Source: Anaerolineaceae bacterium | Lineage (GTDB): Bacteria; Chloroflexota; Anaerolineae; Anaerolineales; Anaerolineaceae | NCBI GenBank assembly: GCA_029975475.1 | Contig: JARKPB010000008.1 | Span: 248,001-312,000 of the forward strand | Length of the DNA stretch: 64,000 nucleotides | Reading direction: 5' to 3' | Part shown: positions 1-64,000 of the stretch, piece by piece | How the letters are laid out: each line of letters starts with the position of its first letter | Position numbering within the stretch: position 1 is the stretch's first letter | Position numbers and translations under genes: made by a program | Notes under the pieces: model-generated | What the model was told of the DNA's origin: nothing | What the model saw: the letters and a program-made list of their open reading frames with translations, nothing else | The model's database searches: none

Positions 1-912
1 AGTCTGCGCGATGAACCGGCGGCTCGAGCCTTAATAACCTTCGCCCGCCTGGCGCACCCGACATGGGGAAGCTGGCCTTCTCCCGAGGCTTTCCGCGCCA
101 TGCTCATCACCTTCCTGGAGGATTGTGATCTGCCGCGCGCTGACTTACTGACTCAAATTTGCTTTCCCAAAAAGCCGGGCGAGGGGATCCGATCCTTTGA
201 TCAGATCCAGCCTGCCATGCAAAACCGGATCACTTTCATGCTGGGCGAGCGTTACGAGCGCATGCGTTCCTGGCTGCAGACGTATCTGAATGAACCCGAG
301 GAGGAACTGGATGTATTCTTCAGCCGCCTGTTCGGCGAACTGCTTTCTCAGCCGGGGTATCGCCTGCACACGAACCTTGACTCTGCCGCGGTGACCGCGC
401 GCTTGATTGAATCCATTCAGAAGTTCCGCCGCGTCTACCAGGAAGTGGGCGGTTTCAGCGAACCTACCGGAAAAGCCTATATCCGCCTGATGGATGAAGG
501 GGTGCTTGCCGCCCAGTATTTGGAAGCGCCCGATCTGTCAGAATCCGCGGATGCCGTTTTGATCTCCCCGGCGTACACGTTCTTGATGTCCAACCGCTCC
601 GCCCGCGTGCAATTCTGGCTGGACAGCGGATCCCGCGGCTGGTTTGAGCGTCTCTATCAACCCCTGACCCATCCCTATATCCTCAGCCGGCGCTGGCAGC
701 CGGACATGCAGTGGACCTATCTGGAGGAAGATCGGGCCAACCGCGAGACGCTGGGCCGCGTGGTGCGCGGATTGCTGCGGCGTTGTTCAGAGCGGGTTTA
801 CATTGTCTCTCTGGAAGTGGATGAACAGGGCCGCGAAGAGCGCGGTCCGCTGCTGCGGGCTTCGCAGGCGGTTTTACGAAAACTGATCCAGGCGGAGGCA
901 GGCCGTGGTTAA
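1..912 (+). CDS. Unknown protein, 3' part, upstream of helicase and nuclease
   Basis: The frame is open from the first base of the window, so the N-terminus lies outside; 303 residues are visible. I do not recognise the family with certainty. The C-terminal part (about residues 180-290), with a 'SPAYTFLMSNRSARVQFWLD' stretch followed by Trp/Arg-rich segments, looks like the structural C-terminal region of inactivated helicase-type subunits that accompany RecB-like nucleases. This is an impression from pattern only. Its stop overlaps the start of the UvrD-type helicase by 8 bp, and a Fe-S nuclease follows, so the three genes form one operon. A role in DNA end processing or repair is inferred from these neighbours. 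Confidence 0.6.
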   Translation, partial: SLRDEPAARALITFARLAHPTWGSWPSPEAFRAMLITFLEDCDLPRADLLTQICFPKKPGEGIRSFDQIQPAMQNRITFMLGERYERMRSWLQTYLNEPEEELDVFFSRLFGELLSQPGYRLHTNLDSAAVTARLIESIQKFRRVYQEVGGFSEPTGKAYIRLMDEGVLAAQYLEAPDLSESADAVLISPAYTFLMSNRSARVQFWLDSGSRGWFERLYQPLTHPYILSRRWQPDMQWTYLEEDRANRETLGRVVRGLLRRCSERVYIVSLEVDEQGREERGPLLRASQAVLRKLIQAEAGRG

Positions 913-3145
913 CCTTCGTCCGCATCAACAGGAGGTTGTCAATTTCAGCGGTGGGCGAATGGGCGTCGCCGCCGTGCCGGGCAGCGGAAAAACCCAGACC
1001 CTGTCTTACCTGGCAGCCCGCCTGATCGCTGATGGTCTGCTGGAAGAAGACCAGGAAGTTTTAATCGTTACCCTGGTCAATTCAGCGGTGGATAATTTTT
1101 CCAAACGCATCAAGGGGTTCGTTCAGGACGCGGGGCTGCTGCCCGGTCTGGGGTACCGCGTACGAACGCTGCACGGGCTGGCGCATGACATCGTCAGAGA
1201 ACGCCCGGACGTGGTCGGGTTATCCGGGCAATTTACCATTCTGGATGAGGCGGAGAGCGAGCAAATCACGCGCACCATCGCCGCCAGCTGGCTCAAACAG
1301 CACCCCGGGCTGGTGCAGGCTTATGCGAAAGATGAGTACGCGCTCTCGTCCGCCAGCCGGCAGGCCTGGGAAAAACTGGCGGTGGAACTCGGCATCGCTT
1401 TTATCCGCCAGGCTAAAGATTTGCAGTTCACTCCCCAGCGCCTGCGCGAAGCGCTGGCGGAAGCTCAAGTGGACGATGATTTGCTAAATGCCTGTCTGGA
1501 TTTTTATCGGGATTATCAGCAGGCACTGGATTACCGGGGAGCCCTCGATTATGACGATTTGATTCGTCTGGCGCTGCGCATCCTGGAAATTGACCCGGAT
1601 TATTTGCGAGCCCTGCGCAGACGCTGGCCGTTTATTCTGGAGGATGAAGCTCAGGACAGCAGCCGGCTTCAGGAAGAAATCCTCCGCCTTCTGGTCGGGG
1701 AGACTGGCGGATGGGTCAGGGTGGGGGACCCCAACCAGGCGATTTATGAAACCTTTACCACTGCCAGCCCGGAATACCTGCTGCGTTTTTTGCGCGAGCC
1801 GGGGGTTGTTTCGCTGACCCTGCCGAATTCGGGGCGCTCGGCGAAGCGCATTATCGATTTAGCCAATACCTTGGTTGAATGGGCGCGGCGGTCAGGCGAC
1901 CTGCATCCTTCCCTTCACACTGCGCTGGCGCACACCTACATCGAACCAACCCCGACGGGTGACCCGCAGCCAAACCCGCCTGATCGTGAAAATAACGTGA
2001 TTTTATATCTGGGTCAACCTTTGTCTCCGGAAAAAGAATTAGATTTGCTGGTGAAATCAGCAAAACGGTTTGTGGAGGAACATCCTGACGAAACCTGCGC
2101 GATCCTGGCGGCCACCAATCAACGCGGGGCGAGTATCTACGCGGAATTAAAAAAAATGGGGGTTCCGGCGCGGGAATTACTGCGTTCAAGCCAGGATACC
2201 CGCGCCGCGGCCGGTATTTTGCTGGCGGTCTTACAGGCGTTGAACCAGCCCAATGACCCAAAAAAAGTTCAGCACGCATTTAAGGCGGTCTATTTCCGCG
2301 CCGAACGGGAAGACAGCGCTCAAGAATCATTGGAACTTGCTTATCAAACGCTGGGTAAATGCAGCCAGGTCGAAGATTTTCTGGTGCCGGTCCCTGGCAG
2401 GGACTGGCTGGCAGCCCTGCAGACAAACGGCCTGGAAGACGCAGCGGCGGCCTGGCTGGATTCGTTTCGACAGACGTTTATTCGCTGGCAGAACGCTGTC
2501 TTGCTGCCAGTGGACCAGCTGATTCTAACCATTGCCCAGGAGTTATTTAGCCTGCCGGCGGAACTGGCGGTTGCGCATAAAATCGCGCTCAGTCTGGAAA
2601 GACTGGCGCAAACTCATCCAGACTGGGGCCTGGCGCAGTTTATTCAGGAATTGATTGAGATTGAGGCGAGCCGGCGTAAGTTTAGCGGGTTAAGCGAGGA
2701 TGACACCGGCTTCGACCCGGATGCGCATCCGGGCGAAGTGGTGGTCGCGACGATGCACAAAGCCAAGGGATTGGAATGGGACAAAGTCTACCTCACCTCG
2801 GTAAACAACTATGACTTCCCATCGGGCAGCGATGAAGATTTCTATCAGTCCGAACGGTATATTATCCGCGATCGATTAAACCTGGAAGCAGAGGTAACCG
2901 CCCGCCTCAAAGCGCTGGCCGAGCATGATCTGGCTGGCTTGCATCTTGAAGAAGGAGCTGCTACCCGCGCGGCCAGGCTGAATGTGGCTGGAGAAAGACT
3001 GCGCCTGTTGTACGTCGGCATCACCCGCGCCCGCAAAGAACTGGTGATTACCAGCAACACCGGGAGAAACGGCAGCTGCCGCCCGGCACTGATATTTTCG
3101 GGATTAAAAAATGAATGGGAAAGGCGCAATGGAACTTCCTCGTAA
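905..3145 (+). CDS. UvrD/Rep-type superfamily 1 DNA helicase
   Basis: 746 aa ATP-dependent 3'-5' type helicase. Visible motifs: Walker A AVPGSGKT at residues 23-30, preceded by a Q-motif-like LRPHQ; motif II EDEAQDSS near 245; motif III GDPNQAIYETF near 275; ATMHKAKGLEWDKVYL near 615 (motif V region); and RLLYVGITRARKEL near 700 (motif VI). The start is GTG, with GGAGG at 894-898 six bases upstream, overlapping the previous stop by 8 bp. The downstream nuclease overlaps this gene's 3' end. The pairing of a UvrD helicase with a RecB-like Fe-S nuclease suggests an AddAB-like repair unit or a defence helicase-nuclease; the sequence does not decide between them. Confidence 0.93.
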   Translation: MVNLRPHQQEVVNFSGGRMGVAAVPGSGKTQTLSYLAARLIADGLLEEDQEVLIVTLVNSAVDNFSKRIKGFVQDAGLLPGLGYRVRTLHGLAHDIVRERPDVVGLSGQFTILDEAESEQITRTIAASWLKQHPGLVQAYAKDEYALSSASRQAWEKLAVELGIAFIRQAKDLQFTPQRLREALAEAQVDDDLLNACLDFYRDYQQALDYRGALDYDDLIRLALRILEIDPDYLRALRRRWPFILEDEAQDSSRLQEEILRLLVGETGGWVRVGDPNQAIYETFTTASPEYLLRFLREPGVVSLTLPNSGRSAKRIIDLANTLVEWARRSGDLHPSLHTALAHTYIEPTPTGDPQPNPPDRENNVILYLGQPLSPEKELDLLVKSAKRFVEEHPDETCAILAATNQRGASIYAELKKMGVPARELLRSSQDTRAAAGILLAVLQALNQPNDPKKVQHAFKAVYFRAEREDSAQESLELAYQTLGKCSQVEDFLVPVPGRDWLAALQTNGLEDAAAAWLDSFRQTFIRWQNAVLLPVDQLILTIAQELFSLPAELAVAHKIALSLERLAQTHPDWGLAQFIQELIEIEASRRKFSGLSEDDTGFDPDAHPGEVVVATMHKAKGLEWDKVYLTSVNNYDFPSGSDEDFYQSERYIIRDRLNLEAEVTARLKALAEHDLAGLHLEEGAATRAARLNVAGERLRLLYVGITRARKELVITSNTGRNGSCRPALIFSGLKNEWERRNGTSS

Positions 3146-3959
3146 TTTTCGGTTTTCTCAAAACAACCTGCAGGATTATCTGGAATGTCCCCAGCGTTTC
3201 TTGCTGCGTCATGTGCGCCGCCTGGTCTGGCCGGCTGAAGAAAGCCGCCCGGTTCTGGAACAGGAAGCCCGTCTGGAACTTGGCATGCGCTTCCATCAAC
3301 TGGCTCAGCAGGCCGCTGCGGGCGTCCCGGCTGACTTGCTTTCCAGCCAGGTGGGCGGTGTTGAACCGCTGGGTGAATGGTGGAATCATCTGAACCAGTC
3401 CGGGGTGCTGCGAAACGGCGTTCGTCATTGGGCGGAACACGCCCTCACTGCGGTCTGGAAAGGTTATTCTTTTTTCGCGGTCTACGATCTGGTCAGCGCG
3501 GCGGAAGACGGCAGCTTTACCATCTATGACTGGAAGACCGCCGAGCGGCGCCCGCGCCGCGATGCTCTGGAGAGGCGCGTGCAGACTCGTCTGTACCGGT
3601 TTCTGTTTTGCCTGGCTGGCAGCTCCTTAAATAACGGACGGGCTGTACGTGCCGATCAGGTGCGCATGATTTACTGGTTTCCAAATTTTCCTGACGCGCC
3701 AGAAATATTTGACTATGACCTCGAAAAGCAGGCCGCTGACGGACTTTTTCTCGAGGAACTGATTGCTGAAATTGCCAGCCGCGAGGAAGTTGAATTTTAT
3801 AAAACAGTGGATGAATCTCGCTGCCGGTACTGCGTCTATCGTTCTTTCTGCGACCGCGGTCTGAGCGCAGGCGATCTGACCGCTGCGGATGAACCCGGCG
3901 AAGCGGAAGATCCGGATTTTTCTCTGGATTTTGAGCAGGTCGCCGAAATTGCCTTTTAA
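3129..3959 (+). CDS. PD-(D/E)XK nuclease with predicted 4Fe-4S cluster (RecB/Cas4/AddB-like)
   Basis: 276 aa. Seen: the opening 'FSQNNLQDYLECPQRF' with the lone N-terminal Cys, a nuclease core in which an Asp-containing strand (YDLVSA) is followed by 'YDWKTAERRP' (the D-x-K of PD-(D/E)XK), and a C-terminal Cys cluster CRYC-VYRSF-C. One N-terminal plus three C-terminal Cys is the known Fe-S layout of AddB, Cas4 and Dna2 nucleases. Two in-frame ATGs exist, at 3111 and 3129; I prefer 3129 because GGGAAAGG (3117-3124) precedes it. It overlaps the helicase gene by 17 bp. No cas genes are nearby, so a repair-type nuclease partner of the helicase is the favoured reading. Confidence 0.88.
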   Translation: MELPRNFRFSQNNLQDYLECPQRFLLRHVRRLVWPAEESRPVLEQEARLELGMRFHQLAQQAAAGVPADLLSSQVGGVEPLGEWWNHLNQSGVLRNGVRHWAEHALTAVWKGYSFFAVYDLVSAAEDGSFTIYDWKTAERRPRRDALERRVQTRLYRFLFCLAGSSLNNGRAVRADQVRMIYWFPNFPDAPEIFDYDLEKQAADGLFLEELIAEIASREEVEFYKTVDESRCRYCVYRSFCDRGLSAGDLTAADEPGEAEDPDFSLDFEQVAEIAF

Positions 3960-3991
3960 TCATCCTGCCCGGGCAGCGGTCGTTTCAATTG

Positions 3992-3997
3992 TATAAT
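3992..3997 (+). promoter_or_regulatory. -10 element 8 nt before a start codon
   Basis: TATAAT lies 8 nt upstream of ATG 4006. No convincing -35 is seen and there is no usable Shine-Dalgarno. The implied transcript starts at or within 1-2 bases of the ATG. Confidence 0.6.
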
Positions 3998-4005
3998 TCG
4001 GAAGC

Positions 4006-5508
4006 ATGAAGATTCACATCCTGCATCTGGAAGGACATGACGATCTGGCGGCTGCACGGGACAAGCTGAGTTTCAGTCATGCGCCGGTGACGCTGGTGGT
4101 CTGGCCCAGGCGCGGCAGGGTGTTGACCACCCGCCTGGAGCTGCTGCGTTTTGCCCGGTCGGCCGGGGAAGCCGGTACGCGGCTGATCTTTGTGACCCAT
4201 GATGAAGAAGTCCGCGAGCTGGCTGCGGATCTGGGTATTCCCGCGTTTTCAGACCTCGAAAGCGCGCGCCGCGTCCTTCCTGCCAGCCGTCGCATCTTGC
4301 CGCGCCGTTTTCGAGCTGCCCTGCTCGGTTATCAGGGATTGATTGAGCAGCGCAGGCAAATCCCAGCGCGAGATATATTTGTGGTGAAATCTCCCTGGTT
4401 AAGAGCGCTGATCTTCGCCGCTGCTGTATTTGCCATTCTGGTCATCGCCGCCCTGTTCATTCCCTCCGCCCGGGTTGTGTTGCCCATGCGAACTTCCTAC
4501 CAAAATTTGACCATTGAACTGCAGGCTTCTCCGGAATTTTCCACCCCGCAATTAAGCGGCGCGATTCCGGCGCACCCGGTGGTGGTGGTGGTCGAAGGTC
4601 AGGATGAGATCAAATCCCGGGGTGAAATTTTTGTGGCTGAAACATATGCCAGCGCGGAGATCGAGTTCACGAACCTGACCACCGGCGCGCTTGAGCTGCC
4701 GGCTGGCACAGTGGTTCGCACGCTGGATGACCCGCCTGTGCGGTTTTCAACCTTATACCCCGCGAAACTGGAAGCGCCCCTGAACAGTAAAGTCCGCGTT
4801 CCGGCGCGCGCCCTTGAACCGGGCAGCTCGGGCAATGTCCCCGCTGGAAGTCTGGTGGCCGTGGAAGGCGCGCAGGGGGCGCGGGTGCGGGCGACCAACC
4901 TGAGCGCGGCCAGCGGCGGCGGCGATCGGGCGTATCCCGCGCCGGGGAAAGAGGATTACGCGATTTTGAAAGCCAGGCTCCAGGCAGTTCTGGATAAAAG
5001 CGCCTTGAAAAATTTGCGGGAAACCCTCAAACCGGGCGAGATTCTTCTTGAGACCACGCTTCAAAAGAGCCGTCTGATCAAAGAGGATTTTTTCCCGGCT
5101 GAAGGCGAACCGGCGGATGTGCTGCGCCTGATCCTGCAGACCGAGTACACCGCCTGGGCTGTCTGGCAGCAAGACATTGAAGCAGTCGGCCGGATGGCGC
5201 TGGACGCGGTTCTTCCTGCGGGGAGCGCGGCGCTGGCGGACACCTTTGGCGTCATTCCGCTGGAAACAGCGCGCTGGACGGATGACGGCCAGCCCGCTCG
5301 CTGGAAGGTGTTTGTCAGCCGCACGATCCGGACGGATGTCTCTGAAGATCGGATCAATCAGGCATTGCTGGGAAAAACTGTCCCGCAGGCGCAGGCTTAT
5401 TTGAGCGGGCTGCCTGTAGCGGGGGCGCCGAAGATCGTGATGCAGCCTTCCTGGTGGTTTTGGCTGCCGGTATTACCATTTCGGGTCGCCGTGGAGGAGC
5501 AGCCGTGA
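4006..5508 (+). CDS. Baseplate J/gp47-like single-pass membrane protein
   Basis: 500 aa. An N-terminal soluble domain of about 125 residues ends in a positively charged stretch, followed by one clear transmembrane segment (about residues 132-152, Ala/Ile/Leu-rich) and a large extracytoplasmic part. The part after the membrane ('EIEFTNLTTGALELPAGTVV', a small beta domain, then 'GSSGNVPAG') resembles the baseplate assembly J/gp47 fold that is often annotated in Chloroflexi envelope proteins. No sheath, tube or other phage-tail gene is near, so this is not evidence for a contractile system. It is first in an operon with ruvX, mltG and ppgK. Function unknown; an envelope role is inferred. Confidence 0.6.
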   Translation: MKIHILHLEGHDDLAAARDKLSFSHAPVTLVVWPRRGRVLTTRLELLRFARSAGEAGTRLIFVTHDEEVRELAADLGIPAFSDLESARRVLPASRRILPRRFRAALLGYQGLIEQRRQIPARDIFVVKSPWLRALIFAAAVFAILVIAALFIPSARVVLPMRTSYQNLTIELQASPEFSTPQLSGAIPAHPVVVVVEGQDEIKSRGEIFVAETYASAEIEFTNLTTGALELPAGTVVRTLDDPPVRFSTLYPAKLEAPLNSKVRVPARALEPGSSGNVPAGSLVAVEGAQGARVRATNLSAASGGGDRAYPAPGKEDYAILKARLQAVLDKSALKNLRETLKPGEILLETTLQKSRLIKEDFFPAEGEPADVLRLILQTEYTAWAVWQQDIEAVGRMALDAVLPAGSAALADTFGVIPLETARWTDDGQPARWKVFVSRTIRTDVSEDRINQALLGKTVPQAQAYLSGLPVAGAPKIVMQPSWWFWLPVLPFRVAVEEQP

Positions 5509-5942
5509 GCCGGTCGGGTAGAATCCTGGCAGTTGACCCGGGAGGGAAACGGATCGGCCTGGCGGTGAGCGATGAAAGCGGGACGATCGCCCGACCGCTG
5601 CGCGTGATCTCGCATCTGAGCCGGAAAGAAGATGCGCTGGAGATTTTGCGCATAGCCGAAGAAGTTGGAGCGAAGGCTGTGGTGGTCGGGGTGGCGAGCG
5701 GCGGGGAGGGAGAAGAAACCCCGGCATCCCGGCACGCCGCCAGTCTGGCGAATGAAATCAGACAGGCGGGCAGGATGCCGGTCATTTTGTGGGATGAGAG
5801 CGAGAGCACCCAGCAGGCGCGTCAGGTTGTCCGCGATCTCGGGCTGTCCCGCAAACGCCGATCCGGTCACCAGGATGATCGGGCCGCCGCGCTGATCCTG
5901 CAATCTTATCTGGACTCATATACTCAAGATGGAGTTCAATGA
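5505..5942 (+). CDS. ruvX: RuvX/YqgF-type Holliday junction resolvase-like nuclease
   Basis: 145 aa RNase H-fold protein. In E. coli this family matures the 5' end of 16S rRNA; resolvase activity has been proposed. Seen: ILAVDPGGKRIGLAVSD at the N-terminus (first catalytic Asp), a middle region with VVVGV, a Glu-containing 'LWDESEST' segment, and 'SGHQDDRAAALILQSYLDS' at the C-terminus with the D-x2-A-A signature. The start is GTG 5505, overlapping the previous stop as GTGA; GGAGGAG at 5493-5499 gives ideal spacing and excludes the longer frame beginning at 5454. It overlaps mltG by 4 bp (ATGA). Confidence 0.92.
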   Translation: MSRSGRILAVDPGGKRIGLAVSDESGTIARPLRVISHLSRKEDALEILRIAEEVGAKAVVVGVASGGEGEETPASRHAASLANEIRQAGRMPVILWDESESTQQARQVVRDLGLSRKRRSGHQDDRAAALILQSYLDSYTQDGVQ

Positions 5943-7084
5943 AACAAACCTCGTCCAGGAGTTGTCTGCTTCAGGTTTTGCTGCTGCTTTTTATTGGTCT
6001 GGTCGGCGCGGTTCTGGTAGCCGCGGTGTGGGCCGGGCTCAGCCTGCCGTCTATGGCTGAAGAAATATACGGCCCGGCCGCGCCATCGCTCTCCTTTGTT
6101 CAGCGGATTTCCTATTCTGCCAGATTGCTGCTGTCTCAAGATAAACTGCTTCAGCCCTCACAGGTAGAGTCTTCTCCTCAGTTGTTCCGGGTAGAACCCG
6201 GCGAAGCGGTAAACACCATCGCTTTTCGCCTCGAGCAAGCCCGATTAATCCCGGATGCGGTTAGTTTTCGCGACCTGCTGATATTTAAAGGTTGGGATAC
6301 TGCCATACAAAGCGGCGATTTCTCGCTTTCGGCGTCCATGTCTGCTTTCGAGATCGCGCGAACCATTCAAGACGCTTCCAGCGCGCTGGTGCGTTTTTCT
6401 ATTTACCCTGGCTGGCGGGCAGAAGAAATCGCCGCGGCGTTACCGCTTTCCGGTATGCAAATTGACCCGCAAGCTTTTCTTGACCTGGTGCGCAATCCCT
6501 CCCGTCTGGCCCTGCCGGAAAGTTTGAAGGATCTGGATTCGCTGGAAGGCTTCCTTTTCCCCGACACCTACAGTCTGCCGCGCAAAATCAGCGCCGAGGA
6601 TCTGATCATGATCTTGGTGCGCCGTTTTGATCAGCAGGTGACCGCCGATTTGAGAGAACAGTATCAACGGCGCGGACTGACCCTGCAGCAGGCGGTTACC
6701 CTGGCCTCGATCGTCGAACGTGAAGCTGTGGTCAAGGATGAAGAAGCCATGATCGCTTCCGTGTTTTATAACCGCCTGGCGGCTGGCATGCGTCTGGAAA
6801 GTGATCCCACCACGCAGTACGCGCTGGGTTACAGCGATGCCTGGGGAAGCTGGTGGAAAACCGGGTTAACCCTTGGCGATTTACGCATCGATTCTCCGTA
6901 TAATACATATGTGGTAAGCGGCTTACCGCCAGCGCCGATCAGCAATCCCGGGCTTTCCGCGCTGCAGGCGGTTGCTTATCCAGCCGAGTCGCCCTATTAT
7001 TTTTTCCGCGCAGCCTGTGATGGATCCGGCCGACACAATTTTTCAAGAACTTATGAGGAGCACTTGAATTATGCCTGCCCGTAA
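5939..7084 (+). CDS. mltG: Endolytic murein transglycosylase MltG
   Basis: 381 aa inner-membrane enzyme that cleaves nascent glycan strands and helps set their length. Seen: an N-terminal membrane anchor (about residues 11-35), a LysM-like segment ([16 protein letters not shown]), then the YceG catalytic domain with [18 protein letters not shown] (catalytic Glu near 260), '[16 protein letters not shown]' and SPYNTY. The C-terminus '[23 protein letters not shown]' region is diagnostic. GGAG at 5931-5934 precedes the ATG, which overlaps the ruvX stop. ruvX-mltG adjacency is common in bacteria. Confidence 0.95.
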
Positions 7085-7853
7085 AACCCTGATTGATGAC
7101 ACCCGTCCGGTTTTAGGGATTGACATTGGCGGTTCGGGGATTAAAGGGGCCCTGGTGGACACCGCCAGCGGCGAACTTCTTTCGGAGCGCATCCGGCTGG
7201 CGACTCCCGAAGGCGCGAGGCCCGAGGATGTAGCCGAAGTTGTCGCCGACCTGGTCAGGAAATTAAATTACTCCGGTCCGATTGGGTGCGGTTTTCCGGC
7301 CGTCGTGTTGAACGGCATTGTGATGACCGCCGCCAATGTTCACGAAACCTGGGTAGGGAAGGATATCAATCAACTGCTTGGCGCTGCTACCGGGCAGCCG
7401 GTTTATGCATTAAATGACGCCGATGCGGCCGGCATGGCTGAAATGCGCTTCGGAGTTGGGCGCCTTCAATCAAAGGGAGTCATCATCATGCTGACCATCG
7501 GCACGGGGATCGGTTCGGCGATCTTTGTGGATGGTAAACTGGTTCCCAATACCGAATTTGGGCACATGGAAATCCGCGGCAAGGACGCCGAGAAGCGGGC
7601 TTCAGACGCGGCCCGAAAACGCAAAGACCTGTCCTGGAAAGAATGGGCGGAAAGATTTTCCGAGTTTTTGAACCGGCTGGAATGGTTATTCTGGCCCGAT
7701 TTGTTTATCCTGGGCGGCGGGATCAGCAAGGAAACCGACAAATATCTGCACTACCTGAAAGTCCGGACAAAAATCGTCCCGGCAGAACTGGAAAATCAGG
7801 CCGGGATCGTCGGCGCGGCTCTGTACGCCGCGGCGCAGGTGCATCTGGATTAG
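7071..7853 (+). CDS. ppgK: Polyphosphate glucokinase (ROK family)
   Basis: 260 aa. Transfers phosphate from polyphosphate (or ATP) to glucose, giving glucose 6-phosphate. Seen: phosphate-binding loop '[15 protein letters not shown]', [15 protein letters not shown] with the catalytic Asp, [14 protein letters not shown], and the polyphosphate-glucokinase-type segment [19 protein letters not shown] in place of the usual ROK Cys-rich zinc motif. The late '[10 protein letters not shown]' also fits. It overlaps mltG by 14 bp; GAGGAG at 7055-7060 is the ribosome site. It ends 1 bp from the convergent rimO stop, so no terminator fits between. The sugar ABC transporter near 60 kb could supply substrate, but this is only inference. 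Confidence 0.92.
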
Positions 7854-7854
7854 A

Positions 7855-9183
7855 TCAGGACAGCAAATCGGCGGTCAGGTCGTGGGGAAGCGCGCCGCTG
7901 ATCGACACTTTGACGAGCTGGCCGGTTTTTGCCAGCCCGCTCACGAAAACCAGCCCGTCAATTTCAGGCGCGTCGCGGTAAGAGCGTCCAATACTGATGC
8001 CGCCCTGGCTGCCTTCAATCAATACCTCCAGGTGTTTACCGATCAAAGCCTGGTTGCGTTCCAGCGATATCTCCTCTTGCAGCGCCATCAACGTTTTCAA
8101 ACGCTCTTCTTTAACCTCCGCAGGGATTGGATCCCCCAGGGGTTCAGAGCTGGTTCCTGGCTCGAAAGAAAATGTGAATGCGCCGGCGCGGTCGAACCGA
8201 ATTTCTTTCATAAAATCCAGTAAGGTCGCGAACTCGTTTTCTGTTTCACCCGGATATCCGACAATAAATGTGGATCTCAAGGCAAGATCCGGGATGGCAG
8301 AGCGCATTTTTGTCAACGTACTGCGCACCCAGTCCATGTTGGCCGGCCGCCGCATGCGTTTAAGCGTCTCTGGGTGGGCGTGCTGCAGCGGCATATCCAG
8401 ATAAGGCAGGATCTGCCGGCTGGATGCCATGACGTCAATCAAGCGGTCTGTGACATATCCCGGGAAGGCGTACAAGATGCGGATCCAGGGTAAATCCGGA
8501 ACCTCCTGAACCATCCGTTCCAGCAGGACAGCCAGCCCGTCTTTGATTCCCAGGTCATAACCGTAATCGGTGGTGTCCTGCGCGATCAGCACCAGTTCCA
8601 TGACGCCCATATCGCGCAGGATGCGCGCCTCGCGCAGGATGGTTTCCATGGGGCGCGATACGGTTGTGCCTTTTATCAACGGAATGGCGCAAAAAGCGCA
8701 GGGCCGCCGGCAGCCGTCCGCAATTTTCAGGTAAGCGCTGCCGCCCGCCCGCGCCGCCCGCAGGGTCCCGTGTTCGTCTAATCCGATGGTGGCGGCATCC
8801 GGCAGATGGTACCGCGGTTTACCCGGCTCTTTCCGCAATCCGTCAACCAGGTCGAGGATGTCCATCCAGCGGCGGGTGCCGAGGATACCGTCAATCCCGG
8901 GGACCTGTTCCACCACTTCCAGTCGGTACCGTTCGGTTAAACATCCGGCAGCGATCAATTTTTGACCGCCCTTTTTCTTTCGGGAAAGTTTTCTTAAGAC
9001 TTCAATTGACTCGTCCCGGGCGGGTTTGATAAAACCGCAGGTGTTCACGATCAGGTAACTGGCTTCTGAGGGGCGGCCAACCGGCGTGTAACCGGCCTCA
9101 ATCAACAGCGAGGCCATGGACTGGGAATCGACGGTGTTTTTGGCGCATCCCAGTGATTCAAGATAAAAGGTCTTCTCTTTCAT
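7855..9183 (-). CDS. rimO: Ribosomal protein uS12 methylthiotransferase RimO
   Basis: 442 aa radical-SAM enzyme that adds a methylthio group to an Asp of ribosomal protein S12. Seen: N-terminal MTTase domain with three cluster Cys (LGCAKN, VNTCGF, AAGCLTE), the radical-SAM motif CRRPCAFC near residue 156, downstream TTDYGYDLG and MPLQHAHPETLKRMRRP, and a C-terminal TRAM domain. MiaB would have different spacing around the SAM motif. The ATG overlaps the stop of the RodZ-like gene (ATGA), indicating translational coupling. rimO beside a rodZ/ymfM-type gene is also seen in Firmicutes. Confidence 0.95.
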   Translation of the reverse strand: MKEKTFYLESLGCAKNTVDSQSMASLLIEAGYTPVGRPSEASYLIVNTCGFIKPARDESIEVLRKLSRKKKGGQKLIAAGCLTERYRLEVVEQVPGIDGILGTRRWMDILDLVDGLRKEPGKPRYHLPDAATIGLDEHGTLRAARAGGSAYLKIADGCRRPCAFCAIPLIKGTTVSRPMETILREARILRDMGVMELVLIAQDTTDYGYDLGIKDGLAVLLERMVQEVPDLPWIRILYAFPGYVTDRLIDVMASSRQILPYLDMPLQHAHPETLKRMRRPANMDWVRSTLTKMRSAIPDLALRSTFIVGYPGETENEFATLLDFMKEIRFDRAGAFTFSFEPGTSSEPLGDPIPAEVKEERLKTLMALQEEISLERNQALIGKHLEVLIEGSQGGISIGRSYRDAPEIDGLVFVSGLAKTGQLVKVSISGALPHDLTADLLS

Positions 9184-10751
9184 GGAACCAGCGGGGTAAT
9201 TGTGGCGGGAATTTCCGCCGGAATGGTCGCGGTGGGGGTGGCGGTTGGCGCCGCGCTTGGGGTGGGAGAAGGCGCGGCAGGTTCTGGTGTCGAAATCGTG
9301 TAGCCTTCGCGGGTAAACCGGATTCGCACCACCTGACCGCTGTCGCCCAGTTTTCCCAGGTCTTCCTGATTGTAATAAACCTGAATTGCGGCCGCATCTC
9401 CGCTGACCAGGTCAATCTGACCGGCAGCGGAATAGGTGTAGGCGTTTCCGGGAATGATTCTGCCCTTAAACTTGCTGCTGCCGTCCACGCTGATTTCCAT
9501 CCAGGCCCGCTGGCGGGCTACCACGTAGACCTGAACCGGTCCGCTGCCCGCCGGAACCGCCGGGGTGGGGCTGCCGCTCTCGGGCAAATTGGCTTCCACC
9601 GCGGTGCCCTCCGCCGGGTTTGGAAGGTCGCCGGCCGGCTGGCCCGTGCTGGCCGCGGCGATATTGGCGTCCGTGGCGTATGGGGAGCGGTCTGCGGGAA
9701 CCGAAAGCTGCGATACGCTCCAGAGCACAAACCCCATCAGCACCGCCACCAGGCCAGCGCCGATTAATAAATCGAGTGTCACGAACCGTTTTAGCCGGTT
9801 TGCCAGCGGAAGCAGACGACGGGGCAGGATATTCATCTTCGGCTTTTCAGGCGGCGGCTGCACGGGCAGCGGAAAAGCCGGGTGGTAGGGATCAAGTTTC
9901 GGCTGGCGGAAGACCTGGGTGGCATCGCTGCGTTCGAGCCGGCGCAGCTGCAGCCCGTCGGAAAACAAATCCATTATTTCGCCGTCATCCAGTTCCAAAA
10001 ACGCGAGGTAAGTGGTTAGCATTCCCCGGCCTTGCACGGTAGAAGGCAAATCGTCGATCCGGCCCTCTTCCAGCGCCATTAACATCGGCTGGCGGATATG
10101 GGCAAAGCGCTCGACATCCGCCAGTGAAAGCCCGAGGAATTCGCGGCGAAAACGCAGCCGGCGGCCAATATCCACAAAGTAATCCGTCGAGGAAGTGTAC
10201 GCTTTCTGATTGGCTGGCGGGGTACTCGCTTTTACCGGCAGTTCAGCTTGAAGATCAACCTCTTCTTTATCCGGGTCGGGCGGAATTAAGTGAACGAGTT
10301 CATCCTGGGTGAGATATAATAGCAGCGGCTCGGTTTTGTCCAGTTCTTCATCGGTAATTTTATGCGCGGGGACTTTGTCATGCCTGGCAGCCGCTTTGTT
10401 TTTCTCTGAGGCTTGATCCTCTTCCGGGTGGGCGGCTGCATCGGCGGCCGCCTTTTCCGGATGGGTCTGATCCAGACCAGCTGGGACTGGACCGGTTGCG
10501 GCGCTGGCGGGTTGGACGGGAGCGAGACCGTCCCACAGGTCCAGGATCGGCTGCGCTTCGAGGTTCAGCATGCCGGCATACAGGCGGATGAACCCGCGGG
10601 CTTGAACTGGAGACGGCAGGGCGTCACGGTCTTCGTTTTCGATAGCTTCGAGATAGCGGACGCGAATCTTGATCTCCTGCGAGACCTGTTCAAGCGTCAG
10701 TTTGCGCTCCAGACGCGCCTGTTTGAGAATCAATCCTGCTTTGGGTGCCAT
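9180..10751 (-). CDS. RodZ-like membrane protein with two HTH domains and DUF4115 tail
   Basis: 523 aa from ATG 10751. Residues 4-66 are an HTH_25/RodZ-type helix-turn-helix (LKQARLERKLTLEQVSQEIK). An acidic linker follows, then a second HTH of the same type at about 193-255 (RFRREFLGLSLADVERFA). A transmembrane helix spans about 326-347, followed by a Thr/Ser/Pro linker, a DUF4115 beta domain (VYVVARQRAWMEISVDG) and a Pro/Thr tail. RodZ normally has one HTH; it anchors MreB and supports cell shape. The longer frame from 10862 would overlap rplI and lacks a start signal. Residues 38 onward of that frame match the family start, and a TATAAT sits 10 nt before the chosen ATG. Confidence 0.85.
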   Translation of the reverse strand: MAPKAGLILKQARLERKLTLEQVSQEIKIRVRYLEAIENEDRDALPSPVQARGFIRLYAGMLNLEAQPILDLWDGLAPVQPASAATGPVPAGLDQTHPEKAAADAAAHPEEDQASEKNKAAARHDKVPAHKITDEELDKTEPLLLYLTQDELVHLIPPDPDKEEVDLQAELPVKASTPPANQKAYTSSTDYFVDIGRRLRFRREFLGLSLADVERFAHIRQPMLMALEEGRIDDLPSTVQGRGMLTTYLAFLELDDGEIMDLFSDGLQLRRLERSDATQVFRQPKLDPYHPAFPLPVQPPPEKPKMNILPRRLLPLANRLKRFVTLDLLIGAGLVAVLMGFVLWSVSQLSVPADRSPYATDANIAAASTGQPAGDLPNPAEGTAVEANLPESGSPTPAVPAGSGPVQVYVVARQRAWMEISVDGSSKFKGRIIPGNAYTYSAAGQIDLVSGDAAAIQVYYNQEDLGKLGDSGQVVRIRFTREGYTISTPEPAAPSPTPSAAPTATPTATIPAEIPATITPLVP

Positions 10752-10761
10752 TTCTGAATGA

Positions 10762-10767
10762 ATTATA
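10762..10767 (-). promoter_or_regulatory. -10 element for the rodZ-like gene
   Basis: TATAAT on the minus strand, 10 nt before ATG 10751, just past the rplI terminator. It implies a leader of only a few nucleotides. No clear -35. Confidence 0.55.
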
Positions 10768-10769
10768 CC

Positions 10770-10811
10770 TATAAATGAAACCGGCCTGACAGCCATCTGG
10801 CTGAAAGGCCG
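10770..10811 (-). terminator. Intrinsic terminator after rplI
   Basis: 13-nt arms (10782-10794 and 10799-10811) pair except for a 2-nt internal mismatch, with a 4-nt loop. On the minus strand a T-rich GTTTCATTT follows. Confidence 0.7.
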
Positions 10812-10833
10812 ATTCTTCAGAAAAGTTGCGGAA

Positions 10834-11364
10834 TTATGCTTCTTCCACTGGTGCGGAAGCATCGGCCGGGGTTTGTTCGGCCGCGGCTTCTTCTTTCGGC
10901 ATCAGCGCTGCCGGGGTTTCGCCTTCGCGGTGCACCACGATCTTGATTTCTGGAACCAGATCCATGGTCAGACGGGCCTGGGCTTTAAACTCGCCCAGGG
11001 TGCGGATTGGTTGTACCTCGATCAGGCGGCGGTCCAGATTCGCGCCGGTCTTCTCATTGATCGCATCCACAATCATCTGATGGGTGATCGAGCCGTACAG
11101 TTTTCCGGTTTCACCCGCTTTGGCGGCGAAGCCAATCACCAGGCCTTCCAGTTTGGCGGCCACCGCGCTCATCTCGCTGTTCATTTCGAGTCGGCGGGTA
11201 TTGGCGTTCTCGCGGATTTTCTCCACCTGCTTCAGCGCGCCAGGCGTGGCCAGAATTGCCAGCCCCTGGGGGATCAGGTAGTTGCGGCCGTATCCGTCCG
11301 CGACCTTTTTAACATCGCCGGCACGGCCCAGTTTGTAAACGTCCTTCAACAATAGAACTTTCAT
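10834..11364 (-). CDS. rplI: 50S ribosomal protein bL9
   Basis: 176 aa. The N-terminus [18 protein letters not shown] and the following [16 protein letters not shown] are the classic L9 rRNA-binding signature, then the long connecting helix and C-terminal domain ([10 protein letters not shown]). The protein has an acidic Ala/Glu/Pro-rich tail of about 25 residues beyond the usual 150 aa. AAAGGG, 6 nt upstream of the ATG on the minus strand, is the ribosome site. The gene stands alone rather than beside rpsF/rpsR. Confidence 0.97.
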
Positions 11365-11486
11365 ATCAAGCCCTTTCTGAGGTGTTACTTTAAGGCGAAG
11401 GGTACAACGCCTTAAGCGCTCGAATTTTACCAGACCCGGCGGTTGGCGTCAAACCTTTCTTAACGGGTCCTTTGAAGGAGAATTAC

Positions 11487-11564
11487 ATGCTGTCACTCAT
11501 CGAAAGATGCGAGCCTGTGCCCGCAACCAATTCTGGTTGTAAGCGTATATATTTCTGGATATAA
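11487..11564 (+). CDS. Possible 25-aa small protein or leader peptide
   Basis: An ATG 6 nt after a strong AAGGAG (11475-11480) opens a 25-codon frame ending in TAA at 11562-11564. The peptide (starts MLSLIERCEP, ends RIYFWI) contains two Cys and matches nothing I know. Its 3' end overlaps the -35/-10 elements of the next gene's promoter. The main support is the good ribosome site; an upstream promoter is not evident. It could be chance. Confidence 0.25.
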   Translation: MLSLIERCEPVPATNSGCKRIYFWI

Positions 11565-11565
11565 T
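11537..11565 (+). promoter_or_regulatory. Promoter for the coiled-coil/SPFH pair, with overlapping inverted repeat
   Basis: TTGTAA (11537-11542), 17-nt spacer, TATAAT (11560-11565). A perfect 6-bp inverted repeat, CAACCA/TGGTTG (11524-11529 and 11534-11539), overlaps the -35 and could be an operator. Confidence 0.7.
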
Positions 11566-11629
11566 AATTCAGAATAGTCCCGTCAGTGTCAAGCGAACCT
11601 GAAATTTTTCAGGCAACCAAGGAGGAGAA

Positions 11630-12178
11630 ATGAGCGATTTATTCGACCGGGTCACCCAGGCGCAGGACATTTTCAAAAAACTGGCCAGTAAACTTCCCGG
11701 GTTTAAAGGCTATGTGGAGCGCAACCACCGCAGGTCTTCCGACAAAATCCTGCGCGACGCCATCGCTGAACGATTTGAACAACAGTATCAGCGAATTTCC
11801 CAGGTGCAGCGCGATCTGATCAGCGAAGGCCAGATTGAATTGATTGACGATCTTGAATCCTCGGCGATCAAGCTGCGCCAGTTTATTGACCGCGTGCGCA
11901 ACGCCTCCTACGGTTATGCCGGCATTTTTGACGCGATCAAAATCGAAGAAAGTCAGTTAGCCACGGTCTATAACTATGATTTGATCCTGCTTGAATCGAG
12001 CGAGGAAATCACCCGCGCGGTGGATAACCTGGAAGCATCGCTCGGCACAGACGGGCTGCCCGCTGCCATTCGCCACCTGCGCACGCTCTCGCAGCAGGCT
12101 GTCGATGCCTTCGACAAACGCGCTGAGGTGATGATCGGCGGGGTGGGCGATACCCAGGCTCCCGCAGTATCTCAGTAA
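11630..12178 (+). CDS. Conserved-looking alpha-helical protein, partner of SPFH protein
   Basis: 182 aa, not recognised. It is highly helical and charged, with heptad-like stretches (about residues 10-100 'RDAIAERFEQQYQRISQVQ', and 115-165), no signal peptide and no membrane segment. AAGGAGG just before the ATG is a near-perfect ribosome site, suggesting high expression. It is first in a two-gene operon with the SPFH protein 31 bp downstream and ends at the same terminator. By position it is probably a cytoplasmic partner of the SPFH protein, but this is inference. Some bacterial SPFH proteins travel with such helical partners related to PspA-like scaffolds; I see no clear PspA motif. Confidence 0.75.
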   Translation: MSDLFDRVTQAQDIFKKLASKLPGFKGYVERNHRRSSDKILRDAIAERFEQQYQRISQVQRDLISEGQIELIDDLESSAIKLRQFIDRVRNASYGYAGIFDAIKIEESQLATVYNYDLILLESSEEITRAVDNLEASLGTDGLPAAIRHLRTLSQQAVDAFDKRAEVMIGGVGDTQAPAVSQ

Positions 12179-12209
12179 CAGATCTGCTTAACCCAATCGG
12201 AGAATAACC

Positions 12210-13268
12210 ATGGCCAGAATTTTTGATGTAGTTGAGTACCCCAGCGAGATGGCGGAGGAGCTCGTCCACCGTTTTCCTGAGGTGGGCGTTGCCGATCTGC
12301 GCATTGGTTCGCAGGTCATCGTTCGGGAGTCGCAGCGGGCGGTTTTCTTCAAAGACGGTAAAGCCCTGGATGTCTTTGGCCCCGGCCGCCACACCATCAC
12401 CACTGCCAACATTCCCCTGCTGATTGACCTGGTTGGCAAGCTGTTCAACGACCGCACCCCCTTCACTGCCGAGGTTTACTTTGTTTCGGTGAAAGAATTC
12501 GCGGACCGCAAATGGGGCACTCCGCAGCCCATTCTGGTGCGCAACCCGGGGATGGGCCTGGGCGTGGCTTTACTGCAGGGCTTCGGCTCGTATTCCTTCC
12601 AGGTGAAGGATCCGCAGCAATTTGTTACCACGATCGTCGGCGCCCAGGGAATTTACCGCACCGGTGATATTGAAAACCGCCTTCGCAATATGCTGCTTTC
12701 CAAGCTGCAGGATATTCTGGGCGAGACGGCGGCCAAGAGAAGCGTGGCGGAATTAATTGGCCTTACCGAAGAACTGGGCGCGGGCATTCGCGCCAAAGCG
12801 CAGGATGATTTCGCGGCGATTGGTTTGCTGCTCAAGTCTTTCTATATCGCCAATCTGAAGCCATCCGAAAAATCGGCTGAAGAGCTGCGCGCGATGGGCA
12901 TGCTCGATATGCAGACCTACACCCAGCTGCAGGCTGCGGATGCGCTGCGCGATGCCGCCCAGAATCCCAGCGGCGGCGCGGGCCTGACAGCCGGGATTGG
13001 CGCGGGCGTCGGCATCGGCAATATTATGTCGCAAACCCTGCAGGGAATGACCGGCGCTCAGCAGGGCGGCGGTCAGGCGGCTCCGGCAGCTGGCGGCGCT
13101 GCGGCAGCCATTCCGGATGTCATGACTCCCTCTGAGGCGGCTGCCATCCTGCGGGTATCCGAGGAGGATGTGCTGGCTGCGATCACCGCTGGTGATCTAA
13201 AAGCCAAGAAAATCGGCAACGCCTACCGCATTTCAAAAGAATCGCTGGAAACCTTCCTGAAAGGGTAG
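12210..13268 (+). CDS. SPFH-domain protein with C-terminal excisionase-type HTH
   Basis: 352 aa. Residues 25-220 form an SPFH/band-7-like domain of the virion-core/YdjI type: 'VIVRESQRAVFFKDGKALD' with GPGRHTI, then VRNPGMGLGVALLQGFGSYSFQV. A Gly/Ala-rich linker (about 255-300) leads to a C-terminal domain of about 50 residues, 'MTPSEAAAILRVSEEDVLAA' followed by a Lys/Arg-rich wing and YRISKESLETFL. This is the HTH_17/excisionase DNA-binding fold. Known YdjI-like proteins usually end in a zinc ribbon, so the HTH tail is unusual. No transmembrane segment is obvious. The role may be membrane or protein scaffolding; whether the tail binds DNA is unknown. Confidence 0.82.
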   Translation: MARIFDVVEYPSEMAEELVHRFPEVGVADLRIGSQVIVRESQRAVFFKDGKALDVFGPGRHTITTANIPLLIDLVGKLFNDRTPFTAEVYFVSVKEFADRKWGTPQPILVRNPGMGLGVALLQGFGSYSFQVKDPQQFVTTIVGAQGIYRTGDIENRLRNMLLSKLQDILGETAAKRSVAELIGLTEELGAGIRAKAQDDFAAIGLLLKSFYIANLKPSEKSAEELRAMGMLDMQTYTQLQAADALRDAAQNPSGGAGLTAGIGAGVGIGNIMSQTLQGMTGAQQGGGQAAPAAGGAAAAIPDVMTPSEAAAILRVSEEDVLAAITAGDLKAKKIGNAYRISKESLETFLKG

Positions 13269-13290
13269 GCGATCCGCAAGCCTTTTATGG

Positions 13291-13322
13291 GCTGCCTGTT
13301 GAACGCAGGCAGCCTTTTTATT
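13291..13322 (+). terminator. Intrinsic terminator after SPFH operon
   Basis: Perfect 9-bp stem GGCTGCCTG/CAGGCAGCC (13291-13299, 13307-13315), 7-nt loop, followed by TTTTTATT. Confidence 0.9.
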
Positions 13323-13442
13323 GTGGATAAACCGGGAATTCCATTCAGGATGTCTTCAGGCTTTGGAAGGTGATTTTCATCCTGACTATCCAAAAAGTCT
13401 GATAGATAGGCTGTCTGAACTTTCATTTTTCGGTGGTGCAGG

Positions 13443-13448
13443 TATAAT
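13443..13448 (+). promoter_or_regulatory. -10 element for sucCD
   Basis: TATAAT 39 nt upstream of the sucC ATG, after the SPFH terminator. The -35 region is weak. An AGGAG ribosome site at 13476-13480 lies in the implied leader. Confidence 0.6.
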
Positions 13449-13487
13449 TCTTCTGTCTAAATCCGCTCGACATACAGGAGAGGCCGG

Positions 13488-14630
13488 ATGAAGTTACACG
13501 AATATCAATCGAAAACCATTTTTTCCCGTTATAAAATTCCCATTCCCAGAGGACGCGTCGCCGGCACGGCCAGCGAGGCGCGGCAGGTGGCTGAAGAACT
13601 CGGCGGCCGGGTGGTGATCAAAGCGCAGGTGCTGGTCGGCGGGCGCGGCAAGGCTGGCGGGATCCGCCTTTGCCGGACGCCGGAACAGGCGGAAGATATG
13701 GCCACCCAGGTGCTGGCGATGGAAATCAAAGGTCTGCCGGTACGCCGCGTACTGGTGGATGAGGCGGTTGATATTGCCCGCGAAATCTATCTGGCGATTG
13801 TCAATGACCGCGGAGCCCGCCGGCCGCTGATGATGGCCTCCGGTTCCGGTGGTATGGATATCGAAGAAGTGGCCGCGCGCAGCCCTGAGAAAATCATCAA
13901 AGTGTTTATCGATCCTCTCCTCGGTTTGCGCGATTACCAGGTGCGCGACCTGGCGGTGGGTATTGATTTGCCGCGTCAGAGCTGGCGCCCGTTCCTTGAA
14001 ATCTGCCAGGGATTGTGGCGGGCTTATCAGGAAAATGACGCCACCCTGGCGGAAATCAATCCCCTGGTCATTTCGGAAGACGGCCGCATGTACGCGCTGG
14101 ACGGGAAGATGATGATTGATGACAACGCGCTTTTCCGCCATCCTGACCTGGCTGAGATGCGCGATCTGGATATTGAAAACCCCGCCGAGATTGAAGCCCG
14201 CAAATACGGCGTGTCGTTTATTAAACTCGACGGACAGATTGGCTGCATGGTCAACGGTGCCGGTCTGGCCATGGCGACCATGGATATTATCAAGCTTCAC
14301 GGGGGAGAACCGGCCAATTTCCTGGATATTGGCGGCGGCGCCAGCGCGGAAAAGGTTGCGGCCGCGCTGCGGGTCATTTTGAGCGACCCGGGTGTAAAAG
14401 TCGTTCTGATCAATATTTTTGGCGGCATCACCCGCTGCGATGAAGTCGCCAGAGGGATTCTGTCCGCCCTGAAGGAAGTGAAGACAGAGGTGCCCATGGT
14501 GGTGCGCCTGGTGGGCACCAACGCCGCTCAAGGAATGGCCATCCTGGCGGACGCGAAAATGGTTACCGCGAATACGCTGGTGGGTGCCGCTGTGAAATCA
14601 GTGGCCATCGCGGCCGGAGGTGCGGCATGA
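13488..14630 (+). CDS. sucC: Succinyl-CoA synthetase beta subunit
   Basis: 380 aa. The ADP- or GDP-forming beta chain carries an ATP-grasp nucleotide domain and interconverts succinyl-CoA and succinate in the TCA cycle. Seen: start [32 protein letters not shown], the ATP-grasp/metal site LAEINPLV, '[20 protein letters not shown]' and [14 protein letters not shown], all family hallmarks. It overlaps sucD by 4 bp (ATGA). With the methylmalonyl-CoA mutase near 54 kb it would connect propionyl-CoA carbon to the TCA cycle. Confidence 0.96.
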
Positions 14631-15487
14631 GTATCCTGGTCAAGAAGAATACCCGCCTGCTGGTGCAGGGAATCACCGGAAATGAGGGTCTGTTCCATAC
14701 CGAACAGATGATGAAATACGGCACCAACGTGGTCGCCGGTGTGACCCCTGGTAAAGGCGGTGAATGGGTGCTGCAAAAAATCCCCGTTTTTGACAGCGTG
14801 CGCATGGCGGTCGAAGCCACCGGCGCGAACACCAGCGTGATTTTTGTGCCGGCCCGTTTCGCGGCCGACGCCATCTTTGAGGCGGCGGACGCCGGGATCT
14901 CACTCATCGTCTGCATAACCGAAAACATCCCCGTGCAGGATATGATGCGCGTCCGCGAATATGTGGATCAAAAAGGTTCGCGGCTGGTTGGCCCAAACTG
15001 CCCGGGTCTGCTCACACCGGGCGAGGCTAAAGTTGGCATCATCCCGGGGGAGATCGCCATTCCGGGCAACGTCGGCATTGTTTCTCGTTCTGGAACGTTG
15101 ACGTATGAGGTGCTGTATGCGCTGAAACTGGCCGGAATGGGCTGCAGTACCTGCATCGGAATCGGCGGGGACCCGGTGAACGGCACGGATTTTATCGACT
15201 GCCTGGAATTATTTGAAGCCGACCCACACACCGATCAGATCGTTTTGATTGGTGAAATTGGCGGATCGGATGAAGAGAAAGCGGCGGAGTATATTGCCAG
15301 TAAGATGACGAAACCTGTGGTGGCTTTTATCGCCGGGCAGACGGCTCCTCCCGGAAAGCGTATGGGGCACGCCGGGGCGATCATTGAATCTGGCGCGGGC
15401 ACCGCCGCGGAAAAAATCGCCGCGCTGGAACAGGCCGGGGTGCGGGTTGCCCGCCACCCGGAAGAGATTCCTGATTTATTAAGATAA
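14627..15487 (+). CDS. sucD: Succinyl-CoA synthetase alpha subunit
   Basis: 286 aa. The alpha chain binds CoA and carries the phosphorylated His. Seen: '[20 protein letters not shown]' CoA-binding Rossmann start, GVTPGKGG, '[20 protein letters not shown]', and [20 protein letters not shown], in which the His of GHAGAI is the phosphorylation site. Length is normal. Coupled to sucC by a 4-bp overlap, so the subunits are made together. A strong hairpin follows, shared with the convergent acpP. Confidence 0.96.
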
Positions 15488-15512
15488 TTTGGACAAAAAA
15501 CGCTTAACAAAA

Positions 15513-15536
15513 CAGGCGGGCGTGATCGCCCGCCTG
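15513..15536. terminator. Bidirectional hairpin between sucD and acpP
   Basis: Perfect 10-bp stem CAGGCGGGCG/CGCCCGCCTG with TGAT loop. The minus side is followed by TTTTGTT, making it a good terminator for acpP; the plus side has a poor T tract. Confidence 0.75.
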
Positions 15537-15558
15537 AAAGGTTCCTGGGACCGGAGAC

Positions 15559-15795
15559 TTATTTTTTATTCGCTTCAATGAATTTGACCGCATCACCAAC
15601 GGTGCGAATGGTGCGGGCATCTTCATCGGAAATCGGCGTGCCGAATTTTTCCGTCAGGCCGTCGATCAGGAAGAACAGGTCCATTGAATCCGCCTTGAGA
15701 TCTTCCACAAAACGGGTCTCCATTTTAATTTCGCCCTCATCCACTTTGAGCACATCCACGATCACGGCTTTGATGCCATCAAAAACATCACTCAT
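15559..15795 (-). CDS. acpP: Acyl carrier protein
   Basis: 78 aa acidic protein carrying acyl chains during fatty-acid synthesis. The phosphopantetheine site is Ser37 in the motif ADSMD (commonly DSLD). The four-helix pattern and the ending 'TVGDAVKFIEANKK' fit. The start is set by AAGGAGG (complement of 15801-15807), about 5 nt before ATG 15795; an upstream in-frame ATG at 15828 would place this site inside the gene. It stands alone, not in a fab cluster, and is driven by its own strong promoter. Confidence 0.95.
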   Translation of the reverse strand: MSDVFDGIKAVIVDVLKVDEGEIKMETRFVEDLKADSMDLFFLIDGLTEKFGTPISDEDARTIRTVGDAVKFIEANKK

Positions 15796-15830
15796 CGCTT
15801 CCTCCTTAGAATTTGGAACGCATATCATGA

Positions 15831-15858
15831 ATTTTAGCGTTCATCAGCAATCTGTCAA
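15831..15858 (-). promoter_or_regulatory. Promoter of acpP
   Basis: Minus strand TTGACA (complement of 15853-15858), 16-nt spacer, TAAAAT (complement of 15831-15836). Near-consensus and well placed for the acpP ATG. Confidence 0.85.
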
Positions 15859-15921
15859 GTGCTGCGCTGATTATAACAACACTCGCAAGGGTTAAAAAGA
15901 TGCGCATTAAATGAAAATTGT

Positions 15922-15950
15922 TTGACAATCATATCCCCTGAGGCTAAAAT
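15922..15950 (+). promoter_or_regulatory. Promoter of coaE operon
   Basis: TTGACA (15922-15927), 17-nt spacer, TAAAAT (15945-15950). Near-consensus, divergent from the acpP promoter; the leader of about 26 nt contains GGAGG. Confidence 0.87.
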
Positions 15951-15982
15951 GAGACAGGGAGCATATCCGGAGGTTATTTTCT

Positions 15983-17149
15983 TTGAGCAAATGGCCCGGA
16001 AAATATGTCATTGGACTGACCGGCAATATAGGCACCGGCAAAAGCGTTGTCCGCCGCATGCTGGAAAATCTTGGCGCGTATGGAATTGACGCGGATGCGC
16101 TCGCTCACCGCGCGATTGCCAGAGGCGCGCCGGGTTATCGGCCGGTCTTGAATATTTTTGGCCAGTGGATCCTTAACGACGATGATGAAATTGACCGCGG
16201 CAAACTTGGCCGGCTGGTCTTCGCTGACCCCGAAGGATTGCGTCATCTTGAGGAGATCATCCATCCCCTGGTGGATCAGGCTGTGGACATTCTGATACGC
16301 CGGGCGCCGCAGAAAGTGATCGTCCTCGAAGCGATCAAGCTCATCGAGGCAGGCCTTGCACAAGGTTGTGATTGCATCTGGGTCGTTTATGCTCCGCCCG
16401 ATCAGCAGTTATCGCGTTTAATTAACAATCGAAAAATGACTCCGGATGAAGCCCGTATGCGGATTGAGGCGCAGCCCCCGCAGGAAGATAAAATCGCCGC
16501 TGCTCAAGTGGTGATCAGGAATACCTCCGGCTTTGAGGACACCTGGAAGCAGGTATCCGCTGCCTGGCGCACGTTTATTCCGGGTGGGGCGGTCGAGCCT
16601 GCCCTGCCGAAAGTCCTGCCTCAGGCGCCAGCCGCCACGGCCGCTTCGATAAAAAGCGGGGTATTGTCTGTCTCCCGCGCGCGGCCCAAGGATTCAGCGA
16701 TTATCGCTTCACTGGTTAACCGCACCCGCCGGGGCGGCCATCCTCTGAGCCCCGAGGATATCCTGGCCGCATTTGGCGAAAAAGCATTTTTGCTGCTGCA
16801 AATTGGCGAAGTCCCGGTTGGCGTTATTGGCTGGCAGGTGGAAAACCTGGTCACCCGGATATTGGATGTGTATCTCGATCCGCTTATCCCCGCGGAAAAA
16901 GCCCTGCCAGTTTTGATAAAAGAGGTTGAAAGTGCTTCGCGCGAACTGCAGAGCGAGGCCGCTCTGGTTTTTGCCCCGATCGAGTTAAGTCAAAGCGCTG
17001 AGACCTGGGGCAAGTTGGGATATGAAGCCCGCGCGCCGGAATCACTTGGCGTGCCAGCCTGGAGGGAAGCTGCCAGCGACGCTCCCCATCCTGGCGCTGT
17101 GTTATATTTTAAGCAGTTGCGGCAAGACCGAGTGCTGCGGCCGATCTAG
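15983..17149 (+). CDS. coaE: Dephospho-CoA kinase fused to a GNAT-like domain
   Basis: 388 aa, against about 200 for a standard CoaE. The N-terminal kinase performs the last step of CoA synthesis. Seen: P-loop LTGNIGTGKS at residues 12-21, DIDADALAHRAI-like segment, EIIHPLV, and the lid RMTPDEA-like 'RKMTPDEARMRI'. After a Pro/Ala linker (about 205-225) a second domain of about 160 residues, with LSVSRARPKDSAIIASLVNR, LLQIGEVPVGVIGWQVENLV and a terminal 'WGKLGYEA', has the outline of a GNAT N-acetyltransferase. The start is TTG with GGAGG (15969-15973) nine nt upstream. The tail's substrate is unknown. Confidence 0.88.
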   Translation: MSKWPGKYVIGLTGNIGTGKSVVRRMLENLGAYGIDADALAHRAIARGAPGYRPVLNIFGQWILNDDDEIDRGKLGRLVFADPEGLRHLEEIIHPLVDQAVDILIRRAPQKVIVLEAIKLIEAGLAQGCDCIWVVYAPPDQQLSRLINNRKMTPDEARMRIEAQPPQEDKIAAAQVVIRNTSGFEDTWKQVSAAWRTFIPGGAVEPALPKVLPQAPAATAASIKSGVLSVSRARPKDSAIIASLVNRTRRGGHPLSPEDILAAFGEKAFLLLQIGEVPVGVIGWQVENLVTRILDVYLDPLIPAEKALPVLIKEVESASRELQSEAALVFAPIELSQSAETWGKLGYEARAPESLGVPAWREAASDAPHPGAVLYFKQLRQDRVLRPI

Positions 17150-17182
17150 CCTCTGCCGCGTACCTGATACAGGAATGAACCA

Positions 17183-18061
17183 GTGACGAACCTGCTCAAC
17201 GACATCCTTTTTATTTTTCAACGCCTGACATGGATCAGCGTGATTGACCTCGTCCTGGTTACGCTGGTGTTTTTTGGCCTGCTCCTGCTGCTGCGCGATA
17301 CCCAGGCCATGGCATTGCTGCGCGGGATCCTGTTCATCGTTATTTTTCTGACCCTGCTCACCAACTTAATTAACCTGCCCGCGTTTTCCTGGCTGGTAAC
17401 CACCTTTGTCCCGGCGCTGCTGCTGGCGATTCCGGTCATCTTTGCGCCTGAAATCCGCCGCGGCCTGGAACGGCTGGGGCGAACGGGAATCAGCACCCTG
17501 TTCGCCAGAAGGACAGCCAAGAGTCAGCAGGCGCTGCAGGAGACCATTCGGGCTGTCGTCACCGCCTGCGCGCGTTTGTCAGCCCGCCAGCACGGGGCTT
17601 TGATCGTTTTGCAGCGGGCGGATTCGCTGCTGGAATATGTTCGTACCGGTGTCCGTCTGGAATCGCATGTCACTCCTGAATTGCTGCTGCAGGTTTTTTA
17701 CCCCAACACACCGCTGCATGATGGAGCAGTGATCATCGGCGGCAACCGCCTGCTCGGAGCGGCCTGCGTCATGCCGCTTTCTTCCAGCGGGATTCTGACC
17801 CGATCGCCAGAACGGCAAATGGGCCTGCGCCACCGGGCTGCGCTGGGTATTTCGGAAGCCAGCGACGCGATCGCGGTCGTGGTATCAGAAGAAACCGGTT
17901 CGATCAGCATCGCCCATAACGGCCGCATGATCCGCCGCCTGGACAGCGACCGCCTGGAAAATGTGCTTCTGGCTTTCTACCAGCCCATGGAACTCGCCGG
18001 AAACGGCTCAAGTTTCTTCCGCTGGCTGCGCGGAAATAACAGCAGCCGGAGCGATGATTAA
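17183..18061 (+). CDS. cdaA: Diadenylate cyclase CdaA
   Basis: 292 aa membrane enzyme making c-di-AMP from two ATP. Seen: three N-terminal transmembrane helices (about residues 15-90), then the DAC domain with 'FYPNTPLHDGAVIIGGNRLL' (DGA motif) and LRHRAALGIS (RHR motif), and VVSEETGSISIAHNG. Both catalytic motifs are intact. The start is GTG 17183 with AGGA a few bases upstream. cdaR follows with an overlapping start, the usual cdaA-cdaR pairing. Confidence 0.95.
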   Translation: MTNLLNDILFIFQRLTWISVIDLVLVTLVFFGLLLLLRDTQAMALLRGILFIVIFLTLLTNLINLPAFSWLVTTFVPALLLAIPVIFAPEIRRGLERLGRTGISTLFARRTAKSQQALQETIRAVVTACARLSARQHGALIVLQRADSLLEYVRTGVRLESHVTPELLLQVFYPNTPLHDGAVIIGGNRLLGAACVMPLSSSGILTRSPERQMGLRHRAALGISEASDAIAVVVSEETGSISIAHNGRMIRRLDSDRLENVLLAFYQPMELAGNGSSFFRWLRGNNSSRSDD

Positions 18062-19292
18062 GATGATGAATGCCCTGCGCCAGGCGGTCAAAATGGTTCC
18101 AGCACTGCTCACTGCCTTTTTGATGGCTTTGGCGGTCTGGGTCCTGGCGGTTACATCCAGCGACCCGGCGGAAACGCGAAATTTTCCGCGCCCGATCCCG
18201 CTTGAAATCATCGGGCAGGATCCGGGTCTGGTAATCTCTGGTTCCCTGCCGAAGGAAGTGACCGTCTCGATGAGCGCCCCGCGCTCGGTCTGGAACTCGT
18301 TATCAACCGCCAGTAACCCGGTCAGAGCCATTCTGGATCTGACCGGGCTGCCAGCCGGTGTACATTCGATCGAGCCGCGCATTCAGATCAGTGTTCGCCC
18401 TGCGAGGGTGCTTTCGGTATCACCGGCCGAAATTAACGTCAATCTTGAACCTCTGGCGACCCGGGAACTTCCGCTCGTGGTAGTCAAGCGCGGAGAAGTC
18501 GAAGTCGGTTACGAGGCGGGCGAACCCAGCCTTAACCCTCAGACGGCAGCAGTCAGCGGACCGGAAAATCTGGTAAACCAGGTCGCGGAACTTCGGGTCG
18601 AGGTAGATCTGACCGGTATCACCGAGCCAATGCAAAAAGCCTATCCCATCAAGGCGCTGGACAGCAACGGAACGGTTTTGGAGGGACTGGCGGTTACCCC
18701 GCAGGAAGCGCAGGTAAAAGTAGATGTGGTTCAAAGGGGCGGCTACCGTAATGTGGTCGTCAAGGTCGTGCTCACCGGTCAGGTCGCCGGCGGCCACCGC
18801 CTGACCAATATCTCCGTTTTTCCCCCGGCGATCACCGTGTTCTCTTCCAATCCCGAACTGGTAAACAGTCTGCCTGGTTTTGTGGAAACCACCCCGCTGG
18901 ATCTAACCGGTGCGCGGGACGACCTGGAAGTGCCGCTGACGCTAAACCTGCCCTCCGGGATCACTGTGGTTGGTCCTCAGACGGTCCGCGTACAGGTTGG
19001 GATCGCCACGATTGAAGGCAGCATCACCCTGAATGCTGTGCCGGTGAGTCTGGCGGGGCTTGGGGCTGGCCTCCAGGCTGTCTCTGCTCCGACCGCAGTG
19101 GATGTCATTCTTTCTGGCCCGCTGCCAGTACTGGAGAAAACCAGCCGAGGGGAAGTTAAAGTGGTGGTAAACTTGAGTGGCCTCAACCCCGGGACATACA
19201 AACTGACCCCCTCTGTTGAACTGGCGAACCCGGATTTACGCCTGGAATCGATCATTCCCGGAACCGTTGAGGTTACGATTACCCGCAAGTAA
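18054..19292 (+). CDS. cdaR: CdaR, YbbR-domain regulator of CdaA
   Basis: 412 aa. An N-terminal transmembrane helix (about residues 12-33) is followed by four tandem YbbR repeats of about 80 residues, each with the pattern 'P.EV.V...G...V'. In Firmicutes CdaR binds and modulates CdaA. Start choice is uncertain: ATG 18054 overlaps the cdaA stop, ATG 18063 or 18066 are alternatives, and the nearest GGAG (18048-18051) is close to all of them. No cytoplasmic domain follows the repeats. glmM, the usual third partner, is absent here; der follows. Confidence 0.9.
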   Translation: MIKMMNALRQAVKMVPALLTAFLMALAVWVLAVTSSDPAETRNFPRPIPLEIIGQDPGLVISGSLPKEVTVSMSAPRSVWNSLSTASNPVRAILDLTGLPAGVHSIEPRIQISVRPARVLSVSPAEINVNLEPLATRELPLVVVKRGEVEVGYEAGEPSLNPQTAAVSGPENLVNQVAELRVEVDLTGITEPMQKAYPIKALDSNGTVLEGLAVTPQEAQVKVDVVQRGGYRNVVVKVVLTGQVAGGHRLTNISVFPPAITVFSSNPELVNSLPGFVETTPLDLTGARDDLEVPLTLNLPSGITVVGPQTVRVQVGIATIEGSITLNAVPVSLAGLGAGLQAVSAPTAVDVILSGPLPVLEKTSRGEVKVVVNLSGLNPGTYKLTPSVELANPDLRLESIIPGTVEVTITRK

Positions 19293-19320
19293 GTTCAAGG
19301 CGATTTTTTTGGAGTAAAGC

Positions 19321-20685
19321 ATGTCGAAACCCGTGGTTGCCCTGGTGGGACGGCCCAATGTTGGAAAGAGCACCCTGTTTAACCGTCTGGCGGGCGAGCC
19401 GTTAGCGATTGTGGATGATACCCCGGGGACCACCCGCGACCGCATTTTTGCCAGCGGCGACTGGAACGGGGTTGAGTTTGATGTGGTTGACACCGGCGGT
19501 ATTGACCCGACCAGCGGCGGTAAGGAACCGCTTTCAATCGGGTCAGCCGATTTTATCCGTCAGATCCGCGCCCAGGCGCAAATGGCGATTGAAGATGCGG
19601 ATGTGGTGCTTTTTCTGGTGGACGCGGTCAGCGGGGTCACCCCGGCGGATAAAGAAGTTGCCGAATTGCTTCGCCGAAATCAAAAAATGATCGACGGCCG
19701 CCCCACCCCGCCCGTGCTGCTGGTGGTGAATAAAGCCGACAGCGACCGTTATCGCGGCCAGGCGGCTGAATTTTATGAACTGGGGATGGGAGAACCCTAC
19801 CCCATTTCAGCCATCCACGGCACCGGAACCGGCGACCTTTTAGATGTGCTGGTCGCCTCCTTCCCGAAAGGGTTGGAAACCGCAGAAGACGATTCGGTCA
19901 AAATTGCCCTGGTTGGAAAACCCAACGTGGGTAAATCCAGCCTGCTGAACCGGCTGGTGGGCGAGGAACGGGCGATTGTCAGCCCGATCGCTGGCACAAC
20001 CCGCGATGCGGTCGACACACGCATCGAAGTGGATGGCATCCCGGTGACTTTGATTGATACCGCCGGTATTCGCCGCCGGGGAAAAGTCGTCCCGGGGGTG
20101 GAAAAATACAGCGTCCTGCGCTCGATTCGGGCGATTGAGAGAGCCGATGTGGCCCTCCTGATGATCGATGCGTTGGAAGGAATTACCGCCCAGGATGCGC
20201 ATATTGCCGGGTATATTCTAGAAGCCTGGAAAAGCACCGTGGTTGTTGTGAACAAGTGGGATGCCCTGGAAAAAGACACTCACACAATGACCGCCTTCAC
20301 TCGCGAAATTCGGCAGAAACTTAATTTTATGGATTATGTCCCGATTCTGTTTATATCCGCTTTAACCGGTCAGCGGGTTGATCAGGTGCTGCCCCTGGCA
20401 TTAAAAGTTCAAGAAGAGCGGCTGGCGAGGTTAACCACCGGAGTGCTGAACCGGCTGGTGCAGAACGCGCAGGACGTGCACGCCGCGCCGTCCCGAACAG
20501 GCCGCAGCCTGAAAATTTATTACGGGACCCAGGTTCGCAGCGATCCGCCCACTTTTCTGCTGTATTGTAATGATCCCAGTCTGGCTCACTTTTCTTACCT
20601 GCGCTTCCTGGAAAATCAGATTCGAAAAGAATATCCGTTTACCGGTACGCCGATTCGGCTGGTGCTTAAAAGCAGGCGCGATTAA
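19321..20685 (+). CDS. der: Ribosome biogenesis GTPase Der (EngA)
   Basis: 454 aa with two tandem GTPase domains, needed for 50S assembly. Domain 1: GRPNVGKST (residues 10-18), DTPGTTRD, VDTGGID, NKAD. Domain 2: GKPNVGKSS near 200, AGTTRDAVDT, DTAGIRRRG, NKWD. A C-terminal KH-like domain of about 80 residues ends KSRRD. GGAG 6 nt before the ATG. It lies 28 bp after cdaR and is probably co-transcribed. Confidence 0.97.
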   Translation: MSKPVVALVGRPNVGKSTLFNRLAGEPLAIVDDTPGTTRDRIFASGDWNGVEFDVVDTGGIDPTSGGKEPLSIGSADFIRQIRAQAQMAIEDADVVLFLVDAVSGVTPADKEVAELLRRNQKMIDGRPTPPVLLVVNKADSDRYRGQAAEFYELGMGEPYPISAIHGTGTGDLLDVLVASFPKGLETAEDDSVKIALVGKPNVGKSSLLNRLVGEERAIVSPIAGTTRDAVDTRIEVDGIPVTLIDTAGIRRRGKVVPGVEKYSVLRSIRAIERADVALLMIDALEGITAQDAHIAGYILEAWKSTVVVVNKWDALEKDTHTMTAFTREIRQKLNFMDYVPILFISALTGQRVDQVLPLALKVQEERLARLTTGVLNRLVQNAQDVHAAPSRTGRSLKIYYGTQVRSDPPTFLLYCNDPSLAHFSYLRFLENQIRKEYPFTGTPIRLVLKSRRD

Positions 20686-20717
20686 CGGGTAACTTTCACC
20701 ACGAAACGGCGATTTTC

Positions 20718-20746
20718 TTGCTCCGATTGGGATGGCAGGCTATAAT
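20718..20746 (+). promoter_or_regulatory. Promoter of lepB
   Basis: TTGCTC (20718-20723), 17-nt spacer, TATAAT (20741-20746). The leader is about 10 nt and holds AGGAG just before ATG 20763. Confidence 0.65.
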
Positions 20747-20762
20747 CGTTTCAGGAGCGATC

Positions 20763-21368
20763 ATGTCAGATATCATAGAACCGTCACCGCAGCCGGATGC
20801 TGTTGATCAGGAACACCGTTCTCCTGAACGCTCAAAAACCCGCAGCGCGGTAATTGAAATCTTACAAACCCTCCTGCTGGCGGTTGCCTTGTATTTCATA
20901 ATTGACGCGGTTGTTGCCCGGGTGCGGGTCGAAAATATCAGCATGGAGCCCACGCTGCAGCCCGGCGAATTTATCCTGGTCAATAAACTGGCGTATCGAT
21001 TGGGTTCAATGAAAACCGGGGATGTGGTGGTTTTCCATCACAGCCCGAGCGAAGATTACATTAAACGGTTAATCGGCCTGCCGGGCGAAACCGTGCGCAT
21101 CGCCGGCGGTCGCGTGTTTGTCAACGGGCGCGAATTAATCGAACCTTACATCAGCGAGCCGCCAGCCTACAGCGGAGAATGGATCGTGCCGGAAGGCCAT
21201 GTATTTGTTCTCGGCGACAACCGCAATCAATCTTCCGACAGCCACTCCTGGGGTTATGTTCCGGTTGATACAATTGTCGGAAAAGCCCTGGTGGTCTACT
21301 GGCCGTTGAATCAATTGCAGGTGATCAATTCACCGGCTTCGAAAAATACTGTTACAATTAGCCCATAG
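20763..21368 (+). CDS. lepB: Signal peptidase I
   Basis: 201 aa membrane serine protease cleaving Sec/Tat signal peptides. One transmembrane helix (about residues 30-52) precedes ISMEPTLQPGEF, in which Ser60 is the nucleophile; Lys101 in DYIKRLIGLPGE is the general base; GDNRNQSSDSHSWG is the third family box. The start at 20763 is fixed by AGGAG and by the promoter; a longer frame from 20718 would begin inside the -35. Confidence 0.95.
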   Translation: MSDIIEPSPQPDAVDQEHRSPERSKTRSAVIEILQTLLLAVALYFIIDAVVARVRVENISMEPTLQPGEFILVNKLAYRLGSMKTGDVVVFHHSPSEDYIKRLIGLPGETVRIAGGRVFVNGRELIEPYISEPPAYSGEWIVPEGHVFVLGDNRNQSSDSHSWGYVPVDTIVGKALVVYWPLNQLQVINSPASKNTVTISP

Positions 21369-21384
21369 GGTTTACAGGAACAAG

Positions 21385-21675
21385 ATGAGCGACAGCGAAC
21401 CATTTGAAACGATTCCATGCAGCGAATGTCAGGCGGGTAAAATGCGCCGGCAGTATATCACGTATTTAACCTGGCTAGGCGATGAACTGGTCACCGTGCC
21501 GGATTTTCCCGCGTGGGTCTGCGATATATGCGGAAAACGCGAATACGACGGCTCAGCCCTTAACCGCCTGGCGCTCATCTTAAGCCCGAACGCCGGTAAG
21601 CCACCGACCAAATTTCGAAAAGCCCATCTCCGGCGCGAATCGCGCAAAGCCTCGCAGCCACCCCGTACCGAATAA
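21385..21675 (+). CDS. YgiT/MqsA-type zinc-finger protein
   Basis: 96 aa. Two CxxC pairs, CSEC near residue 12 and CDIC near 47, flanked by 'YLTWLGDELVTVPDFPAWVC', as in the zinc domain of YgiT/MqsA antitoxins. There is no HTH domain after it and no MqsR-like toxin beside it, so it is not evidence of a toxin-antitoxin pair. The C-terminus is basic. It lies 16 bp after lepB. Function unknown. Confidence 0.8.
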   Translation: MSDSEPFETIPCSECQAGKMRRQYITYLTWLGDELVTVPDFPAWVCDICGKREYDGSALNRLALILSPNAGKPPTKFRKAHLRRESRKASQPPRTE

Positions 21676-21697
21676 AAAAAGCCGTAAGGCTTTTTTA
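21674..21697. terminator. Bidirectional terminator
   Basis: AAAAAAAGCC-GTAA-GGCTTTTTTA: a short GC core extended by A/T tracts works in both directions, serving the zinc-finger gene and the convergent GNAT gene. Confidence 0.85.
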
Positions 21698-22222
21698 TTT
21701 TTCCTGCAGGAGCAGCGGTTGCAGATCTGGCCAGTAGAAACCTGTTTCGGGGTATTCTTCACTGCCAATCTCAACCGTTTTGGAATAAACCGGCTTACCG
21801 CCCATTCGGAGGTAAAAGTCGCAGGCGGGATTGGCTTGCAGCGCCCAGATCAACAGGCTGGTGCAGCCCCTTCGCGCCAGTTCGGCGGCTGCCCGGTAGA
21901 TTAGGCGGCGTCCGATACCGCGTTTTTGATAACCTGGTTCAACATACAATGCATAAATCTCACCGCAGTGAATTACTTCAGCGCTTCGCGCTGCGCCGCC
22001 CGCGCAGAATCCGCGGATTTTTTCGCCTTCCAGCGCGGTAAAGACAAATTCCTGCGGCTGCCGGTCCGCCAGCCGTTTTTGCCAGGCCGCCAGGCGGGCT
22101 TCAATGTTCAGTCCCTGTAAAAATGAGGCTGGTAGGATGTTTTGATACTGATTTTGCCCGGTTAATACGTGAATGCGCGCCAGCTCTGCTGCGTCTGCAT
22201 ATTCCGCCGGGCGGATCTGAAT
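21695..22222 (-). CDS. GNAT acetyltransferase lacking a canonical start codon
   Basis: Translating the minus strand gives a complete GNAT domain of about 175 residues: a beginning of the form IQIRPAEYADAAELARIHV, a middle GEIYALYVEPGYQKRGIGRRL (the acetyl-CoA loop), and 'ANPACDFYLRMGG'. No in-frame ATG or GTG occurs. The only TTG (21949) would discard the first half of the domain. ATT at 22222 fits the family N-terminus (IQIRPAE), but GGGAGG lies about 20 nt upstream of it. The frame is the same as that of the preceding TPR/WD40 gene, separated only by its TGA at 22250-22252. An ATT start, stop-codon readthrough, or a sequencing error are all possible. Substrate unknown. Confidence 0.7.
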   Translation of the reverse strand: MQIRPAEYADAAELARIHVLTGQNQYQNILPASFLQGLNIEARLAAWQKRLADRQPQEFVFTALEGEKIRGFCAGGAARSAEVIHCGEIYALYVEPGYQKRGIGRRLIYRAAAELARRGCTSLLIWALQANPACDFYLRMGGKPVYSKTVEIGSEEYPETGFYWPDLQPLLLQEK

Positions 22223-22249
22223 AGCCTGGGGCTGCGTTTTATCCTCCCG

Positions 22250-24052
22250 TCAGCGCAGTGCTGGAATCTGAATCCAGCGGATTTGTCCGGGAGCGTAGGA
22301 ATACAGGTAAGCTCCGTCAATTGAGAATTCCAGTTTCCCGGGTTCACCGCTCACCGGAAGGGTGGTGAGCAGGTTGCCATCAATGGCGTCGTAGATTTCA
22401 ATCACCGGTGTTTTCGTCAGGCTGGTTTTGCCAGCCAGAGCGGCGAGTTTGCCGTCTGGTGAAATGGCCATGCCGGTCAATTCGCCTATTTCGCTTTCCA
22501 GTTTGGTGATGCGCTGTCCGAAGGGCAGGTTGGTCAGCTCGGGCCAGGATTTTCCTTCCACGCCGTTTGATTCCAGCATGACGTAAAGATCAAAGGGGGC
22601 AAAAACAGCCAGAGGGCGGTTATCCTGCCGGGGATTGGCGCGCAGTGAAAACGGCGGTTGTTCTCCCTTAAGATCGAATACCTGTCCTGCCCCGTCTCCC
22701 GCGGCGATGAGCCAGTTTCCGCTTTCAGAAAGCTCAATCACGTTGAATGCGGTCGTCAATCCGCTGGCGATTAATTCGGGTTCGCCGGGCGGCAAGTCAT
22801 AACGCAGGATACGCGTTGTGAGGTCTTCCCAATTTTGCAGCGCCAGCAGCAGCCTGCCGTCTGGCAACATTAACATGCGCATGGCGGAACGGAGCGGATC
22901 GAGCGGATTATCCAGCCGGAAGACTTCCTGGTTGGTTTCTAACAGATAAAAGCGGATCGATTCATCGCCAATTTGAACAGCCAGATAGCGGTTATCGGCG
23001 GTGAAGCGAACATCTTTAATATCTTTTTCAAAACGAAAGATGACGGGCTGTTTCTGGGCTTTGATGTCCCAGAGAAATACCGTTCGATCTTGATTGCGGG
23101 TCGCTGCCAGACGGCTGTCGGGAGAAATCGCCACCTGATCAACCTGGCTGACTTCGCGCCGCAGGACGCTGAACGTCCGTCCGCTTTCCAGGTCAATCAT
23201 TGTGACCTGGCTGCCCTGAGGTACAGCCAGCAGAAAATGCTGCGGGGAAAGGATCATCGGTCCGCTGACCTTTTCCAGCACCTGTGTGCGGGCGATGACT
23301 GCCCCGGCCGCGTTATCCGGCGACAGGCGAACGCTGCCGGGTCGGGGAGTTGGCACAGGCAGGGTTGGTTCCGGGTTCTCGACGGGAAAAGTCGGCGTAA
23401 AGGTTGGCGCCGGGGTCGGCAGTTCCAGCGTAGGGCCCGGTGTGGCGGTGATGACGCGCAGCGTGGCGGTTGGAGCTGGCTGGCGCAGCGAAGCCAGCGA
23501 ATGAATCAGCGCTTCCCGGTAGCGCCAGCCGAAAAATGCCAGCCCGCCGATCAGGAGAATCAGCAGGACGGCACCAGCCGGTGAGCGGCGTTTTCGGCGG
23601 GGAGGCGGCTTCAGCGGGGGAGTTCGGCTGGCAGCCGGCAGGTGAACGGGTTTGATCAGTTCTTCCAGGTCCGGTTCGTAAGGGGGGATGACCGGTTGGG
23701 GGATCTGGAATTCAACCGCGGGCGCCGCTGCGCTTTCGGATATGCTTTCCGTGATGTTTTCATCTGGCGGCTTTTGAGGTGCTTCAGACGGTTGATTCAT
23801 CTGCGGCATGCGCTGCCCGAGGATCATTTCAAGGCCGCGTTTTGCCAGGGCGCTGTCTGGATTAAAGCGCAAACACATTTCCAGAGCGGCCACCCGCTGG
23901 GTGTCATCGGGCAGGGTCTCGACCAGCCACAACCAGGATTTTTCATTGGTTGGTTCTTCTGCTACCAGCCGCTGCAGCAGCTCGCGCGCCTCTTCGCGTT
24001 TGCCAGCCCGAACTAATCCGATCGCCCGATTGAGTTGATCCGAACGAACCAT
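22250..24052 (-). CDS. TPR-like / WD40 beta-propeller membrane protein
   Basis: 600 aa. Residues 1-80 are TPR-like helices (LVRAGKREEARELLQRLVAE). A basic stretch and one transmembrane helix (about 155-175) follow, then a Thr/Pro linker and an extracytoplasmic C-terminal beta-propeller. Repeated blades are visible: QVAISPDSRLAATRN, DVRFTADNRYLAVQ, 'GMAISPDGKLAALAGKT', LEFSIDGAYLYSY. Likely a scaffold or sensor at the membrane; no enzyme motif. A TACAAT element lies exactly 6 nt before the ATG with no ribosome site, so the mRNA may be leaderless. The GNAT frame follows directly after the stop. Confidence 0.82.
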   Translation of the reverse strand: MVRSDQLNRAIGLVRAGKREEARELLQRLVAEEPTNEKSWLWLVETLPDDTQRVAALEMCLRFNPDSALAKRGLEMILGQRMPQMNQPSEAPQKPPDENITESISESAAAPAVEFQIPQPVIPPYEPDLEELIKPVHLPAASRTPPLKPPPRRKRRSPAGAVLLILLIGGLAFFGWRYREALIHSLASLRQPAPTATLRVITATPGPTLELPTPAPTFTPTFPVENPEPTLPVPTPRPGSVRLSPDNAAGAVIARTQVLEKVSGPMILSPQHFLLAVPQGSQVTMIDLESGRTFSVLRREVSQVDQVAISPDSRLAATRNQDRTVFLWDIKAQKQPVIFRFEKDIKDVRFTADNRYLAVQIGDESIRFYLLETNQEVFRLDNPLDPLRSAMRMLMLPDGRLLLALQNWEDLTTRILRYDLPPGEPELIASGLTTAFNVIELSESGNWLIAAGDGAGQVFDLKGEQPPFSLRANPRQDNRPLAVFAPFDLYVMLESNGVEGKSWPELTNLPFGQRITKLESEIGELTGMAISPDGKLAALAGKTSLTKTPVIEIYDAIDGNLLTTLPVSGEPGKLEFSIDGAYLYSYAPGQIRWIQIPALR

Positions 24053-24058
24053 AGATTA

Positions 24059-24064
24059 ATTGTA
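24059..24064 (-). promoter_or_regulatory. -10 element 6 nt before a start codon
   Basis: TACAAT on the minus strand, then 6 nt, then ATG 24052. The predicted transcript starts at the ATG. No clear -35. Confidence 0.55.
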
Positions 24065-24099
24065 CAGCATTCTATGGATGTGTGGTTTATCCCCCGCTT

Positions 24100-24822
24100 T
24101 TAACGGGGACGCAGATCCCGGTACATCGCTGTCAACTGCCAGACCCTAACCGCGGCTTCGAGCTGGATGCGAAAATTCATTTTCGATTTTCCCCAGCGGC
24201 GGTCAGCGAAATAGATGGGTAATTCTGCGGCCTGGTATCCCAGCAGGCTGGCAACATAAGCCATCTCCACTTGAAATACATATCCATTCGACCGGATGCG
24301 GTCAAGGGGCATATTTTTTAACACTTCTGCGCGCCAGAGGCGGAACCCGCCGGTCACATCGCGGATTTTCAATCCGAGGATCGTGCGGGCGTAGAAATTG
24401 CCCCAGGCAGAAAGCGCTTTGCGCCAGAAAGGCCAGCGTTCATCCAGGCTTCCACCGCTGACGTAGCGGGAACCAATCGCGATCGGATAATCCTGTAAGG
24501 CGGCGATCAATTGCGGTATTTTTTCGACCGGGTGTGAGAAATCGGCGTCCATCTGACCGATGGCATCGTATCCATGTTCAAGAGCCCAGCGAAAACCGCT
24601 GATGTACGCCGTGCCAAGGCCAGATTTTCCCGGGCGGTGCAGGCAAAACACTTTCCCCGGGTTTGCCTGCCCGAGCTGGTCCGCGATTTGGCCGGTGCCG
24701 TCTGGCGAATGATCATCAATCACCAGAATGTGCGCTTCTGGCGCGGTTTCAAGGATTTGATGGATTAACGAGGCGATATTTTCTGCTTCGTTATAGGTGG
24801 GGATGCACAGCAGTAGGTTCAC
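24100..24822 (-). CDS. Polyprenol-phosphate mannosyltransferase (DPM1-like GT2)
   Basis: 240 aa GT2 glycosyltransferase, cytoplasmic face, expected to move mannose from GDP-mannose to a polyprenyl phosphate. Seen: IPTYNEAENI at the N-terminus, LVIDDHSPDGTG, QMDADFSHP (DXD-type metal site), GSRYVSGG and RDVTGGFRLWR. There are no C-terminal membrane helices, as in short soluble DPM1 forms. The start is GTG, 3 nt after the stop of the response regulator gene, so it is the last gene of the roadblock operon. The donor could also be another sugar nucleotide. Confidence 0.88.
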   Translation of the reverse strand: MNLLLCIPTYNEAENIASLIHQILETAPEAHILVIDDHSPDGTGQIADQLGQANPGKVFCLHRPGKSGLGTAYISGFRWALEHGYDAIGQMDADFSHPVEKIPQLIAALQDYPIAIGSRYVSGGSLDERWPFWRKALSAWGNFYARTILGLKIRDVTGGFRLWRAEVLKNMPLDRIRSNGYVFQVEMAYVASLLGYQAAELPIYFADRRWGKSKMNFRIQLEAAVRVWQLTAMYRDLRPR

Positions 24823-24825
24823 AGA

Positions 24826-25686
24826 TTATTGCCTTAAGAGGCTCTCCAATTCTTTTTTTAATTCGGCAAGGCTGGTTAGCCGGCCGTTGTTGCGGTATAT
24901 GCGCAAATTGACTGCCAGTCGGACCAGGGGATAGTTTTCCGCGCGCCGGTCCGCTTCGCTGTAGAAAAAATCAAAGGATTGATTCAACCGTTTTGATATT
25001 TCATCCTGAATCCCGGTGATCTGGCTGCTGCTGCAAAGGAGCAAAAATGTATCTGAAGCGTAATGACCCACGAAGCATGAATCCGGGGTCATCGATTCGC
25101 AGATATTTTTTAGCAGCAAGGCGGTCGCATGCAATAAATCGTCCGCCGCCACAAATGAATAGCGTTCCCGAAATTCCTTGAGATGATCCAGGCAGATCAG
25201 GAGGATGCCCTGGCCAGGCCTGCCCATGCGCGCTTCCAGCTGTTCGTCTACCAGCGCGCCTTCTGGCAGCCCGGTGATGGGGTTCAATACAGGCTTCCAC
25301 TTTTTGCGCGCCAGAATGTTGTCAACCCGCCGGTGCAATTCTTGCAGGTCGAAAGGTTTGGTGATGTAGTCATCGACCTCGAGCGACAGACCCTTCAAAC
25401 GATCCGCGCGCTCGCTTTTTTCGGTCAGGAAAATTATGGGAATATCCGCGGTGCGCTGGACTTTTTTTAATAGCTCCGCGACCTCAAAACCGTCAATATC
25501 CGGCAGGTGAATGTCCAGGATGACCGCATCCGGTCGCTTTTCCTGACAAAATTGAACACCATCATGTCCCCAGGCAGTCGAGATGACTTCATAATCCTTC
25601 TGGGTGAAATACGTGAAGAGCATCTCGGCAATGTCAATATCATCCTCGATGACCACAATCCTGACTTTGCCGGGAGAATTGCTCAT
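24826..25686 (-). CDS. Response regulator with degenerate GGDEF-like output domain
   Basis: 286 aa. Receiver domain, residues 8-125: IVVIEDDIDIAEML (acidic pair), 'AVILDIHLPDIDGFEVAELL' (phospho-Asp), IPIIFLTEKS (Thr) and YITKPFD (Lys). The output domain (about 130-285) starts PVLNPITGLPEGALVDEQL, the usual opening of GGDEF domains, but where GGDEF should be it reads GHYASDTF, so cyclase activity is not expected. ATG 25686 is taken because the receiver fold starts there; it lies 1 nt after the V4R stop. It may bind a nucleotide or act as a protein switch. Confidence 0.87.
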   Translation of the reverse strand: MSNSPGKVRIVVIEDDIDIAEMLFTYFTQKDYEVISTAWGHDGVQFCQEKRPDAVILDIHLPDIDGFEVAELLKKVQRTADIPIIFLTEKSERADRLKGLSLEVDDYITKPFDLQELHRRVDNILARKKWKPVLNPITGLPEGALVDEQLEARMGRPGQGILLICLDHLKEFRERYSFVAADDLLHATALLLKNICESMTPDSCFVGHYASDTFLLLCSSSQITGIQDEISKRLNQSFDFFYSEADRRAENYPLVRLAVNLRIYRNNGRLTSLAELKKELESLLRQ

Positions 25687-25687
25687 T

Positions 25688-26320
25688 TCAACTGATGGGC
25701 TCTTTATAAATAATATAATCGCAGGTCGGGTCGCCCATGGCGATGCAGCGCGACTCAACCACGCGGAATTCATTACCGCCTGATACCCATTTCAAACCGG
25801 AAAGCAGCAAACCAGCGCCGATATAACAATCCGGCTTATCCGAAGTGCGGCCGTAACATTGTGGACATTTGTGAATGGTATAAACAAAGTGGTCGTCTTT
25901 CTCTTCCACTGTGCTGAGCTGATCGCTGGTGGTGGTAAATATTTTTGCCATCGCGCTCAGCCCGATGCGCAGTTTGGCGTTTAGGGGTAATACCTTAAAA
26001 GCCAGGTCGCCCACCCCGGCCAGAGCGCCAAAGTTTCGCAGCGATTCATCAAAAGTCGCCCGGCCGGCGCGCAAGGCTAGGCCGCGGCCTCCGCGCGGCC
26101 CGTACATTTCTTCGAGCGCGCCAAATATGGCAGAAAAATCGGCAAAGTCAAATTCGCGGTCGAGGTTGTTGGGGGGCAAATTATCGATCAGGTGGGGCAG
26201 ATTCGCCAGATTCAGAATCGCGTTCATGCCGTTCTTACCCATCACGTCTTCGAGCGACATGAGCGAAATGCGCGCGATTTTATTGGGATAATACAGTCCG
26301 CTCTTTGGAATAGCTTCCAT
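25688..26320 (-). CDS. V4R-domain (4-vinyl reductase-like) sensor protein
   Basis: 210 aa. The C-terminal half has V4R features: conserved Cys in KCPQCYGRTSDKPDCYIGAG and in SRCIAMGDPTCDYII, separated by about 25 residues, typical of small-molecule or metal binding. The N-terminal half (MSLEDVMGKNGMNAIL, LEEMYGPRGGRGLALRAG) matches the upstream part of stand-alone V4R proteins. Known relatives sense phenols or act in bacteriochlorophyll synthesis; the ligand here is unknown. It lies between roadblock and response regulator genes, with 8 bp and 1 bp gaps. Confidence 0.82.
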   Translation of the reverse strand: MEAIPKSGLYYPNKIARISLMSLEDVMGKNGMNAILNLANLPHLIDNLPPNNLDREFDFADFSAIFGALEEMYGPRGGRGLALRAGRATFDESLRNFGALAGVGDLAFKVLPLNAKLRIGLSAMAKIFTTTSDQLSTVEEKDDHFVYTIHKCPQCYGRTSDKPDCYIGAGLLLSGLKWVSGGNEFRVVESRCIAMGDPTCDYIIYKEPIS

Positions 26321-26328
26321 TTTTGCCC

Positions 26329-26700
26329 CTAGATCAGTTTGGTAAGGTCTTCCGCGGCGCGCCGGAGTTCCAGGAAGATTAAACCCAGTTTGGCTGAATC
26401 ACGGGCGAGGGCGGTCAGCACCGCATCCTGCCCGACGGACATCAGGACCACATATCCTTTTTCGCCTTTGATATAGACCTGTTCCAGCGATCCACGACCC
26501 AGTTCACCGGCAATACGTTCCCCCAGTGAGAGCATGGCAGCCGACATGGCGGATACGCGATCTTCTTCAACTTCCTGCGGGAGCGCGGACGCAATGGTCA
26601 GACCGTCCAGACTCACGATCGCGGAAGCCTCAATGTCTGGCAGCGAAGCCTGAAGTTCACGCAGCCGCTCGACCATCAGTTGTGTTCTGGTTTTAGTCAA
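26329..26700 (-). CDS. Roadblock/LC7-domain protein
   Basis: 123 aa. A single roadblock fold: helix 'RLRELQASLPDIEASAIVSL', then DGLTIASAL, a second helix 'MSAAMLSLGERIAGELG', and strands 'EQVYIKGEKGYVVLMSVG' and AVLTALARDSAKLGLIF. Such proteins regulate small GTPases (MglB) or act as scaffolds. No MglA-type GTPase is adjacent. The start is TTG, set by a perfect AAGGAGGT 5 nt upstream. It is the first gene of a four-gene operon and has a near-consensus promoter. Confidence 0.9.
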   Translation of the reverse strand: MTKTRTQLMVERLRELQASLPDIEASAIVSLDGLTIASALPQEVEEDRVSAMSAAMLSLGERIAGELGRGSLEQVYIKGEKGYVVLMSVGQDAVLTALARDSAKLGLIFLELRRAAEDLTKLI

Positions 26701-26755
26701 GGCTGACCTCCTTGTTCCAAAGTTAACTCATCCCCCGGGGGCATGGTGCATCAAT

Positions 26756-26784
26756 ACTTTAACACAGGCAGGAATCTGTGTCAA
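26756..26784 (-). promoter_or_regulatory. Promoter of the roadblock operon
   Basis: Minus strand TTGACA (complement of 26779-26784), 17-nt spacer, TAAAGT (complement of 26756-26761). Strong match. Confidence 0.85.
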
Positions 26785-26835
26785 GTTTGCGCCTGTTTTC
26801 CGCCGGCTTTCTAACCAACCTGTAAGGCAGGTTTC

Positions 26836-27834
26836 TTAGGGGCGCCAGGCGGGTTCAACACAGTTTTGCGGTCTGGCGGGAAGCAGGATATCCAGGCGGC
26901 CGTCCAGATGCGCCAGGCGAATCCGCCAGCCGTCTGGCTGCCGGCTGGAAAACGCGATCCAGGCGCTGTCGGGAGAGAACGCCGGCTGCTGATCGATTTC
27001 CGGAAAATTAAAAGCGGTTACCGCGCTGCCGTCTTCGGCGGATATCAGGCGAATTTCCGTCTGACCTTCCATGCTGGGGCTGCTAAAAGCGAGATACTGC
27101 CCGTCAGGCGACCAGACCAAATCCTGTTTGGTGCGCTGGTCGTCCGTCAGGCGGGTCACGAGGTTGGTTTGCAGGTCAAGCAGATATACCTCGCTAAAAC
27201 CGCTCGTGTCACTCAGATACGCCAGGCGGGTTGAATCAGCCGACCAGGCCGGGCTGCTTTCGTTCGCCGGTCCATCCAGCAGGGGAAGGGTTCGCCCGCT
27301 TTTCAGATCATAAAACAAAATGTCCCAGGAACGCTGCACCAGCAGGCCGGACGGGCTGAAGTCAGACTGGTAGCGCGCAAACGCCAGGCCGCTGCCGTCT
27401 GGTTTGAAGGCTGGCGAGTTTTCCAGCCCTTCGGGTGAAGGGATGCGGGCGGTGATCCGCCCGGATAAGTCGGACAGGACGATTTGAAATCCCTGCGCGG
27501 TGGGGGCGAGATAGGCCATTTCCGGGTATGCGGGGTTGAAAACCGGCTCTCTTCCAGAGACCGCGAGGACGCGGGGCGGACTGCCGTTCAGGGGAATTTC
27601 TGCCAGCCAGGGCTGGTTGTTTATCCAGGTCGTGCACAGGATCGTCCCGCCCGGTTGGGGCCCGGGTGTTGGTGTCTGAGTCGGCGCAGGCGCAGGGCTT
27701 TGAGTGGACGCGGGGACAGCGGTGGGGGTTGGGCGCGGCGCGGGATCAGGCGCTGCGGTCAGGCAGCCCGCGAGAAACGGCAGCGCGAGGATCGCGCCAG
27801 CCAATGTGCGGGTCAGTTTGCGGTCGCCTGCCAT
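26836..27834 (-). CDS. TolB-like beta-propeller lipoprotein
   Basis: 332 aa. The signal peptide ends in lipobox LAGC (Cys24), followed by a Pro/Thr/Ala linker (about 28-62). The mature domain is a six-bladed WD40-like propeller with repeated 'PAFKPDGSGLAFARY', 'PAWSADSTRLAYLSDTSG', LVWSPDGQYLAFSS and PAFSPDSAWIAFSS, as in TolB. No Tol-Pal genes are near. Anchored on the outer face of the membrane; role unknown. It overlaps the LOG gene by 22 bp. A weak hairpin (26817-26833) lies just after its stop. Confidence 0.85.
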   Translation of the reverse strand: MAGDRKLTRTLAGAILALPFLAGCLTAAPDPAPRPTPTAVPASTQSPAPAPTQTPTPGPQPGGTILCTTWINNQPWLAEIPLNGSPPRVLAVSGREPVFNPAYPEMAYLAPTAQGFQIVLSDLSGRITARIPSPEGLENSPAFKPDGSGLAFARYQSDFSPSGLLVQRSWDILFYDLKSGRTLPLLDGPANESSPAWSADSTRLAYLSDTSGFSEVYLLDLQTNLVTRLTDDQRTKQDLVWSPDGQYLAFSSPSMEGQTEIRLISAEDGSAVTAFNFPEIDQQPAFSPDSAWIAFSSRQPDGWRIRLAHLDGRLDILLPARPQNCVEPAWRP

Positions 27835-28361
27835 TGCATCACAGCGTTCAACGCGCCGGTCGGGTTTTCAGCAAAACGCAGCAGCCTGCGGTCGTGTTCA
27901 GGCACATAAGCGCCAAATTCATCAATAAATGCTGTTATCACCCGCTGCCAGCCTGATCCGCACAGGACCAGCGGTTTTTCTTTAATCGCTCGAATCAGGA
28001 TGTGGTTCCATAAATACGCGATTTCCGCCAGGGTGCCGGGCCCGCCGGGCAGGGCAACCGCCGCGTCGCACCGGCTGCACAGGGCGTACAGGCGGTCCGC
28101 CAGGCTGTGAAATCGCCATTCTTCCGTCAGGTACGGATTTGGGCTGGCTGGCCGAAAATTCTCGATTTCGACGCAGGTCGCCCCGATGACCGCTCCGCCA
28201 GCTTCCCTGGCCCCCTTGGAAACCGCTTCCATGGTGCCCATGTAACCGCCGGTCAGCACGCTGTGGCCGGATTGCGCGATCAACCGGCCAAGCTGGAGCG
28301 CCTCTTCATAGGCCGGCTGACCGGGCCGGGGAGCCGAACCGCCAAACACCGCGATAATCAT
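27813..28361 (-). CDS. LOG-family Rossmann nucleotide-binding protein
   Basis: 182 aa. Seen: IAVFGGSAPRPG at the N-terminus, VLTGGYMGTMEAVSKGA and the signature LPGGPGTLAEIAYLWNHI. The family includes cytokinin-nucleoside 5'-monophosphate phosphoribohydrolases (LOG), and the PGGxGT-x2-E box is intact. The substrate in this organism is unknown, but a nucleotide role fits its neighbour, the MazG-like gene, whose stop it overlaps (ATGA). Confidence 0.88.
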   Translation of the reverse strand: MIIAVFGGSAPRPGQPAYEEALQLGRLIAQSGHSVLTGGYMGTMEAVSKGAREAGGAVIGATCVEIENFRPASPNPYLTEEWRFHSLADRLYALCSRCDAAVALPGGPGTLAEIAYLWNHILIRAIKEKPLVLCGSGWQRVITAFIDEFGAYVPEHDRRLLRFAENPTGALNAVMQWQATAN

Positions 28362-28696
28362 GAATTTCCTCCATCGGCGCGACGACCGCGCTGATTCAGA
28401 TCCCAGGAACGCTGATAGTTGGCTTCCAGTTTCTGAAGCACCGCCTGTTCCAGGTCAATTTCGCACAGCCTTGCCAGCTGCAGCAGATACAGGGTAACAT
28501 CGGCCAGTTCGCCTGCCAGAGCTTCGCGGTCGGCGGTCTCCGCCTGCCACTGGAAGTGCTCCAGCACTTCGCTGGCCTCCAAAACCAGGGAAATGGCGAT
28601 ATTTCTTGGCGTTTGCGGCCGTGGGCTGTCCGCTTTGTACCAGCCTTTGCTGGTCACAAAGCGATCCATGGCCGCGGATAATTCATGGATTTGCAT
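28358..28696 (-). CDS. MazG-like nucleotide pyrophosphohydrolase
   Basis: 112 aa, all-alpha NTP-PPase of the dCTPase/RS21-C6 type. Seen: 'RNIAISLVLEASEVLEHFQW' (E-x2-E metal ligands) and ELADVTLYLLQLARLCEIDL (E-x2-D). It would hydrolyse (d)NTPs to monophosphates, a house-cleaning role. It overlaps the GT87 gene upstream by 14 bp and the LOG gene downstream by 4 bp. Confidence 0.9.
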   Translation of the reverse strand: MQIHELSAAMDRFVTSKGWYKADSPRPQTPRNIAISLVLEASEVLEHFQWQAETADREALAGELADVTLYLLQLARLCEIDLEQAVLQKLEANYQRSWDLNQRGRRADGGNS

Positions 28697-29894
28697 TCGA
28701 CGGTTCTCCCGGGATTGAGGTGTGATTTTGATTCAGGTACAACCAGACTAAGAACGCTCCGTTCCAGAGAACTGGCCAGGCGTCAGCAGGATGATAGACC
28801 CACTTTCCGATGGCAAAGCAGACCCACGAAAAGAAAATCGCGCCAAACCAGCCCAACCAGCGGGCAATCCTGGCGCGGGGGTTGGCAGTTCCTGCCCAGA
28901 CGAAAAGCGGGGCGAGAAAACTGATCTGCTCATAGGCGATTCCGTGCGGGTGGAGCAGATAGGTGCAGAAACCGGCCCAAGCAAAAAGGAAAAATGTTTC
29001 CAGACGGCCGCGCAGCCAGCGAAGAATCAGGTAAAAACTGACCAGACCCAGCACAGCGGCGATCCCGTAGGTTAACAGCCAAGCCGTCTGTTCGGATACA
29101 GCCTGAGCCAAAAGGGTGGTGAGGATCAATTGACTGCGGACGTAACCGGCATATTCAAATACCCGGCCGATCCACAAAGCCGGCCAATCGGGAACCATGA
29201 GAAAAGAAATCCCCGCCATCAATACCGCGCTGGCGGCCAGGCTGAAAAGGAATGGCCGCATTTGGCGGCGCACAGCGATGATGACCATGACGAGAGCAAA
29301 AAACCAGATGAATTGAGGCTTGCAGGTCGCCCAGCCCAGGAAGAAACCGCCGGCAATCTGCGCGGCTGTGTTCGGTTCTTTCCGTAAAAACAGGAAGATG
29401 ATGCAGCCTGCCAGAATGGTTCCCAGGGGAACAGCAAAATTCCCCAGGATCAGCCCGAAAAATACGGGATAAAAAAGGAAGTAAAGCAGACTTCGGGTTC
29501 TCTGTCCGGCAGGGAAGGCGCGAAGCGCAAGCGCGCTGATGGCCAGGACATTCAGCGCCAGCCAGTAGGCCTCTGCCCAGGCATACGGAAGCAGCGCGCC
29601 CGGCAGGATCGGCAGCAGGCTGTACGGCGGATACGCAAACGCGACCTGATCTTCTTCTGGATAAGCGGGGCGGCCGTAAATGCCGATCTGAGACTGAAGG
29701 GTTACTTCACTGCTGTACGGGTTGCCACCTTCGACCAGGGCAGCCCGACCGGCGAGCCAAAAGGTAAAAAAATCCGCGCCCAGCGGGCTGGCGTAAAGGG
29801 TATAGCGGATCGCGGTAGTCAAACTGACCAGGATGAGAACGGCGATGGAAATACCCAGGGCGGCTTTTTTAATACGGGGAAGATCCAGGTTCAT
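28683..29894 (-). CDS. GT87-family (DUF2029) integral membrane glycosyltransferase
   Basis: 403 aa with about ten hydrophobic helices. Early loop 'PLGADFFTFWLAGRAALVEG' with GNPYS and, later, YPPYSLLPILP are hallmarks of GT87 polyprenyl-phosphate-mannose-dependent transferases (PimE-like); the Asp in this loop is the likely catalytic residue. It could use the donor made by the DPM1-like enzyme at 24.1-24.8 kb; this link is inference. First large gene of the GT87-MazG-LOG-TolB operon. Confidence 0.85.
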   Translation of the reverse strand: MNLDLPRIKKAALGISIAVLILVSLTTAIRYTLYASPLGADFFTFWLAGRAALVEGGNPYSSEVTLQSQIGIYGRPAYPEEDQVAFAYPPYSLLPILPGALLPYAWAEAYWLALNVLAISALALRAFPAGQRTRSLLYFLFYPVFFGLILGNFAVPLGTILAGCIIFLFLRKEPNTAAQIAGGFFLGWATCKPQFIWFFALVMVIIAVRRQMRPFLFSLAASAVLMAGISFLMVPDWPALWIGRVFEYAGYVRSQLILTTLLAQAVSEQTAWLLTYGIAAVLGLVSFYLILRWLRGRLETFFLFAWAGFCTYLLHPHGIAYEQISFLAPLFVWAGTANPRARIARWLGWFGAIFFSWVCFAIGKWVYHPADAWPVLWNGAFLVWLYLNQNHTSIPGEPSNANP

Positions 29895-29899
29895 TATGC

Positions 29900-30124
29900 T
29901 CAGCGCTTTCGATGTCTGGGTCTGGAAATGGTCTGGATCGCCTCCAAGGCCGCGCGGGCGGAAATTTGTTGAACTTCCAGCCAGCCTTCTTCTGAAACCA
30001 TTTTTTGTAAATGGCGGCGAACGGCGCGCTGTTCCCCGGCGTCCAGGGAGCGGAAAGCTGCCCGAACGCGGTCAGGCTCCTGAGATAGTATGTCCTCCCA
30101 AATGATCTCGAACAGATCCATCAT
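29900..30124 (-). CDS. Small hypothetical helical protein
   Basis: 74 aa from ATG 30124, chosen because AGGAG lies 9 nt upstream; a longer frame (from 30178) lacks a ribosome site. Predominantly helical and basic at the end (RPRHRKR), with an HTH-like rhythm in 'LDAGEQRAVRRHLQKMVSEEGW'. No family recognised. It ends 5 bp before the GT87 ATG, so it is probably co-transcribed. Confidence 0.65.
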   Translation of the reverse strand: MMDLFEIIWEDILSQEPDRVRAAFRSLDAGEQRAVRRHLQKMVSEEGWLEVQQISARAALEAIQTISRPRHRKR

Positions 30125-30228
30125 ATCCGCCAGCTCCTGCCTGCGATTAAGATTACCAGAGAAGCGGGGGCGCGTCAAATCCGCGAATGGGCACGGATGG
30201 GTTGGACCGCATCGTCCCGGGTGATTGA

Positions 30229-30237
30229 TGCTATAAT
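30229..30237 (+). promoter_or_regulatory. Extended -10 element before DUF2752 gene
   Basis: TGCTATAAT, an extended -10 (TGn + TATAAT), with no -35 at standard spacing. Transcription would begin near 30244. Confidence 0.55.
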
Positions 30238-30262
30238 TCTAATGTTCCCTTAAGAATGGCGG

Positions 30263-30637
30263 GTGGTTGTGCCGCAACTTTTTACTGATTGTCTCGTATA
30301 CTGTATTGTGAATGCAGACCGAATGAGCAGAATCAAACGAACCTTAAAAGCAATTGAGTGGGAAGCGGTGTTCTGGATTGGCGGGCTTGTGTTCGTCGGT
30401 GTGGGCGACCCGGATAGTCCGAGCCATTTTACCCTCTTCCCCCCGACCTTGCTGTTCGGTATTCGCAGTCCGGGGTATAACCTGGGTCATTCGATTGCCA
30501 TGCTGTTTCGCGGCCGGGTGCTGGATTCTTTGCAGGCGCATCCGCTGGGGATTTTGGCGGTTGTGATCCTGGTCATTCGAATCATTCAGTTATCTCGTCA
30601 AACCGTTTTTAATCTAAAAGAGCTGAAAAGGAGTTGA
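30263..30637 (+). CDS. DUF2752 membrane protein
   Basis: 124 aa if the GTG at 30263 is used; ATG 30323 (MSRIKRT) would give 104 aa and better matches the usual N-terminus of the family. Neither has a convincing ribosome site. Seen: 'FTLFPPTLLFGIRSPGYNLG' and 'SLQAHPLGILAVVILVIRII', the two short helices and His-Pro motif of DUF2752. The customary Cys pair of that family is not present. It sits 3 bp before a TM2 gene, a frequent pairing. Function unknown. Confidence 0.75.
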   Translation: MVVPQLFTDCLVYCIVNADRMSRIKRTLKAIEWEAVFWIGGLVFVGVGDPDSPSHFTLFPPTLLFGIRSPGYNLGHSIAMLFRGRVLDSLQAHPLGILAVVILVIRIIQLSRQTVFNLKELKRS

Positions 30638-30640
30638 ACC

Positions 30641-31018
30641 ATGATTAACAATTACATGCAGTATCTTCCCAATATTGACGCTGAAGAAATGGCCATGCTT
30701 CAGGGATTAACCGCCGATCTGGATCCGACCCAGCTGCAGCAGTTTGTCAGCATGTATTCTGCCCGCCGCAAGGACGCTCAGACCATCCTGCTGACCTGTT
30801 TGCTGGGTTTCATCGGCATCTCCGGGATTCACCGTTTCATCCTGGATCAGGTTGGAATGGGGATCCTTTACTTGCTGACCGGCGGCCTGTGCGCCATCGG
30901 CACCATCGTTGACCTGATCAACTACCGCAAACTCACCCTGGAATACAACCAGCGGCAGGCGTACCAGGTTGTCGCCACGGTCAAAGGCGGCGCGGTGGGG
31001 ATGTATCCGGTTCAATAA
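30641..31018 (+). CDS. TM2-domain protein
   Basis: 125 aa. A helical N-terminal part (about 45 residues, Gln/Leu-rich) leads into the TM2 domain: 'LLTCLLGFIGISGIHRFILD', then 'GMGILYLLTGGLCAIGTIVDL', the two helices with G-x2-G-x-HRF motif. AAAGGAG precedes the ATG. Terminated by a strong hairpin. Role unknown. Confidence 0.88.
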   Translation: MINNYMQYLPNIDAEEMAMLQGLTADLDPTQLQQFVSMYSARRKDAQTILLTCLLGFIGISGIHRFILDQVGMGILYLLTGGLCAIGTIVDLINYRKLTLEYNQRQAYQVVATVKGGAVGMYPVQ

Positions 31019-31042
31019 TTGAAATCACCCGGCAGGGCATTC

Positions 31043-31067
31043 CGAGGGCAGGTCATTCCTGCCCTCG
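31043..31067 (+). terminator. Hairpin after TM2 gene
   Basis: Perfect 10-bp stem CGAGGGCAGG/CCTGCCCTCG, 5-nt loop. The downstream T run is weak (TTGCGTCATTT). Confidence 0.6.
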
Positions 31068-31095
31068 TTGCGTCATTTCAGGCTGTGCTTTGTAC

Positions 31096-31101
31096 TATAA
31101 T
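31096..31101 (+). promoter_or_regulatory. -10 element before GNAT/DUF952 operon
   Basis: TATAAT, 32 nt before ATG 31134. No clear -35. Confidence 0.5.
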
Positions 31102-31133
31102 CATTTCATCTTTACTTTGCGCAATGCCAGATC

Positions 31134-32003
31134 ATGAACGGGCAATCATTTCAACAGTTTGCTGATCCCGGGGCGTATCTCAACGCCACGCGCCGCGCCT
31201 ATCTGCGCCGAGAGGCGGAATTGTCCCTGCCGTATGGAATTGTCCTGCGCGCGATTAAACAACCTCCGCCGGAATCTGGGGAAGGGTATTTCTTTGGGCT
31301 GGCTGCCCAGGAAGGCCGCCCGGTGCTGGGCTTTTGCCAGACCCCCGGCAGAAATTTACTTCTTTCTCAATTTCGAACGAATTTGAAGATCGATCTTGAA
31401 GACACAGTCCGCTGCCTCGCCAGTCTCGGTATTCAACCGCCAGGGATTGGCGGGGCTGCGCCGCTTGTGGATCAATTCGCGCTGCTCTGGGGAAACACCA
31501 GCGGAGAACGCATCCGCCTGCATCGCCGCGAGCGAATCTACCGGCTGACGGAGGTCGTGCCGCCCCCGGCGACACCCGGTTTTTTGCGTCCGGCGGAGGA
31601 AGTCGACTGGCCAGTGATCCTGGAATGGGGGAAAGCGTTTTCGCAGGAAGCGCTGGGTCAGCCCGCCGATGAAACTTTCGAGGAATGGCTGCGCGGCCGG
31701 GCTGCCCAGAAAGATATTTTTGTCTGGGTGAACCGTTTTATCGTCTCAATGTGTATGCGGACTCGCCCGACCGATCACGGTATTTCTGTCAGTCTGGTAT
31801 ATACCCCGCCGGAAAACCGGCGCAAGGGCTACGCCTCGGTGATGGTCGCGGCGTTAAGCCTGCGCCTGATTCGCTCGGGTTACCAATTTGTATCCCTGTT
31901 CACCGATCTTTCTAACCCGATTTCCAACCATATCTACCAGTCTATTGGCTTCCACCCGGTTGGGGATTGGACCGAATATCAAATCGAAAGGGGGCAGGTA
32001 TGA
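31134..32003 (+). CDS. GNAT N-acetyltransferase with N-terminal extension
   Basis: 289 aa. The C-terminal GNAT part (about 145-285) has VSLVYTPPENRRKGYASVMVAAL (acetyl-CoA loop, R-x2-GYA) and FTDLSNPISNHIYQSIGF, the usual beta-bulge and terminal 'Y..iGF' motif. The N-terminal half (about 1-140) is a degenerate GNAT-like or substrate domain, as in double-GNAT proteins. No strong ribosome site. It overlaps the next gene by 4 bp (ATGA). Substrate unknown. Confidence 0.82.
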   Translation: MNGQSFQQFADPGAYLNATRRAYLRREAELSLPYGIVLRAIKQPPPESGEGYFFGLAAQEGRPVLGFCQTPGRNLLLSQFRTNLKIDLEDTVRCLASLGIQPPGIGGAAPLVDQFALLWGNTSGERIRLHRRERIYRLTEVVPPPATPGFLRPAEEVDWPVILEWGKAFSQEALGQPADETFEEWLRGRAAQKDIFVWVNRFIVSMCMRTRPTDHGISVSLVYTPPENRRKGYASVMVAALSLRLIRSGYQFVSLFTDLSNPISNHIYQSIGFHPVGDWTEYQIERGQV

Positions 32004-33790
32004 TCATTTTTCATATCACCAGCCGCTACCAATGGGAACGCTCGAAAGACTCCGGAGTCTATGAAGCGCCCTCTCTCCATTTTGAGGGCTTTATTCACTG
32101 CTCGCGGGCCAATCAGCTCGAACGGACAGCGAATGAGTTTTTTAAGGGGGAGAACGACCTGGTTTTACTGTGCATCGATACGGAAAAGGTACGCTGGGAG
32201 ATCCGCTGGGAGAATCTGGAAGGCGGCAGCGATCTTTTTCCGCATATCTACGGTCCGGTGGACGGCGATGCGGTGGTCAAGGTGTTGAAATTTGACCACG
32301 ATTCGGAAGGCTTTTTTCACCTGCCTCCCGGGCTGACGGTCTGGGCTGAGGGGGCGTACGGGGTTCCGGCTCCGCGCAAGACGGGTCCGCTGCCGGCGCA
32401 GGGCGCGCCAACCTCAATCCGCGAGGTGGAAAGCCCCTCTCCATTTACAGTGCCCATTGCGGATACTTCCCCGGTTGAACCGGAGTTTGTGGCGTCCTTG
32501 CCGCACGAAGAACCCCCGTTCCATGAAATTGAGGCTTTGGACCAGCTCTATCAACCCCCTGAGATGCGGCGGGTGAAAACGGCTCAGCCGCACAAGGCGG
32601 AAAACATCACGCTGCCAGCCAGACCCATTCCACTGGCGGCCTGGGCAGCGGTTGGCCTGGCGGCTGCCAGCGGGGTCGCGGTCGCTTTTCAACCCGGCAC
32701 TCTGGCTCAGGCTGCGGTCGGCCTGGGATTAGATCGCGGAAATCACGGCGCGCTGGCCGCTCTGGGTCTTTTTCTATTTGCCCTGAGCCTCGCGTTTTCC
32801 GGTTGGCTGGCAGAAAAAATCAGTCCGCGCATTCTGACCGCGGCTGGCGCCATCGCAATGGCGCTGGGCAGCGGGTTGATGATGGGAAACCTGCTGGTTC
32901 TATTATTTTTAGGACAGATCATTTTTTCTATTGGAGCTGGTGCGGCCGTCAGCGGGGTGTTGGGGTGGCTGTCCGGTTTTTCGCCCTCGTCGCGTATCTT
33001 CTCGCTAACTGGCATCGGGATTGCCGCGTTGTTGTTTCCCTGCGGATTTGCCGGTCTCATCCAATTGTCCTCCCGGCTGCTGCTCGGGTGGACGGGGTTT
33101 CTGGCGGTCGCGGCGTTGGTGCTTGCCGTCCTGAACCGCTCTGTGTTTGCGGAAATGACCCTGCGCGGTGAAGGCACCAGGTCGGGCAAGTTTTTGGCGG
33201 GAATCTTCGCCGGCCTGGCGTTGATGTTGGGCGCGGTGTGCGGAGCGCTGTCTATCCTCCCGTCTTTTCCAGCAACTCAGACGGCGGGGATACCCTTTCT
33301 GGTCGCGGCCGCGGCTGGCTTTATCCTGCTGGCTCTGGCTTCAATCGGCGGGGGTGCGCTGGCGGACTGGATGGGCAGAAAATTTCAACGCTGGGGCCGC
33401 TCAGATTTGGCCGGGGCAGTGCTGGCTTTTGCCGGCTGCGTCATCATCCCGGTGGGAATGAGTGTCATGGTCTTGGGGGCGAGTGCATTTAACACCGCGT
33501 TTGGCTACGGACTGGTCTGCCTGGGGGGTGGGGCGGCCGCGGCAGGGATCACCGGGCTGTCCTTCACGGTGGTTCCGGGCTGGCCGCGCGCTTTTCTCTT
33601 TGGCGTCCTGGCCGCGGCAGCCGTCTCTGGCGCGTGGATCGCTCTGGCGGTCGGCGGGCTGCTGGGTTTTGCGCAGGCGGCCAACTGGATTAACCTGGCG
33701 ATGGTTTGCGCGTTAATCGCCCTGGCGGGTTCGGTGGTTGCAATGATCCATCTGGCTTTAAAATCACCCGCGACGGATATGTTCCGCTAA
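32000..33790 (+). CDS. DUF952 domain fused to MFS-like membrane domain
   Basis: 596 aa. Residues 1-110 are a DUF952 domain: IFHITSRYQWERSKDSGVY, FEGFIHCSRANQL and FPHIYGPVDGDAV. A variable Pro/Glu-rich linker (about 115-205) leads to about twelve hydrophobic helices with a cytoplasmic-loop signature ALADWMGRKFQRWG close to the MFS GxLaDrxGrk motif. DUF952 is normally a stand-alone protein of about 110 aa. ATG 32000 overlaps the GNAT stop; GGGGGCAGG precedes it. Substrate unknown. Confidence 0.8.
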   Translation: MIIFHITSRYQWERSKDSGVYEAPSLHFEGFIHCSRANQLERTANEFFKGENDLVLLCIDTEKVRWEIRWENLEGGSDLFPHIYGPVDGDAVVKVLKFDHDSEGFFHLPPGLTVWAEGAYGVPAPRKTGPLPAQGAPTSIREVESPSPFTVPIADTSPVEPEFVASLPHEEPPFHEIEALDQLYQPPEMRRVKTAQPHKAENITLPARPIPLAAWAAVGLAAASGVAVAFQPGTLAQAAVGLGLDRGNHGALAALGLFLFALSLAFSGWLAEKISPRILTAAGAIAMALGSGLMMGNLLVLLFLGQIIFSIGAGAAVSGVLGWLSGFSPSSRIFSLTGIGIAALLFPCGFAGLIQLSSRLLLGWTGFLAVAALVLAVLNRSVFAEMTLRGEGTRSGKFLAGIFAGLALMLGAVCGALSILPSFPATQTAGIPFLVAAAAGFILLALASIGGGALADWMGRKFQRWGRSDLAGAVLAFAGCVIIPVGMSVMVLGASAFNTAFGYGLVCLGGGAAAAGITGLSFTVVPGWPRAFLFGVLAAAAVSGAWIALAVGGLLGFAQAANWINLAMVCALIALAGSVVAMIHLALKSPATDMFR

Positions 33791-33815
33791 TCTGATTAAA
33801 TTAAGGGAGGCCGGT

Positions 33816-35108
33816 TTGGATAACAGACTTCGTCATGCTCAATCCTCCAGCACCTACACCGCTACAGCCCTGATTATCTGGATCGCCGGGTTTACCGGGG
33901 CTTTCATTCTCACCACCATTTTGACCGTTTTTAATTACCTGCTGAGCAATTTGATTCGCACGTTGAGTCTTCAGGGCCGGGATATCGCCTACCTCGGGAT
34001 GCTCTTTACCATTTTTCTCGTCAGCTCAGCCGTCGGCAGTGTGGTCCTGGCGCGCAGATTTGGCCCGCTGAAAATCATGACACTCGGGGGCATTCTGGCT
34101 GCGGCAGGCTGCCTGATCTGCGGCTGGGTGGTCGGGACGGACCCGAGCCGGATGAGTTTTGGAGTTGTCCTTTTCGCGGCCGGCATCGCCAGCGTGCTGA
34201 CCGGCCTGCTCACCTGGTTAATCAGGGCAGCGAAGCCGCTTTCAATGACAGGACTGGGTTTTGCGGCTTTTTTGCTGGCTGACCGTCTGGCCGCACCTGG
34301 AGGGGCGGGCATTCTCTTTGGACTGGCGAATACCCAAAGTTTGAACGTCCTGTATTCGTTATGCGGGGTGATCACCCTGATGGGGACCGCGCTGATCAGC
34401 GGGATTTACTGGCTGGCAGGCCGCAAACCGCTTCCTCCATCCCGCGAAACCGCATCACCCCAGAGGAAGCCCTGGTGGCTGTGGTTCCTGCTCTTAATCC
34501 TGGTGATCGCCAGTTCTTCCGCGTTTTCAAATAACCTGATGGAATCTTTTTTCTTGCGCGGCAGGGTCAACTGGGAAACGCTGCAGGTCATTTTCGCGAC
34601 TCCAATCCCGGCGCTGGCTTATCTGCTCGCCATCCTGGCTGCCGGGCTTGGGTCTGACCTGGCTGAGAGTCTCGCCAGGCGCTCAGGATGGGCGGTATCT
34701 GGCCGATTGGTCTGGCTGCTGGTTGTCATGACAGCCTCTGGTTATTTGCTTTTTTCACTTGCCGCCACGCAGGATTTGGGAGTCATCATCAGCGGTTTGC
34801 GCTGGTATTCGCCGCTGGACGCGGCCGTGTTAACCGCGCTGCTTGGCTTACTATTTTCTGCTGCGCCAAATCGCCAGGTAGACCTCGCGGCAGGTTTCTA
34901 CATCGCCTTACCCCCGCTGGCTGTGGCTGTATTTGGTTTTCTTGAATCGCTTGTAATTCCACCCACAGATTACTTTACGCCGATGGTTTTCAGCCAAATT
35001 TATTACCTGGCGGGGATTGGATTTTCTCTGGCGATGCTGGTGCTGGATCTGCGCAACCGCGGGAAAACTGCCTCCTCGCCGGTTGAACCGCCGACCGGGC
35101 CGCGCTAG
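33816..35108 (+). CDS. MFS-like integral membrane protein
   Basis: 430 aa with about twelve hydrophobic segments and few charges. The fragment AVGSVVLARRFGPLKIMTLGG resembles the MFS loop 2-3 motif but lacks the Asp. The start is TTG, supported by GGGAGG at 33805-33810. It follows the DUF952-MFS gene by 25 bp, so the two may work as partners. The central loop is Pro/Ser/Arg-rich (about 205-225). No substrate clue. Confidence 0.7.
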   Translation: MDNRLRHAQSSSTYTATALIIWIAGFTGAFILTTILTVFNYLLSNLIRTLSLQGRDIAYLGMLFTIFLVSSAVGSVVLARRFGPLKIMTLGGILAAAGCLICGWVVGTDPSRMSFGVVLFAAGIASVLTGLLTWLIRAAKPLSMTGLGFAAFLLADRLAAPGGAGILFGLANTQSLNVLYSLCGVITLMGTALISGIYWLAGRKPLPPSRETASPQRKPWWLWFLLLILVIASSSAFSNNLMESFFLRGRVNWETLQVIFATPIPALAYLLAILAAGLGSDLAESLARRSGWAVSGRLVWLLVVMTASGYLLFSLAATQDLGVIISGLRWYSPLDAAVLTALLGLLFSAAPNRQVDLAAGFYIALPPLAVAVFGFLESLVIPPTDYFTPMVFSQIYYLAGIGFSLAMLVLDLRNRGKTASSPVEPPTGPR

Positions 35109-35173
35109 TCCGCAACTTTCCATGCTCCGCTGCGTATATAAAGTATCAACTCATTATAAGAAAGGAGTGATCT

Positions 35174-35692
35174 ATGAAATCCATTGATCGTTCAAGCCTG
35201 GCAGGAGCGCTATTTCTTATCCTCCTCGGCGTGGTCTTTTTGGTGATCAATCTTACCGGTCTGAAAATCGGTCAGACCTGGCCGGTCATTTTCTTTATTA
35301 TGGCAGCCATGTTCTTCCTGCCGTCAATGCTCTGGCCGCAGGCGAAACGCGGACTGGCTGGTTTGTTTATCCCCGGGTCGATCATGCTCGTGCTGGGGCT
35401 GATCTTCCTTTATAACGTTTTAACTAACGATTGGGTTGCCTGGGCATACGCCTGGACGCTCATACCCGGCAGTGTGGGACTGGGCCTGTGGCTTGGAGCG
35501 ATCGTGGGGAAATGGTCTGGTGACGCTGACCGGGTTGGTGCCTGGATGATGGGCATCAGTGTGATGGTTTTTGCCCTGCTTGGAGCAATATTTGGCGCCG
35601 CTTCTATGAAAATTATTGGCCCGGTGCTGCTGGTGATCGGCGGCGCGCTGTTTCTTCTGCGCGGTTTCTTTAAGAAACCCGCAGCGGAATAA
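35174..35692 (+). CDS. Small polytopic membrane protein (LiaF/DUF5668-like)
   Basis: 172 aa, with five or six hydrophobic helices and short loops: 'LAGALFLILLGVVFLVINL', 'TWPVIFFIMAAMFFLPSMLW', and later 'IIGPVLLVIGGALFLLRGFF'. The alternating 'G..lil.G..ll' pattern resembles DUF5668/LiaF-type N-terminal domains. AAAGGAG, 7 nt before the ATG, is a strong ribosome site. It has its own terminator and is probably monocistronic. Function unknown. Confidence 0.7.
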   Translation: MKSIDRSSLAGALFLILLGVVFLVINLTGLKIGQTWPVIFFIMAAMFFLPSMLWPQAKRGLAGLFIPGSIMLVLGLIFLYNVLTNDWVAWAYAWTLIPGSVGLGLWLGAIVGKWSGDADRVGAWMMGISVMVFALLGAIFGAASMKIIGPVLLVIGGALFLLRGFFKKPAAE

Positions 35693-35713
35693 CCGTTGGT
35701 TTGAGTTCTTTCA

Positions 35714-35745
35714 ACCGGTCTGTACAACAGGCCGGTTTTTATTTT
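35714..35745 (+). terminator. Intrinsic terminator
   Basis: ACCGGTCTG/CAGGCCGGT stem (35714-35722, 35728-35736; one G-T pair), 5-nt loop, then TTTTTATTTTT. It overlaps the 3' end of the convergent rsmA. Confidence 0.88.
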
Positions 35746-36575
35746 TCCCTGCGGAATGCGGCGGTCAGTCTGGCCCAGTCTTCCAGCCGCAGTGCCTCAG
35801 CTCTCAATTGTGGATCCACGCCAGCCGACTGAAGCAACCGCGCGCTTTCTTCAGGCGCGAGGCGCAGCCCGCTGGCGAGCGCATTGCGCAGCGTTTTCCG
35901 TTTCTGGCTAAATCCTGCTTTCGCTATGAGGAAGAAACTGTCCAGGTCTTCTTCAGGAATCAAAGGAGAAGCGTAGACATCGACGCGTAAACAGGCCGAA
36001 TCAACTTTTGGAGGCGGGTAAAACGCTCCGGCCGGAATGCGCAGCGTTTGGCTGGGATGTCCGAATACCTGCACGGACAGGGCCAGCAGACTCATCTCTC
36101 CCGGGCCGGCGCAGATCCGCTCCGCCACTTCTTTTTGCATCGTGAATAGAATGCGAATCGGCCGGGTTTTCCCGGTCAGTAGGCGCCGAATCACCGCAGA
36201 AGTGATGTAGTAGGGTATATTGGCGGCGGCAATGTAGGTCTCTCTGCCCAGCAGGCGCTCCAGGTCCACTTTGAGAATATCCGCGTGGACGACTTCGACA
36301 TTTGGAAACGGCGCCAGCACAGCTTCCAGAATCGGGATTAGCTGACCATCCAGTTCGACTGCCACGACCCGCCTGGCGGCTTGCGCCAGGTGGCGGGTCA
36401 GACTGCCCAGGCCGGGCCCGATTTCAAGGACCACATCTTCCGGACCGATGCCAGCGGAATCGGTGATGCGCTGCAGGATATTGGGGTCGGTTAAGAAGTT
36501 CTGTCCCAGGCTTTTTCTGGGTTTAAGGTCATACGCGGCGAGCAGTTCGGTCGGGTTTAACGCGTTTAGGTTCAC
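35739..36575 (-). CDS. rsmA: 16S rRNA dimethyladenosine transferase RsmA (KsgA)
   Basis: 278 aa. Dimethylates the two adjacent adenosines in the terminal 16S rRNA helix. Seen: DLKPRKSLGQNFLTDPNI at the N-terminus, VLEIGPGLGSLTRHL (SAM site), VVAVELD, AANIPYYITSAVIRRLL (NIPY catalytic motif) and FYPPPKVDSA. GTG 36575 is chosen as the start because it makes a GTGA overlap with the upstream stop and the family sequence begins there; the frame extends to ATG 36641 inside the previous gene. yabE-ksgA adjacency is also found in Bacillus. Confidence 0.93.
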   Translation of the reverse strand: MNLNALNPTELLAAYDLKPRKSLGQNFLTDPNILQRITDSAGIGPEDVVLEIGPGLGSLTRHLAQAARRVVAVELDGQLIPILEAVLAPFPNVEVVHADILKVDLERLLGRETYIAAANIPYYITSAVIRRLLTGKTRPIRILFTMQKEVAERICAGPGEMSLLALSVQVFGHPSQTLRIPAGAFYPPPKVDSACLRVDVYASPLIPEEDLDSFFLIAKAGFSQKRKTLRNALASGLRLAPEESARLLQSAGVDPQLRAEALRLEDWARLTAAFRREK

Positions 36576-37966
36576 GGCAGCGGCCAGGGGATATTTTCCG
36601 GGACGGGTGTCAGAAAATACACGGTTACATTCTGATGCCATTCAACGTAATCCGCGTCCGTATACGCCAGATCGATCCAGTACTTCCCCGGCACGCCGCC
36701 GCCCACATCGGCGATGGTCGCCGTGCCGTAACCGGGGACGTAAACCTGCGTTCCCTTAAATAACCGGTACCACGGCAGGGTAAAGGCAGCGATTCCTCTG
36801 CCAACCGGCGCCCCTGAGGCGGTGGTGTTGCTGCATTTACCGGGAATTCCCAGGTTGCAGGGCGAATAGGATGTGGCGTACATGGTAACCGCGCGGTAAT
36901 ACTGAATCGGACCGTTGGGCGTGTCCAGGGTGTGGATCACGACTTTGGTGCCGTACCCCAGGACCTGATCTTTGGGCTGGCGTGCCACCCATTCAGCTTC
37001 CGATTCTCGCGATACTTCCTGACCATCCTCATAACGGACGCGAACCCGCGAAATTTTTAGACCCGGTTCCCCGCTGACAAGGACCGATTTCTGATCCAGT
37101 TCTGTGTTCGGGTCAGCCTGCAGGCTGCTGCCGTAGGGGATGACAATCTGCTGGTCTAAAATTTCTTCCCGAACGCGAACCAGGCGAATTTTTCCATCCG
37201 CGGGAATGTCCGCGTCTTCAGGCGGCTGGCTGTAATCCAGTCCCTGAAGGGTTAAGCCGCCGTCGAGCAGCGCCTCGCCAACCTTTTGGGCTGCGCTGAA
37301 AATGACCATTTCGCGGTCCCCCAGAAAGACTGTGATGGGTCTGGCCTGGCGGAGCGTGATACCCGTCGGACCTTCCAGAGCTGTGGAAAGCGGCGGTTCA
37401 ACCTGGTCAGAACCGCGCACAGGGATATTTTGGTCGCTCAGCGCGCCAAGAATGTTGAGAGCGCTGGATTGAAAATTTCTGGTCTCGCCGCCGGCGGAAA
37501 GAACGACAGGCTGGCTCAGCCTGATCTGTAAAAAGCCGGTGCGGGCTGACGGCAGCCGCTCGTCTCCAGCCACGCGTTTCCCGTTCCACCAGAAACGGGC
37601 ATCGGGGTCTACTTCCAGGCCGGCGTCTTGCATAATCTCCAGCGGCGTTTGGCCGGCGCTGGCCAGTGGAAGAATTTTCCCTTCCGGCAGCAGGTAAAGC
37701 GTGATTTGCCTGGCGCGGGTGATCACAACCGTGTCGCCGCTCCGCAGCCAGACCGACTCAGGCGGGTCGATCTTATCCAGGCTGGTGAGCGGTATCCCCG
37801 CCTGCCAGGCTGCCGCGGTAGAGGTAAAAGCGAAGACGGTGCGGCGGATTTCCTGACCGTCAACCCGGATGGTGATGGTTTTTGCGCTCAGGGCTGCCAG
37901 CAGGCCAAGCAGCAAAACGGCGGAACCAAGAGGGATCAGCCACCGGTATCTCAAATTCTGAAACAT
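36572..37966 (-). CDS. YabE-like protein with DUF348 repeats, G5 and 3D domains
   Basis: 464 aa. A signal-anchor helix (about residues 10-30) is followed by DUF348 repeats (TITIRVDGQEIRRTVFAFTS; RQITLYLLPEGKILPLAS; RPITVFLGDREMVIFSA), a G5 domain (about 245-330) and a C-terminal 3D domain: MYATSYSPC, then AAFTLPWYRLFKGTQVYVPGYG, 'IADVGGGVPGKYWIDLAY' with the conserved Asp residues. 3D domains are the catalytic core of stationary-phase muralytic transglycosylases (MltA fold). Secreted, cell wall. Promoter directly at the start codon. Confidence 0.9.
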   Translation of the reverse strand: MFQNLRYRWLIPLGSAVLLLGLLAALSAKTITIRVDGQEIRRTVFAFTSTAAAWQAGIPLTSLDKIDPPESVWLRSGDTVVITRARQITLYLLPEGKILPLASAGQTPLEIMQDAGLEVDPDARFWWNGKRVAGDERLPSARTGFLQIRLSQPVVLSAGGETRNFQSSALNILGALSDQNIPVRGSDQVEPPLSTALEGPTGITLRQARPITVFLGDREMVIFSAAQKVGEALLDGGLTLQGLDYSQPPEDADIPADGKIRLVRVREEILDQQIVIPYGSSLQADPNTELDQKSVLVSGEPGLKISRVRVRYEDGQEVSRESEAEWVARQPKDQVLGYGTKVVIHTLDTPNGPIQYYRAVTMYATSYSPCNLGIPGKCSNTTASGAPVGRGIAAFTLPWYRLFKGTQVYVPGYGTATIADVGGGVPGKYWIDLAYTDADYVEWHQNVTVYFLTPVPENIPWPLP

Positions 37967-37972
37967 GCCATA

Positions 37973-37999
37973 ATTCTAACAGGATTTCAGGGCTGTCAA
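37973..37999 (-). promoter_or_regulatory. Promoter with -10 six nt before the start codon
   Basis: Minus strand TTGACA (complement of 37994-37999), 15-nt spacer, TAGAAT (complement of 37973-37978), then 6 nt (TATGGC), then ATG 37966. The predicted transcript is leaderless. Confidence 0.65.
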
Positions 38000-38460
38000 T
38001 CCCACCTGAAAAATCTTCACTGATTCTAATCAAGGGTCTTATTTTTTTTATTGCGATCCAATCCGCAGGGTGAAGACCGCAATGTGGACGGCGCGGAGCC
38101 GCTGAAATAAAAACCCGGACGTCAGCCGCTCCTGCTGAAGGCTTCTCATTTCCGGCCGCTGCCAGTCCCGTGGAGAATGCCTGGCAGCGGATCTGTGTAT
38201 TCATCTGCCGCACCAGGCACTGTCGCCGGGATCTCAGACAAGAACGGTTTTTTCCCCGAGTTTTTTCTGACCAGGAAATCCGGTGGGGCGATCCACCGGT
38301 TGAGGCGCGGGCTCGCGGCAGCACAAATTTTGCATCTGACTAGCTGCAACCGGCTGGTGGCGTTAGCAGACGCCGCTTCTCGCAGCCAACCTTCCCTTGT
38401 ACCTGATTTGCCTGTTTACCGCTTTTCCTTCTTTTCTGTAAATTGGTTTTCCGAAAAGGT
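38000..38460. other. Non-coding stretch with strong inverted repeats
   Basis: About 460 bp without a supportable gene. It holds a perfect 10-bp inverted repeat CCGCTGCCAG/CTGGCAGCGG (38156-38165, 38181-38190), a 7-bp one CCGGTGG/CCACCGG (38280-38286, 38293-38299), and two T6 runs (38248-38253, 38261-38266). No tmRNA, RNase P, SRP or 6S signature was recognised. It may encode a structured RNA or be regulatory. Confidence 0.4.
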
Positions 38461-38463
38461 GAT

Positions 38464-38493
38464 AAAAAAAGCCCCCGGTGATAACCTGGGGCT
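38464..38493 (-). terminator. Terminator after tRNA-Phe
   Basis: AGCCCC...GGGGGCT hairpin (about 38470-38493) followed on the minus strand by TTTTTTTATC, right after the tRNA 3' end. Confidence 0.85.
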
Positions 38494-38495
38494 TG

Positions 38496-38568
38496 TGCCG
38501 AGACACAGGATCGAACTGTGGACACCGCAATTTTCAGTCGCGTGCTCTACCAACTGAGCTATCTCGGC
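38496..38568 (-). tRNA. tRNA-Phe (GAA)
   Basis: 73 nt on the minus strand. Acceptor GCCGAGA/TCTCGGC plus discriminator A, D-arm GCTC..GAGC, anticodon stem CGCGA/TTGCG with loop CTGAAAA (anticodon GAA, Phe), short variable loop, T-arm CACAG-TTCGATC-CTGTG. The CCA end is not encoded. Confidence 0.97.
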
Positions 38569-38684
38569 GTGGATGGTATTTTAACCGAGGGCGATGGGCT
38601 TGTCAAGCCAAAACCAGGACAGCGAACCAACCGCGGGATACCCCCCGGATACCTCGAATACGACATTAAAGCTCCTAATATTAC

Positions 38685-38693
38685 TGGTATAAT
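38685..38693 (+). promoter_or_regulatory. Extended -10 six nt before a start codon
   Basis: TGGTATAAT (extended -10), then 6 nt (ATGCAT), then ATG 38700. The ATG at 38694 touches the -10 and so cannot lie in the mRNA. A leaderless transcript is predicted. Confidence 0.65.
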
Positions 38694-38699
38694 ATGCAT

Positions 38700-39737
38700 A
38701 TGAGCGCAGGGAATTTCTCTCGTCGTGATTTTCTAAAGCTGGCTGCCCTGACTTCTGCCGGGGCCGCTTTTGCTCCCCTTCCCGATAAAATTCTGGATTT
38801 AGAAGCCGGAAATTTAGGGCGGGTGGCTACCCGCCAGATCAGCGTGTACGCCAAACCGGATGATAAAAGCGAAATCCGCTATCAGCGCTACCGCGATGAT
38901 CTGATTAATTTATATTACCCGGTCGTGTCCGAATACGGTCCCAGCTGGAACCCGTTGTGGTACCGGGTCTGGGGCGGTTATATTCATTCTGCTCATTTGC
39001 AGAAAGTGGATTACCGCCTGAATACCAATATCACCACATTCTCTGAAAAGCGGGTGCTGGGTCAGATCTGCGTGCCGTACACTCAGAGCTTGATGCGCCT
39101 GCCGAAAAATCAGTGGAAACCCACCTACCGTCTGTATTATCATTCGCTTCACTGGATCATGGGACTGGAAGACGGACCGGACGGGCTGCCGTGGTACCGG
39201 CTGCAGGATGAATTGCTGGAAGTTGATTACCTGATCCCTGCCGAGCACATAGAACCCTTATCCCTCTCCGCGTTCACGCCGCTTTCAACGGATGTGCCGC
39301 CTGAAAAGAAACGCATCCAAATCTCGCTGTCCCGGCAGGAATTAATCGCCTACGAATATGAGAACCCGGTTCTAAAAACCAAAATTTCATCAGGCGTATT
39401 CGACCGAAAAAAAGGACCGGAATCGACCATGACGCCTTCCGGGCAGTACAATATTGTCTCGAAAATGCCTTCCAAGCACATGGGGGACGGCAACCTGACC
39501 AGCAACATCGAAGCCTACGAATTGCTGGGCGTTCCCTGGGTTTCTTTCTTCATCCCGGATATTGGCATCGCATTCCACGGCACTTACTGGCATGAAAATT
39601 TTGGCGTGCCAATGAGCCACGGATGTATAAATATGCGCACGGAAGAAGCGCACTGGCTGTTTAACTGGTCAACCCCGGTGTACCAGCCGGGGAATGAAGA
39701 AACCATCGGTTACGGCACCAAAGTGATCGTCTCTTGA
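38700..39737 (+). CDS. Tat-exported L,D-transpeptidase (YkuD)
   Basis: 345 aa. The N-terminus FSRRDFLKLAAL is a twin-arginine signal (Arg8-Arg9), then an Ala-rich core. The YkuD domain occupies about residues 200-345, with IQISLSRQELIAYE at its start and the catalytic cluster HGTYWHENFGVPMSHGCINM, in which Cys of SHGC is the nucleophile. It would make 3-3 cross-links or attach proteins to peptidoglycan. Tat export is unusual for this family but common in Chloroflexi-type proteins. The N-terminal region (about 40-190) has SH3-like beta character. Confidence 0.92.
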   Translation: MSAGNFSRRDFLKLAALTSAGAAFAPLPDKILDLEAGNLGRVATRQISVYAKPDDKSEIRYQRYRDDLINLYYPVVSEYGPSWNPLWYRVWGGYIHSAHLQKVDYRLNTNITTFSEKRVLGQICVPYTQSLMRLPKNQWKPTYRLYYHSLHWIMGLEDGPDGLPWYRLQDELLEVDYLIPAEHIEPLSLSAFTPLSTDVPPEKKRIQISLSRQELIAYEYENPVLKTKISSGVFDRKKGPESTMTPSGQYNIVSKMPSKHMGDGNLTSNIEAYELLGVPWVSFFIPDIGIAFHGTYWHENFGVPMSHGCINMRTEEAHWLFNWSTPVYQPGNEETIGYGTKVIVS

Positions 39738-39749
39738 TCTCGCCGGCGG

Positions 39750-40949
39750 CTATTGAAAATCCGGCGGCGGACGGTTTCCGACAAATTCAAGAAAAACCTG
39801 ATTCCCCAGCATGCTTCCCTGCTGGCTGAGCCGCAGGGTTTCTCCGTCCCATTCCACCAGTCCGCGCGCCGTCAGGTGCTGGATCTGGCGCGGGAATAAT
39901 GACTCAATACTTCGCCCGAAGCGGGTCTGAAAGCCGCGGGCGGAAATTCCTTCACCGGTCAACCGCAGCCCCAGCATCATTGTTTCTTCGATAATCTCCC
40001 AGTCCGACTGGCAGTGGATATTTTCCGCTGCGGGCCCGGCGGGAAAAACCTTCGCCTTCCCACTGGTTACAGCGCTGAGGTAGGCGGGGATGGGTTTGAC
40101 ATTGGCGGTTCTGACCTTATCAGCGCAGCCGTGCGCTCCGGCTCCGAACCCCAAATATGGCTGGTTGCGCCAGTAGGTAAGATTATGCGCGCAGGTCATG
40201 AGCAAACCGCCGCGTTTGGCGGCAAAATTTGAGATTTCATAGCGCTCAAAACCATCCTGGTTTAGAAGTTCCAGGGCGGCAGTGAACAGGTCAGCCGCCA
40301 GGTCGTCATCCGGTTTCTGGACGCTCCCGTTTTTGATCTGTTCTTCCAGCGGTGTGCCTTCTTCAACTGTCAGGCAGTACAGCGAGAGGTGCTCGGGCAA
40401 AAGCTCCAGTGCGGCGCGTAAAGTCTTTAACCAAGAATCCATGTCCTGACCGGGTATTCCGTAGATCAGGTCCAGACTTATATTTGCGAACCCGGCATTG
40501 CGGGCGGCGGCTACCGCGGCCTGCACGTCTCCGGGTTGATGCTGCCGGTCAAGGATGCTCAGCTCCGCCGGATTTGCGGATTGCATCCCCAGGCTCAGCC
40601 GGTTTACCCCGGCTTCCAGGAAACCAGCCAGGCGCTCCTCGTCCACTGTGCCAGGATTGGCTTCCAGGCTGATTTCAGCGCAGCCGCTTAGATCCAGGTT
40701 TGAGCTTAAGCAGCGAAGGATTTGCGAAATCTGAGGGGAGGATAACAAAGACGGCGTGCCGCCGCCAAAAAAGACCGTTTTCCCCGCCAGCGGCGCGGGG
40801 GCGGCTGCGGCGACCTGTTCGATTTCACGGCACAGGGCGTCAACGTAGGCTGGAATGAACTGCTGGACCCCCGCGTACGTATTGAAATCGCAATACCCGC
40901 AGCGCGTTTGGCAGAATGGAATATGCAGGTAAACCGCTACCGGCTCCAT
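39750..40949 (-). CDS. hemW: HemW-like radical-SAM heme chaperone
   Basis: 399 aa. Seen: VAVYLHIPFCQTRCGYCDFN (CxxxCxxC cluster site), 'VFFGGGTPSLLSSPQISQIL', SLEANPGTVDEE, NRLSLGMQSANP and DLIYGIPGQ, all of the HemN/HemW family. HemW handles heme insertion; true coproporphyrinogen dehydrogenase HemN has extra N-terminal residues that are absent here. ATG 40949 is used because the family begins MEPVAVYLHIPFC. It has no good ribosome site. Confidence 0.92.
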   Translation of the reverse strand: MEPVAVYLHIPFCQTRCGYCDFNTYAGVQQFIPAYVDALCREIEQVAAAAPAPLAGKTVFFGGGTPSLLSSPQISQILRCLSSNLDLSGCAEISLEANPGTVDEERLAGFLEAGVNRLSLGMQSANPAELSILDRQHQPGDVQAAVAAARNAGFANISLDLIYGIPGQDMDSWLKTLRAALELLPEHLSLYCLTVEEGTPLEEQIKNGSVQKPDDDLAADLFTAALELLNQDGFERYEISNFAAKRGGLLMTCAHNLTYWRNQPYLGFGAGAHGCADKVRTANVKPIPAYLSAVTSGKAKVFPAGPAAENIHCQSDWEIIEETMMLGLRLTGEGISARGFQTRFGRSIESLFPRQIQHLTARGLVEWDGETLRLSQQGSMLGNQVFLEFVGNRPPPDFQ

Positions 40950-40996
40950 GGCTAGGAGGATAACACAGGCTGCCCGCCGAAACAAGGATCTGAGGA

Positions 40997-41022
40997 TTGA
41001 CAAAAAGCCGATATGGTATAAT
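40997..41022 (+). promoter_or_regulatory. Promoter of the LysM gene with short spacer
   Basis: TTGACA (40997-41002), only 14 nt, then TATAAT (41017-41022) preceded by TGG, making an extended -10. The extended -10 probably compensates for the short spacer. Confidence 0.65.
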
Positions 41023-41065
41023 TTTTGCTTCAGGAACAGCCTGTAATCACGATAAAGAAAATCTT

Positions 41066-42223
41066 ATGAGTCCAGATACCTCACAAACAAAAATTTGCCC
41101 GACCTGCGGCACGCGGCTGAATGAAAACGCCACGCGCTGCCTGGTTTGCGGCAGGAATTTCACCGCCGCAGCCGCGCCAGCCAAGAGCGGCGCTACCTCA
41201 AAGAATGTCCAGGGTCCGCGCCTGCCGGAGGTCCGGTTGAGTCTGCCGGTGGCTGTCGGTCTGGTCGTACTGATGATGGGCCTGGGAGCGGTGATCGTTT
41301 ATGCCGTTCTCGCCGGTTCCAATGCGGCCGCTTCAGTCGGCCTGACCCCGACCCCGACCGCGTCGCAGACGCCCACCATTACCTTCACTCCCACCGCCAC
41401 AGCCACACCGACCATTACCCCGACCTTTACGCCCGAACCGCCGATTGAGTACCGGGTTCTGGCGGGAGAAGTGTGCTCTTCGATCGCTTTAAAATTCGGG
41501 GTGACGGTGGATTCGATCGCCAAAGCCAATAATTTCCCGCCGGACTGCGGCACGCTCTATGAAGGTCAAACCATCAAGGTGCCGAAACCCACCCCGACCC
41601 CACCGCCGGCCGCAACGGCTACCCTGAGCCCGCAAGAAGCGACCGAGCAGGCCTGCGGTGTGGCTGACTACGTGGTAAAAGACGGCGACACGCTGGGCGG
41701 AATCGCGCGCGCTTACAATATTGATATCGAAGTCCTGCGCAACGCCAACGGGCTGCCGACAGATAATATTTACTCGGGGATGCGGCTGAAGATCCCGCTT
41801 TGCCAGCGCCTGCCAACCCCCGGGCCGACTCCCACGGCGACGCCCCCGCCGCCTTATCCGGCGCCTAACCTGCTTCTGCCGGTGGATGGAACCATTTTCA
41901 ATTTCACCGATGATGATATTACCCTGCAGTGGTCGGCGGTCGGACCCTTGCGCGCCAATGAGGCTTACGCGGTCATGATCGAAGATGTTACCGCCGGAGA
42001 AGGCTCGCGAAGTATCGCGTATGTAACCGACACGAAATATATTGTTCCCACCAGTTTACGGCCCAAAGACGGTCGTACCCACATTTTCCGCTGGACTGTG
42101 ATGCCCGTGCGCCAGAAAGGCGTCACCGCGGACGGCCAACCGATCTGGGATCCGGGCGGCGCGGTCAGCCTGGCGCGCGTTTTCGGCTGGCAGGGCGGTC
42201 CTGCCGGGACGCCTTCCCCATAG
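41066..42223 (+). CDS. Zinc-ribbon, membrane-anchored double-LysM protein
   Basis: 385 aa. N-terminal zinc ribbon ICPTCG...CLVCGRN (Cys11, 14, 25, 28), cytoplasmic. A transmembrane helix (about 60-85) precedes a Thr/Pro linker and two LysM domains: EYRVLAGEVCSSIALKFGV (about 128-173) and 'DYVVKDGDTLGGIARAYNID' (about 203-248), the sugar-binding part. The last 110 residues (PNLLLPVDGTIF onward) look like an immunoglobulin-like beta domain. It binds peptidoglycan from the membrane. The in-frame region upstream of 41066 holds the promoter and is not coding. Confidence 0.88.
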   Translation: MSPDTSQTKICPTCGTRLNENATRCLVCGRNFTAAAAPAKSGATSKNVQGPRLPEVRLSLPVAVGLVVLMMGLGAVIVYAVLAGSNAAASVGLTPTPTASQTPTITFTPTATATPTITPTFTPEPPIEYRVLAGEVCSSIALKFGVTVDSIAKANNFPPDCGTLYEGQTIKVPKPTPTPPPAATATLSPQEATEQACGVADYVVKDGDTLGGIARAYNIDIEVLRNANGLPTDNIYSGMRLKIPLCQRLPTPGPTPTATPPPPYPAPNLLLPVDGTIFNFTDDDITLQWSAVGPLRANEAYAVMIEDVTAGEGSRSIAYVTDTKYIVPTSLRPKDGRTHIFRWTVMPVRQKGVTADGQPIWDPGGAVSLARVFGWQGGPAGTPSP

Positions 42224-42245
42224 CGGATCATTAAGGAAGATAAAG

Positions 42246-42269
42246 AAAAAGCCCCCGTCTGGGGGCTTA
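42246..42269. terminator. Bidirectional terminator
   Basis: AAAAAGCCCCC-GTCT-GGGGGCTTAATTT. On the minus strand the stem is followed by TTTTTCTTTAT. It serves both convergent genes. Confidence 0.88.
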
Positions 42270-42271
42270 AT

Positions 42272-43123
42272 TTATATGCCGGCAAACAGGTCGCGCTCTT
42301 TACGGCGCGGCGGATCGGGGGGATAGGCGCGCATAAAGAGATCCTGAGCATTGAACCATCCCAGGATATAGCGCATGATCCCGCCGCTGGAGCGCCCTCC
42401 CTGAGATTCATGACAGGCGGAAGCTTCTTCGCGGATCTTGACCAGCGGGCGGTAATTAATTCGCGCGTGCGCAGGGAAGGATACAGCCGCGATTGCGGCC
42501 AGATCAATATCGCCGTTGCGGCCAAATTTACGCGGGTCTTTCCCAAAGAGCGGCATCAATTTCACCGCCAGGCGTAAAATTCCACGCGGCAAAACGTGAT
42601 AGTACAGTTTCGCCGGCTGCCAGCCTGGCAAACCATCCGGATAACGCGCCGCGTCCCCTGCGGCGTAAAAGGCTTTCACGGTGGCGTTGTGGATCGCGAT
42701 GTGGTCCGGGTGGCGGTAACCGCCAATCGGGTCGAAGGTTAAAACAATTTGCGGTTTTAAGAGGCGGATATAGTGAGCCACCTTCGCCGCCACTTCATCC
42801 ACCGGCGCGGCTGCCAGAGCGCCGGGGTGGTGGTTATCCGGCGAGCCGGGCATCCCCGAATCGCGGTAATCGAGGAAATGGACAGCCTTCAATCCAAGGT
42901 GTTCGGCTGCACAGCGCAGTTCGGCTTCGCGGCGCTCCGCGATGGAGTTAAAACCGCGCAGGTACTTTTCATCCACCTCGCCGACCTCTCCCCGCGTGGC
43001 GCAGACCAGATGAACTTCAACACCGCGCCGGGCGTAAAGCGCCAGCGTCCCGCCCATGCCGAACGTCTCGTCATCGGGGTGAGCCAGAACAGCAAGCAGT
43101 ACTTTAGGATTATTTGCGGTCAT
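42272..43123 (-). CDS. PIG-L/LmbE-family deacetylase
   Basis: 283 aa. Zinc-dependent deacetylase of N-acetylglucosamine derivatives. Seen: LAVLAHPDDETFGMGGTLA (HPDD zinc site), LVCATRGEVGEVD, AERREAELRCAAEHLGL and GGYRHPDHIAIHNATVKAF (HPDH zinc ligand). The family includes MshB and Mca of mycothiol metabolism and BshB; substrate cannot be told here. AGGA precedes the ATG. It lies 86 bp after moeB on the same strand, a possible operon. Confidence 0.92.
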   Translation of the reverse strand: MTANNPKVLLAVLAHPDDETFGMGGTLALYARRGVEVHLVCATRGEVGEVDEKYLRGFNSIAERREAELRCAAEHLGLKAVHFLDYRDSGMPGSPDNHHPGALAAAPVDEVAAKVAHYIRLLKPQIVLTFDPIGGYRHPDHIAIHNATVKAFYAAGDAARYPDGLPGWQPAKLYYHVLPRGILRLAVKLMPLFGKDPRKFGRNGDIDLAAIAAVSFPAHARINYRPLVKIREEASACHESQGGRSSGGIMRYILGWFNAQDLFMRAYPPDPPRRKERDLFAGI

Positions 43124-43209
43124 TGTCCTGTCCGAAGCATAAGCTACACCGATTGTAAACCTGAGCGCTTAAAACCGCCAGAAAATCATGCAATTTGTAT
43201 AAATATTAT

Positions 43210-44364
43210 CTAATATTCAAACTGTCCGGGGTCCACTTCTCGAACCCAGGCGTTGATTCCGCCGTCCAGGTGGTAAATTTGCGTGTAGCCAGCGGAGACC
43301 AGCAGGTTTAACCCGCGGGCCGAGCGTTCTCCGGTCCGGCAGTACAGCACTACCGGGCGGCCCGGGTCTAATTCCGCCATTCTGGCCGGCAGGTGCTCCA
43401 GGGGAATATTTACCGAACCGGGTATATGCGATACCTGCTGCTCGATTGGATGGCGCACATCCACCAGCTGGATCTGTTCACCGCTGCGCATCCGCGCGGC
43501 GAGCTGCGCCGCTGAAATGGCGAGGTTCGGATTGACCTGCCGCAGCTGATCCCGCCTGGCCGGGACGCCGCAAAAAGCTTCGTAGTCAATCAGATCATGG
43601 ATGCTGGGCTGCGGTCCGCACACCGGGCAGGCCGGGTTTTTTCGCAGTTGAATAATTTGCAGGCTCATTTCCAGCGCATCATACAGGGCGAGTTTTGCGA
43701 TCAGCGGTTCGCCAACCCCAAGGATGATCTTGATGGCTTCCGCGGCCTGGATGGTCCCAATTGTGCCGGGCAGGACGCCAAACACGCCGGCTTCTGAACA
43801 GGCTGGCACGGAACCGGGGGAGGGCGGCTGGGGAAACAGACAGCGGTAACACGGTCCGCGCTGACTGTCAAAGACGCTTACCTGCCCTTCAAAGCGGAAG
43901 ATCGATCCGTAAATATACGGCCGGCCGGTTAGGACGGCCAGGTCATTCATGAGATAGCGGGTGGGGAAATTATCCGTGCCATCGATCAGCAGATCATAGC
44001 CTGCGGAAATCTCCCGGGCGTTTTTGCTGTCAAACAACTGGTTAAACGTCTGCACTTCAATATATGGGTTGATGTCCAGCAGCCGCGCGCGGGCGGACTC
44101 AACCTTCGGAACGCCGACGGCTGCGCTGCCGTGGATGATCTGGCGCTGAAGGTTGGATTCTTCGACCACATCATAGTCCACCAGGCCGATGCGGCCAATC
44201 CCGGCCGCGGCCAGGTAAAGCGCAGTCGGCGATCCCAGCCCGCCGGTTCCAACGATCAGAACGGACGCCTTTTTTAATTTCTCCTGTCCGGCCAGGCCCA
44301 CTTCCGGGATCATTAGATGGCGTGAATACCGCAGAATTTCAGCCTGAGTCAGGTTTGTGGGCAT
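43210..44364 (-). CDS. MoeB/ThiF-type adenylyltransferase with C-terminal rhodanese domain
   Basis: 384 aa. Residues 1-245 form the E1-like domain: 'RYSRHLMIPEVGLAGQEKLK', VLIVGTGGLGSPTALYLAA (ATP site), DYDVVEESNLQRQ, DGTDNFPTRYL, and CYRCLFP with CPVC as zinc Cys pairs. Residues about 275-380 form a rhodanese with catalytic Cys in LYCRTGERS. Such MoeZ-like proteins activate sulfur-carrier proteins for molybdopterin, thiamine or thiolation. ATG 44364 is set by AAAGGAG upstream. Confidence 0.94.
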   Translation of the reverse strand: MPTNLTQAEILRYSRHLMIPEVGLAGQEKLKKASVLIVGTGGLGSPTALYLAAAGIGRIGLVDYDVVEESNLQRQIIHGSAAVGVPKVESARARLLDINPYIEVQTFNQLFDSKNAREISAGYDLLIDGTDNFPTRYLMNDLAVLTGRPYIYGSIFRFEGQVSVFDSQRGPCYRCLFPQPPSPGSVPACSEAGVFGVLPGTIGTIQAAEAIKIILGVGEPLIAKLALYDALEMSLQIIQLRKNPACPVCGPQPSIHDLIDYEAFCGVPARRDQLRQVNPNLAISAAQLAARMRSGEQIQLVDVRHPIEQQVSHIPGSVNIPLEHLPARMAELDPGRPVVLYCRTGERSARGLNLLVSAGYTQIYHLDGGINAWVREVDPGQFEY

Positions 44365-44385
44365 ACGCAGATCTCCTTTGCCATA

Positions 44386-44414
44386 ATCATACCTGCAATG
44401 CGGCATCCGTCCAA
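44386..44414 (-). promoter_or_regulatory. Promoter of moeB-like gene
   Basis: Minus strand TTGGAC (complement of 44409-44414), 17-nt spacer, TATGAT (complement of 44386-44391), with the AAAGGAG ribosome site in the leader. Confidence 0.65.
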
Positions 44415-44450
44415 GCCGGCGCAGCCAGGTTCTGGCGCCTGTTTTAGACG

Positions 44451-44459
44451 TGCTACAAT
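44451..44459 (+). promoter_or_regulatory. Extended -10 six nt before a start codon
   Basis: TGCTACAAT (extended -10), then TATGGC, then ATG 44466. The six-base spacer TATGGC is identical to the one before the YabE-like gene. A leaderless transcript is predicted. Confidence 0.6.
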
Positions 44460-44465
44460 TATGGC

Positions 44466-47162
44466 ATGCAAATCATTTTGACCCACGAGCAGGCAGATTT
44501 TGACGCCCTGGCTTCTCTGGTTGGCGCAGCCCTCCTGGCTGAAAACGCTCTGGCTGTGATGCCCAGAAAAGCCAACCGCAATGTGCGCGCCTATCTGAAC
44601 CTTTACAGCACGGGGTTAAATTTGCTGGAGCAGAATGAAATTCCCGCCGGTCCGATCGAGCAGGTTACTCTGGTTGATACCCAGTCGCTGGTCACCCTGA
44701 AGGGCATAGGCCGCCACACGGAGATTCGCGTGGTCGATCACCATACCCGCCGCGGCGATCTACCGGAGGGATGGCTGTTTGAAGGGGAGCGGCTTGGCGC
44801 CTGCACTACCCTGTTTGTCGAGAAAATTCGTCAGGAAGCGCTGCCGCTGGAGGTCAATCAGGCGACTTTGCTTCTGCTGGGCATTTACGAAGATACTGGA
44901 TCGCTTACCTATGCCGGAACGACAGCGCGGGATGTGCAGGCGGCTGCCTATCTGCTGGAACAGGGCGCCAACCTGCGCATCGCCGCAAAATACTTAAATC
45001 CGCCGCTGTCCAATGAACAGCGCGCCCTGTATGATGCCCTTCTATCCAGCGCGCAATCGGTTCATATCAACGGGCAGAATGTCATCCTGGCGAAAGCGCG
45101 CGCAGTCGGCCTGGTGGATGAAATTTCCAGCGTCGCGCACAAGCTGCGCGATCTGCTTGACCCGGACGCGCTCTTTCTCCTGGTCGAGACCGGTGAAGGT
45201 GTGCGGCTTGTGGCCCGTTCGACCAGCGACCGGATCAATGTCGCCGAAGTGGCGGCGCAGTTCGGCGGAGGGGGGCATGAGCGCGCCGCGGCAGCGCTGA
45301 TCCCGGCTGGACGCTCCGCGGAACCCGGTGACCCTCTGGAAGCGGCAGCGGCGAAACTGACCGCGATGCTGCCGGGCATTGTCCGTCCCTCCATTGCGGT
45401 CGGGCAGATCATGTCAAAGAAACCATTGTTGTTAAATGAAGAGACTTCAGCTGAAAAAGCCTTCCAATTGATGCAGCGTTACGGTTATGAAGGCTATCCG
45501 GTGGTGAAAAACGGGAAAGTCGCAGGTTTGTTGACCCGCCGCGCGGTAGACCGCGCGATGCAGCACAAATTGAATTTACCGGTATCGAGTCTGATGACAC
45601 CCGGCGAAGTGGTGATTCAATCGACCGATTCGCTGGAAAGCCTGCAGAAGCTGATGGCCGAGTCGGGCTGGGGTCAGGTGCCCGTGGTGCATCCTGATAC
45701 TGGCGAGATCATCGGCATCGTTACCCGCACGGACCTGTTGAAAGTCCTGGCGCGCTCCGATGTAGTTCCCGGACGCCTGAATCTGGCCGAACGGCTTGAA
45801 GCCGCCCTGCCGCCCGCGCGTCTGGCGCTGCTGCGCCTCGTGGCAGACCGGGCTCGGGCGATGAGAGTCCCGGTTTATATCGTTGGCGGTTTCGTGCGCG
45901 ACATCCTGCTCGACCGCCCTTCGCTGGATTTTGACATCGTGGTCGAAGGCGACGCGATCGCCCTCGCCCGCGACCTGTCCGCGGCTTACGGCGGTCGGAT
46001 GGTCAGCCACAGCCGTTTTGGGACCGCCAGCTGGGAAACCAGTCAGATCACCGCCAGGCAGCTGGGACTGGCTGCCGGATTGGATTCAGCGGACCTGCCC
46101 GAACGCCTGGATTTAATCAGCGCGCGCACAGAATTTTACGATTACCCCAGCGCGCTGCCAACGGTGGAACGCTCCAGCATCAAATTGGATTTGCACCGCC
46201 GCGATTTTACGATTAATACCATGGCGCTGCGCCTCGACGGCCGCCATTACGGCAACCTGTACGACTACTGGGGCGGTTTGGATGATTTACGCAGAGGGAT
46301 CGTCCGCGTGCTGCATTCGCTTTCCTTCGTAGATGACCCGACGCGCATGCTGCGCGCTGTGCGCTTTGAACAGCGCTTTCAGTTCAAGATTGACCCCAGA
46401 ACCCTGGAGTTGATGGTCGAAGGAGAAGGATTGCTCCGGCAGGTTTCTGGTGACCGGTTGCGCCACGAGCTGAATTTGATCTTGTTGGAAGCTGATCCAT
46501 TGCCCGCGCTGGCGAGATTGGAAGAACTGAATTTGCTCTACTACATCCAGCCCGGTTTAATCTGGCAGGAAAGGTTTGCCCCGGCTGTTCTCAGCGCTCT
46601 AACGCTAAATCCGCACCCGCAATTGGGGCTGCCGGCTGGCACAACCCTGACCGAAACGCGCCTTTCCACAGCGTACCTGTGCTGGCTGGCACATCTGCCG
46701 GAAAGCGACGCCTGGGCAGTTTTTCGGCGGTTGAAAATTTCCGGGCTGCTGCGAGAGTCTTTTTCCGGCCTGCTGAAACTTCACAGAGAGATTCCGGCTG
46801 CGGTTCGTTGGCCGCCCAGCCGCGCAGTTCGTTTCCTCGATCCGCTGCCCAGGTTATCCCTGTACGCCGCTCTGTGCTTTTACCGTGAAGGCGCAGAGGC
46901 GGACTGGCTGCGGGCTTATCTCGACCACTGGCGCGCCGTTCAACCGACCCTTAACGGCCGCGATTTAATTCGCCGCGGTTTGACCCCTGGTCCCTCCTTC
47001 GGTCATGTACTGGGCGAATTGCGCGGTGCCTGGCTGGATGGCCGCATCCATTCGCCCGAAGAGGAAACCGCGCTGCTGGACAGCTTGTTGTCTCAAATGG
47101 CCTCAAACCAAAATGAGGAAGCAGCATGGACACGTTCGCCAAACCCCAAACAGCCCGGCTAG
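44466..47162 (+). CDS. DHH-CBS-tRNA nucleotidyltransferase fusion (A/CCA-adding type)
   Basis: 898 aa. N-terminal DHH phosphoesterase (ILTHEQADFDALASL; VVDHHTRRG near 90) with DHHA1 motif FGGGGHERAAAA near 265. Two CBS domains (about 318-435; VGQIMSKKPLLLNE and SLMTPGEVVIQS) follow, then a class II poly(A) polymerase head: YIVGGFVRDILLDRPSLDFDIVVEGDA near 470 with the metal-binding D-x-D, and 'LHRRDFTINTMAL'. An RNA-binding C-terminus completes the protein. The same architecture is known for A-adding tRNA enzymes of the Aquifex type, so it may act with a separate CC-adding enzyme elsewhere. The C-terminal 37 bp overlap the next gene. Confidence 0.92.
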   Translation: MQIILTHEQADFDALASLVGAALLAENALAVMPRKANRNVRAYLNLYSTGLNLLEQNEIPAGPIEQVTLVDTQSLVTLKGIGRHTEIRVVDHHTRRGDLPEGWLFEGERLGACTTLFVEKIRQEALPLEVNQATLLLLGIYEDTGSLTYAGTTARDVQAAAYLLEQGANLRIAAKYLNPPLSNEQRALYDALLSSAQSVHINGQNVILAKARAVGLVDEISSVAHKLRDLLDPDALFLLVETGEGVRLVARSTSDRINVAEVAAQFGGGGHERAAAALIPAGRSAEPGDPLEAAAAKLTAMLPGIVRPSIAVGQIMSKKPLLLNEETSAEKAFQLMQRYGYEGYPVVKNGKVAGLLTRRAVDRAMQHKLNLPVSSLMTPGEVVIQSTDSLESLQKLMAESGWGQVPVVHPDTGEIIGIVTRTDLLKVLARSDVVPGRLNLAERLEAALPPARLALLRLVADRARAMRVPVYIVGGFVRDILLDRPSLDFDIVVEGDAIALARDLSAAYGGRMVSHSRFGTASWETSQITARQLGLAAGLDSADLPERLDLISARTEFYDYPSALPTVERSSIKLDLHRRDFTINTMALRLDGRHYGNLYDYWGGLDDLRRGIVRVLHSLSFVDDPTRMLRAVRFEQRFQFKIDPRTLELMVEGEGLLRQVSGDRLRHELNLILLEADPLPALARLEELNLLYYIQPGLIWQERFAPAVLSALTLNPHPQLGLPAGTTLTETRLSTAYLCWLAHLPESDAWAVFRRLKISGLLRESFSGLLKLHREIPAAVRWPPSRAVRFLDPLPRLSLYAALCFYREGAEADWLRAYLDHWRAVQPTLNGRDLIRRGLTPGPSFGHVLGELRGAWLDGRIHSPEEETALLDSLLSQMASNQNEEAAWTRSPNPKQPG

Positions 47163-47698
47163 AACAGCTGATTCTCCGTCCTGCGCTTGAAGCGGATCTG
47201 CCTGATTTGGAATGGGGCGGAGCCTACCTGCATTTTCGCCGGGTGTTTCGCCACACCTTTGAGCTGGTGCTGGCAGGGCGGGCGGTGATCTGGCTGGCTT
47301 TGCTGCCCGCTGTTGGTCTGGTCGGGCAGCTTTTTATCCAGTACAGCTGCGACCGCCGCGAACTGGCGGATGGCAAAGAGCGCGCCTACCTGTATTCATT
47401 TCGGGTCAAGCCTGAGTTCCGCTCGCAGGGGATTGGCTCCGCGATGCTGGATCGGGTGGAAGCCGATCTGCGTTCCCGGGGCTACCGCATCGTCACCCTG
47501 ACGGTTGCGCGCGACAATCCGCGCGCCCGCGCCTTATATGAAAGGCGGGGTTATCGAATTGTCGCGGCCGATCCTGGCCGCTGGCGGTATCCGGACCATC
47601 TTGGCGTCTGGCATGAAGTCGAGGAACCGGCGTGGCGGATGGAAAAGGTGTTGGAGCAAACAGAAATCAGTGCAACCAGTCGAGCGGCTGGCGGCTGA
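47126..47698 (+). CDS. GNAT N-acetyltransferase
   Basis: 190 aa. Seen: LILRPALEADLPDLEWGG at the start, YLYSFRVKPEFRSQGIGSAMLDRVE (acetyl-CoA loop RSQGIG), and 'TVARDNPRARALYERRGYRI'. It begins 37 bp inside the upstream gene and its 3' end overlaps the convergent methyltransferase by 32 bp, so it is packed between both. Substrate unknown. Confidence 0.9.
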   Translation: MDTFAKPQTARLEQLILRPALEADLPDLEWGGAYLHFRRVFRHTFELVLAGRAVIWLALLPAVGLVGQLFIQYSCDRRELADGKERAYLYSFRVKPEFRSQGIGSAMLDRVEADLRSRGYRIVTLTVARDNPRARALYERRGYRIVAADPGRWRYPDHLGVWHEVEEPAWRMEKVLEQTEISATSRAAGG

Positions 47699-48251
47699 AC
47701 CAGAACCAGGCGGACTGCCAGCCTCCCCCGTTGTCCTCGCCGTTTACCCGGTGGGTGTAGGGAAACAGTTGCTGAAATTGTTCCACTTCGCTTTCAGCGA
47801 TGGAGATTTTTCGCGCGCCAACGGCCGCGTACAGCAGGAATACGCCGGCGGGAGCCAGCAGGCGGGCGGTATTCTGGCGGTAAGCTGCCCGGCGGTCTGC
47901 GGGCAGGCCGTGGTAACAACCAATGTCCAGAATCAGGTCGTAAGGACCTGAGAACCCGCGCAGATCAGCGACATCGCCCACTTCCAGTCGGGCGTGAACT
48001 CCGGCGTGTTGAATCCGCCGGCGGCCCTCACGGATCGCGCGAACGGCAAAGTCAACTCCCTCCGCCTCCCAGCCAGCTTTTGCCAGGGTAATCACGTTGG
48101 TGCCAGCGCCGCAGCCCAGGTCCAGCGCGCGGCCTGGTACGCGGTGGGAGATAAAATCCAGCAGTTCCGGTGGCGAAACGCGCGTGTCCCACGGCGGACG
48201 GCGGAAATAAGCCAGGTTAAAGGACAACCAGCGCAAAAAAGAGGCAATCAT
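47667..48251 (-). CDS. Class I SAM-dependent methyltransferase
   Basis: 194 aa. Seen: GRALDLGCGAGTNVITLAKAGWEAEGVDF (motif I and II), DLRGFSGPYDLILDIGCYHGL (motif III/IV region), and later 'LLAPAGVFLLYAAVG'. The substrate is unknown; the sequence resembles TehB/thiopurine-type small methyltransferases. There is no ribosome site; an extended -10 lies 6 nt before the ATG. Confidence 0.88.
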   Translation of the reverse strand: MIASFLRWLSFNLAYFRRPPWDTRVSPPELLDFISHRVPGRALDLGCGAGTNVITLAKAGWEAEGVDFAVRAIREGRRRIQHAGVHARLEVGDVADLRGFSGPYDLILDIGCYHGLPADRRAAYRQNTARLLAPAGVFLLYAAVGARKISIAESEVEQFQQLFPYTHRVNGEDNGGGWQSAWFWFSRQPLDWLH

Positions 48252-48257
48252 TTTGTG

Positions 48258-48266
48258 ATTGTATCA
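48258..48266 (-). promoter_or_regulatory. Extended -10 six nt before a start codon
   Basis: Minus strand TGATACAAT (extended -10), then CACAAA, then ATG 48251. The predicted transcript is leaderless. An inverted repeat CAATCA/TGATTG overlaps the start. Confidence 0.65.
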
Positions 48267-48315
48267 CGGCTGTCATACGCGCGAAAAGGTTGCCCTGAAT
48301 TAACCGCCAGTTTCC

Positions 48316-48324
48316 TGATATAAT
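48316..48324 (+). promoter_or_regulatory. Extended -10 for the EF-G paralogue
   Basis: TGATATAAT (extended -10) about 90 nt upstream of ATG 48415, giving a leader of about 85 nt that ends in AGAAGGG. Confidence 0.55.
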
Positions 48325-48414
48325 TGCTGCGGCTTGGCGCGGCTTTGAAAGACCTATCTGGCATGGTAACTCACTCGCCCTGGCCTGACACCAAATCACG
48401 ATAGAAGGGTACCC

Positions 48415-50481
48415 ATGAAAGAATATTCCACCGACTCGATCCGCAACATTGTGCTGGCTTCTCACTCCAGCGCAGGAAAAACGATGCTGGCCGAGGTGTT
48501 GCTAAATTTCACCGGTGCGACCACCCGCGTGGGCAAAATTGAAGACGGCACAACCGTATCAGATTTCGATGAAGAAGAACACCGCCGGGGTATTTCCCTT
48601 TACACTTCTGTGATTCCGCTGGAATATAACAATGTAAAAATCAATCTGCTCGACACCCCAGGCTACACCGACTTTATCGGTGAGGTCATTTCAGCGATGC
48701 GGGTCGCCGATGGAGCGGTGGTGTTGATTGACGCGGTCTCCGGTCTGGAAGTTGGCACTGAAATCGCTTTACGCTACGCGGGCGAGTTTAAATTGCCGAC
48801 CTTCCTGCTGATCAACAAGATGGACCGCGATAACGCGAATTACGCCAAAGCTTTAAGTTCAGTGGAAAACTTCTCTGAAACCCGTCTGATCCCGGTGCAG
48901 CTTCCCTGGGGTGAAAAAGCCGGATTTCAGGGGGTGATTGATCTGATCACGATGAAAGCCTACAAGGGCGACGGCAAAACGGTAGTGGACATCCCGGCCG
49001 AGATGAAAAGCGCGGCGGAAGAAGCGCGCATGAAACTGGTTGAAGCGGCAGCGGAAGGGGATGACAGCCTGCTGGAAAAATACCTTGAGAGCGGCGAACT
49101 TTCCGATGAAGAGGTCATTCGCGGATTTGGGAACGTGGTCCGTTCGCGCGGTTTCATTCCCGTATTTGTCGCCGCGGCTGGCGCGCAGATTGGGATCAAA
49201 CCGCTGCTGGACGCGATGGTTAACTTGATGCCGTCTCCGGCCGCTGCTCCAGCCGCGGAAGCGGAAGGCAAGAGCGGAAAAGAGACCCTACCCTGCCGCG
49301 ATGACGGTCCTCTGGCGATTTACGTCTGGAAGACCACCGCTGATCCCTTTGTTGGGAAGCAGACCTTCCTGCGGGTGTATTCCGGAATGGTGACCAGCGA
49401 CAGCCGTGTTTGGAATCAAACCCGCGGCATTGAAGAACGCTTTGGGTCGGTCTACATTCCACGCGGTAAGGAAATGATCGCGGTGAAGCAGGTCCACGCG
49501 GGTGATCTCTGCGTGGTTCCCAAGCTGTCTGAGACTTCCACCAGCAACACCCTTTGTGATAAAGCCCACCCTCTCACCTTACCGGTGCCGACCTATCCCA
49601 ACGCCCTCTACCGGGTGGCGGTATTCCCCAAGACCCAGCAGGATTCAGCCAAGATCAGCACCGTGCTGACCCGTCTTTGCGAAGAGGATATGACCCTCAG
49701 CTGGGAGATGGTGGCCGCGACCAATCAGACCGTCCTCCAAGGCATGGGCGACCAGCATATTGATGTGGTTGTTCGCCGGGCAGAGACGAAATTCCAGCTG
49801 GGCGTCAATCTGGAAGAGCCAAAGGTCCCCTACGAAGAAACCATTACCAAAAAAGGGACGGCCATGTACCGCCACAAGAAGCAGACCGGCGGCGCGGGCC
49901 AGTTTGGCGAGGTTCACCTGCGGGTCGAGCCGTATCCTGACGGCGTCTTTGACTTCGCCTGGGAGGTTGTCGGCGGGGCTGTTTCTCAGACCTACGCTTC
50001 CTCGATTCAAAAAGGCATCCAAAATGTCATGAAAGACGGCGTCTTAGCCGGGTATCCGGTTTCGGGCGTGCGGGTCGCGGTGTTTGACGGCAAGGAACAC
50101 CCGGTCGATTCAAAGCCGGTGGCATTTGAAATCGCCGGCCGGGGCGCCTTCAAGTTGGCCTTTAAGGACGCCAATCCGGTCCTGCGCGAGCCGATTATGC
50201 TGGTCAAAATCGTTGTCCCGGAAGACAATATGGGCGATGTGCTTGGCGACCTGAATACCCGCCGCGCTCGTGTTCAGGGGATGGAGACCGAAAAAGGTCA
50301 CTCCACCATCACGGCGCATGTGCCGCTGGCGGAGATGCTGCGCTACACCACCACACTGCGCTCGATCACCGGCGGCCGCGGTTACTTCACGATGGAGCCT
50401 TCACACACGGAGGTCGTCCCGGCGCATATTGCTCAGGAGATCATCGCGGCTCACGCCAAAGAAGAAAAGGAAGAAGAATAA
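48415..50481 (+). CDS. EF-G-like translational GTPase (paralogue type)
   Basis: 688 aa with all EF-G domains. The P-loop is ASHSSAGKT (residues 15-23) instead of the EF-G AHIDAGKT, switch I reads RRGISLYTS (RGIT in EF-G), and G3 is DTPGYTDF in place of DTPGHVDF; NKMD is intact. Domain IV has GAGQFGEVHLRVEP and domain V 'YTTTLRSITGGRGYFTMEP'. The differences place it with the EF-G-like FusA2-type paralogues, not the canonical fusA, and no rpsL/rpsG/tuf genes are beside it. Whether it works in translocation or recycling is not known. Confidence 0.88.
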   Translation: MKEYSTDSIRNIVLASHSSAGKTMLAEVLLNFTGATTRVGKIEDGTTVSDFDEEEHRRGISLYTSVIPLEYNNVKINLLDTPGYTDFIGEVISAMRVADGAVVLIDAVSGLEVGTEIALRYAGEFKLPTFLLINKMDRDNANYAKALSSVENFSETRLIPVQLPWGEKAGFQGVIDLITMKAYKGDGKTVVDIPAEMKSAAEEARMKLVEAAAEGDDSLLEKYLESGELSDEEVIRGFGNVVRSRGFIPVFVAAAGAQIGIKPLLDAMVNLMPSPAAAPAAEAEGKSGKETLPCRDDGPLAIYVWKTTADPFVGKQTFLRVYSGMVTSDSRVWNQTRGIEERFGSVYIPRGKEMIAVKQVHAGDLCVVPKLSETSTSNTLCDKAHPLTLPVPTYPNALYRVAVFPKTQQDSAKISTVLTRLCEEDMTLSWEMVAATNQTVLQGMGDQHIDVVVRRAETKFQLGVNLEEPKVPYEETITKKGTAMYRHKKQTGGAGQFGEVHLRVEPYPDGVFDFAWEVVGGAVSQTYASSIQKGIQNVMKDGVLAGYPVSGVRVAVFDGKEHPVDSKPVAFEIAGRGAFKLAFKDANPVLREPIMLVKIVVPEDNMGDVLGDLNTRRARVQGMETEKGHSTITAHVPLAEMLRYTTTLRSITGGRGYFTMEPSHTEVVPAHIAQEIIAAHAKEEKEEE

Positions 50482-50500
50482 TATCCTTTGCCAGTTTATC

Positions 50501-50531
50501 AAAAGCACCGGCGAATCACCGGTGCTTTTTT
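50501..50531. terminator. Bidirectional terminator
   Basis: AAAAGCACCGG (50501-50511) pairs with CCGGTGCTTTTTT (50519-50531), 7-nt loop. It lies between convergent genes. Confidence 0.9.
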
Positions 50532-50538
50532 GTTGGAA

Positions 50539-51690
50539 TTAGATGTCCTCTATCTCCCAGGGCGGGGTTCCGCTTCCACCCGCGCCTTGCAGGGAGGCGG
50601 TGATTGGCCCGGCCAGCTCCGGCAGCCGGCGGGCGATCCCGGCCAGCAGCCCAAAGCAGCCCGCGATCATCATATCCCCGAACGGCACGGCAAAGTAGGG
50701 CTTGAGGGAACTGCCGCGCAAAAGCGACCGGCGCGGACCGGTGACAACGACGTTGAAATCGGGCGCGTTCAAGGGGATTGGTGTGTGTTCGTAAACCAGC
50801 GCGCCGTGACCTTGGTGTTCAAACACATCTGCATGCGTCAGGCTGCCGTCAGCCAGCGCGGTTAATAAGGCTTCTAACGCGTTTCGATCCAGCAGCCCGG
50901 TGTGGTGTTCAAACACACCTTCAATCCCGCGCGGGCCCAGACGGAACGCCAGGGTGTGAAAGTTGCCCACGTTGGCGACCAACTTGCGGGATTTTGAGGC
51001 AACGAGCGGATCGTAACATGCGCCGATCACCGCCGCTGGGGCGGTATCCATCACCACCAGCGGAGCGGGCAGGGAGTCGGCGCTTCGCTCGACAGCCAGC
51101 AGGCGGGTCATAATCGGCGGGATATTTCCCGCGAGGTGCGCAAACCCGGTCAGGTCATTTTCCGCGCGGATGATTTGATCCAGGTAGTCAAAGCGGAACT
51201 GGCGGTCGGAAATGTCGGCCGGCGCAGCCCCGTGGTCAAAAACGGCAACGCCCACCGCTGCCAGGCTGCTTAAGGAAACCCCGTACTGCCGCAGGGTCCC
51301 GGCGATCAGGGCAAAGTCAAAATCGCGCAGCGCGACCGATCGTATATTGCGCGCCAGAGCGGCTGCTTCATCCTCGGAGACGATCTGAATGCCCATTTGC
51401 CGAACTTTTTCCAGATCGTCATCAAATGAGCGCGCCGCATCCGGCGTGGCGAAAACCGGCGCGCCGGATTTTATCAGCGCTTCAGCGCCCCAGGCGGAGG
51501 GACCTCCCCCCATGGTTACGCCGGTCAACACCACGGCTTCCTTGCGCCGGGCGGCTTCTTTCAGTGTTCGGTGAATGATCATGGTCGGAGACGGCAGCAC
51601 CAGCTTAAATCCGTTTTCCAGATCCACCCGCGAATCATACAGAAAGATGTCCTGGGTGCCGGTACCGACATCTACGGTCAATATTTTCAT
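50539..51690 (-). CDS. DUF1786-family protein
   Basis: 383 aa. The N-terminus MKILTVDVGTGTQDIFLYD resembles the phosphate-1 loop of actin/Hsp70-fold (ASKHA) proteins; later GVAVFDHGAAP and LVANVGNFHTLAFRLG look like further nucleotide-binding elements. The family is DUF1786, sometimes labelled pyruvate formate-lyase-activating-like without proof. Its ATG overlaps the stop of the P-II-like gene, itself coupled to the antiporter. Cytoplasmic; function unknown. Confidence 0.78.
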   Translation of the reverse strand: MKILTVDVGTGTQDIFLYDSRVDLENGFKLVLPSPTMIIHRTLKEAARRKEAVVLTGVTMGGGPSAWGAEALIKSGAPVFATPDAARSFDDDLEKVRQMGIQIVSEDEAAALARNIRSVALRDFDFALIAGTLRQYGVSLSSLAAVGVAVFDHGAAPADISDRQFRFDYLDQIIRAENDLTGFAHLAGNIPPIMTRLLAVERSADSLPAPLVVMDTAPAAVIGACYDPLVASKSRKLVANVGNFHTLAFRLGPRGIEGVFEHHTGLLDRNALEALLTALADGSLTHADVFEHQGHGALVYEHTPIPLNAPDFNVVVTGPRRSLLRGSSLKPYFAVPFGDMMIAGCFGLLAGIARRLPELAGPITASLQGAGGSGTPPWEIEDI

Positions 51691-52052
51691 GATTCGATAT
51701 CTCGACGGTTTAAACCATAGACCGCATAAGCAGGCAGCACAATCATGATCCCGGTATTGGGGCTGTCCAGCGGCCCGGTGATCGCCTCGGTTGCCATGCG
51801 GATGCGTTCCACCATGTCTTCACCATCCACGACGGTAAAGAGCGTCCGGTTGGTATCCTGAACGTGTTCCATGATATCTTCCAGACTCGGAATAAGCGGC
51901 AGGTCTTCAGCCAGCCCCCCGCGGTGGCGCAGCCGCGCCATACCGGTGCTGGGCAGGATGGTTACCCCTTTAACTCCGCTTTCCTCCCAGGCGCTTAAGA
52001 GCGGATCCAGTGCGGCGGTATTATGCAGTACCATCAAAACCAGGTAATTCAT
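51687..52052 (-). CDS. P-II-like (GlnB-fold) protein
   Basis: 121 aa. The beta-alpha-beta start MNYLVLMVLHNTAALDPLLSAWEESGVKGVTIL with a second strand TLFTVVDGEDMVERIRMATEAI and 'NTGIMIVLPAYAVYGL' is the ferredoxin-like trimer fold of P-II-related regulators. No uridylylation Tyr loop is seen, so it is not a nitrogen P-II. It overlaps both neighbours by 4 bp. A role as ligand-responsive partner of the antiporter is inferred from context. Confidence 0.75.
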   Translation of the reverse strand: MNYLVLMVLHNTAALDPLLSAWEESGVKGVTILPSTGMARLRHRGGLAEDLPLIPSLEDIMEHVQDTNRTLFTVVDGEDMVERIRMATEAITGPLDSPNTGIMIVLPAYAVYGLNRRDIES

Positions 52053-53269
52053 TCAACCTCCGAGATTCGTTGAGGCGGTTGGGGTTTGGAAGAACGAAGC
52101 GACGCGCGCAACATTGGCGGAGTGATCAGCGTTGAGATCAACACAACTCCGATAATTATCCCAAAAATTTCATTAGACAACAGTCCCTGATCCAGGCCAA
52201 CTTTGGCAACAATCAGCCCCACTTCGCCGCGAGATACCATGCCAATCCCGATCTGCAGGGATTCGCGCCAGCTCAAGCGCCCCAGTCTGGCGCCCAATCC
52301 CGCGCCGAGGATCTTTCCCAGAACGGCGACCAGACCCAGGCCAGCCAGCAGCCACAGGCTGGAGAGATTGAAACTGCCCAGATCAACGCTCAAACCAATA
52401 TTGACGAAGAAGATGGGGACAAAAAAAGCGTACCCCAGCGACCGAAACCCCGGATCAATAATAGATTTTTCCGGCGTGCGCGAGAAGAATAAGCCGGCCA
52501 TAAATGTTCCCGTGATGGCTGCCATACCGCCGAGCATTTCAGCGCTGATGCCGTAGACAATCATAATGATTAATGCCAGGGTGGTGCTGCCCTGACTGAT
52601 CGGCAGGCGGCTGACCCGCCGCGATACTGCGGGGAGCACGAAAAAGCCAAATGCGGCGGAAAGGTTGAGGAACAACACCATCTTCACCAGCACAACCGCC
52701 ACAGCGCCCAGGCCGCTGCCTCCTCCTTCAATCGCCAGGAAGGTAGAGAGCAGTAAAATGACCAGGATATCGTCAAAAACCGCTGCTCCCAGCAGCCCGA
52801 GACCGATTCGGCTGCGCAGAACTTTTAATTCCATCAAAACCTGGGCTGAAATGCTCACGCTGGTCGCGCCGAGAGTCAAACCGAGGAAAATCGCGTGATT
52901 GACGGGCATTCTGGTCAGAATGCCGGCGAAAAATCCCAGACCAACCGGCATCAGCACGCCCAGCGTACCCGCATAGGCGGCCACCCGCGTGTTTTGCCGC
53001 AAATCGGACATGTGCAGTTCCAGACCGGCCAGGAACATCAGCAAGAGGACGCCCAGCTCGCCAATCTCCGCGATGATTTCAGGCAGGTGAAGATCGGTGA
53101 TGAAGTTGAGGTGCGTCAGATCAATCAGAGTCGGGCCGAGGACAATCCCGACGATTAATTCGCCCAGTACCGAAGGTTGGCCGATGAGCGTGCTCAAATA
53201 CCCGGCGGTTTTTGCCGTGATGAGAATAATTCCGATGACCAGAGCAAGTTGAAGAAAAGGTGTCAGCAT
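52049..53269 (-). CDS. CPA2-type cation:proton antiporter
   Basis: 406 aa, 12-13 hydrophobic helices. Seen: 'AGYLSTLIGQPSVLGELIVGIVLGPTL' start, ELGVLLLMFLAGLELHMSDL, 'GLTLGATSVSISAQVLMEL' and GLLGAAVFDDILVILLLS, where the adjacent Asp pair in FDD corresponds to the transport site of KefB/NapA-type antiporters; MVSRGEVGLIVA follows. There is no RCK/TrkA-N domain, unlike KefB. ATG 53269 is preferred; TTG 53278 is an in-frame alternative. It is the first gene of the antiporter/P-II-like/DUF1786 operon. Ion (K+ or Na+) is uncertain. Confidence 0.87.
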   Translation of the reverse strand: MLTPFLQLALVIGIILITAKTAGYLSTLIGQPSVLGELIVGIVLGPTLIDLTHLNFITDLHLPEIIAEIGELGVLLLMFLAGLELHMSDLRQNTRVAAYAGTLGVLMPVGLGFFAGILTRMPVNHAIFLGLTLGATSVSISAQVLMELKVLRSRIGLGLLGAAVFDDILVILLLSTFLAIEGGGSGLGAVAVVLVKMVLFLNLSAAFGFFVLPAVSRRVSRLPISQGSTTLALIIMIVYGISAEMLGGMAAITGTFMAGLFFSRTPEKSIIDPGFRSLGYAFFVPIFFVNIGLSVDLGSFNLSSLWLLAGLGLVAVLGKILGAGLGARLGRLSWRESLQIGIGMVSRGEVGLIVAKVGLDQGLLSNEIFGIIIGVVLISTLITPPMLRASLRSSKPQPPQRISEVE

Positions 53270-53361
53270 GGCAGCCAATCCGGACAGCGATGAAAAATGA
53301 CAGGATGGATGTCAAAGTTTACCATAAAAATATTCACTGTCAGATGGCCGCCCTGTTCGAG

Positions 53362-53367
53362 TATACT
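53362..53367 (+). promoter_or_regulatory. -10 element of mutase/epimerase operon
   Basis: TATACT, 28 nt before ATG 53396. The leader contains GGAGAGGG. Confidence 0.5.
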
Positions 53368-53395
53368 TGTGTTAATCTTCACTGGAGAGGGACCT

Positions 53396-55045
53396 ATGAG
53401 ATTTGAGGCTGAGAAGAATCAGTGGGAAGAGAAAATCTTAAACCCCGCGATTAAGAAAAACCCCGAACGAAAGGCGGAATTTAAAACCCCATCGGGTATC
53501 CCGGTACCCCGCGTCGCCCTGCCGGGTGAAACGGATTATCTTGAAGATCTTGGTTTCCCGGGGGAATATCCCTTTACCCGCGGCGTCCAGCCCACGATGT
53601 ACCGCGGCCGTTTCTGGACCATGCGCCAGTACGCCGGTTTCGCCACCGCGGAAGAATCCAACCGCCGTTACCGGTATTTACTGGAGCAGGGGCAGACCGG
53701 TCTGTCGGTCGCCTTTGACTTGCCCACCCAGATCGGTTACGACGCGGATGACCCGATGGCAGCGGGCGAGGTTGGCAAAGTCGGCGTTTCAATTTCCTCT
53801 TTGCGAGATATGGAAACCCTCTTTCAAGGTATCCCGCTGGATAAGGTCAGCACCAGTATGACCATCAACGCTCCGGCCGCGGTGCTGCTGGCGATGTATA
53901 TCGCGGTCGCCCGCCGGCAGGGCGTTGAAGAGAAAAATTTGCGCGGCACCATCCAGAATGATATTCTCAAAGAATATGTGGCCCGCGGAACCTATATCTT
54001 CCCCCCCGGGCCTTCGATGCGTCTGATTACCGATATTTTCCAGTACTGCTATCAGAACGTGCCGAACTGGAACACGATCAGCATTTCCGGTTACCATATT
54101 CGCGAAGCTGGTTCAACCGCGGTGCAAGAAGTGGCTTTTACCCTGGCAGATGCGATCGCCTACGTTGAAACGGCGGTCAAGGCGGGCTTGAAGGTGGATG
54201 AATTCGCCCCTCAACTCAGCTTTTTCTTCAACGCGCACAACAATCTGTTTGAGGAAGTGGCAAAATTCCGCGCTGCCCGCCGCCTGTGGGCTGAAATCAT
54301 GCGCGATCGCTTCCAAGCCAAAGACCCGCGCTCGATGATGCTGCGTTTTCACACCCAGACCGCCGGTTCCACGTTGACCGCCCAGCAGCCGGAAAACAAT
54401 ATCGTCCGGGTCGCCCTGCAGGCTCTCAGCGCGGTGTTGGGCGGGACTCAATCGCTGCATACCAACAGCATGGATGAAGCCCTCTGGCTGCCAACTGAAA
54501 AATCGGTGCGCGTGGCGTTGCGCACCCAGCAGGTCATCGCGTATGAATCCGGGGTCGCCGATTCGGTCGATCCGCTGGCCGGGTCTTATCTGGTGGAATA
54601 CCTTACAGATGAAATCACCCGCCAGGCTCGGGATTACATCCAGAAAATTGATGAAATGGGCGGCGCGATGGAAGCGATCGAGCGCGGCTACATTCAGGCG
54701 GAAATTCAGGAAGCCGCCTATCAATATCAAAAAGCGGTTGAAAAGAAAGAACAGGTGGTGGTTGGGGTCAACCAGTTCCAGATCGAAGAAAAGCTTGAAC
54801 TGGAACGCCTCAAAGTCGACCCCAGCATTGAGGAGAACGCGCGAGAGCGGCTGGCGCAGCTGCGTGCCAGCCGGGATGCCGAAAAGGCTGCCGGGTGGCT
54901 GGAAAAGCTGGAAACAGCGGCTCGCGGCAGCGAGAACATCATGCCGGTTTTAATCGGCTGTGTGGAAAATGATCTGACCCTGGGCGAGGTCTGCAATGTG
55001 CTGCGCAAAACCTGGGGCGAATACACCGCCCCGTCCTGGGCTTAG
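53396..55045 (+). CDS. Methylmalonyl-CoA mutase large subunit, catalytic chain without B12 domain
   Basis: 549 aa. Interconverts methylmalonyl-CoA and succinyl-CoA. Seen: [67 protein letters not shown] and '[21 protein letters not shown]', the substrate-binding barrel of the family. The C-terminal cobalamin-binding domain (DxHxxG) is absent, as in archaeal and some bacterial two-subunit mutases; the B12 subunit is not in the window. ATG 53396 has GGAGAGGG upstream. The epimerase follows in the same operon. Confidence 0.93.
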
Positions 55046-55066
55046 AACGATCAAGGGAGCGAGACA

Positions 55067-55474
55067 ATGGCAAAAATCAAAAAAATCAATCATGTCGCAG
55101 TGGCTGTCGCCGACCTGGATGCTTCGCTGGCTTTCTGGCGGGATGCCATGGGAATCGAGCTGCATCATGTAGAAGATGTGCCCAGCCAAAAAGCCGCGGT
55201 CGCATTTTTACCGGTGGGAGAAAGCGAAGTGGAACTGGTCAAACCGACCAGTGATGATTCTGGACTGGCGAAATTTGTGGCGGAAAAAGGCGGCGGGCTG
55301 CACCACCTCTGTTTTGAAGTGGATCATATTGACGAGATGCTGGAGGAGCTCAAGTCCAAAGGGGTACGCTTGATTGACGAAACCGCCAGAACTCTCCCGG
55401 GCCGCAAGATGGCTTTTGTCCATCCCAAATCTACCGGCGGTGTGCTGGTTGAGCTTTACGAAATTACTGAATAA
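55067..55474 (+). CDS. mce: Methylmalonyl-CoA epimerase
   Basis: 135 aa vicinal-oxygen-chelate fold. Interconverts the (R) and (S) forms of methylmalonyl-CoA. Seen: KKINHVAVAVADLDASLAFW with metal His, ESEVELVKPTSDDS with a Glu ligand, GGGLHHLCFEVDHID with the second His, and 'STGGVLVELYEI' with the last Glu. AAGGGAG precedes the ATG. Next to the mutase, as expected for the propionate route. Confidence 0.95.
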   Translation: MAKIKKINHVAVAVADLDASLAFWRDAMGIELHHVEDVPSQKAAVAFLPVGESEVELVKPTSDDSGLAKFVAEKGGGLHHLCFEVDHIDEMLEELKSKGVRLIDETARTLPGRKMAFVHPKSTGGVLVELYEITE

Positions 55475-55494
55475 TGGCATTCGCTTGAAAACGA

Positions 55495-55523
55495 GAGCGC
55501 CTGGCTTCAGCCAGGCGCTCTTT
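55495..55523 (+). terminator. Strong terminator after mce
   Basis: Perfect 12-bp stem GAGCGCCTGGCT/AGCCAGGCGCTC, 2-nt loop, then TTTGATTTT. Confidence 0.85.
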
Positions 55524-55542
55524 GATTTTGAGCTGGCCCGGT

Positions 55543-56850
55543 TTATACCGCGATCATCCGGGCGTCTTCTGCTTTCGCGTTTTCGATCCCGCGTTCAATG
55601 TTCACCCGGGAAAGGACGAAGATTCCGACCAGGAAGAAAACAACCAGCGAGATGATTGCCAGCCGGCTGTTGCCGGTCATTTGTTTTACCACGGCGAATA
55701 CCAGCGGGCCGATCACCGTGTTGAACTTTTCAGATACGCTGAAAAAGCCGTAGAATTCAGCTGATTTGCTTTTCGGCATCAACTGGCCCATCAAAGAACG
55801 GCTCAAAGCCTGGCTGCCGCCCTGCACCGTGGCCACCGCAACGCCCAGGAGGATAAAATGCCAGTCTTTGGTCATGAAGAAGCCGATGATGGCGATGCCG
55901 GTGTAAACCAGCAGGCTGAGGTAAATCGTCCGTTTAATACCCAGCCGTTTCGGCAGGTTGCCGAACAGGATGGCGAACGGGGCAGCGATGAACTGCACCA
56001 GCAGCAGCGTGCCGATTAACACCAGCGTTCCAAAACCCAGGTCGGTACCCAGGGCTACAGCCATGGTGATGATTGTGCCGATGCCGTTTGAGTAGATAAA
56101 GAAAGCCAGCAGGAAGGTAAAGAGATCGCGGAATTTGCGAATATGCCTTAACGCCTGGAAGAAGCGGGCAAAACCCACCCGGATCACATTGATATTTTCT
56201 TCCCCGGGTTGAATTTTTCGCTGGGGTTCGCGGACGTAGCGGAAAATGGGAATAGAAAAAACCGCCCACCAGACGGCCACGCTGGCCAGGCTCAAACGCA
56301 TCATCAAAGCGGTCGCCTGTTCTTCTGGCATGCCGGGGAGTAATTTGGGACCAAAAAAGATCATGAGGACATTGATTAACAGCAGCAGGCCGCCGCCAAT
56401 ATAGCCCATCGCATAGCCCTTCGAGGAGACAGCATCAATTTCGTCTTCGTTGGCGACGTGGGGCAGTAACGCGTCATAAAAGACCAGCGATCCGGCAAAA
56501 CCGATTGTGCCGGTGATATACAGGATGCAGGCAAGCAGCCAGTCGCCCGGGCGCTGGATCAGGAACATCAGAGCGGTGGAGAGAACACCAATCACAACGA
56601 AAAATGCCATAAATTTCTTTTTTGAGCCGCGAAAATCGGCGATTGAGCCGAGAATCGGGCTGAGCAGGGCGGCGATCAGGCTGCCGATGGCGACCGTGTA
56701 CCCCCACAGCGCCAGTGATTCAGTTGTGGCGATATAGGCGAGGAAATAATTCGGCAGCACAGCCGCCATGACGGTGGTGGCAAAAGCCGAGTTGCCCCAG
56801 TCATACATCGTCCAGGCCCAGATCGCTTTCTTGCGCAGTGCTTCAGACAT
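55543..56850 (-). CDS. UMF1-family MFS transporter
   Basis: 435 aa, 12 hydrophobic helices. Seen: AWTMYDWGNSAFATTVMAAVLP near the start, the UMF1 (vacuole effluxer Atg22-like) hallmark, and ILGSIADFRGSKKKFMAFF, the MFS motif-A loop. Late 'SQALSRSLMGQLMPKSKSAEFYGFF' is also typical. Relatives export amino acids; substrate unknown. ATG 56850 is set by GGAGGTAATC immediately upstream. Convergent to mce; its minus-strand neighbour upstream is not evident. Confidence 0.9.
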   Translation of the reverse strand: MSEALRKKAIWAWTMYDWGNSAFATTVMAAVLPNYFLAYIATTESLALWGYTVAIGSLIAALLSPILGSIADFRGSKKKFMAFFVVIGVLSTALMFLIQRPGDWLLACILYITGTIGFAGSLVFYDALLPHVANEDEIDAVSSKGYAMGYIGGGLLLLINVLMIFFGPKLLPGMPEEQATALMMRLSLASVAVWWAVFSIPIFRYVREPQRKIQPGEENINVIRVGFARFFQALRHIRKFRDLFTFLLAFFIYSNGIGTIITMAVALGTDLGFGTLVLIGTLLLVQFIAAPFAILFGNLPKRLGIKRTIYLSLLVYTGIAIIGFFMTKDWHFILLGVAVATVQGGSQALSRSLMGQLMPKSKSAEFYGFFSVSEKFNTVIGPLVFAVVKQMTGNSRLAIISLVVFFLVGIFVLSRVNIERGIENAKAEDARMIAV

Positions 56851-56903
56851 GATTACCTCCAGTTGTTGCGGATACCCAATACCATCTGATTGTACACAAT
56901 CCA

Positions 56904-56935
56904 TAAAAAAATACCACCGCTTGACGCGGTGGTAT
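56904..56935 (-). terminator. Terminator after the HD-GYP gene
   Basis: Minus strand: stem ATACCACCGC/GCGGTGGTAT (10 bp), 5-nt loop, followed by TTTTTTTATGG. Confidence 0.88.
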
Positions 56936-56947
56936 TCGGGGTAATAT

Positions 56948-59608
56948 TTATGCTTCCATCCAGGAAGGCTCTTCGTTGTTCAGGATTTCGAGGAATTTTT
57001 CAACGATGGCGGGATCAAACTGTTTGCCCGCTTGTTCGCGGATATACCCGCGCGCCTTTTTAGCGGACCATGCTTTTCGGTACGGGCGGTCTGAACGCAG
57101 CGCGTCCCACACGTCTACCAGGCTGAAAATCCGCGCTGCCAGGGGAATGTTTTCCCCGGCCAGCCCGTCGGGATACCCCAGGCCGTCCCAGCGTTCGTGG
57201 TGGCTGCGGGGGATATCCAGGGCGGGTTTGAGATATTCGATGTCCTTGAGTAAATCATAGGCGTAGGTGGTGTGTCTGCGCATGATTTCCCATTCTTCTT
57301 CGGATAAGGGTCCCGGCTTGCTTAATATCGCATCCGGGACGGCCATCTTGCCAATATCGTGAAGCAGAGCGCCGCGGCGGATATGTTCATGCTCGCTCTC
57401 GGGGATACCCATCGCGGTGGCCAGTTGAATGGTCAAATCAATGACGCGCTTACTGTGACCGGCAGTCTCCCGTTCGCGTAATTCCAGCGCGCGGCCCCAT
57501 CCCTCAAGCGTGGCTTCATACGCCTGGGCTAATTCCAGGTGCGTTTTTTCAATCTCCTGGCGGGCGGCTTTTTGTTCGGTGATGTCGACCATCAGGCCCA
57601 GGACATATTCTTGGTCCCGGATCTTCAACAGTTCCAGATAGCGCAGTGATTCGCGCACTTCTCCGGCGCTGTTGCGGTATTGAATTTCAACCTCTCGCAT
57701 CCCTCCTTGCCTGACCAAAGAGCGAACGATTTCTTTGCGCTGACTGGCATCCAGAAAGAGCCCGATTTCGGGGGTGGTCTTGCCCAGGACCTGATCTCGG
57801 GTGTATCCCAGCAGACGACAGAAAGCCTGGTTCACTTCAATGATGACGCTGTCGTTCAACCTCGCGATGCAGATCGGCAGCGGGTTGGTGTCAAAAATTT
57901 TGAAGAATCGCTCTTCGCTTTCAACCAGCGCCTGTTCGGAAAGCTTTCTTTCTTCGATATCTTCGTACAGTCCGTGAATTCCGACCAGCTTGCCGTTGAC
58001 TCGAATGGGGACGCCCATGATGCGCACGGCCACCTTGCTGCCGTCTTTCCTCAGGCGCACCGATTCAAACGAGACAATTTTCCCTTGAATGATCCGTTTG
58101 CTGGATCGTAATCCTTCGTCCATTAATTCGGTTGGGACAAGCACCTGATCGATATTTTGATTGCGAATTTCATCAATTTCATAACCGAAAATCGCGGTAA
58201 AAGCCGGGTTGATTTCCAGAATTCGGCTGTTGTAATCAAGTAAAACCGTCCCAAGCGGTAAATTGTTAAATAACTCGGCGAACATATTTTTCTGGCGGAT
58301 TATTTCCGCCTCATTATTCTTCTGTTCGGTGATATCTTCGGCAATCCCGACCATTCGATAAATCAAACCGCTTTCATCGGTAACCGGAAAGCTTCGCGAA
58401 TGAATCCAGCGCAGCCCTGTGCCGGTCATCACCCGGTATTCTTCATCCATCGGGATGCCCTCCCGCTGCCGGCGGCTGGCCGCCCGCACCCGGTCTCGAT
58501 CCAGGAAGTAGATATTGCTCAGGTAGGCTTCTGCCGATCGATAGATTTCTTCCTGGCTCACCCCGATGAGCGCTTCGCAATGCGGGCTGATGTAAAGCAC
58601 CTGTCCGCTGGCAATGTCGCGGATCCAGAAAACCTCGCGGATGTGTTCCGCCAGCTGGCGGAATTTTCCTTCGCTTTCGCTCAGGCGGTTTACCAGATCC
58701 TCGAGTTCCACGGTCCGGCGGTGTACCTGGCGCTGAAGGATGCGGTTCCATAAAGCCAGACCTGCTCCCGCGAGGACAGCGATACCGACCGCGATGGTCA
58801 GATAGCGCAGGTTTTGAGCAAGATTGCCGTTCGCTGGAACGCCAAACCATTTGTCATCAATCTCACGGTATTCCTGCCTGGAGATTTTGGAAAACCCCCA
58901 TTCGAGGATCAGCAACAAATCGCGATTCCCTTTTATCACCGCCCGGTGAAACTGGCCGGAGTACAAAGGCGATGACTCATTGAATTGGTCTTGCAGATTA
59001 AACTTGTAAAGATAATAGCGGGCCGCGGGCTTATCAACCACCAGGACAATTTCCTGCTGGTCTTTGGCGGCGCGGAAAATCGCTTCGTAACTGGGATAAT
59101 AGCGCAAATCGGTGATCCCGTGCTCTAAAAGGTAGTCCACCGCCGCGTCGCCGGCTTTGACGGCCACCCGAAAACCCTTGAGCGACTCGGCGTCGCGGAT
59201 GCCGGAAATCTTATTGGAAAAATAGATGGGGACGTCAATGGTCGCGTAGGGTTGGGTAAAATCGTAGATTTTTTCGCGCTCAGGCGTTCGGAAGATGGTG
59301 TCAATGACGTCAAATTCACCGGATTGCATGCGTTGAAGCGCCTGACCCCAGTCCATCGCGGTTAAATCAACTTTTATTCCGGTTTTCTTCTCAAAGAGCG
59401 CCCACTGATCGACCAAAATTCCCTGAAGGGTCCCGTCTTCGCTCTTGAAGATGTACGGCGGATAGTTATCATCCAAAACGACCGAAATTTTATCTGGCAG
59501 GCTGAAATCCGGCGCAGGAGTTTCTTCTGACGAACAGCCCCCGGCCAGAAACGCTGCCGCGGCAATCAGGATGATAAAGACAAATATCCGAAACAAGTTG
59601 TTTTTCAT
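56948..59608 (-). CDS. Solute-binding-domain, PAS, HD-GYP signalling protein
   Basis: 886 aa. Lipobox LAGGC (Cys25), then an SBP_bac_3 periplasmic domain (about 45-275; VVLDDNYPPYIF, 'GILVDQWALFEKKTGIKV', 'FDFT-like YDFTQPYATIDVPIYFS'), a transmembrane helix (about 285-305), three PAS domains (about 330-700), then HD-GYP: HSKRVIDLT, LLHDIGKMAVPDAIL and HERWDGLGYPDGLAGENIP, all catalytic residues intact. HD-GYP enzymes hydrolyse c-di-GMP. It would sense an amino-acid-like ligand outside and degrade c-di-GMP inside. ATG 59608; TATAGT lies 10 nt upstream. Confidence 0.9.
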   Translation of the reverse strand: MKNNLFRIFVFIILIAAAAFLAGGCSSEETPAPDFSLPDKISVVLDDNYPPYIFKSEDGTLQGILVDQWALFEKKTGIKVDLTAMDWGQALQRMQSGEFDVIDTIFRTPEREKIYDFTQPYATIDVPIYFSNKISGIRDAESLKGFRVAVKAGDAAVDYLLEHGITDLRYYPSYEAIFRAAKDQQEIVLVVDKPAARYYLYKFNLQDQFNESSPLYSGQFHRAVIKGNRDLLLILEWGFSKISRQEYREIDDKWFGVPANGNLAQNLRYLTIAVGIAVLAGAGLALWNRILQRQVHRRTVELEDLVNRLSESEGKFRQLAEHIREVFWIRDIASGQVLYISPHCEALIGVSQEEIYRSAEAYLSNIYFLDRDRVRAASRRQREGIPMDEEYRVMTGTGLRWIHSRSFPVTDESGLIYRMVGIAEDITEQKNNEAEIIRQKNMFAELFNNLPLGTVLLDYNSRILEINPAFTAIFGYEIDEIRNQNIDQVLVPTELMDEGLRSSKRIIQGKIVSFESVRLRKDGSKVAVRIMGVPIRVNGKLVGIHGLYEDIEERKLSEQALVESEERFFKIFDTNPLPICIARLNDSVIIEVNQAFCRLLGYTRDQVLGKTTPEIGLFLDASQRKEIVRSLVRQGGMREVEIQYRNSAGEVRESLRYLELLKIRDQEYVLGLMVDITEQKAARQEIEKTHLELAQAYEATLEGWGRALELRERETAGHSKRVIDLTIQLATAMGIPESEHEHIRRGALLHDIGKMAVPDAILSKPGPLSEEEWEIMRRHTTYAYDLLKDIEYLKPALDIPRSHHERWDGLGYPDGLAGENIPLAARIFSLVDVWDALRSDRPYRKAWSAKKARGYIREQAGKQFDPAIVEKFLEILNNEEPSWMEA

Positions 59609-59618
59609 TGATATCCAC

Positions 59619-59624
59619 ACTATA
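59619..59624 (-). promoter_or_regulatory. -10 element of the HD-GYP gene
   Basis: Minus strand TATAGT, 10 nt before ATG 59608; no ribosome site is seen between. Near-leaderless. Confidence 0.5.
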
Positions 59625-59676
59625 ACACAGCCGGTAGATGATTATCCTTCCAGCTCCTTTACAAAATCAAGCCGAA

Positions 59677-59701
59677 CGGCCCCGCAGATTCCGCGGGGCC
59701 G
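59677..59701 (-). terminator. Terminator after sugar ABC operon
   Basis: Perfect 9-bp stem CGGCCCCGC/GCGGGGCCG, 7-nt loop. The minus strand continues with TTCGGCTTGATTTTGT. Confidence 0.7.
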
Positions 59702-59725
59702 CCCTTAAAGGAAGAGAAAGGAGAA

Positions 59726-60544
59726 TTAACCCTTGAGCGATCCGGCCATCAAGCCGCGCAGGAAGTAACGGCCGAGGAAGATATACACCAGCAAGGTTGG
59801 AAGCGCGGCGATCAATGAACCGGCCATCTGAACGTTCCAGGCGATAATCTGGCTCCCGGCCATGTTGTTAAGCGCAACCGTGATGGGCCAGTTGGATGAT
59901 CCGGTTAATACCACCGCGAATAGAAAGTCGTTCCATGCCTGTGTGAATTGCCAGATAAGGACGACTACAAAGCTGGGCAGCGAAATCGGCAGTAAGATGG
60001 AACGGTAGATCTGCATCATGCCCGCCCCGTCAATTCTGGCGGCTTCGACCAGCTCTTTGGGGATGCTGGCGTAGTAATTGCGAAACGTCAGCGTCGTGAT
60101 CGGGATGCCGTAGACCACGTGGGTCAGCACCAGACCGGGCAGGCTGCCGTACAACCCGATGCGGTTCATAAACTCGACCAGGGGGATAAGGATCGACTGA
60201 TAGGGGATAAACATCCCGAACAAAATCAGGGGGAAGATGGTATCCGCCCCGCGGAATTTCCACTTCGCCAGCACATAGCCGTTCAGCGAGCCCAAAATGG
60301 ATGAGATGATCGCGGCCGGGATGACCACATTCAGGCTGTTCCACAGGTGCGGGGCGAGTTTCTCATATGCGGCGATGAAGTTATCAAAATGGATCCCGCT
60401 GGGCAGATTCCACATCGTTTTAAGATTCACTTCATCAAAGGCTTTAAACCCGGTCGCCAGCATGACATACATCGGGATCAGGTAGAAAGCTGCCATGAGC
60501 AGCAGCGGAATATAAAAGAGATAGCGGGAACGTTTGCGGCTCAT
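59726..60544 (-). CDS. Carbohydrate ABC transporter permease (MalG-type)
   Basis: 272 aa, six hydrophobic helices. The EAA loop reads 'ELVEAARIDGAGMMQIYRSIL' followed by PISLPS, the contact point with the ATPase. Partner of the MalF-type permease; its start overlaps the latter's stop (ATGA). The gene for the ATP-binding subunit is not in the window, so a shared MsmX-like ATPase elsewhere is likely. Confidence 0.92.
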   Translation of the reverse strand: MSRKRSRYLFYIPLLLMAAFYLIPMYVMLATGFKAFDEVNLKTMWNLPSGIHFDNFIAAYEKLAPHLWNSLNVVIPAAIISSILGSLNGYVLAKWKFRGADTIFPLILFGMFIPYQSILIPLVEFMNRIGLYGSLPGLVLTHVVYGIPITTLTFRNYYASIPKELVEAARIDGAGMMQIYRSILLPISLPSFVVVLIWQFTQAWNDFLFAVVLTGSSNWPITVALNNMAGSQIIAWNVQMAGSLIAALPTLLVYIFLGRYFLRGLMAGSLKG

Positions 60545-61431
60545 ATCTCAGGCTCCGATTTCAGGGTGTAGATCAGGTAAGGAATAATCAGAACGGCAAC
60601 GCTGAGGAGCAGCAGGATGCTGATCGCGCCGCCTCGCCCGAAGAAATAGCCGTCAAATGTGGTTTGCCACATGTAAATCGCGGGCACATCCAGCGACAGC
60701 TGTTTCCCAGCCACAGCCAGGATCAAATCAAATACTTTTAAGGACATGTGCCCGAGAATAACCATGGCGCTCAAGGTTACCGGGCGCAGCAGCGGGAAGA
60801 TGATGTGGCGGTAAATCTGGATTTCTGAAGCGCCGTCAACCCGCGCCGCTTCCCGCAATTCATCCGGGATGGCGCGCAGACCGGCCAGGTAAAGCGCCAT
60901 GGTGTAACCGGACATTTGCCAGATGGCGGGAATGGCGATAAAGGCAATCCCCCATCCAGGCGTGGTATGCCATTTATTGATCAAAAAATCCAACCCAAGT
61001 TTGTCAAAGAGCAAATTAAGGCCTGAAAGCCGCGAACCAAGCGCGGGGTTCATCAGCCAGCGCCAGACCACCCCGGTGACGATATAAGAGATCGCCATCG
61101 GGAATAAAAATAAACTGCGGAAAAAGTTTTCGCCGCGCAGCCCCTGGTCCAGCAGATAGGCGTTGAAAAAACCAACCACCAGGCAGCCGACCATGAAAAC
61201 CACTGTGAAGATCAGCGTGTTGCGGATATCCACCATGAAACGTTGATCGCTGAACAGGTCAATATAATTTTTTAACCCTACCCAGGTATAGTCTGGCAGC
61301 AGGCCCTTCCATGCGCTGGTGGAGACGCGCATTGTCCAGGCAATAAAACCGTAGACAAACACGGCGATCGCGAGAATGGAAGGCAGGACCAGCAAAAAAC
61401 TCTGCCACTTTTCTTTTCGATATCGCATCAT
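60541..61431 (-). CDS. Carbohydrate ABC transporter permease (MalF-type)
   Basis: 296 aa, six hydrophobic helices. EAA loop 'ELREAARVDGASEIQIYRHI' followed by IFPLLRPV. It forms the channel with the MalG-type protein. The leading ATG pair (MMRYRKEK) at 61431 has GAAGGT upstream. A strong hairpin separates it from the binding-protein gene. Confidence 0.92.
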   Translation of the reverse strand: MMRYRKEKWQSFLLVLPSILAIAVFVYGFIAWTMRVSTSAWKGLLPDYTWVGLKNYIDLFSDQRFMVDIRNTLIFTVVFMVGCLVVGFFNAYLLDQGLRGENFFRSLFLFPMAISYIVTGVVWRWLMNPALGSRLSGLNLLFDKLGLDFLINKWHTTPGWGIAFIAIPAIWQMSGYTMALYLAGLRAIPDELREAARVDGASEIQIYRHIIFPLLRPVTLSAMVILGHMSLKVFDLILAVAGKQLSLDVPAIYMWQTTFDGYFFGRGGAISILLLLSVAVLIIPYLIYTLKSEPEI

Positions 61432-61480
61432 GGTGACCTTCGCTTATCCAAAAAGATAAATCTATAATAGCAAAGAAATC

Positions 61481-61512
61481 AAAAACCTCGGGGGGATTTT
61501 GTCCCCCCGAGG
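61481..61512 (-). terminator. Intercistronic terminator/attenuator between binding protein and permeases
   Basis: Perfect 10-bp stem CCTCGGGGGG/CCCCCCGAGG, 7-nt loop; on the minus strand followed by TTTTTGATTTC. It probably lets most transcripts end after the binding protein, giving it excess over the permeases. Confidence 0.85.
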
Positions 61513-61525
61513 CGTTTCGAAGAAA

Positions 61526-62863
61526 TTACTTGCTGCAGGGGCCGGAGGATTCGCAGGCGGTCTGTAAGGCAGCCTGGAATTTGGCGGTGTCTTTGTCGGT
61601 CAGGAAGATGCCGAGCGCGTCGTTGATCTCGGTCTTCCAGGAGTCGTTGGCGACCACACCGTGGGTCAGCGATCCGACGACGATGTCTTTGGCCCAGTCA
61701 TCCATTGCGGACTGCAGGTATTCATCGTAGAGGGTCTTGTCAGCATCGCTGCGGGCGGGGATAGAGCCTTTCACCGGGTTGAAGGCATCCTGACCTTCCT
61801 TCGAACCGCAAACGGTCAACCAGGCGATCGCGGCATCGCGGTTCTTGGCGCCAACCGGCAGGACAAAGGAGTCAGACAGGAACTGGAAGGTTCCGGCGGT
61901 TCCGGGAACGGGAGCCCAGCCGAACTCAGTGCGCGGGGCTTTCTTTAACTCTTTGAAGTAACCTTCCGCCCAGTCGCCCATCACGTTGAACGCGGCATCG
62001 CCGTTGACAACCAGCTGAGCGGCGTCCTGCCAGGTGAGGGAGGCGGCGTCACTGTTGGTGTATTCCAGGATCTTCTTGAAGTTATCGAGGGCTTTGGTAA
62101 CTTCCGCGTCGTTCCAGGCCAGCGTGCCGTCCCACAGAGCGTTGTACTTTTCGGGGCCGAGGGTCCCCAGCAGCACGGTCTCGAAGAGATGCATCACAGT
62201 CCACTGCTCGCCCAGAGCCAGCGGGGTTTCAACGCCGGCGGCTTTGAGGGCGTCCATGGCTTTGAACCATTCATCAATGGTGGTCGGAACAGCGATCTTG
62301 TTGGCTTCGAGGATCGCGGGGTTGTACCACAGCACGTTGGCGCGGTGGATATTAACCGGCACGGAATAGATGTTGCCGTTCGCCGAGATCAAGGGGATCA
62401 GGGTTTCGGGCATGACCTTCAACCAGCCTTCCTGTTCAAACAGGAAGTTCAGGGGTTCGAGTTGATTGGCTTTGACGTAGGTGCCGATCAGTTCCTGGCC
62501 GGCGTGTCCCTGCCAGCTGTCGGGCGGATCGCCAGCCTGCAGGCGGGTGGCGAGCACCGAGCGGGCGTTGGTGCCAGCGCCGCCGGCGACCGCGGCGTTG
62601 ATGAACTCAATGTCGGGGTACTTCTTGTTGAAGACCACGATCATCGCGTCCAACCCGGCCGCTTCACCGCCGCCAGTCCACCAGGAAAACACTTCCACCT
62701 GTTTCTTGGCAGCCGGAGCTTCTGTGGCAGCCGGGGCTTCGGTCTGCGGGGCTGCGGGCGCTTCGGTAGCAGGTGCAGGAGCAGCCTGGCCGCAAGCGGT
62801 CAGCAGGATCGAAAAGACGACCAGCAGCGCCAGCACACTCATGGCTAACTTCTTGCTTTTCAT
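61526..62863 (-). CDS. Extracellular sugar-binding lipoprotein (SBP family 1)
   Basis: 445 aa. Signal peptide with lipobox LTAC (Cys24), an Ala/Pro/Glu linker (about 26-50), then a family-1 solute-binding domain: VEVFSWWTGGGEAAGLDAMIVVFNKKYPDI, 'IYSVPVNIHRANVLWYNPAIL' and 'FNVMGDWAEGYFKELKKAP'. The WWTGG-type start is common in glucose/mannose-binding proteins, so a hexose or glycoside ligand is likely. ATG 62863 is preceded by AAGGAG. It is the first gene of the transport operon. Confidence 0.93.
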   Translation of the reverse strand: MKSKKLAMSVLALLVVFSILLTACGQAAPAPATEAPAAPQTEAPAATEAPAAKKQVEVFSWWTGGGEAAGLDAMIVVFNKKYPDIEFINAAVAGGAGTNARSVLATRLQAGDPPDSWQGHAGQELIGTYVKANQLEPLNFLFEQEGWLKVMPETLIPLISANGNIYSVPVNIHRANVLWYNPAILEANKIAVPTTIDEWFKAMDALKAAGVETPLALGEQWTVMHLFETVLLGTLGPEKYNALWDGTLAWNDAEVTKALDNFKKILEYTNSDAASLTWQDAAQLVVNGDAAFNVMGDWAEGYFKELKKAPRTEFGWAPVPGTAGTFQFLSDSFVLPVGAKNRDAAIAWLTVCGSKEGQDAFNPVKGSIPARSDADKTLYDEYLQSAMDDWAKDIVVGSLTHGVVANDSWKTEINDALGIFLTDKDTAKFQAALQTACESSGPCSK

Positions 62864-62946
62864 TGCTTTTCTCCTTAAGATATTTGGGGTTCGGAAGATG
62901 AAATACCGCATCGGTAAGACAGGCCTACCAATTTCGGTTAAAATCA

Positions 62947-62974
62947 TTATAGCGATGCGTTCTTGCGGGACAAT
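62947..62974 (-). promoter_or_regulatory. Promoter of sugar ABC operon
   Basis: Minus strand TTGTCC (complement of 62969-62974), 16-nt spacer, TATAAT (complement of 62947-62952). Leader of about 77 nt. Confidence 0.65.
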
Positions 62975-63027
62975 TCCTATTCGGTCATGATGCGGACATC
63001 AGGCGGACATTCTTTTTCGGGAGGGAT

Positions 63028-64000
63028 ATGGTAACTCTGGACAGGCAGAGTTTTGGCGAATTCATCAAGGTCATCCTGGATGACCTTTTTGATACCGCCG
63101 CGTTGGAAACCAATCCGCTGATCGAAAAAGTGCTGCTGCCGCCTCCACCTACGTTTCGCGGCAGCCGCGGAGAATATGCCCGCAGCCGCATTTTGGAGGC
63201 AATCGAGCACCTTCGCCCGCCGCGCGGAGAGCCGAATCTGGCCTCGCCGGAATGGCGCCCTTACCTGATCCTCTCCGGCCGTTACGTGGAAGGTGTATCG
63301 CTGACCGAACTGGCTGAGCGGCTGGCGATCAGCCCGCGTCAGCTGCGCCGCGACCACCATAAAGCCCTCGACGCTTTGATCAATCTGTGCTGGGAACTGG
63401 AAAATGCCGGCCAGCCGCAGCATCCGGCGGAGCATCTCGCTGAACCGCCGTCGTTTGAGTTAAGCAACGAACTGCTTGACCTGGCCGAAACCTTAAAAGG
63501 TGTGCAAACTCTGCTGGCAGGAAAATTAGCCGATGCCGGGATTGACGTGACGATTGGCGGCCTGGAACGCCTGCTGGTGATCAGCGACCGCATTGTTTTG
63601 CGGCAGATATTTCTGAACATGCTAAACGCCGCCAGCGGTTTCAGCGGTGGCAAGCAGCTGTATGTGGACGTTCAGCGGGAGGAGACTGGCCGGGCTGTGA
63701 TCAACCTGCGGGTGCCGGTCAACCCCGACTGGCAAATGGGATCTCTCGCCGAGGAATGCGACACCGCCTCGATGAATTACTGGCTTCAAGCCATCCAGGC
63801 CAGTCTGGAAAGCGAATTATTCACGTATCCGACGGGGAAAGTTTTCAACTGGCGGGTTCTGCTGCCTCTGGCGCAGCAGAAAGTGATCCTGGTGGTGGAT
63901 GATCAGGAAGCGGCCATCACCATGTTTCGCCGCTACCTGACTCAGACAGGGTATCATCTGGTTGGAGCTACCAGCGCGGACCAGGCGCTTAGCCTGGCGG
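63028..64000 (+). CDS. HTH / histidine-kinase-type ATPase / receiver regulator, 5' part
   Basis: Open to the right edge; 324 residues visible from ATG 63028, preceded by GGGAGGG. Domains: about 1-125, with a sigma-factor-like helix-turn-helix (LTELAERLAISPRQLRRDHHKAL); about 145-285, an HATPase_c-like fold with an N-box-like SDRIVLRQIFLNMLNAAS and a degenerate continuation; from about 288, a receiver start KVILVVDDQEAAITMFRRYL with the acidic pair. There is no HisKA dimerisation helix with phospho-His visible. It starts 164 bp from, and divergent to, the sugar-binding protein gene, so it may control the transporter; this is inference. Confidence 0.78.
   Translation, partial: MVTLDRQSFGEFIKVILDDLFDTAALETNPLIEKVLLPPPPTFRGSRGEYARSRILEAIEHLRPPRGEPNLASPEWRPYLILSGRYVEGVSLTELAERLAISPRQLRRDHHKALDALINLCWELENAGQPQHPAEHLAEPPSFELSNELLDLAETLKGVQTLLAGKLADAGIDVTIGGLERLLVISDRIVLRQIFLNMLNAASGFSGGKQLYVDVQREETGRAVINLRVPVNPDWQMGSLAEECDTASMNYWLQAIQASLESELFTYPTGKVFNWRVLLPLAQQKVILVVDDQEAAITMFRRYLTQTGYHLVGATSADQALSLA

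Follow-up and report, generated by a model that had tools for sequence, protein, structure and literature searches.

A GNAT acetyltransferase gene with ACG at its probable start position in an Anaerolineaceae genome, and a candidate CUG start codon in rsfS

The bacterial gene infC begins with an AUU codon, which is conserved and belongs to the autoregulation of its product, IF3. Like infC and other bacterial non-AUG starts, the gene reported here has a near-cognate codon at its probable start position, but it differs from infC in that this codon is ACG and its product has no role as a translation factor, and nearly all the homologues compared, none of them a close orthologue, carry a canonical codon near the expected start. 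The closest solved structure to its product is 1wk4/2cy2 (ttk003001606, a probable acetyltransferase; E 2.5e-20), with similarity over nearly the whole length, and the gene differs from this protein and from the GNAT family (PF00583) in that a canonical start codon is missing. A reconstruction of 61,358 ancestral AUG starts describes switches to GUG, UUG, CUG (two) and AUU (one) and does not mention ACG (PMC5622118), and the output from CUG in E. coli is about 0.9% of that from AUG (PMC11497404). A literature search found no paper documenting bacterial ACG starts.

The gene is located in a window of 64,000 nucleotides, the whole stretch of DNA that was analysed, from an Anaerolineaceae bacterium. 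It lies directly downstream of a longer gene on the same strand:

21695–22237, minus strand: GNAT acetyltransferase gene, from the probable start ACG 22237 to TAA (Pfam, alignment and structure match)
22250–24052, minus strand: gene for a protein of 600 aa with TPR and a WD40-like beta-propeller (domain search; homologues of similar length without GNAT)
22250–22252, minus strand: TGA stop of the TPR/WD40 gene (sequence)
21675–21696, minus strand: terminator-like palindromic hairpin that overlaps the stop of the GNAT gene, listed on the plus strand only and folded on the minus strand

Read on the minus strand from 22249, the GNAT frame stays open to a TAA at 21697–21695, with no internal stop or frameshift, and its coding score, based on codon usage, is positive and gene-like. 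The product matches Pfam Acetyltransf_1 (PF00583) with an E value of 4e-15 and 56.5 bits against a gathering cut-off of 20.7, and the full GNAT domain recognized in the first-pass annotation is thereby confirmed. All 22 invariant columns of a seven-sequence alignment are retained, and the acetyl-CoA loop Q/R-x-x-G-x-G/A is present as YQKRGIGRRL, both glycines of which are invariant in the alignment. No NCBIfam equivalog matched the protein at its cut-off, and a single-sequence AlphaFold model was unusably poor (mean pLDDT 36.9). The frame was at first described as having no ATG or GTG and only one TTG, in the middle of the domain. The first 100 codons do lack ATG, GTG and TTG, but the frame contains TTG 21949, which is codon 101 past the TGA and the first canonical codon, as well as TTG 21853 and ATG 21805, all three deep in the domain. 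The three canonical codons together account for 5.9% of the codons within genes, and the chance of 100 codons without any of them is about 0.002. The unusual feature is that the start position itself lacks such a codon, a defect seen, rsfS apart, in 1 of 1,041 gene-like stretches. Judged by its sequence, the gene at 21695–22237 is an ordinary and intact member of the GNAT acetyltransferase family, and the retained residues and the open frame are compatible alike with an error in the assembly, with a start lost only very recently or with use at a low level.

Past the TGA the minus strand reads C-GGGAGG-ATAAA-ACG-CAG, and the elements that bear on the start are:

22243–22247, minus strand: Shine-Dalgarno sequence GGAGG, at the modal spacing of 5 to ACG
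22235–22237, minus strand: ACG in the place of the start codon, differing from ATG by one base, five bases after GGAGG
22220–22222, minus strand: ATT, the start suggested in the first-pass annotation, at the commonest homologue start position and with no Shine-Dalgarno sequence

The spacing statistics come from a 464 kb sample of this genome, in which 404 genes were called from their codon usage, and in the 186 with a strong Shine-Dalgarno sequence the two commonest values are 5 (48 genes) and 6 (47 genes); the GGAGG is thus placed at the genome's modal spacing from ACG 22237. ATT 22222, located 15 bases further downstream, has no Shine-Dalgarno sequence upstream of it at any usable spacing, and a ribosome-binding site at working distance, which serves as the test for an infC-like start, is found 5 nt before ACG and is absent for ATT. 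The GNAT homologues compared are from the same family and order and mostly show 26–42% identity, with no close orthologue among them. Nearly all carry ATG, GTG or TTG near the expected start, and relative to a conserved IR motif they mostly begin at -2 or -3, with a range from -1 to about -8; ATT 22222 is at -2 and ACG 22237 at -7, inside the range. The homologue position favours ATT 22222 and the ribosome-binding site favours ACG 22237. We put more weight on the ribosome-binding site, since start positions vary in the family and initiation without a Shine-Dalgarno sequence is unlikely beside a good one, and this ranking is a judgement, not a measurement. ACG 22237, the best start candidate, had been overlooked; in general terms the suggestion of a rare start or a base error stands, with the ACG as its site in place of the TGA or the ATT, and ATT 22222 does fit the family start by position but not by its ribosome-binding context.

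Folding of 22190–22290 (minus strand; -36 kcal/mol, z -2.7) predicts a hairpin in which the GGAGG is paired with AUCCGCCCG, within the early GNAT codons. Ribosomes arriving at the TGA would open this hairpin, which would fit translational coupling.

A scan for missing starts covered 1.2 Mb of contig C18 of the same genome, with 1,041 gene-like stretches, and in only two of these does the first canonical start come late, after much coding sequence, namely in the GNAT gene of the window and in rsfS. The gene prfB, a known programmed-frameshift gene, was also listed lower down, and its recovery shows that the scan works. Lost starts elsewhere may be hidden, since the scan depends on there being no canonical codon soon after. 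ATG is enriched at spacings of 4–8 after the 649 GGAGG sites in the 464 kb sample; at spacing 5 there are 33 cases where 9.1 are expected. ACG shows no enrichment at that spacing (7 against 6.7 expected), indicating that ACG is not a general start in this genome. Such a general role for ACG was rejected on this result and on the lack of a second case in the 1,041 stretches.

Two histidine-kinase genes of the genome each contain a single in-frame TAG. One is inside the GAF domain with the context VLNK*QGEFN (L065, around 14304; C18, around 526304, minus strand), and the other is in the N box of HATPase_c with the context DNAI*FSPEGG (L137, around 19849; C18, around 1371849, plus strand). Both are apparent single-base lesions, and the genes may be pseudogenes, assembly errors or something else; they indicate that this assembly does contain isolated lesions of one base, whether genuine or introduced by assembly. 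Close relatives were sought in public genome contigs and none was found.

The reading we prefer, with a probability of about 0.72, is that ACG 22237 is a lost ATG in an intact GNAT gene, either by an assembly error or minor variant or by recent start loss. The GNAT gene would come second in a unit of two genes, sharing a transcript with the TPR/WD40 gene and ending at the terminator-like hairpin. From the normal GGAGG we infer that the start codon belongs at 22237, where an ancestral ATG would be shown as ACG in the assembly. The single isolated T-to-C change could be a consensus or assembly error or a minor variant, or it could be a real and recent loss of the start, and either route may apply. 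Should the change be real, only weak synthesis of the protein would be expected, with fMet-tRNA initiating on ACG, and the strong Shine-Dalgarno sequence together with ribosomes that terminate at the TGA some 13 bases before the ACG would aid this initiation. A gene that closes a unit would be expected to have such a hairpin over its stop; the one here is common to the GNAT gene and the convergent gene at 21385–21675, although shuffled sequence contains hairpins of this kind no less often than the region does.

Several observations argue for the loss of an ATG at 22237. The Shine-Dalgarno sequence stands at modal spacing before ACG, whereas ATT has none, and the defect is the sole one of its kind in the 1,041 stretches besides rsfS with its conserved CTG. 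The frame and the GNAT residues are intact with a positive coding score, position -7 is inside the homologue range, and the two histidine-kinase TAGs provide further apparent single-base lesions in the same assembly. Against it, most homologue starts are at -2 or -3, where ATT 22222 sits, and not at -7, and the Shine-Dalgarno sequence is partly paired in the predicted hairpin, which may mean nothing.

A genuine functional ACG start, weak or selected for low expression and compensated by the strong Shine-Dalgarno sequence and by coupling to the TGA, is unlikely, although the ideal spacing, the TGA about 13 bases upstream and the intact protein all agree with it, and the lineage appears to have one conserved non-canonical start in the CTG of rsfS. 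It is opposed by the absence of ACG enrichment behind GGAGG and by the published reconstruction, in which no switch to ACG is mentioned; in view of the published switch counts and the weak output from CUG, a functional ACG is less likely than an error or a start loss. Translation from ATT 22222 in the manner of infC is distinctly improbable: the codon aligns with residue 1 of 1wk4 and lies at -2 to the IR motif, the commonest homologue start position, but it has no usable Shine-Dalgarno sequence, the good one pointing instead to ACG, and no ATT start was found among the 1,041 gene-like stretches.

The first-pass annotation also proposed that the TGA is read through, or that a base error created it from a sense codon, to give a TPR-WD40-GNAT protein. 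The TPR/WD40 gene (24052–22250) and the GNAT frame are indeed in register with the single TGA at 22252–22250 as the sole break between them, but two neighbouring frames are in register by chance in one case out of three. A look at related genomes for a sense codon or an ATG had been advised. In the loci of 11 TPR/WD40 homologues no GNAT is fused or nearby, and the two longest TPR/WD40 homologue alignments fall in open reading frames 602 and 627 aa long. The GNAT homologues possess their own starts, a separate Shine-Dalgarno sequence follows directly after the TGA, and the DNA sampled from the genome yielded no suppressor tRNA. With fused homologues absent among those examined, readthrough and the fusion protein were rejected as hardly credible.

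The loci of 38 GNAT homologues contain a TPR part in one only (L025, G045:C19), where a weakly matching GNAT homologue is divergent beside a TPR protein resembling the N-terminus of the window TPR/WD40 protein.

The second gene picked out by the scan is located outside the window, and its product, RsfS, is a factor that blocks subunit joining:

C18:981262–981609, minus strand: rsfS, ribosome silencing factor (L095; Pfam RsfS, E 7.5e-31)

The start context of this gene is GAGGTGA-AAC-CTG-AAC, and the TGA within the Shine-Dalgarno sequence is in frame one codon upstream of the CTG, so translation must begin past this TGA. In 30 aligned sequences from the same family and order, the own gene included (L095–L124), the first codon is CTG in 25. 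A second set consisted of 80 named genome records, mostly Anaerolineae (L142–L221), and here 58 have CTG without a nearby canonical alternative, 10 have both, 11 have a canonical codon only and one has neither; records with CTG include Longilinea arvoryzae KOME-1 (L168) and Leptolinea sp. HRD-7 (L202). Taken together CTG is conserved at the rsfS start in 86 of the 110 sequences, most of them from Anaerolineae and some shared between the two sets, and the upstream GAGGTGA is conserved across Anaerolineae as well. CTG accounts for 89% of the leucine codons at the first position in the 110 sequences, compared with 14–46% at other leucine columns. Such a bias would be expected of a codon that serves for initiation and is not decoded as leucine. 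From this pattern of conservation the CTG looks like a conserved CUG start codon, and a literature search found no paper on a CUG start of rsfS.

Other Chloroflexota classes (L222–L251) are not uniform in this respect. Outside the order, several rsfS genes have no nearby ATG, GTG or TTG, and show CTG or ATC after an AGG-rich stretch (for example L239, L240, L246 and L247).

By itself the GNAT case is minor, an example of how a gene of this sort can be lost to start-codon rules, and its value is that it prompted the contig-wide missing-start control by which rsfS was picked out. The CUG start of rsfS is the more interesting of the two and a result worth pursuing. By analogy with infC, we hypothesize that this weak start might be autoregulatory, and the conserved CTG makes it testable whether the ribosome-silencing factor is restrained by a weak start codon.

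Follow-up and report, generated by a model that had tools for sequence, protein, structure and literature searches.

A P-II-like protein family encoded beside cation transporters in Chloroflexota: a candidate transport regulator with partner-specific T-loops

Within the 64,000-nucleotide stretch of Anaerolineaceae DNA analyzed here (the window), three minus-strand genes are joined by overlapping stop and start codons, raising the question of whether they constitute a single system and what such a system might control. The genes encode a CPA2-type cation:proton antiporter of 406 aa (52049..53269), a P-II-like protein of 121 aa (51687..52052) and a DUF1786 protein (50539..51690). Their ORF coordinates confirm the layout described in a first-pass annotation of this DNA, both junctions being 4-nt ATGA overlaps (antiporter stop with P-II-like start, 52049..52052; P-II-like stop with DUF1786 start, 51687..51690). 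The antiporter start codon is ATG, with an alternative TTG 9 nt further out. A promoter scan returned 7 sites against 1.3 expected, one of them before the antiporter gene (53343-53316, minus strand), which is not evidence of function, and a phage-defence library search with the three proteins produced no match.

The conserved gene pair

The antiporter matches the Na_H_Exchanger domain (PF00999, E 4.6e-61) over residues 17-388 and scores 168.5 bits against NCBIfam TIGR00932, under the cut-off of 238.3. Pfam identifies no RCK/TrkA domain after residue 388, in agreement with the earlier description of a CPA2 antiporter without its own RCK domain. Its Asp166-Asp167 pair (codons 52769..52774, minus strand), which we take to be the ion-binding pair of NapA/NhaA-type exchangers, and Lys319 (52313..52315, minus strand), presumably comparable with the NapA/NhaA lysine, are invariant in 38/38 P-II-linked antiporters. 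TrkA/RCK domains are absent from these 38 CPA2 proteins, and TrkA domains likewise from 24 P-II-linked CitMHS proteins, whereas among the other proteins of the same genome a TrkA domain is present in one of two CPA and two of three CitMHS members, a comparison that has few controls.

To establish which genes travel together, we compared 80 named loci, kept from 128 relatives. The antiporter lies directly upstream of the P-II-like gene in 79 of them, with a median gap of 15 nt, and the 80th, in which no pair is visible, is cut by a contig end. In contrast, DUF1786 directly follows the pair in only 7/80 loci, including those of Longilinea arvoryzae and Anaerolinea thermolimosa. In these seven loci the three genes belong to a larger stretch of synteny shared by Anaerolineaceae-type genomes. 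Synteny explains the DUF1786 linkage, because mutase and epimerase-size neighbor genes are conserved alongside the trio in that stretch. Elsewhere, DUF1786 genes share no recurrent neighborhood. Furthermore, the presence of the two families is independent across 301 genomes, a P-II-like gene occurring in 8/27 genomes with DUF1786 and in 75/274 without it (Fisher p 0.82, hits weaker than E 1e-10 not being counted as P-II-like). On these grounds the trio was rejected as a unit: the conserved unit is the pair formed by the CPA2 antiporter and the P-II-like protein. Recurrence of the pair in 79/80 loci is more than chance would produce.

The DUF1786 protein itself is clearly assigned (PF08735, E 5.6e-71, 239 bits against a cut-off of 25). 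Its AlphaFold2 model (pLDDT 85.8) is predicted to adopt the ASKHA (actin-like ATPase) fold, as had been guessed from the sequence, with Z-scores of 13.8 to 3djc and 13.7 to FtsA (1e4g) and low Foldseek TM-scores (0.2-0.35); a PDB sequence search returned no match. The fold, the gene overlap and the seven linked loci are what speak for the earlier proposal of one three-gene system in which DUF1786 produces, eliminates or consumes the ligand bound by the P-II-like protein. Given that DUF1786 does not accompany the pair in the remaining loci, and given the synteny and independence described above, we find this proposal barely plausible and regard DUF1786 as a lineage-specific companion.

Genomic context therefore supports the claim that the P-II-like protein is dedicated to an RCK-less CPA2 antiporter. 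Outside Chloroflexota, the pair is present in a Bacillota record with reversed gene order. A plasmid collection search returned a single record, a Subdoligranulum plasmid, and none for the CBS-fused variant described below, so that the spread beyond Chloroflexota is barely sampled. An apparent natural fusion of antiporter and P-II-like protein in one frame (locus L256, genome G324) was not counted as evidence, because it contains unknown bases (X) and its P-II start looks frame-shifted.

Fold and motifs of the P-II-like protein

The P-II-like protein of the window falls below the Pfam gathering cut-off for P-II (PF00543; 13.3 bits against 25, E 0.11). Nonetheless, 26 of 30 family members match this model (E up to 10, best 8.2e-7), and the AlphaFold2 model of the window protein (pLDDT 81.1, 94-98 in the core blocks and low in the T-loop) displays the beta-alpha-beta-beta-alpha-beta topology of the ferredoxin-like P-II fold, with 2v5h as best structural match (Z 12.8, rmsd 2.6, 86 aligned). 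Because of these two lines of evidence, the assignment stands despite the low score, and the protein is predicted to be the small P-II-fold protein that had been proposed.

The family nevertheless departs from known P-II groups in its motifs. The B-loop motif for ATP binding, TGxxGDGKI (PMC4316997), is found in 0/135 family members, and hence nucleotide binding cannot be assumed; the equivalent segment of the window protein reads GPLDSPNTG (residues 93-101, 51750..51776, minus strand). In a profile alignment, the family consensus has Arg at the Arg38 position of P-II and Leu at that of Gln39. Neither the PstA c-di-AMP motif TKLxxxGGFLxxGNTT nor its GGFL segment was detected in the same 135 proteins. 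Membership in the canonical P-II and PstA groups was consequently rejected on motifs. We found no model for the family in the Pfam and NCBIfam libraries, and no earlier description in a literature search whose coverage excludes most subscription journals and all preprints.

These motifs bear on the suggestion that c-di-AMP is the ligand and the P-II-like protein a c-di-AMP receptor controlling the antiporter. The window does encode the reported cyclase, a diadenylate cyclase domain lying at 17561-17926, and the PstA fold is structurally close (4d3g, Z 11.5, rmsd 2.0, 78 aligned). Moreover, the P-II-like protein SbtB binds c-di-AMP without the PstA motif (PMC10117731). However, such cyclases are common (11/14 control genomes), so that the presence of one in the window says little, and besides the missing motif, PstA-type receptors (CdAMP_rec, PF06153) are encoded separately in this genome by tandem genes. 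The cyclase claim thus holds, but c-di-AMP is not favored as the ligand and appears quite unlikely.

Three transporter families and partner-specific T-loops

A survey of the class located P-II-like genes at 129 places in 95/199 genomes; 121 loci were examined and 8 were not, and the 124 domain hits obtained were reduced to 121 by dropping 3 repeats. A partner search with AP, CitMHS and CaCA profiles revealed that 118 of these 121 domains adjoin a same-strand transporter. The partners comprise 67 CPA2 antiporters (65 upstream of the P-II-like gene and 2 downstream), 27 CaCA Na/Ca-type exchangers (27/27 downstream) and 24 CitMHS/ArsB/NhaD-type carriers (24/24 downstream), the P-II-like domains of this last class being fused to CBS domains. 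The CaCA and CitMHS partners and the CBS fusion had escaped the first-pass annotation. Such transporters are rarely seen elsewhere: 97 lie near a P-II-like gene, and the sequence at a distance of over 2.5 kb from one, 292,620 bases in total, contains only 1. In the source genome, which carries 8 transporter genes in 3.15 Mb, a second P-II-like copy adjoins a CaCA exchanger, and both copies are thus paired.

The T-loop region of the window protein (residues 38-68, 51849..51941, minus strand) combines low pLDDT with a sequence specific to its partner class. Between partner classes, T-loop identity is 0.12-0.17 and core identity 0.33-0.38; within a class, the T-loop values are 0.22-0.46 and the core values 0.46-0.53, or 0.37/0.42 for CPA2. 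By these identities, the T-loops are specific to the partner class and the core is common to all. In a tree inferred without the T-loop columns, the transporter label changes 10 times against a shuffled mean of 54.6, with 0/200 shuffles as low, a clustering that is raised by near copies.

The T-loop data also address whether co-transcription is the only tie between the P-II-like gene and its neighbor, the product of the former working elsewhere in the cell. A few copies lack an adjacent partner (3/121 domains in the class survey and L209 in the phylum set; L233 was counted as unpartnered, yet has an antiporter 770 nt away), and the orphans L066, L209 and L262 would fit such a role. The three unrelated transporter partners, the class-specific T-loops and the placement of the CBS-fused class beside its carrier nevertheless render it very unlikely. 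Taken together, the recurrent pairing with three unrelated families suggests an undescribed, reusable ion-transport switch in Chloroflexota.

A further alternative is that the P-II-like protein senses the transported ion or a metal, in the manner of CutA or PII-NG, acting on the transporter or on its expression without a nucleotide. All three partner families move cations or cation-coupled solutes, and the ATP motif is missing. CBS domains are associated with adenine nucleotides, however, so that their presence in the fused proteins of the CitMHS class suggests such ligands; furthermore, the window protein has no cysteine and we saw no metal-binding residue set. Even with PII-NG, which clusters with the CzcABC proton/cation antiporter and is discussed as a metal sensor (PMC7726332), this alternative is unlikely.

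Putative mechanism and comparison with known systems

By analogy with characterized P-II systems, we consider it probable that the P-II-like family gates cation antiporters through class-specific T-loops, each member being dedicated to one transporter. The antiporter and the P-II-like protein would then form a transporter/regulator pair, as would each family member with its CPA2 (NapA-like), CaCA or CitMHS/ArsB/NhaD-type secondary cation transporter. The core, putatively trimeric, would bind a small ligand at the subunit cleft, most likely an adenine nucleotide reporting energy state. Ligand binding would order the T-loop, and the T-loop would dock physically against the cytoplasmic side of the cognate transporter, holding it in one state, as in GlnK/AmtB and SbtB/SbtA. 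The P-II-like protein would thereby stand in for the TrkA/RCK domains of other antiporters in the same genome.

In textbook accounts P-II proteins control trimeric transporters, and according to a review such control seems to be limited to transporters of this kind. CPA2, DASS-type and CaCA carriers, by contrast, are dimeric or monomeric, so that pairing with them implies a symmetry mismatch that needs explaining. It is possible, if somewhat short of probable, that a portable P-II-like switch came into use with three unrelated families of non-trimeric cation transporters, its T-loop being adapted to each of them and one class gaining a form fused to CBS domains. If true, this would break the trimeric-transporter rule by placing dimeric or monomeric antiporters under P-II control for the first time, give the RCK domain a soluble equivalent and account for how RCK-less antiporters are controlled across a large uncultured anaerobic group, with the natural T-loop variants as material for testing how P-II proteins choose transporters.

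The cyanobacterial SbtB/SbtA system shares with the present pair a P-II fold (6mmq, Z 11.7), a gene beside a secondary transporter and the lack of a canonical nitrogen role, and the SbtB T-loop inserts into the inter-domain cleft of SbtA (PMC8352866). The SbtB partner, however, is a trimeric bicarbonate symporter, whereas the neighbors here are CPA2, CaCA or CitMHS proteins and not SbtA; the CGPxGC R-loop, which only some SbtB proteins conserve, is excluded from the window protein by its lack of cysteine. GlnK/AmtB likewise presents a P-II fold (2ns1, Z 11.8), a conserved gene pair and presumed T-loop control, but differs in its ATP motif, in Gln39 and in having an ammonium channel as partner. 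PII-NG (Sant'Anna 2009, as described in PMC7726332) is likewise a P-II protein whose gene accompanies that of a proton/cation antiporter, but its partner is an RND metal pump, a type not found among the linked partners with the three profiles used. PstA/DarA resembles the family in its P-II-like fold and differs in its c-di-AMP motif, its true representatives lying elsewhere in the source genome. DUF190 (PF02641) also joins a small P-II-related domain to CBS domains, as in one 439-aa protein of the source genome, but is a separate Pfam family (2/30 members of the present family match it, best E 0.061). Finally, CPA2 antiporters with TrkA/RCK domains share the same membrane domain family, while in the pairs described here the regulatory part would be a separate P-II-like protein.

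A conserved antiporter and P-II-like gene pair

The CPA2 antiporter (52049-53269), P-II-like (51687-52052) and DUF1786 (50539-51690) genes lie on the minus strand where the first-pass annotation had placed them, with an ATGA overlap at both junctions, and a Pfam search agrees with its description of the antiporter as lacking an RCK part, the protein ending soon after the membrane domain. The window P-II-like protein alone scores 13.3 bits against Pfam, below the cut-off; PF00543 is matched by 26 of 30 relatives, and a PDB search with the family profile returns P-II and GlnK as top chains (E from 0.0011). The AlphaFold2 model has a mean pLDDT of 81.1, with values of 94-98 in the core and a poorly ordered T-loop. 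Its resemblance to P-II structures (Z 12.8, rmsd 2.6, 86 residues) supports the predicted P-II fold, and among the matches listed in two structure comparisons (50 each) all are P-II-superfamily by title. In structure comparison of its model, DUF1786 shows an ASKHA fold.

A GTDB genome scan with antiporter-linked P-II-like proteins as queries retained 80 of 128 relatives, all from Chloroflexota or Anaerolineae-type organisms by record title and including the isolates Longilinea arvoryzae, Bellilinea caldifistulae and Anaerolinea thermolimosa. A same-strand antiporter lies directly upstream of the P-II-like gene in 79 of the 80 loci, the exception (L148) being a P-II-like gene that starts 60 bases from a contig end. 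The median gap over these 79 loci is 15 nt, the 450-nt value of locus L118 being the product of a broken antiporter frame, and the genes touch or overlap in 24, by 4 nt in 11. In locus L256, the antiporter and P-II-like region occupies a single reading frame (2894-4462); given the unknown bases in that genome, this one-frame reading was dismissed as a probable sequencing error.

The conserved unit is the antiporter and P-II-like pair, and the proposal that all three genes form one system is not supported, DUF1786 following the pair in only 7 of the 80 loci. Across 301 genomes, DUF1786 occurs in 8 of the 27 with a P-II-like gene (hits of E 1e-10 or lower) versus 75 of the 274 without one (p 0.82), and 20 loci around unlinked DUF1786 genes reveal no neighbor family common to more than a few. 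The four trio loci checked, by contrast, also have flanking genes in common on both sides, which places the trio within a syntenic block. In the window, a divergent gene apparently of methylmalonyl-CoA mutase type and a gene of glyoxalase/epimerase size (53297-55474) are ones that still flank the trio in other genomes of Anaerolineaceae type.

Partner transporters and T-loops of the P-II-like family

The window protein, used as a query against 199 genomes of the class, identified 129 places in 95 genomes; the 121 of these loci that were examined gave 121 distinct domains once three repeats had been dropped. With partners named by Pfam assignment, the P-II-like family extends beyond the CPA2 antiporter to further transporter families: a CPA2 antiporter lies upstream in 65/121 and downstream in 2/121, a CaCA (Na_Ca_ex) exchanger lies downstream in 27/121, and 24/121 are the N-terminal part of a CBS-domain protein with a CitMHS/ArsB/NhaD-type carrier downstream. 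A CBS-type match also stands just behind the domain in 2 of the 65 CPA2-linked cases. Three domains (L066, L233, L262) have no partner within 700 nt, the L233 antiporter being 770 nt off on the same strand. Of 13 further domains from a phylum search, 9 adjoin CPA2, 3 CaCA and 1 (L209) none; the P-II-like genes at L209 4988-5347 and L262 4500-4874, without adjacent exchanger, are CaCA-type by T-loop. Three divergent Chloroflexota copies stand upstream of their antiporter. The one case found outside the phylum comes from a plasmid record of Subdoligranulum (Bacillota), where a gene for a Na_H_Exchanger protein comes after the P-II-like gene.

The second P-II-like gene of this genome (contig C16; L062 3895-4350, minus strand) overlaps or nearly touches a Na_Ca_ex exchanger (2925-3893, minus); L068 3667-6770 carries in a row a CBS protein, a CitMHS carrier, a CaCA-type P-II-like protein and a CaCA exchanger; and in L145 and L158 the antiporter/P-II-like pair is immediately preceded by a CBS-fused P-II-like/CitMHS system. 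Contig C3 of this genome encodes a further P-II-related domain linked to CBS (L194 559-1875, minus): this protein of 439 aa matches DUF190 and has four matches to CBS.

Chance does not explain this adjacency. In the fetched class loci, 97 transporters of the three families lie near a P-II-like gene, and a single one was found in the 292,620 bases that are over 2.5 kb from such a gene. With 3 CPA-type, 3 CitMHS and 2 CaCA genes across its 3.15 Mb and an assumed total of 2,900 genes, this genome would offer such a transporter as a random neighbor roughly half a percent of the time.

The T-loop consensus is ..RDDLPLMPSL..E..hhRTLFtVV in the CPA2 class, ..Rr....p.rf.F....e.ghyTLfAiV in the CaCA class and gYRA.tWL.r.GLgaL.rlFe.eE..rrRTlLavi in the CitMHS class. 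Mean identity between the three main classes is 0.12-0.17 for the T-loop and 0.33-0.38 for the core, and within-class T-loop/core identities are 0.37/0.42 (CPA2), 0.22/0.46 (CaCA) and 0.46/0.53 (CitMHS). On a core-only tree the partner label needs 10 changes, where shuffled labels average 54.6 and none of 200 shuffles falls as low; with the T-loop included it needs 9. Near copies inflate this kind of clustering, and the trees have many unresolved forks. Together these comparisons suggest a common core that carries T-loops specific to the partner.

Putative mechanism, ligand and known systems

No TrkA domain was detected in 38 P-II-linked CPA2 proteins or 24 linked CitMHS proteins, and elsewhere in this genome it is present in 1 of 2 other CPA-type and 2 of 3 CitMHS proteins; the P-II-like protein probably fills the role of the TrkA/RCK domains of other carriers. 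An Asp-Asp pair and a lysine are kept in 38/38 linked CPA2 proteins, which we take to favor a NapA-kind electrogenic Na+/H+ exchanger over a K+ exporter. If SbtB and GlnK are a guide, the T-loop would insert into the carrier's cytoplasmic cleft. The CPA2, CaCA and CitMHS-type partners are presumably dimers or monomers. According to a review, P-II use appears restricted to transporters able to be trimers, and this symmetry mismatch is a problem for the T-loop docking model.

Neither the ATP B-loop motif nor the PstA c-di-AMP motif, as defined in PMC4316997, is present in any of 135 family members. All classes have in common the loop G-x-[LF]-x-x-P-x-[TS]-G. SbtB is not known to carry either of the ATP and c-di-AMP motifs. 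Its ligand range includes adenine nucleotides and c-di-AMP (PMC10117731), and by this analogy such binding can occur without them. Our first guess for the ligand, at about an even chance, is an adenine nucleotide. c-di-AMP, put forward in the first-pass annotation alongside a nucleotide, is a less favored candidate: the diadenylate cyclase domain it reported is indeed in the window (17561-17926, within ORF 17183-18061), but this genome already has tandem PstA-type CdAMP_rec genes, the second of which is truncated to 88 aa (L216 4097-4438 and 4441-4707; contig C18 near 955,100-955,710).

P-II-like control of a neighboring transporter is already known from GlnK-AmtB and SbtB-SbtA, and genes for PII-NG occur alongside CzcABC (PMC7726332). 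Among the titles and abstracts listed, our literature search found no description of this P-II-like family, nor of any pairing between P-II-like genes and CPA2, CaCA or CitMHS carriers.
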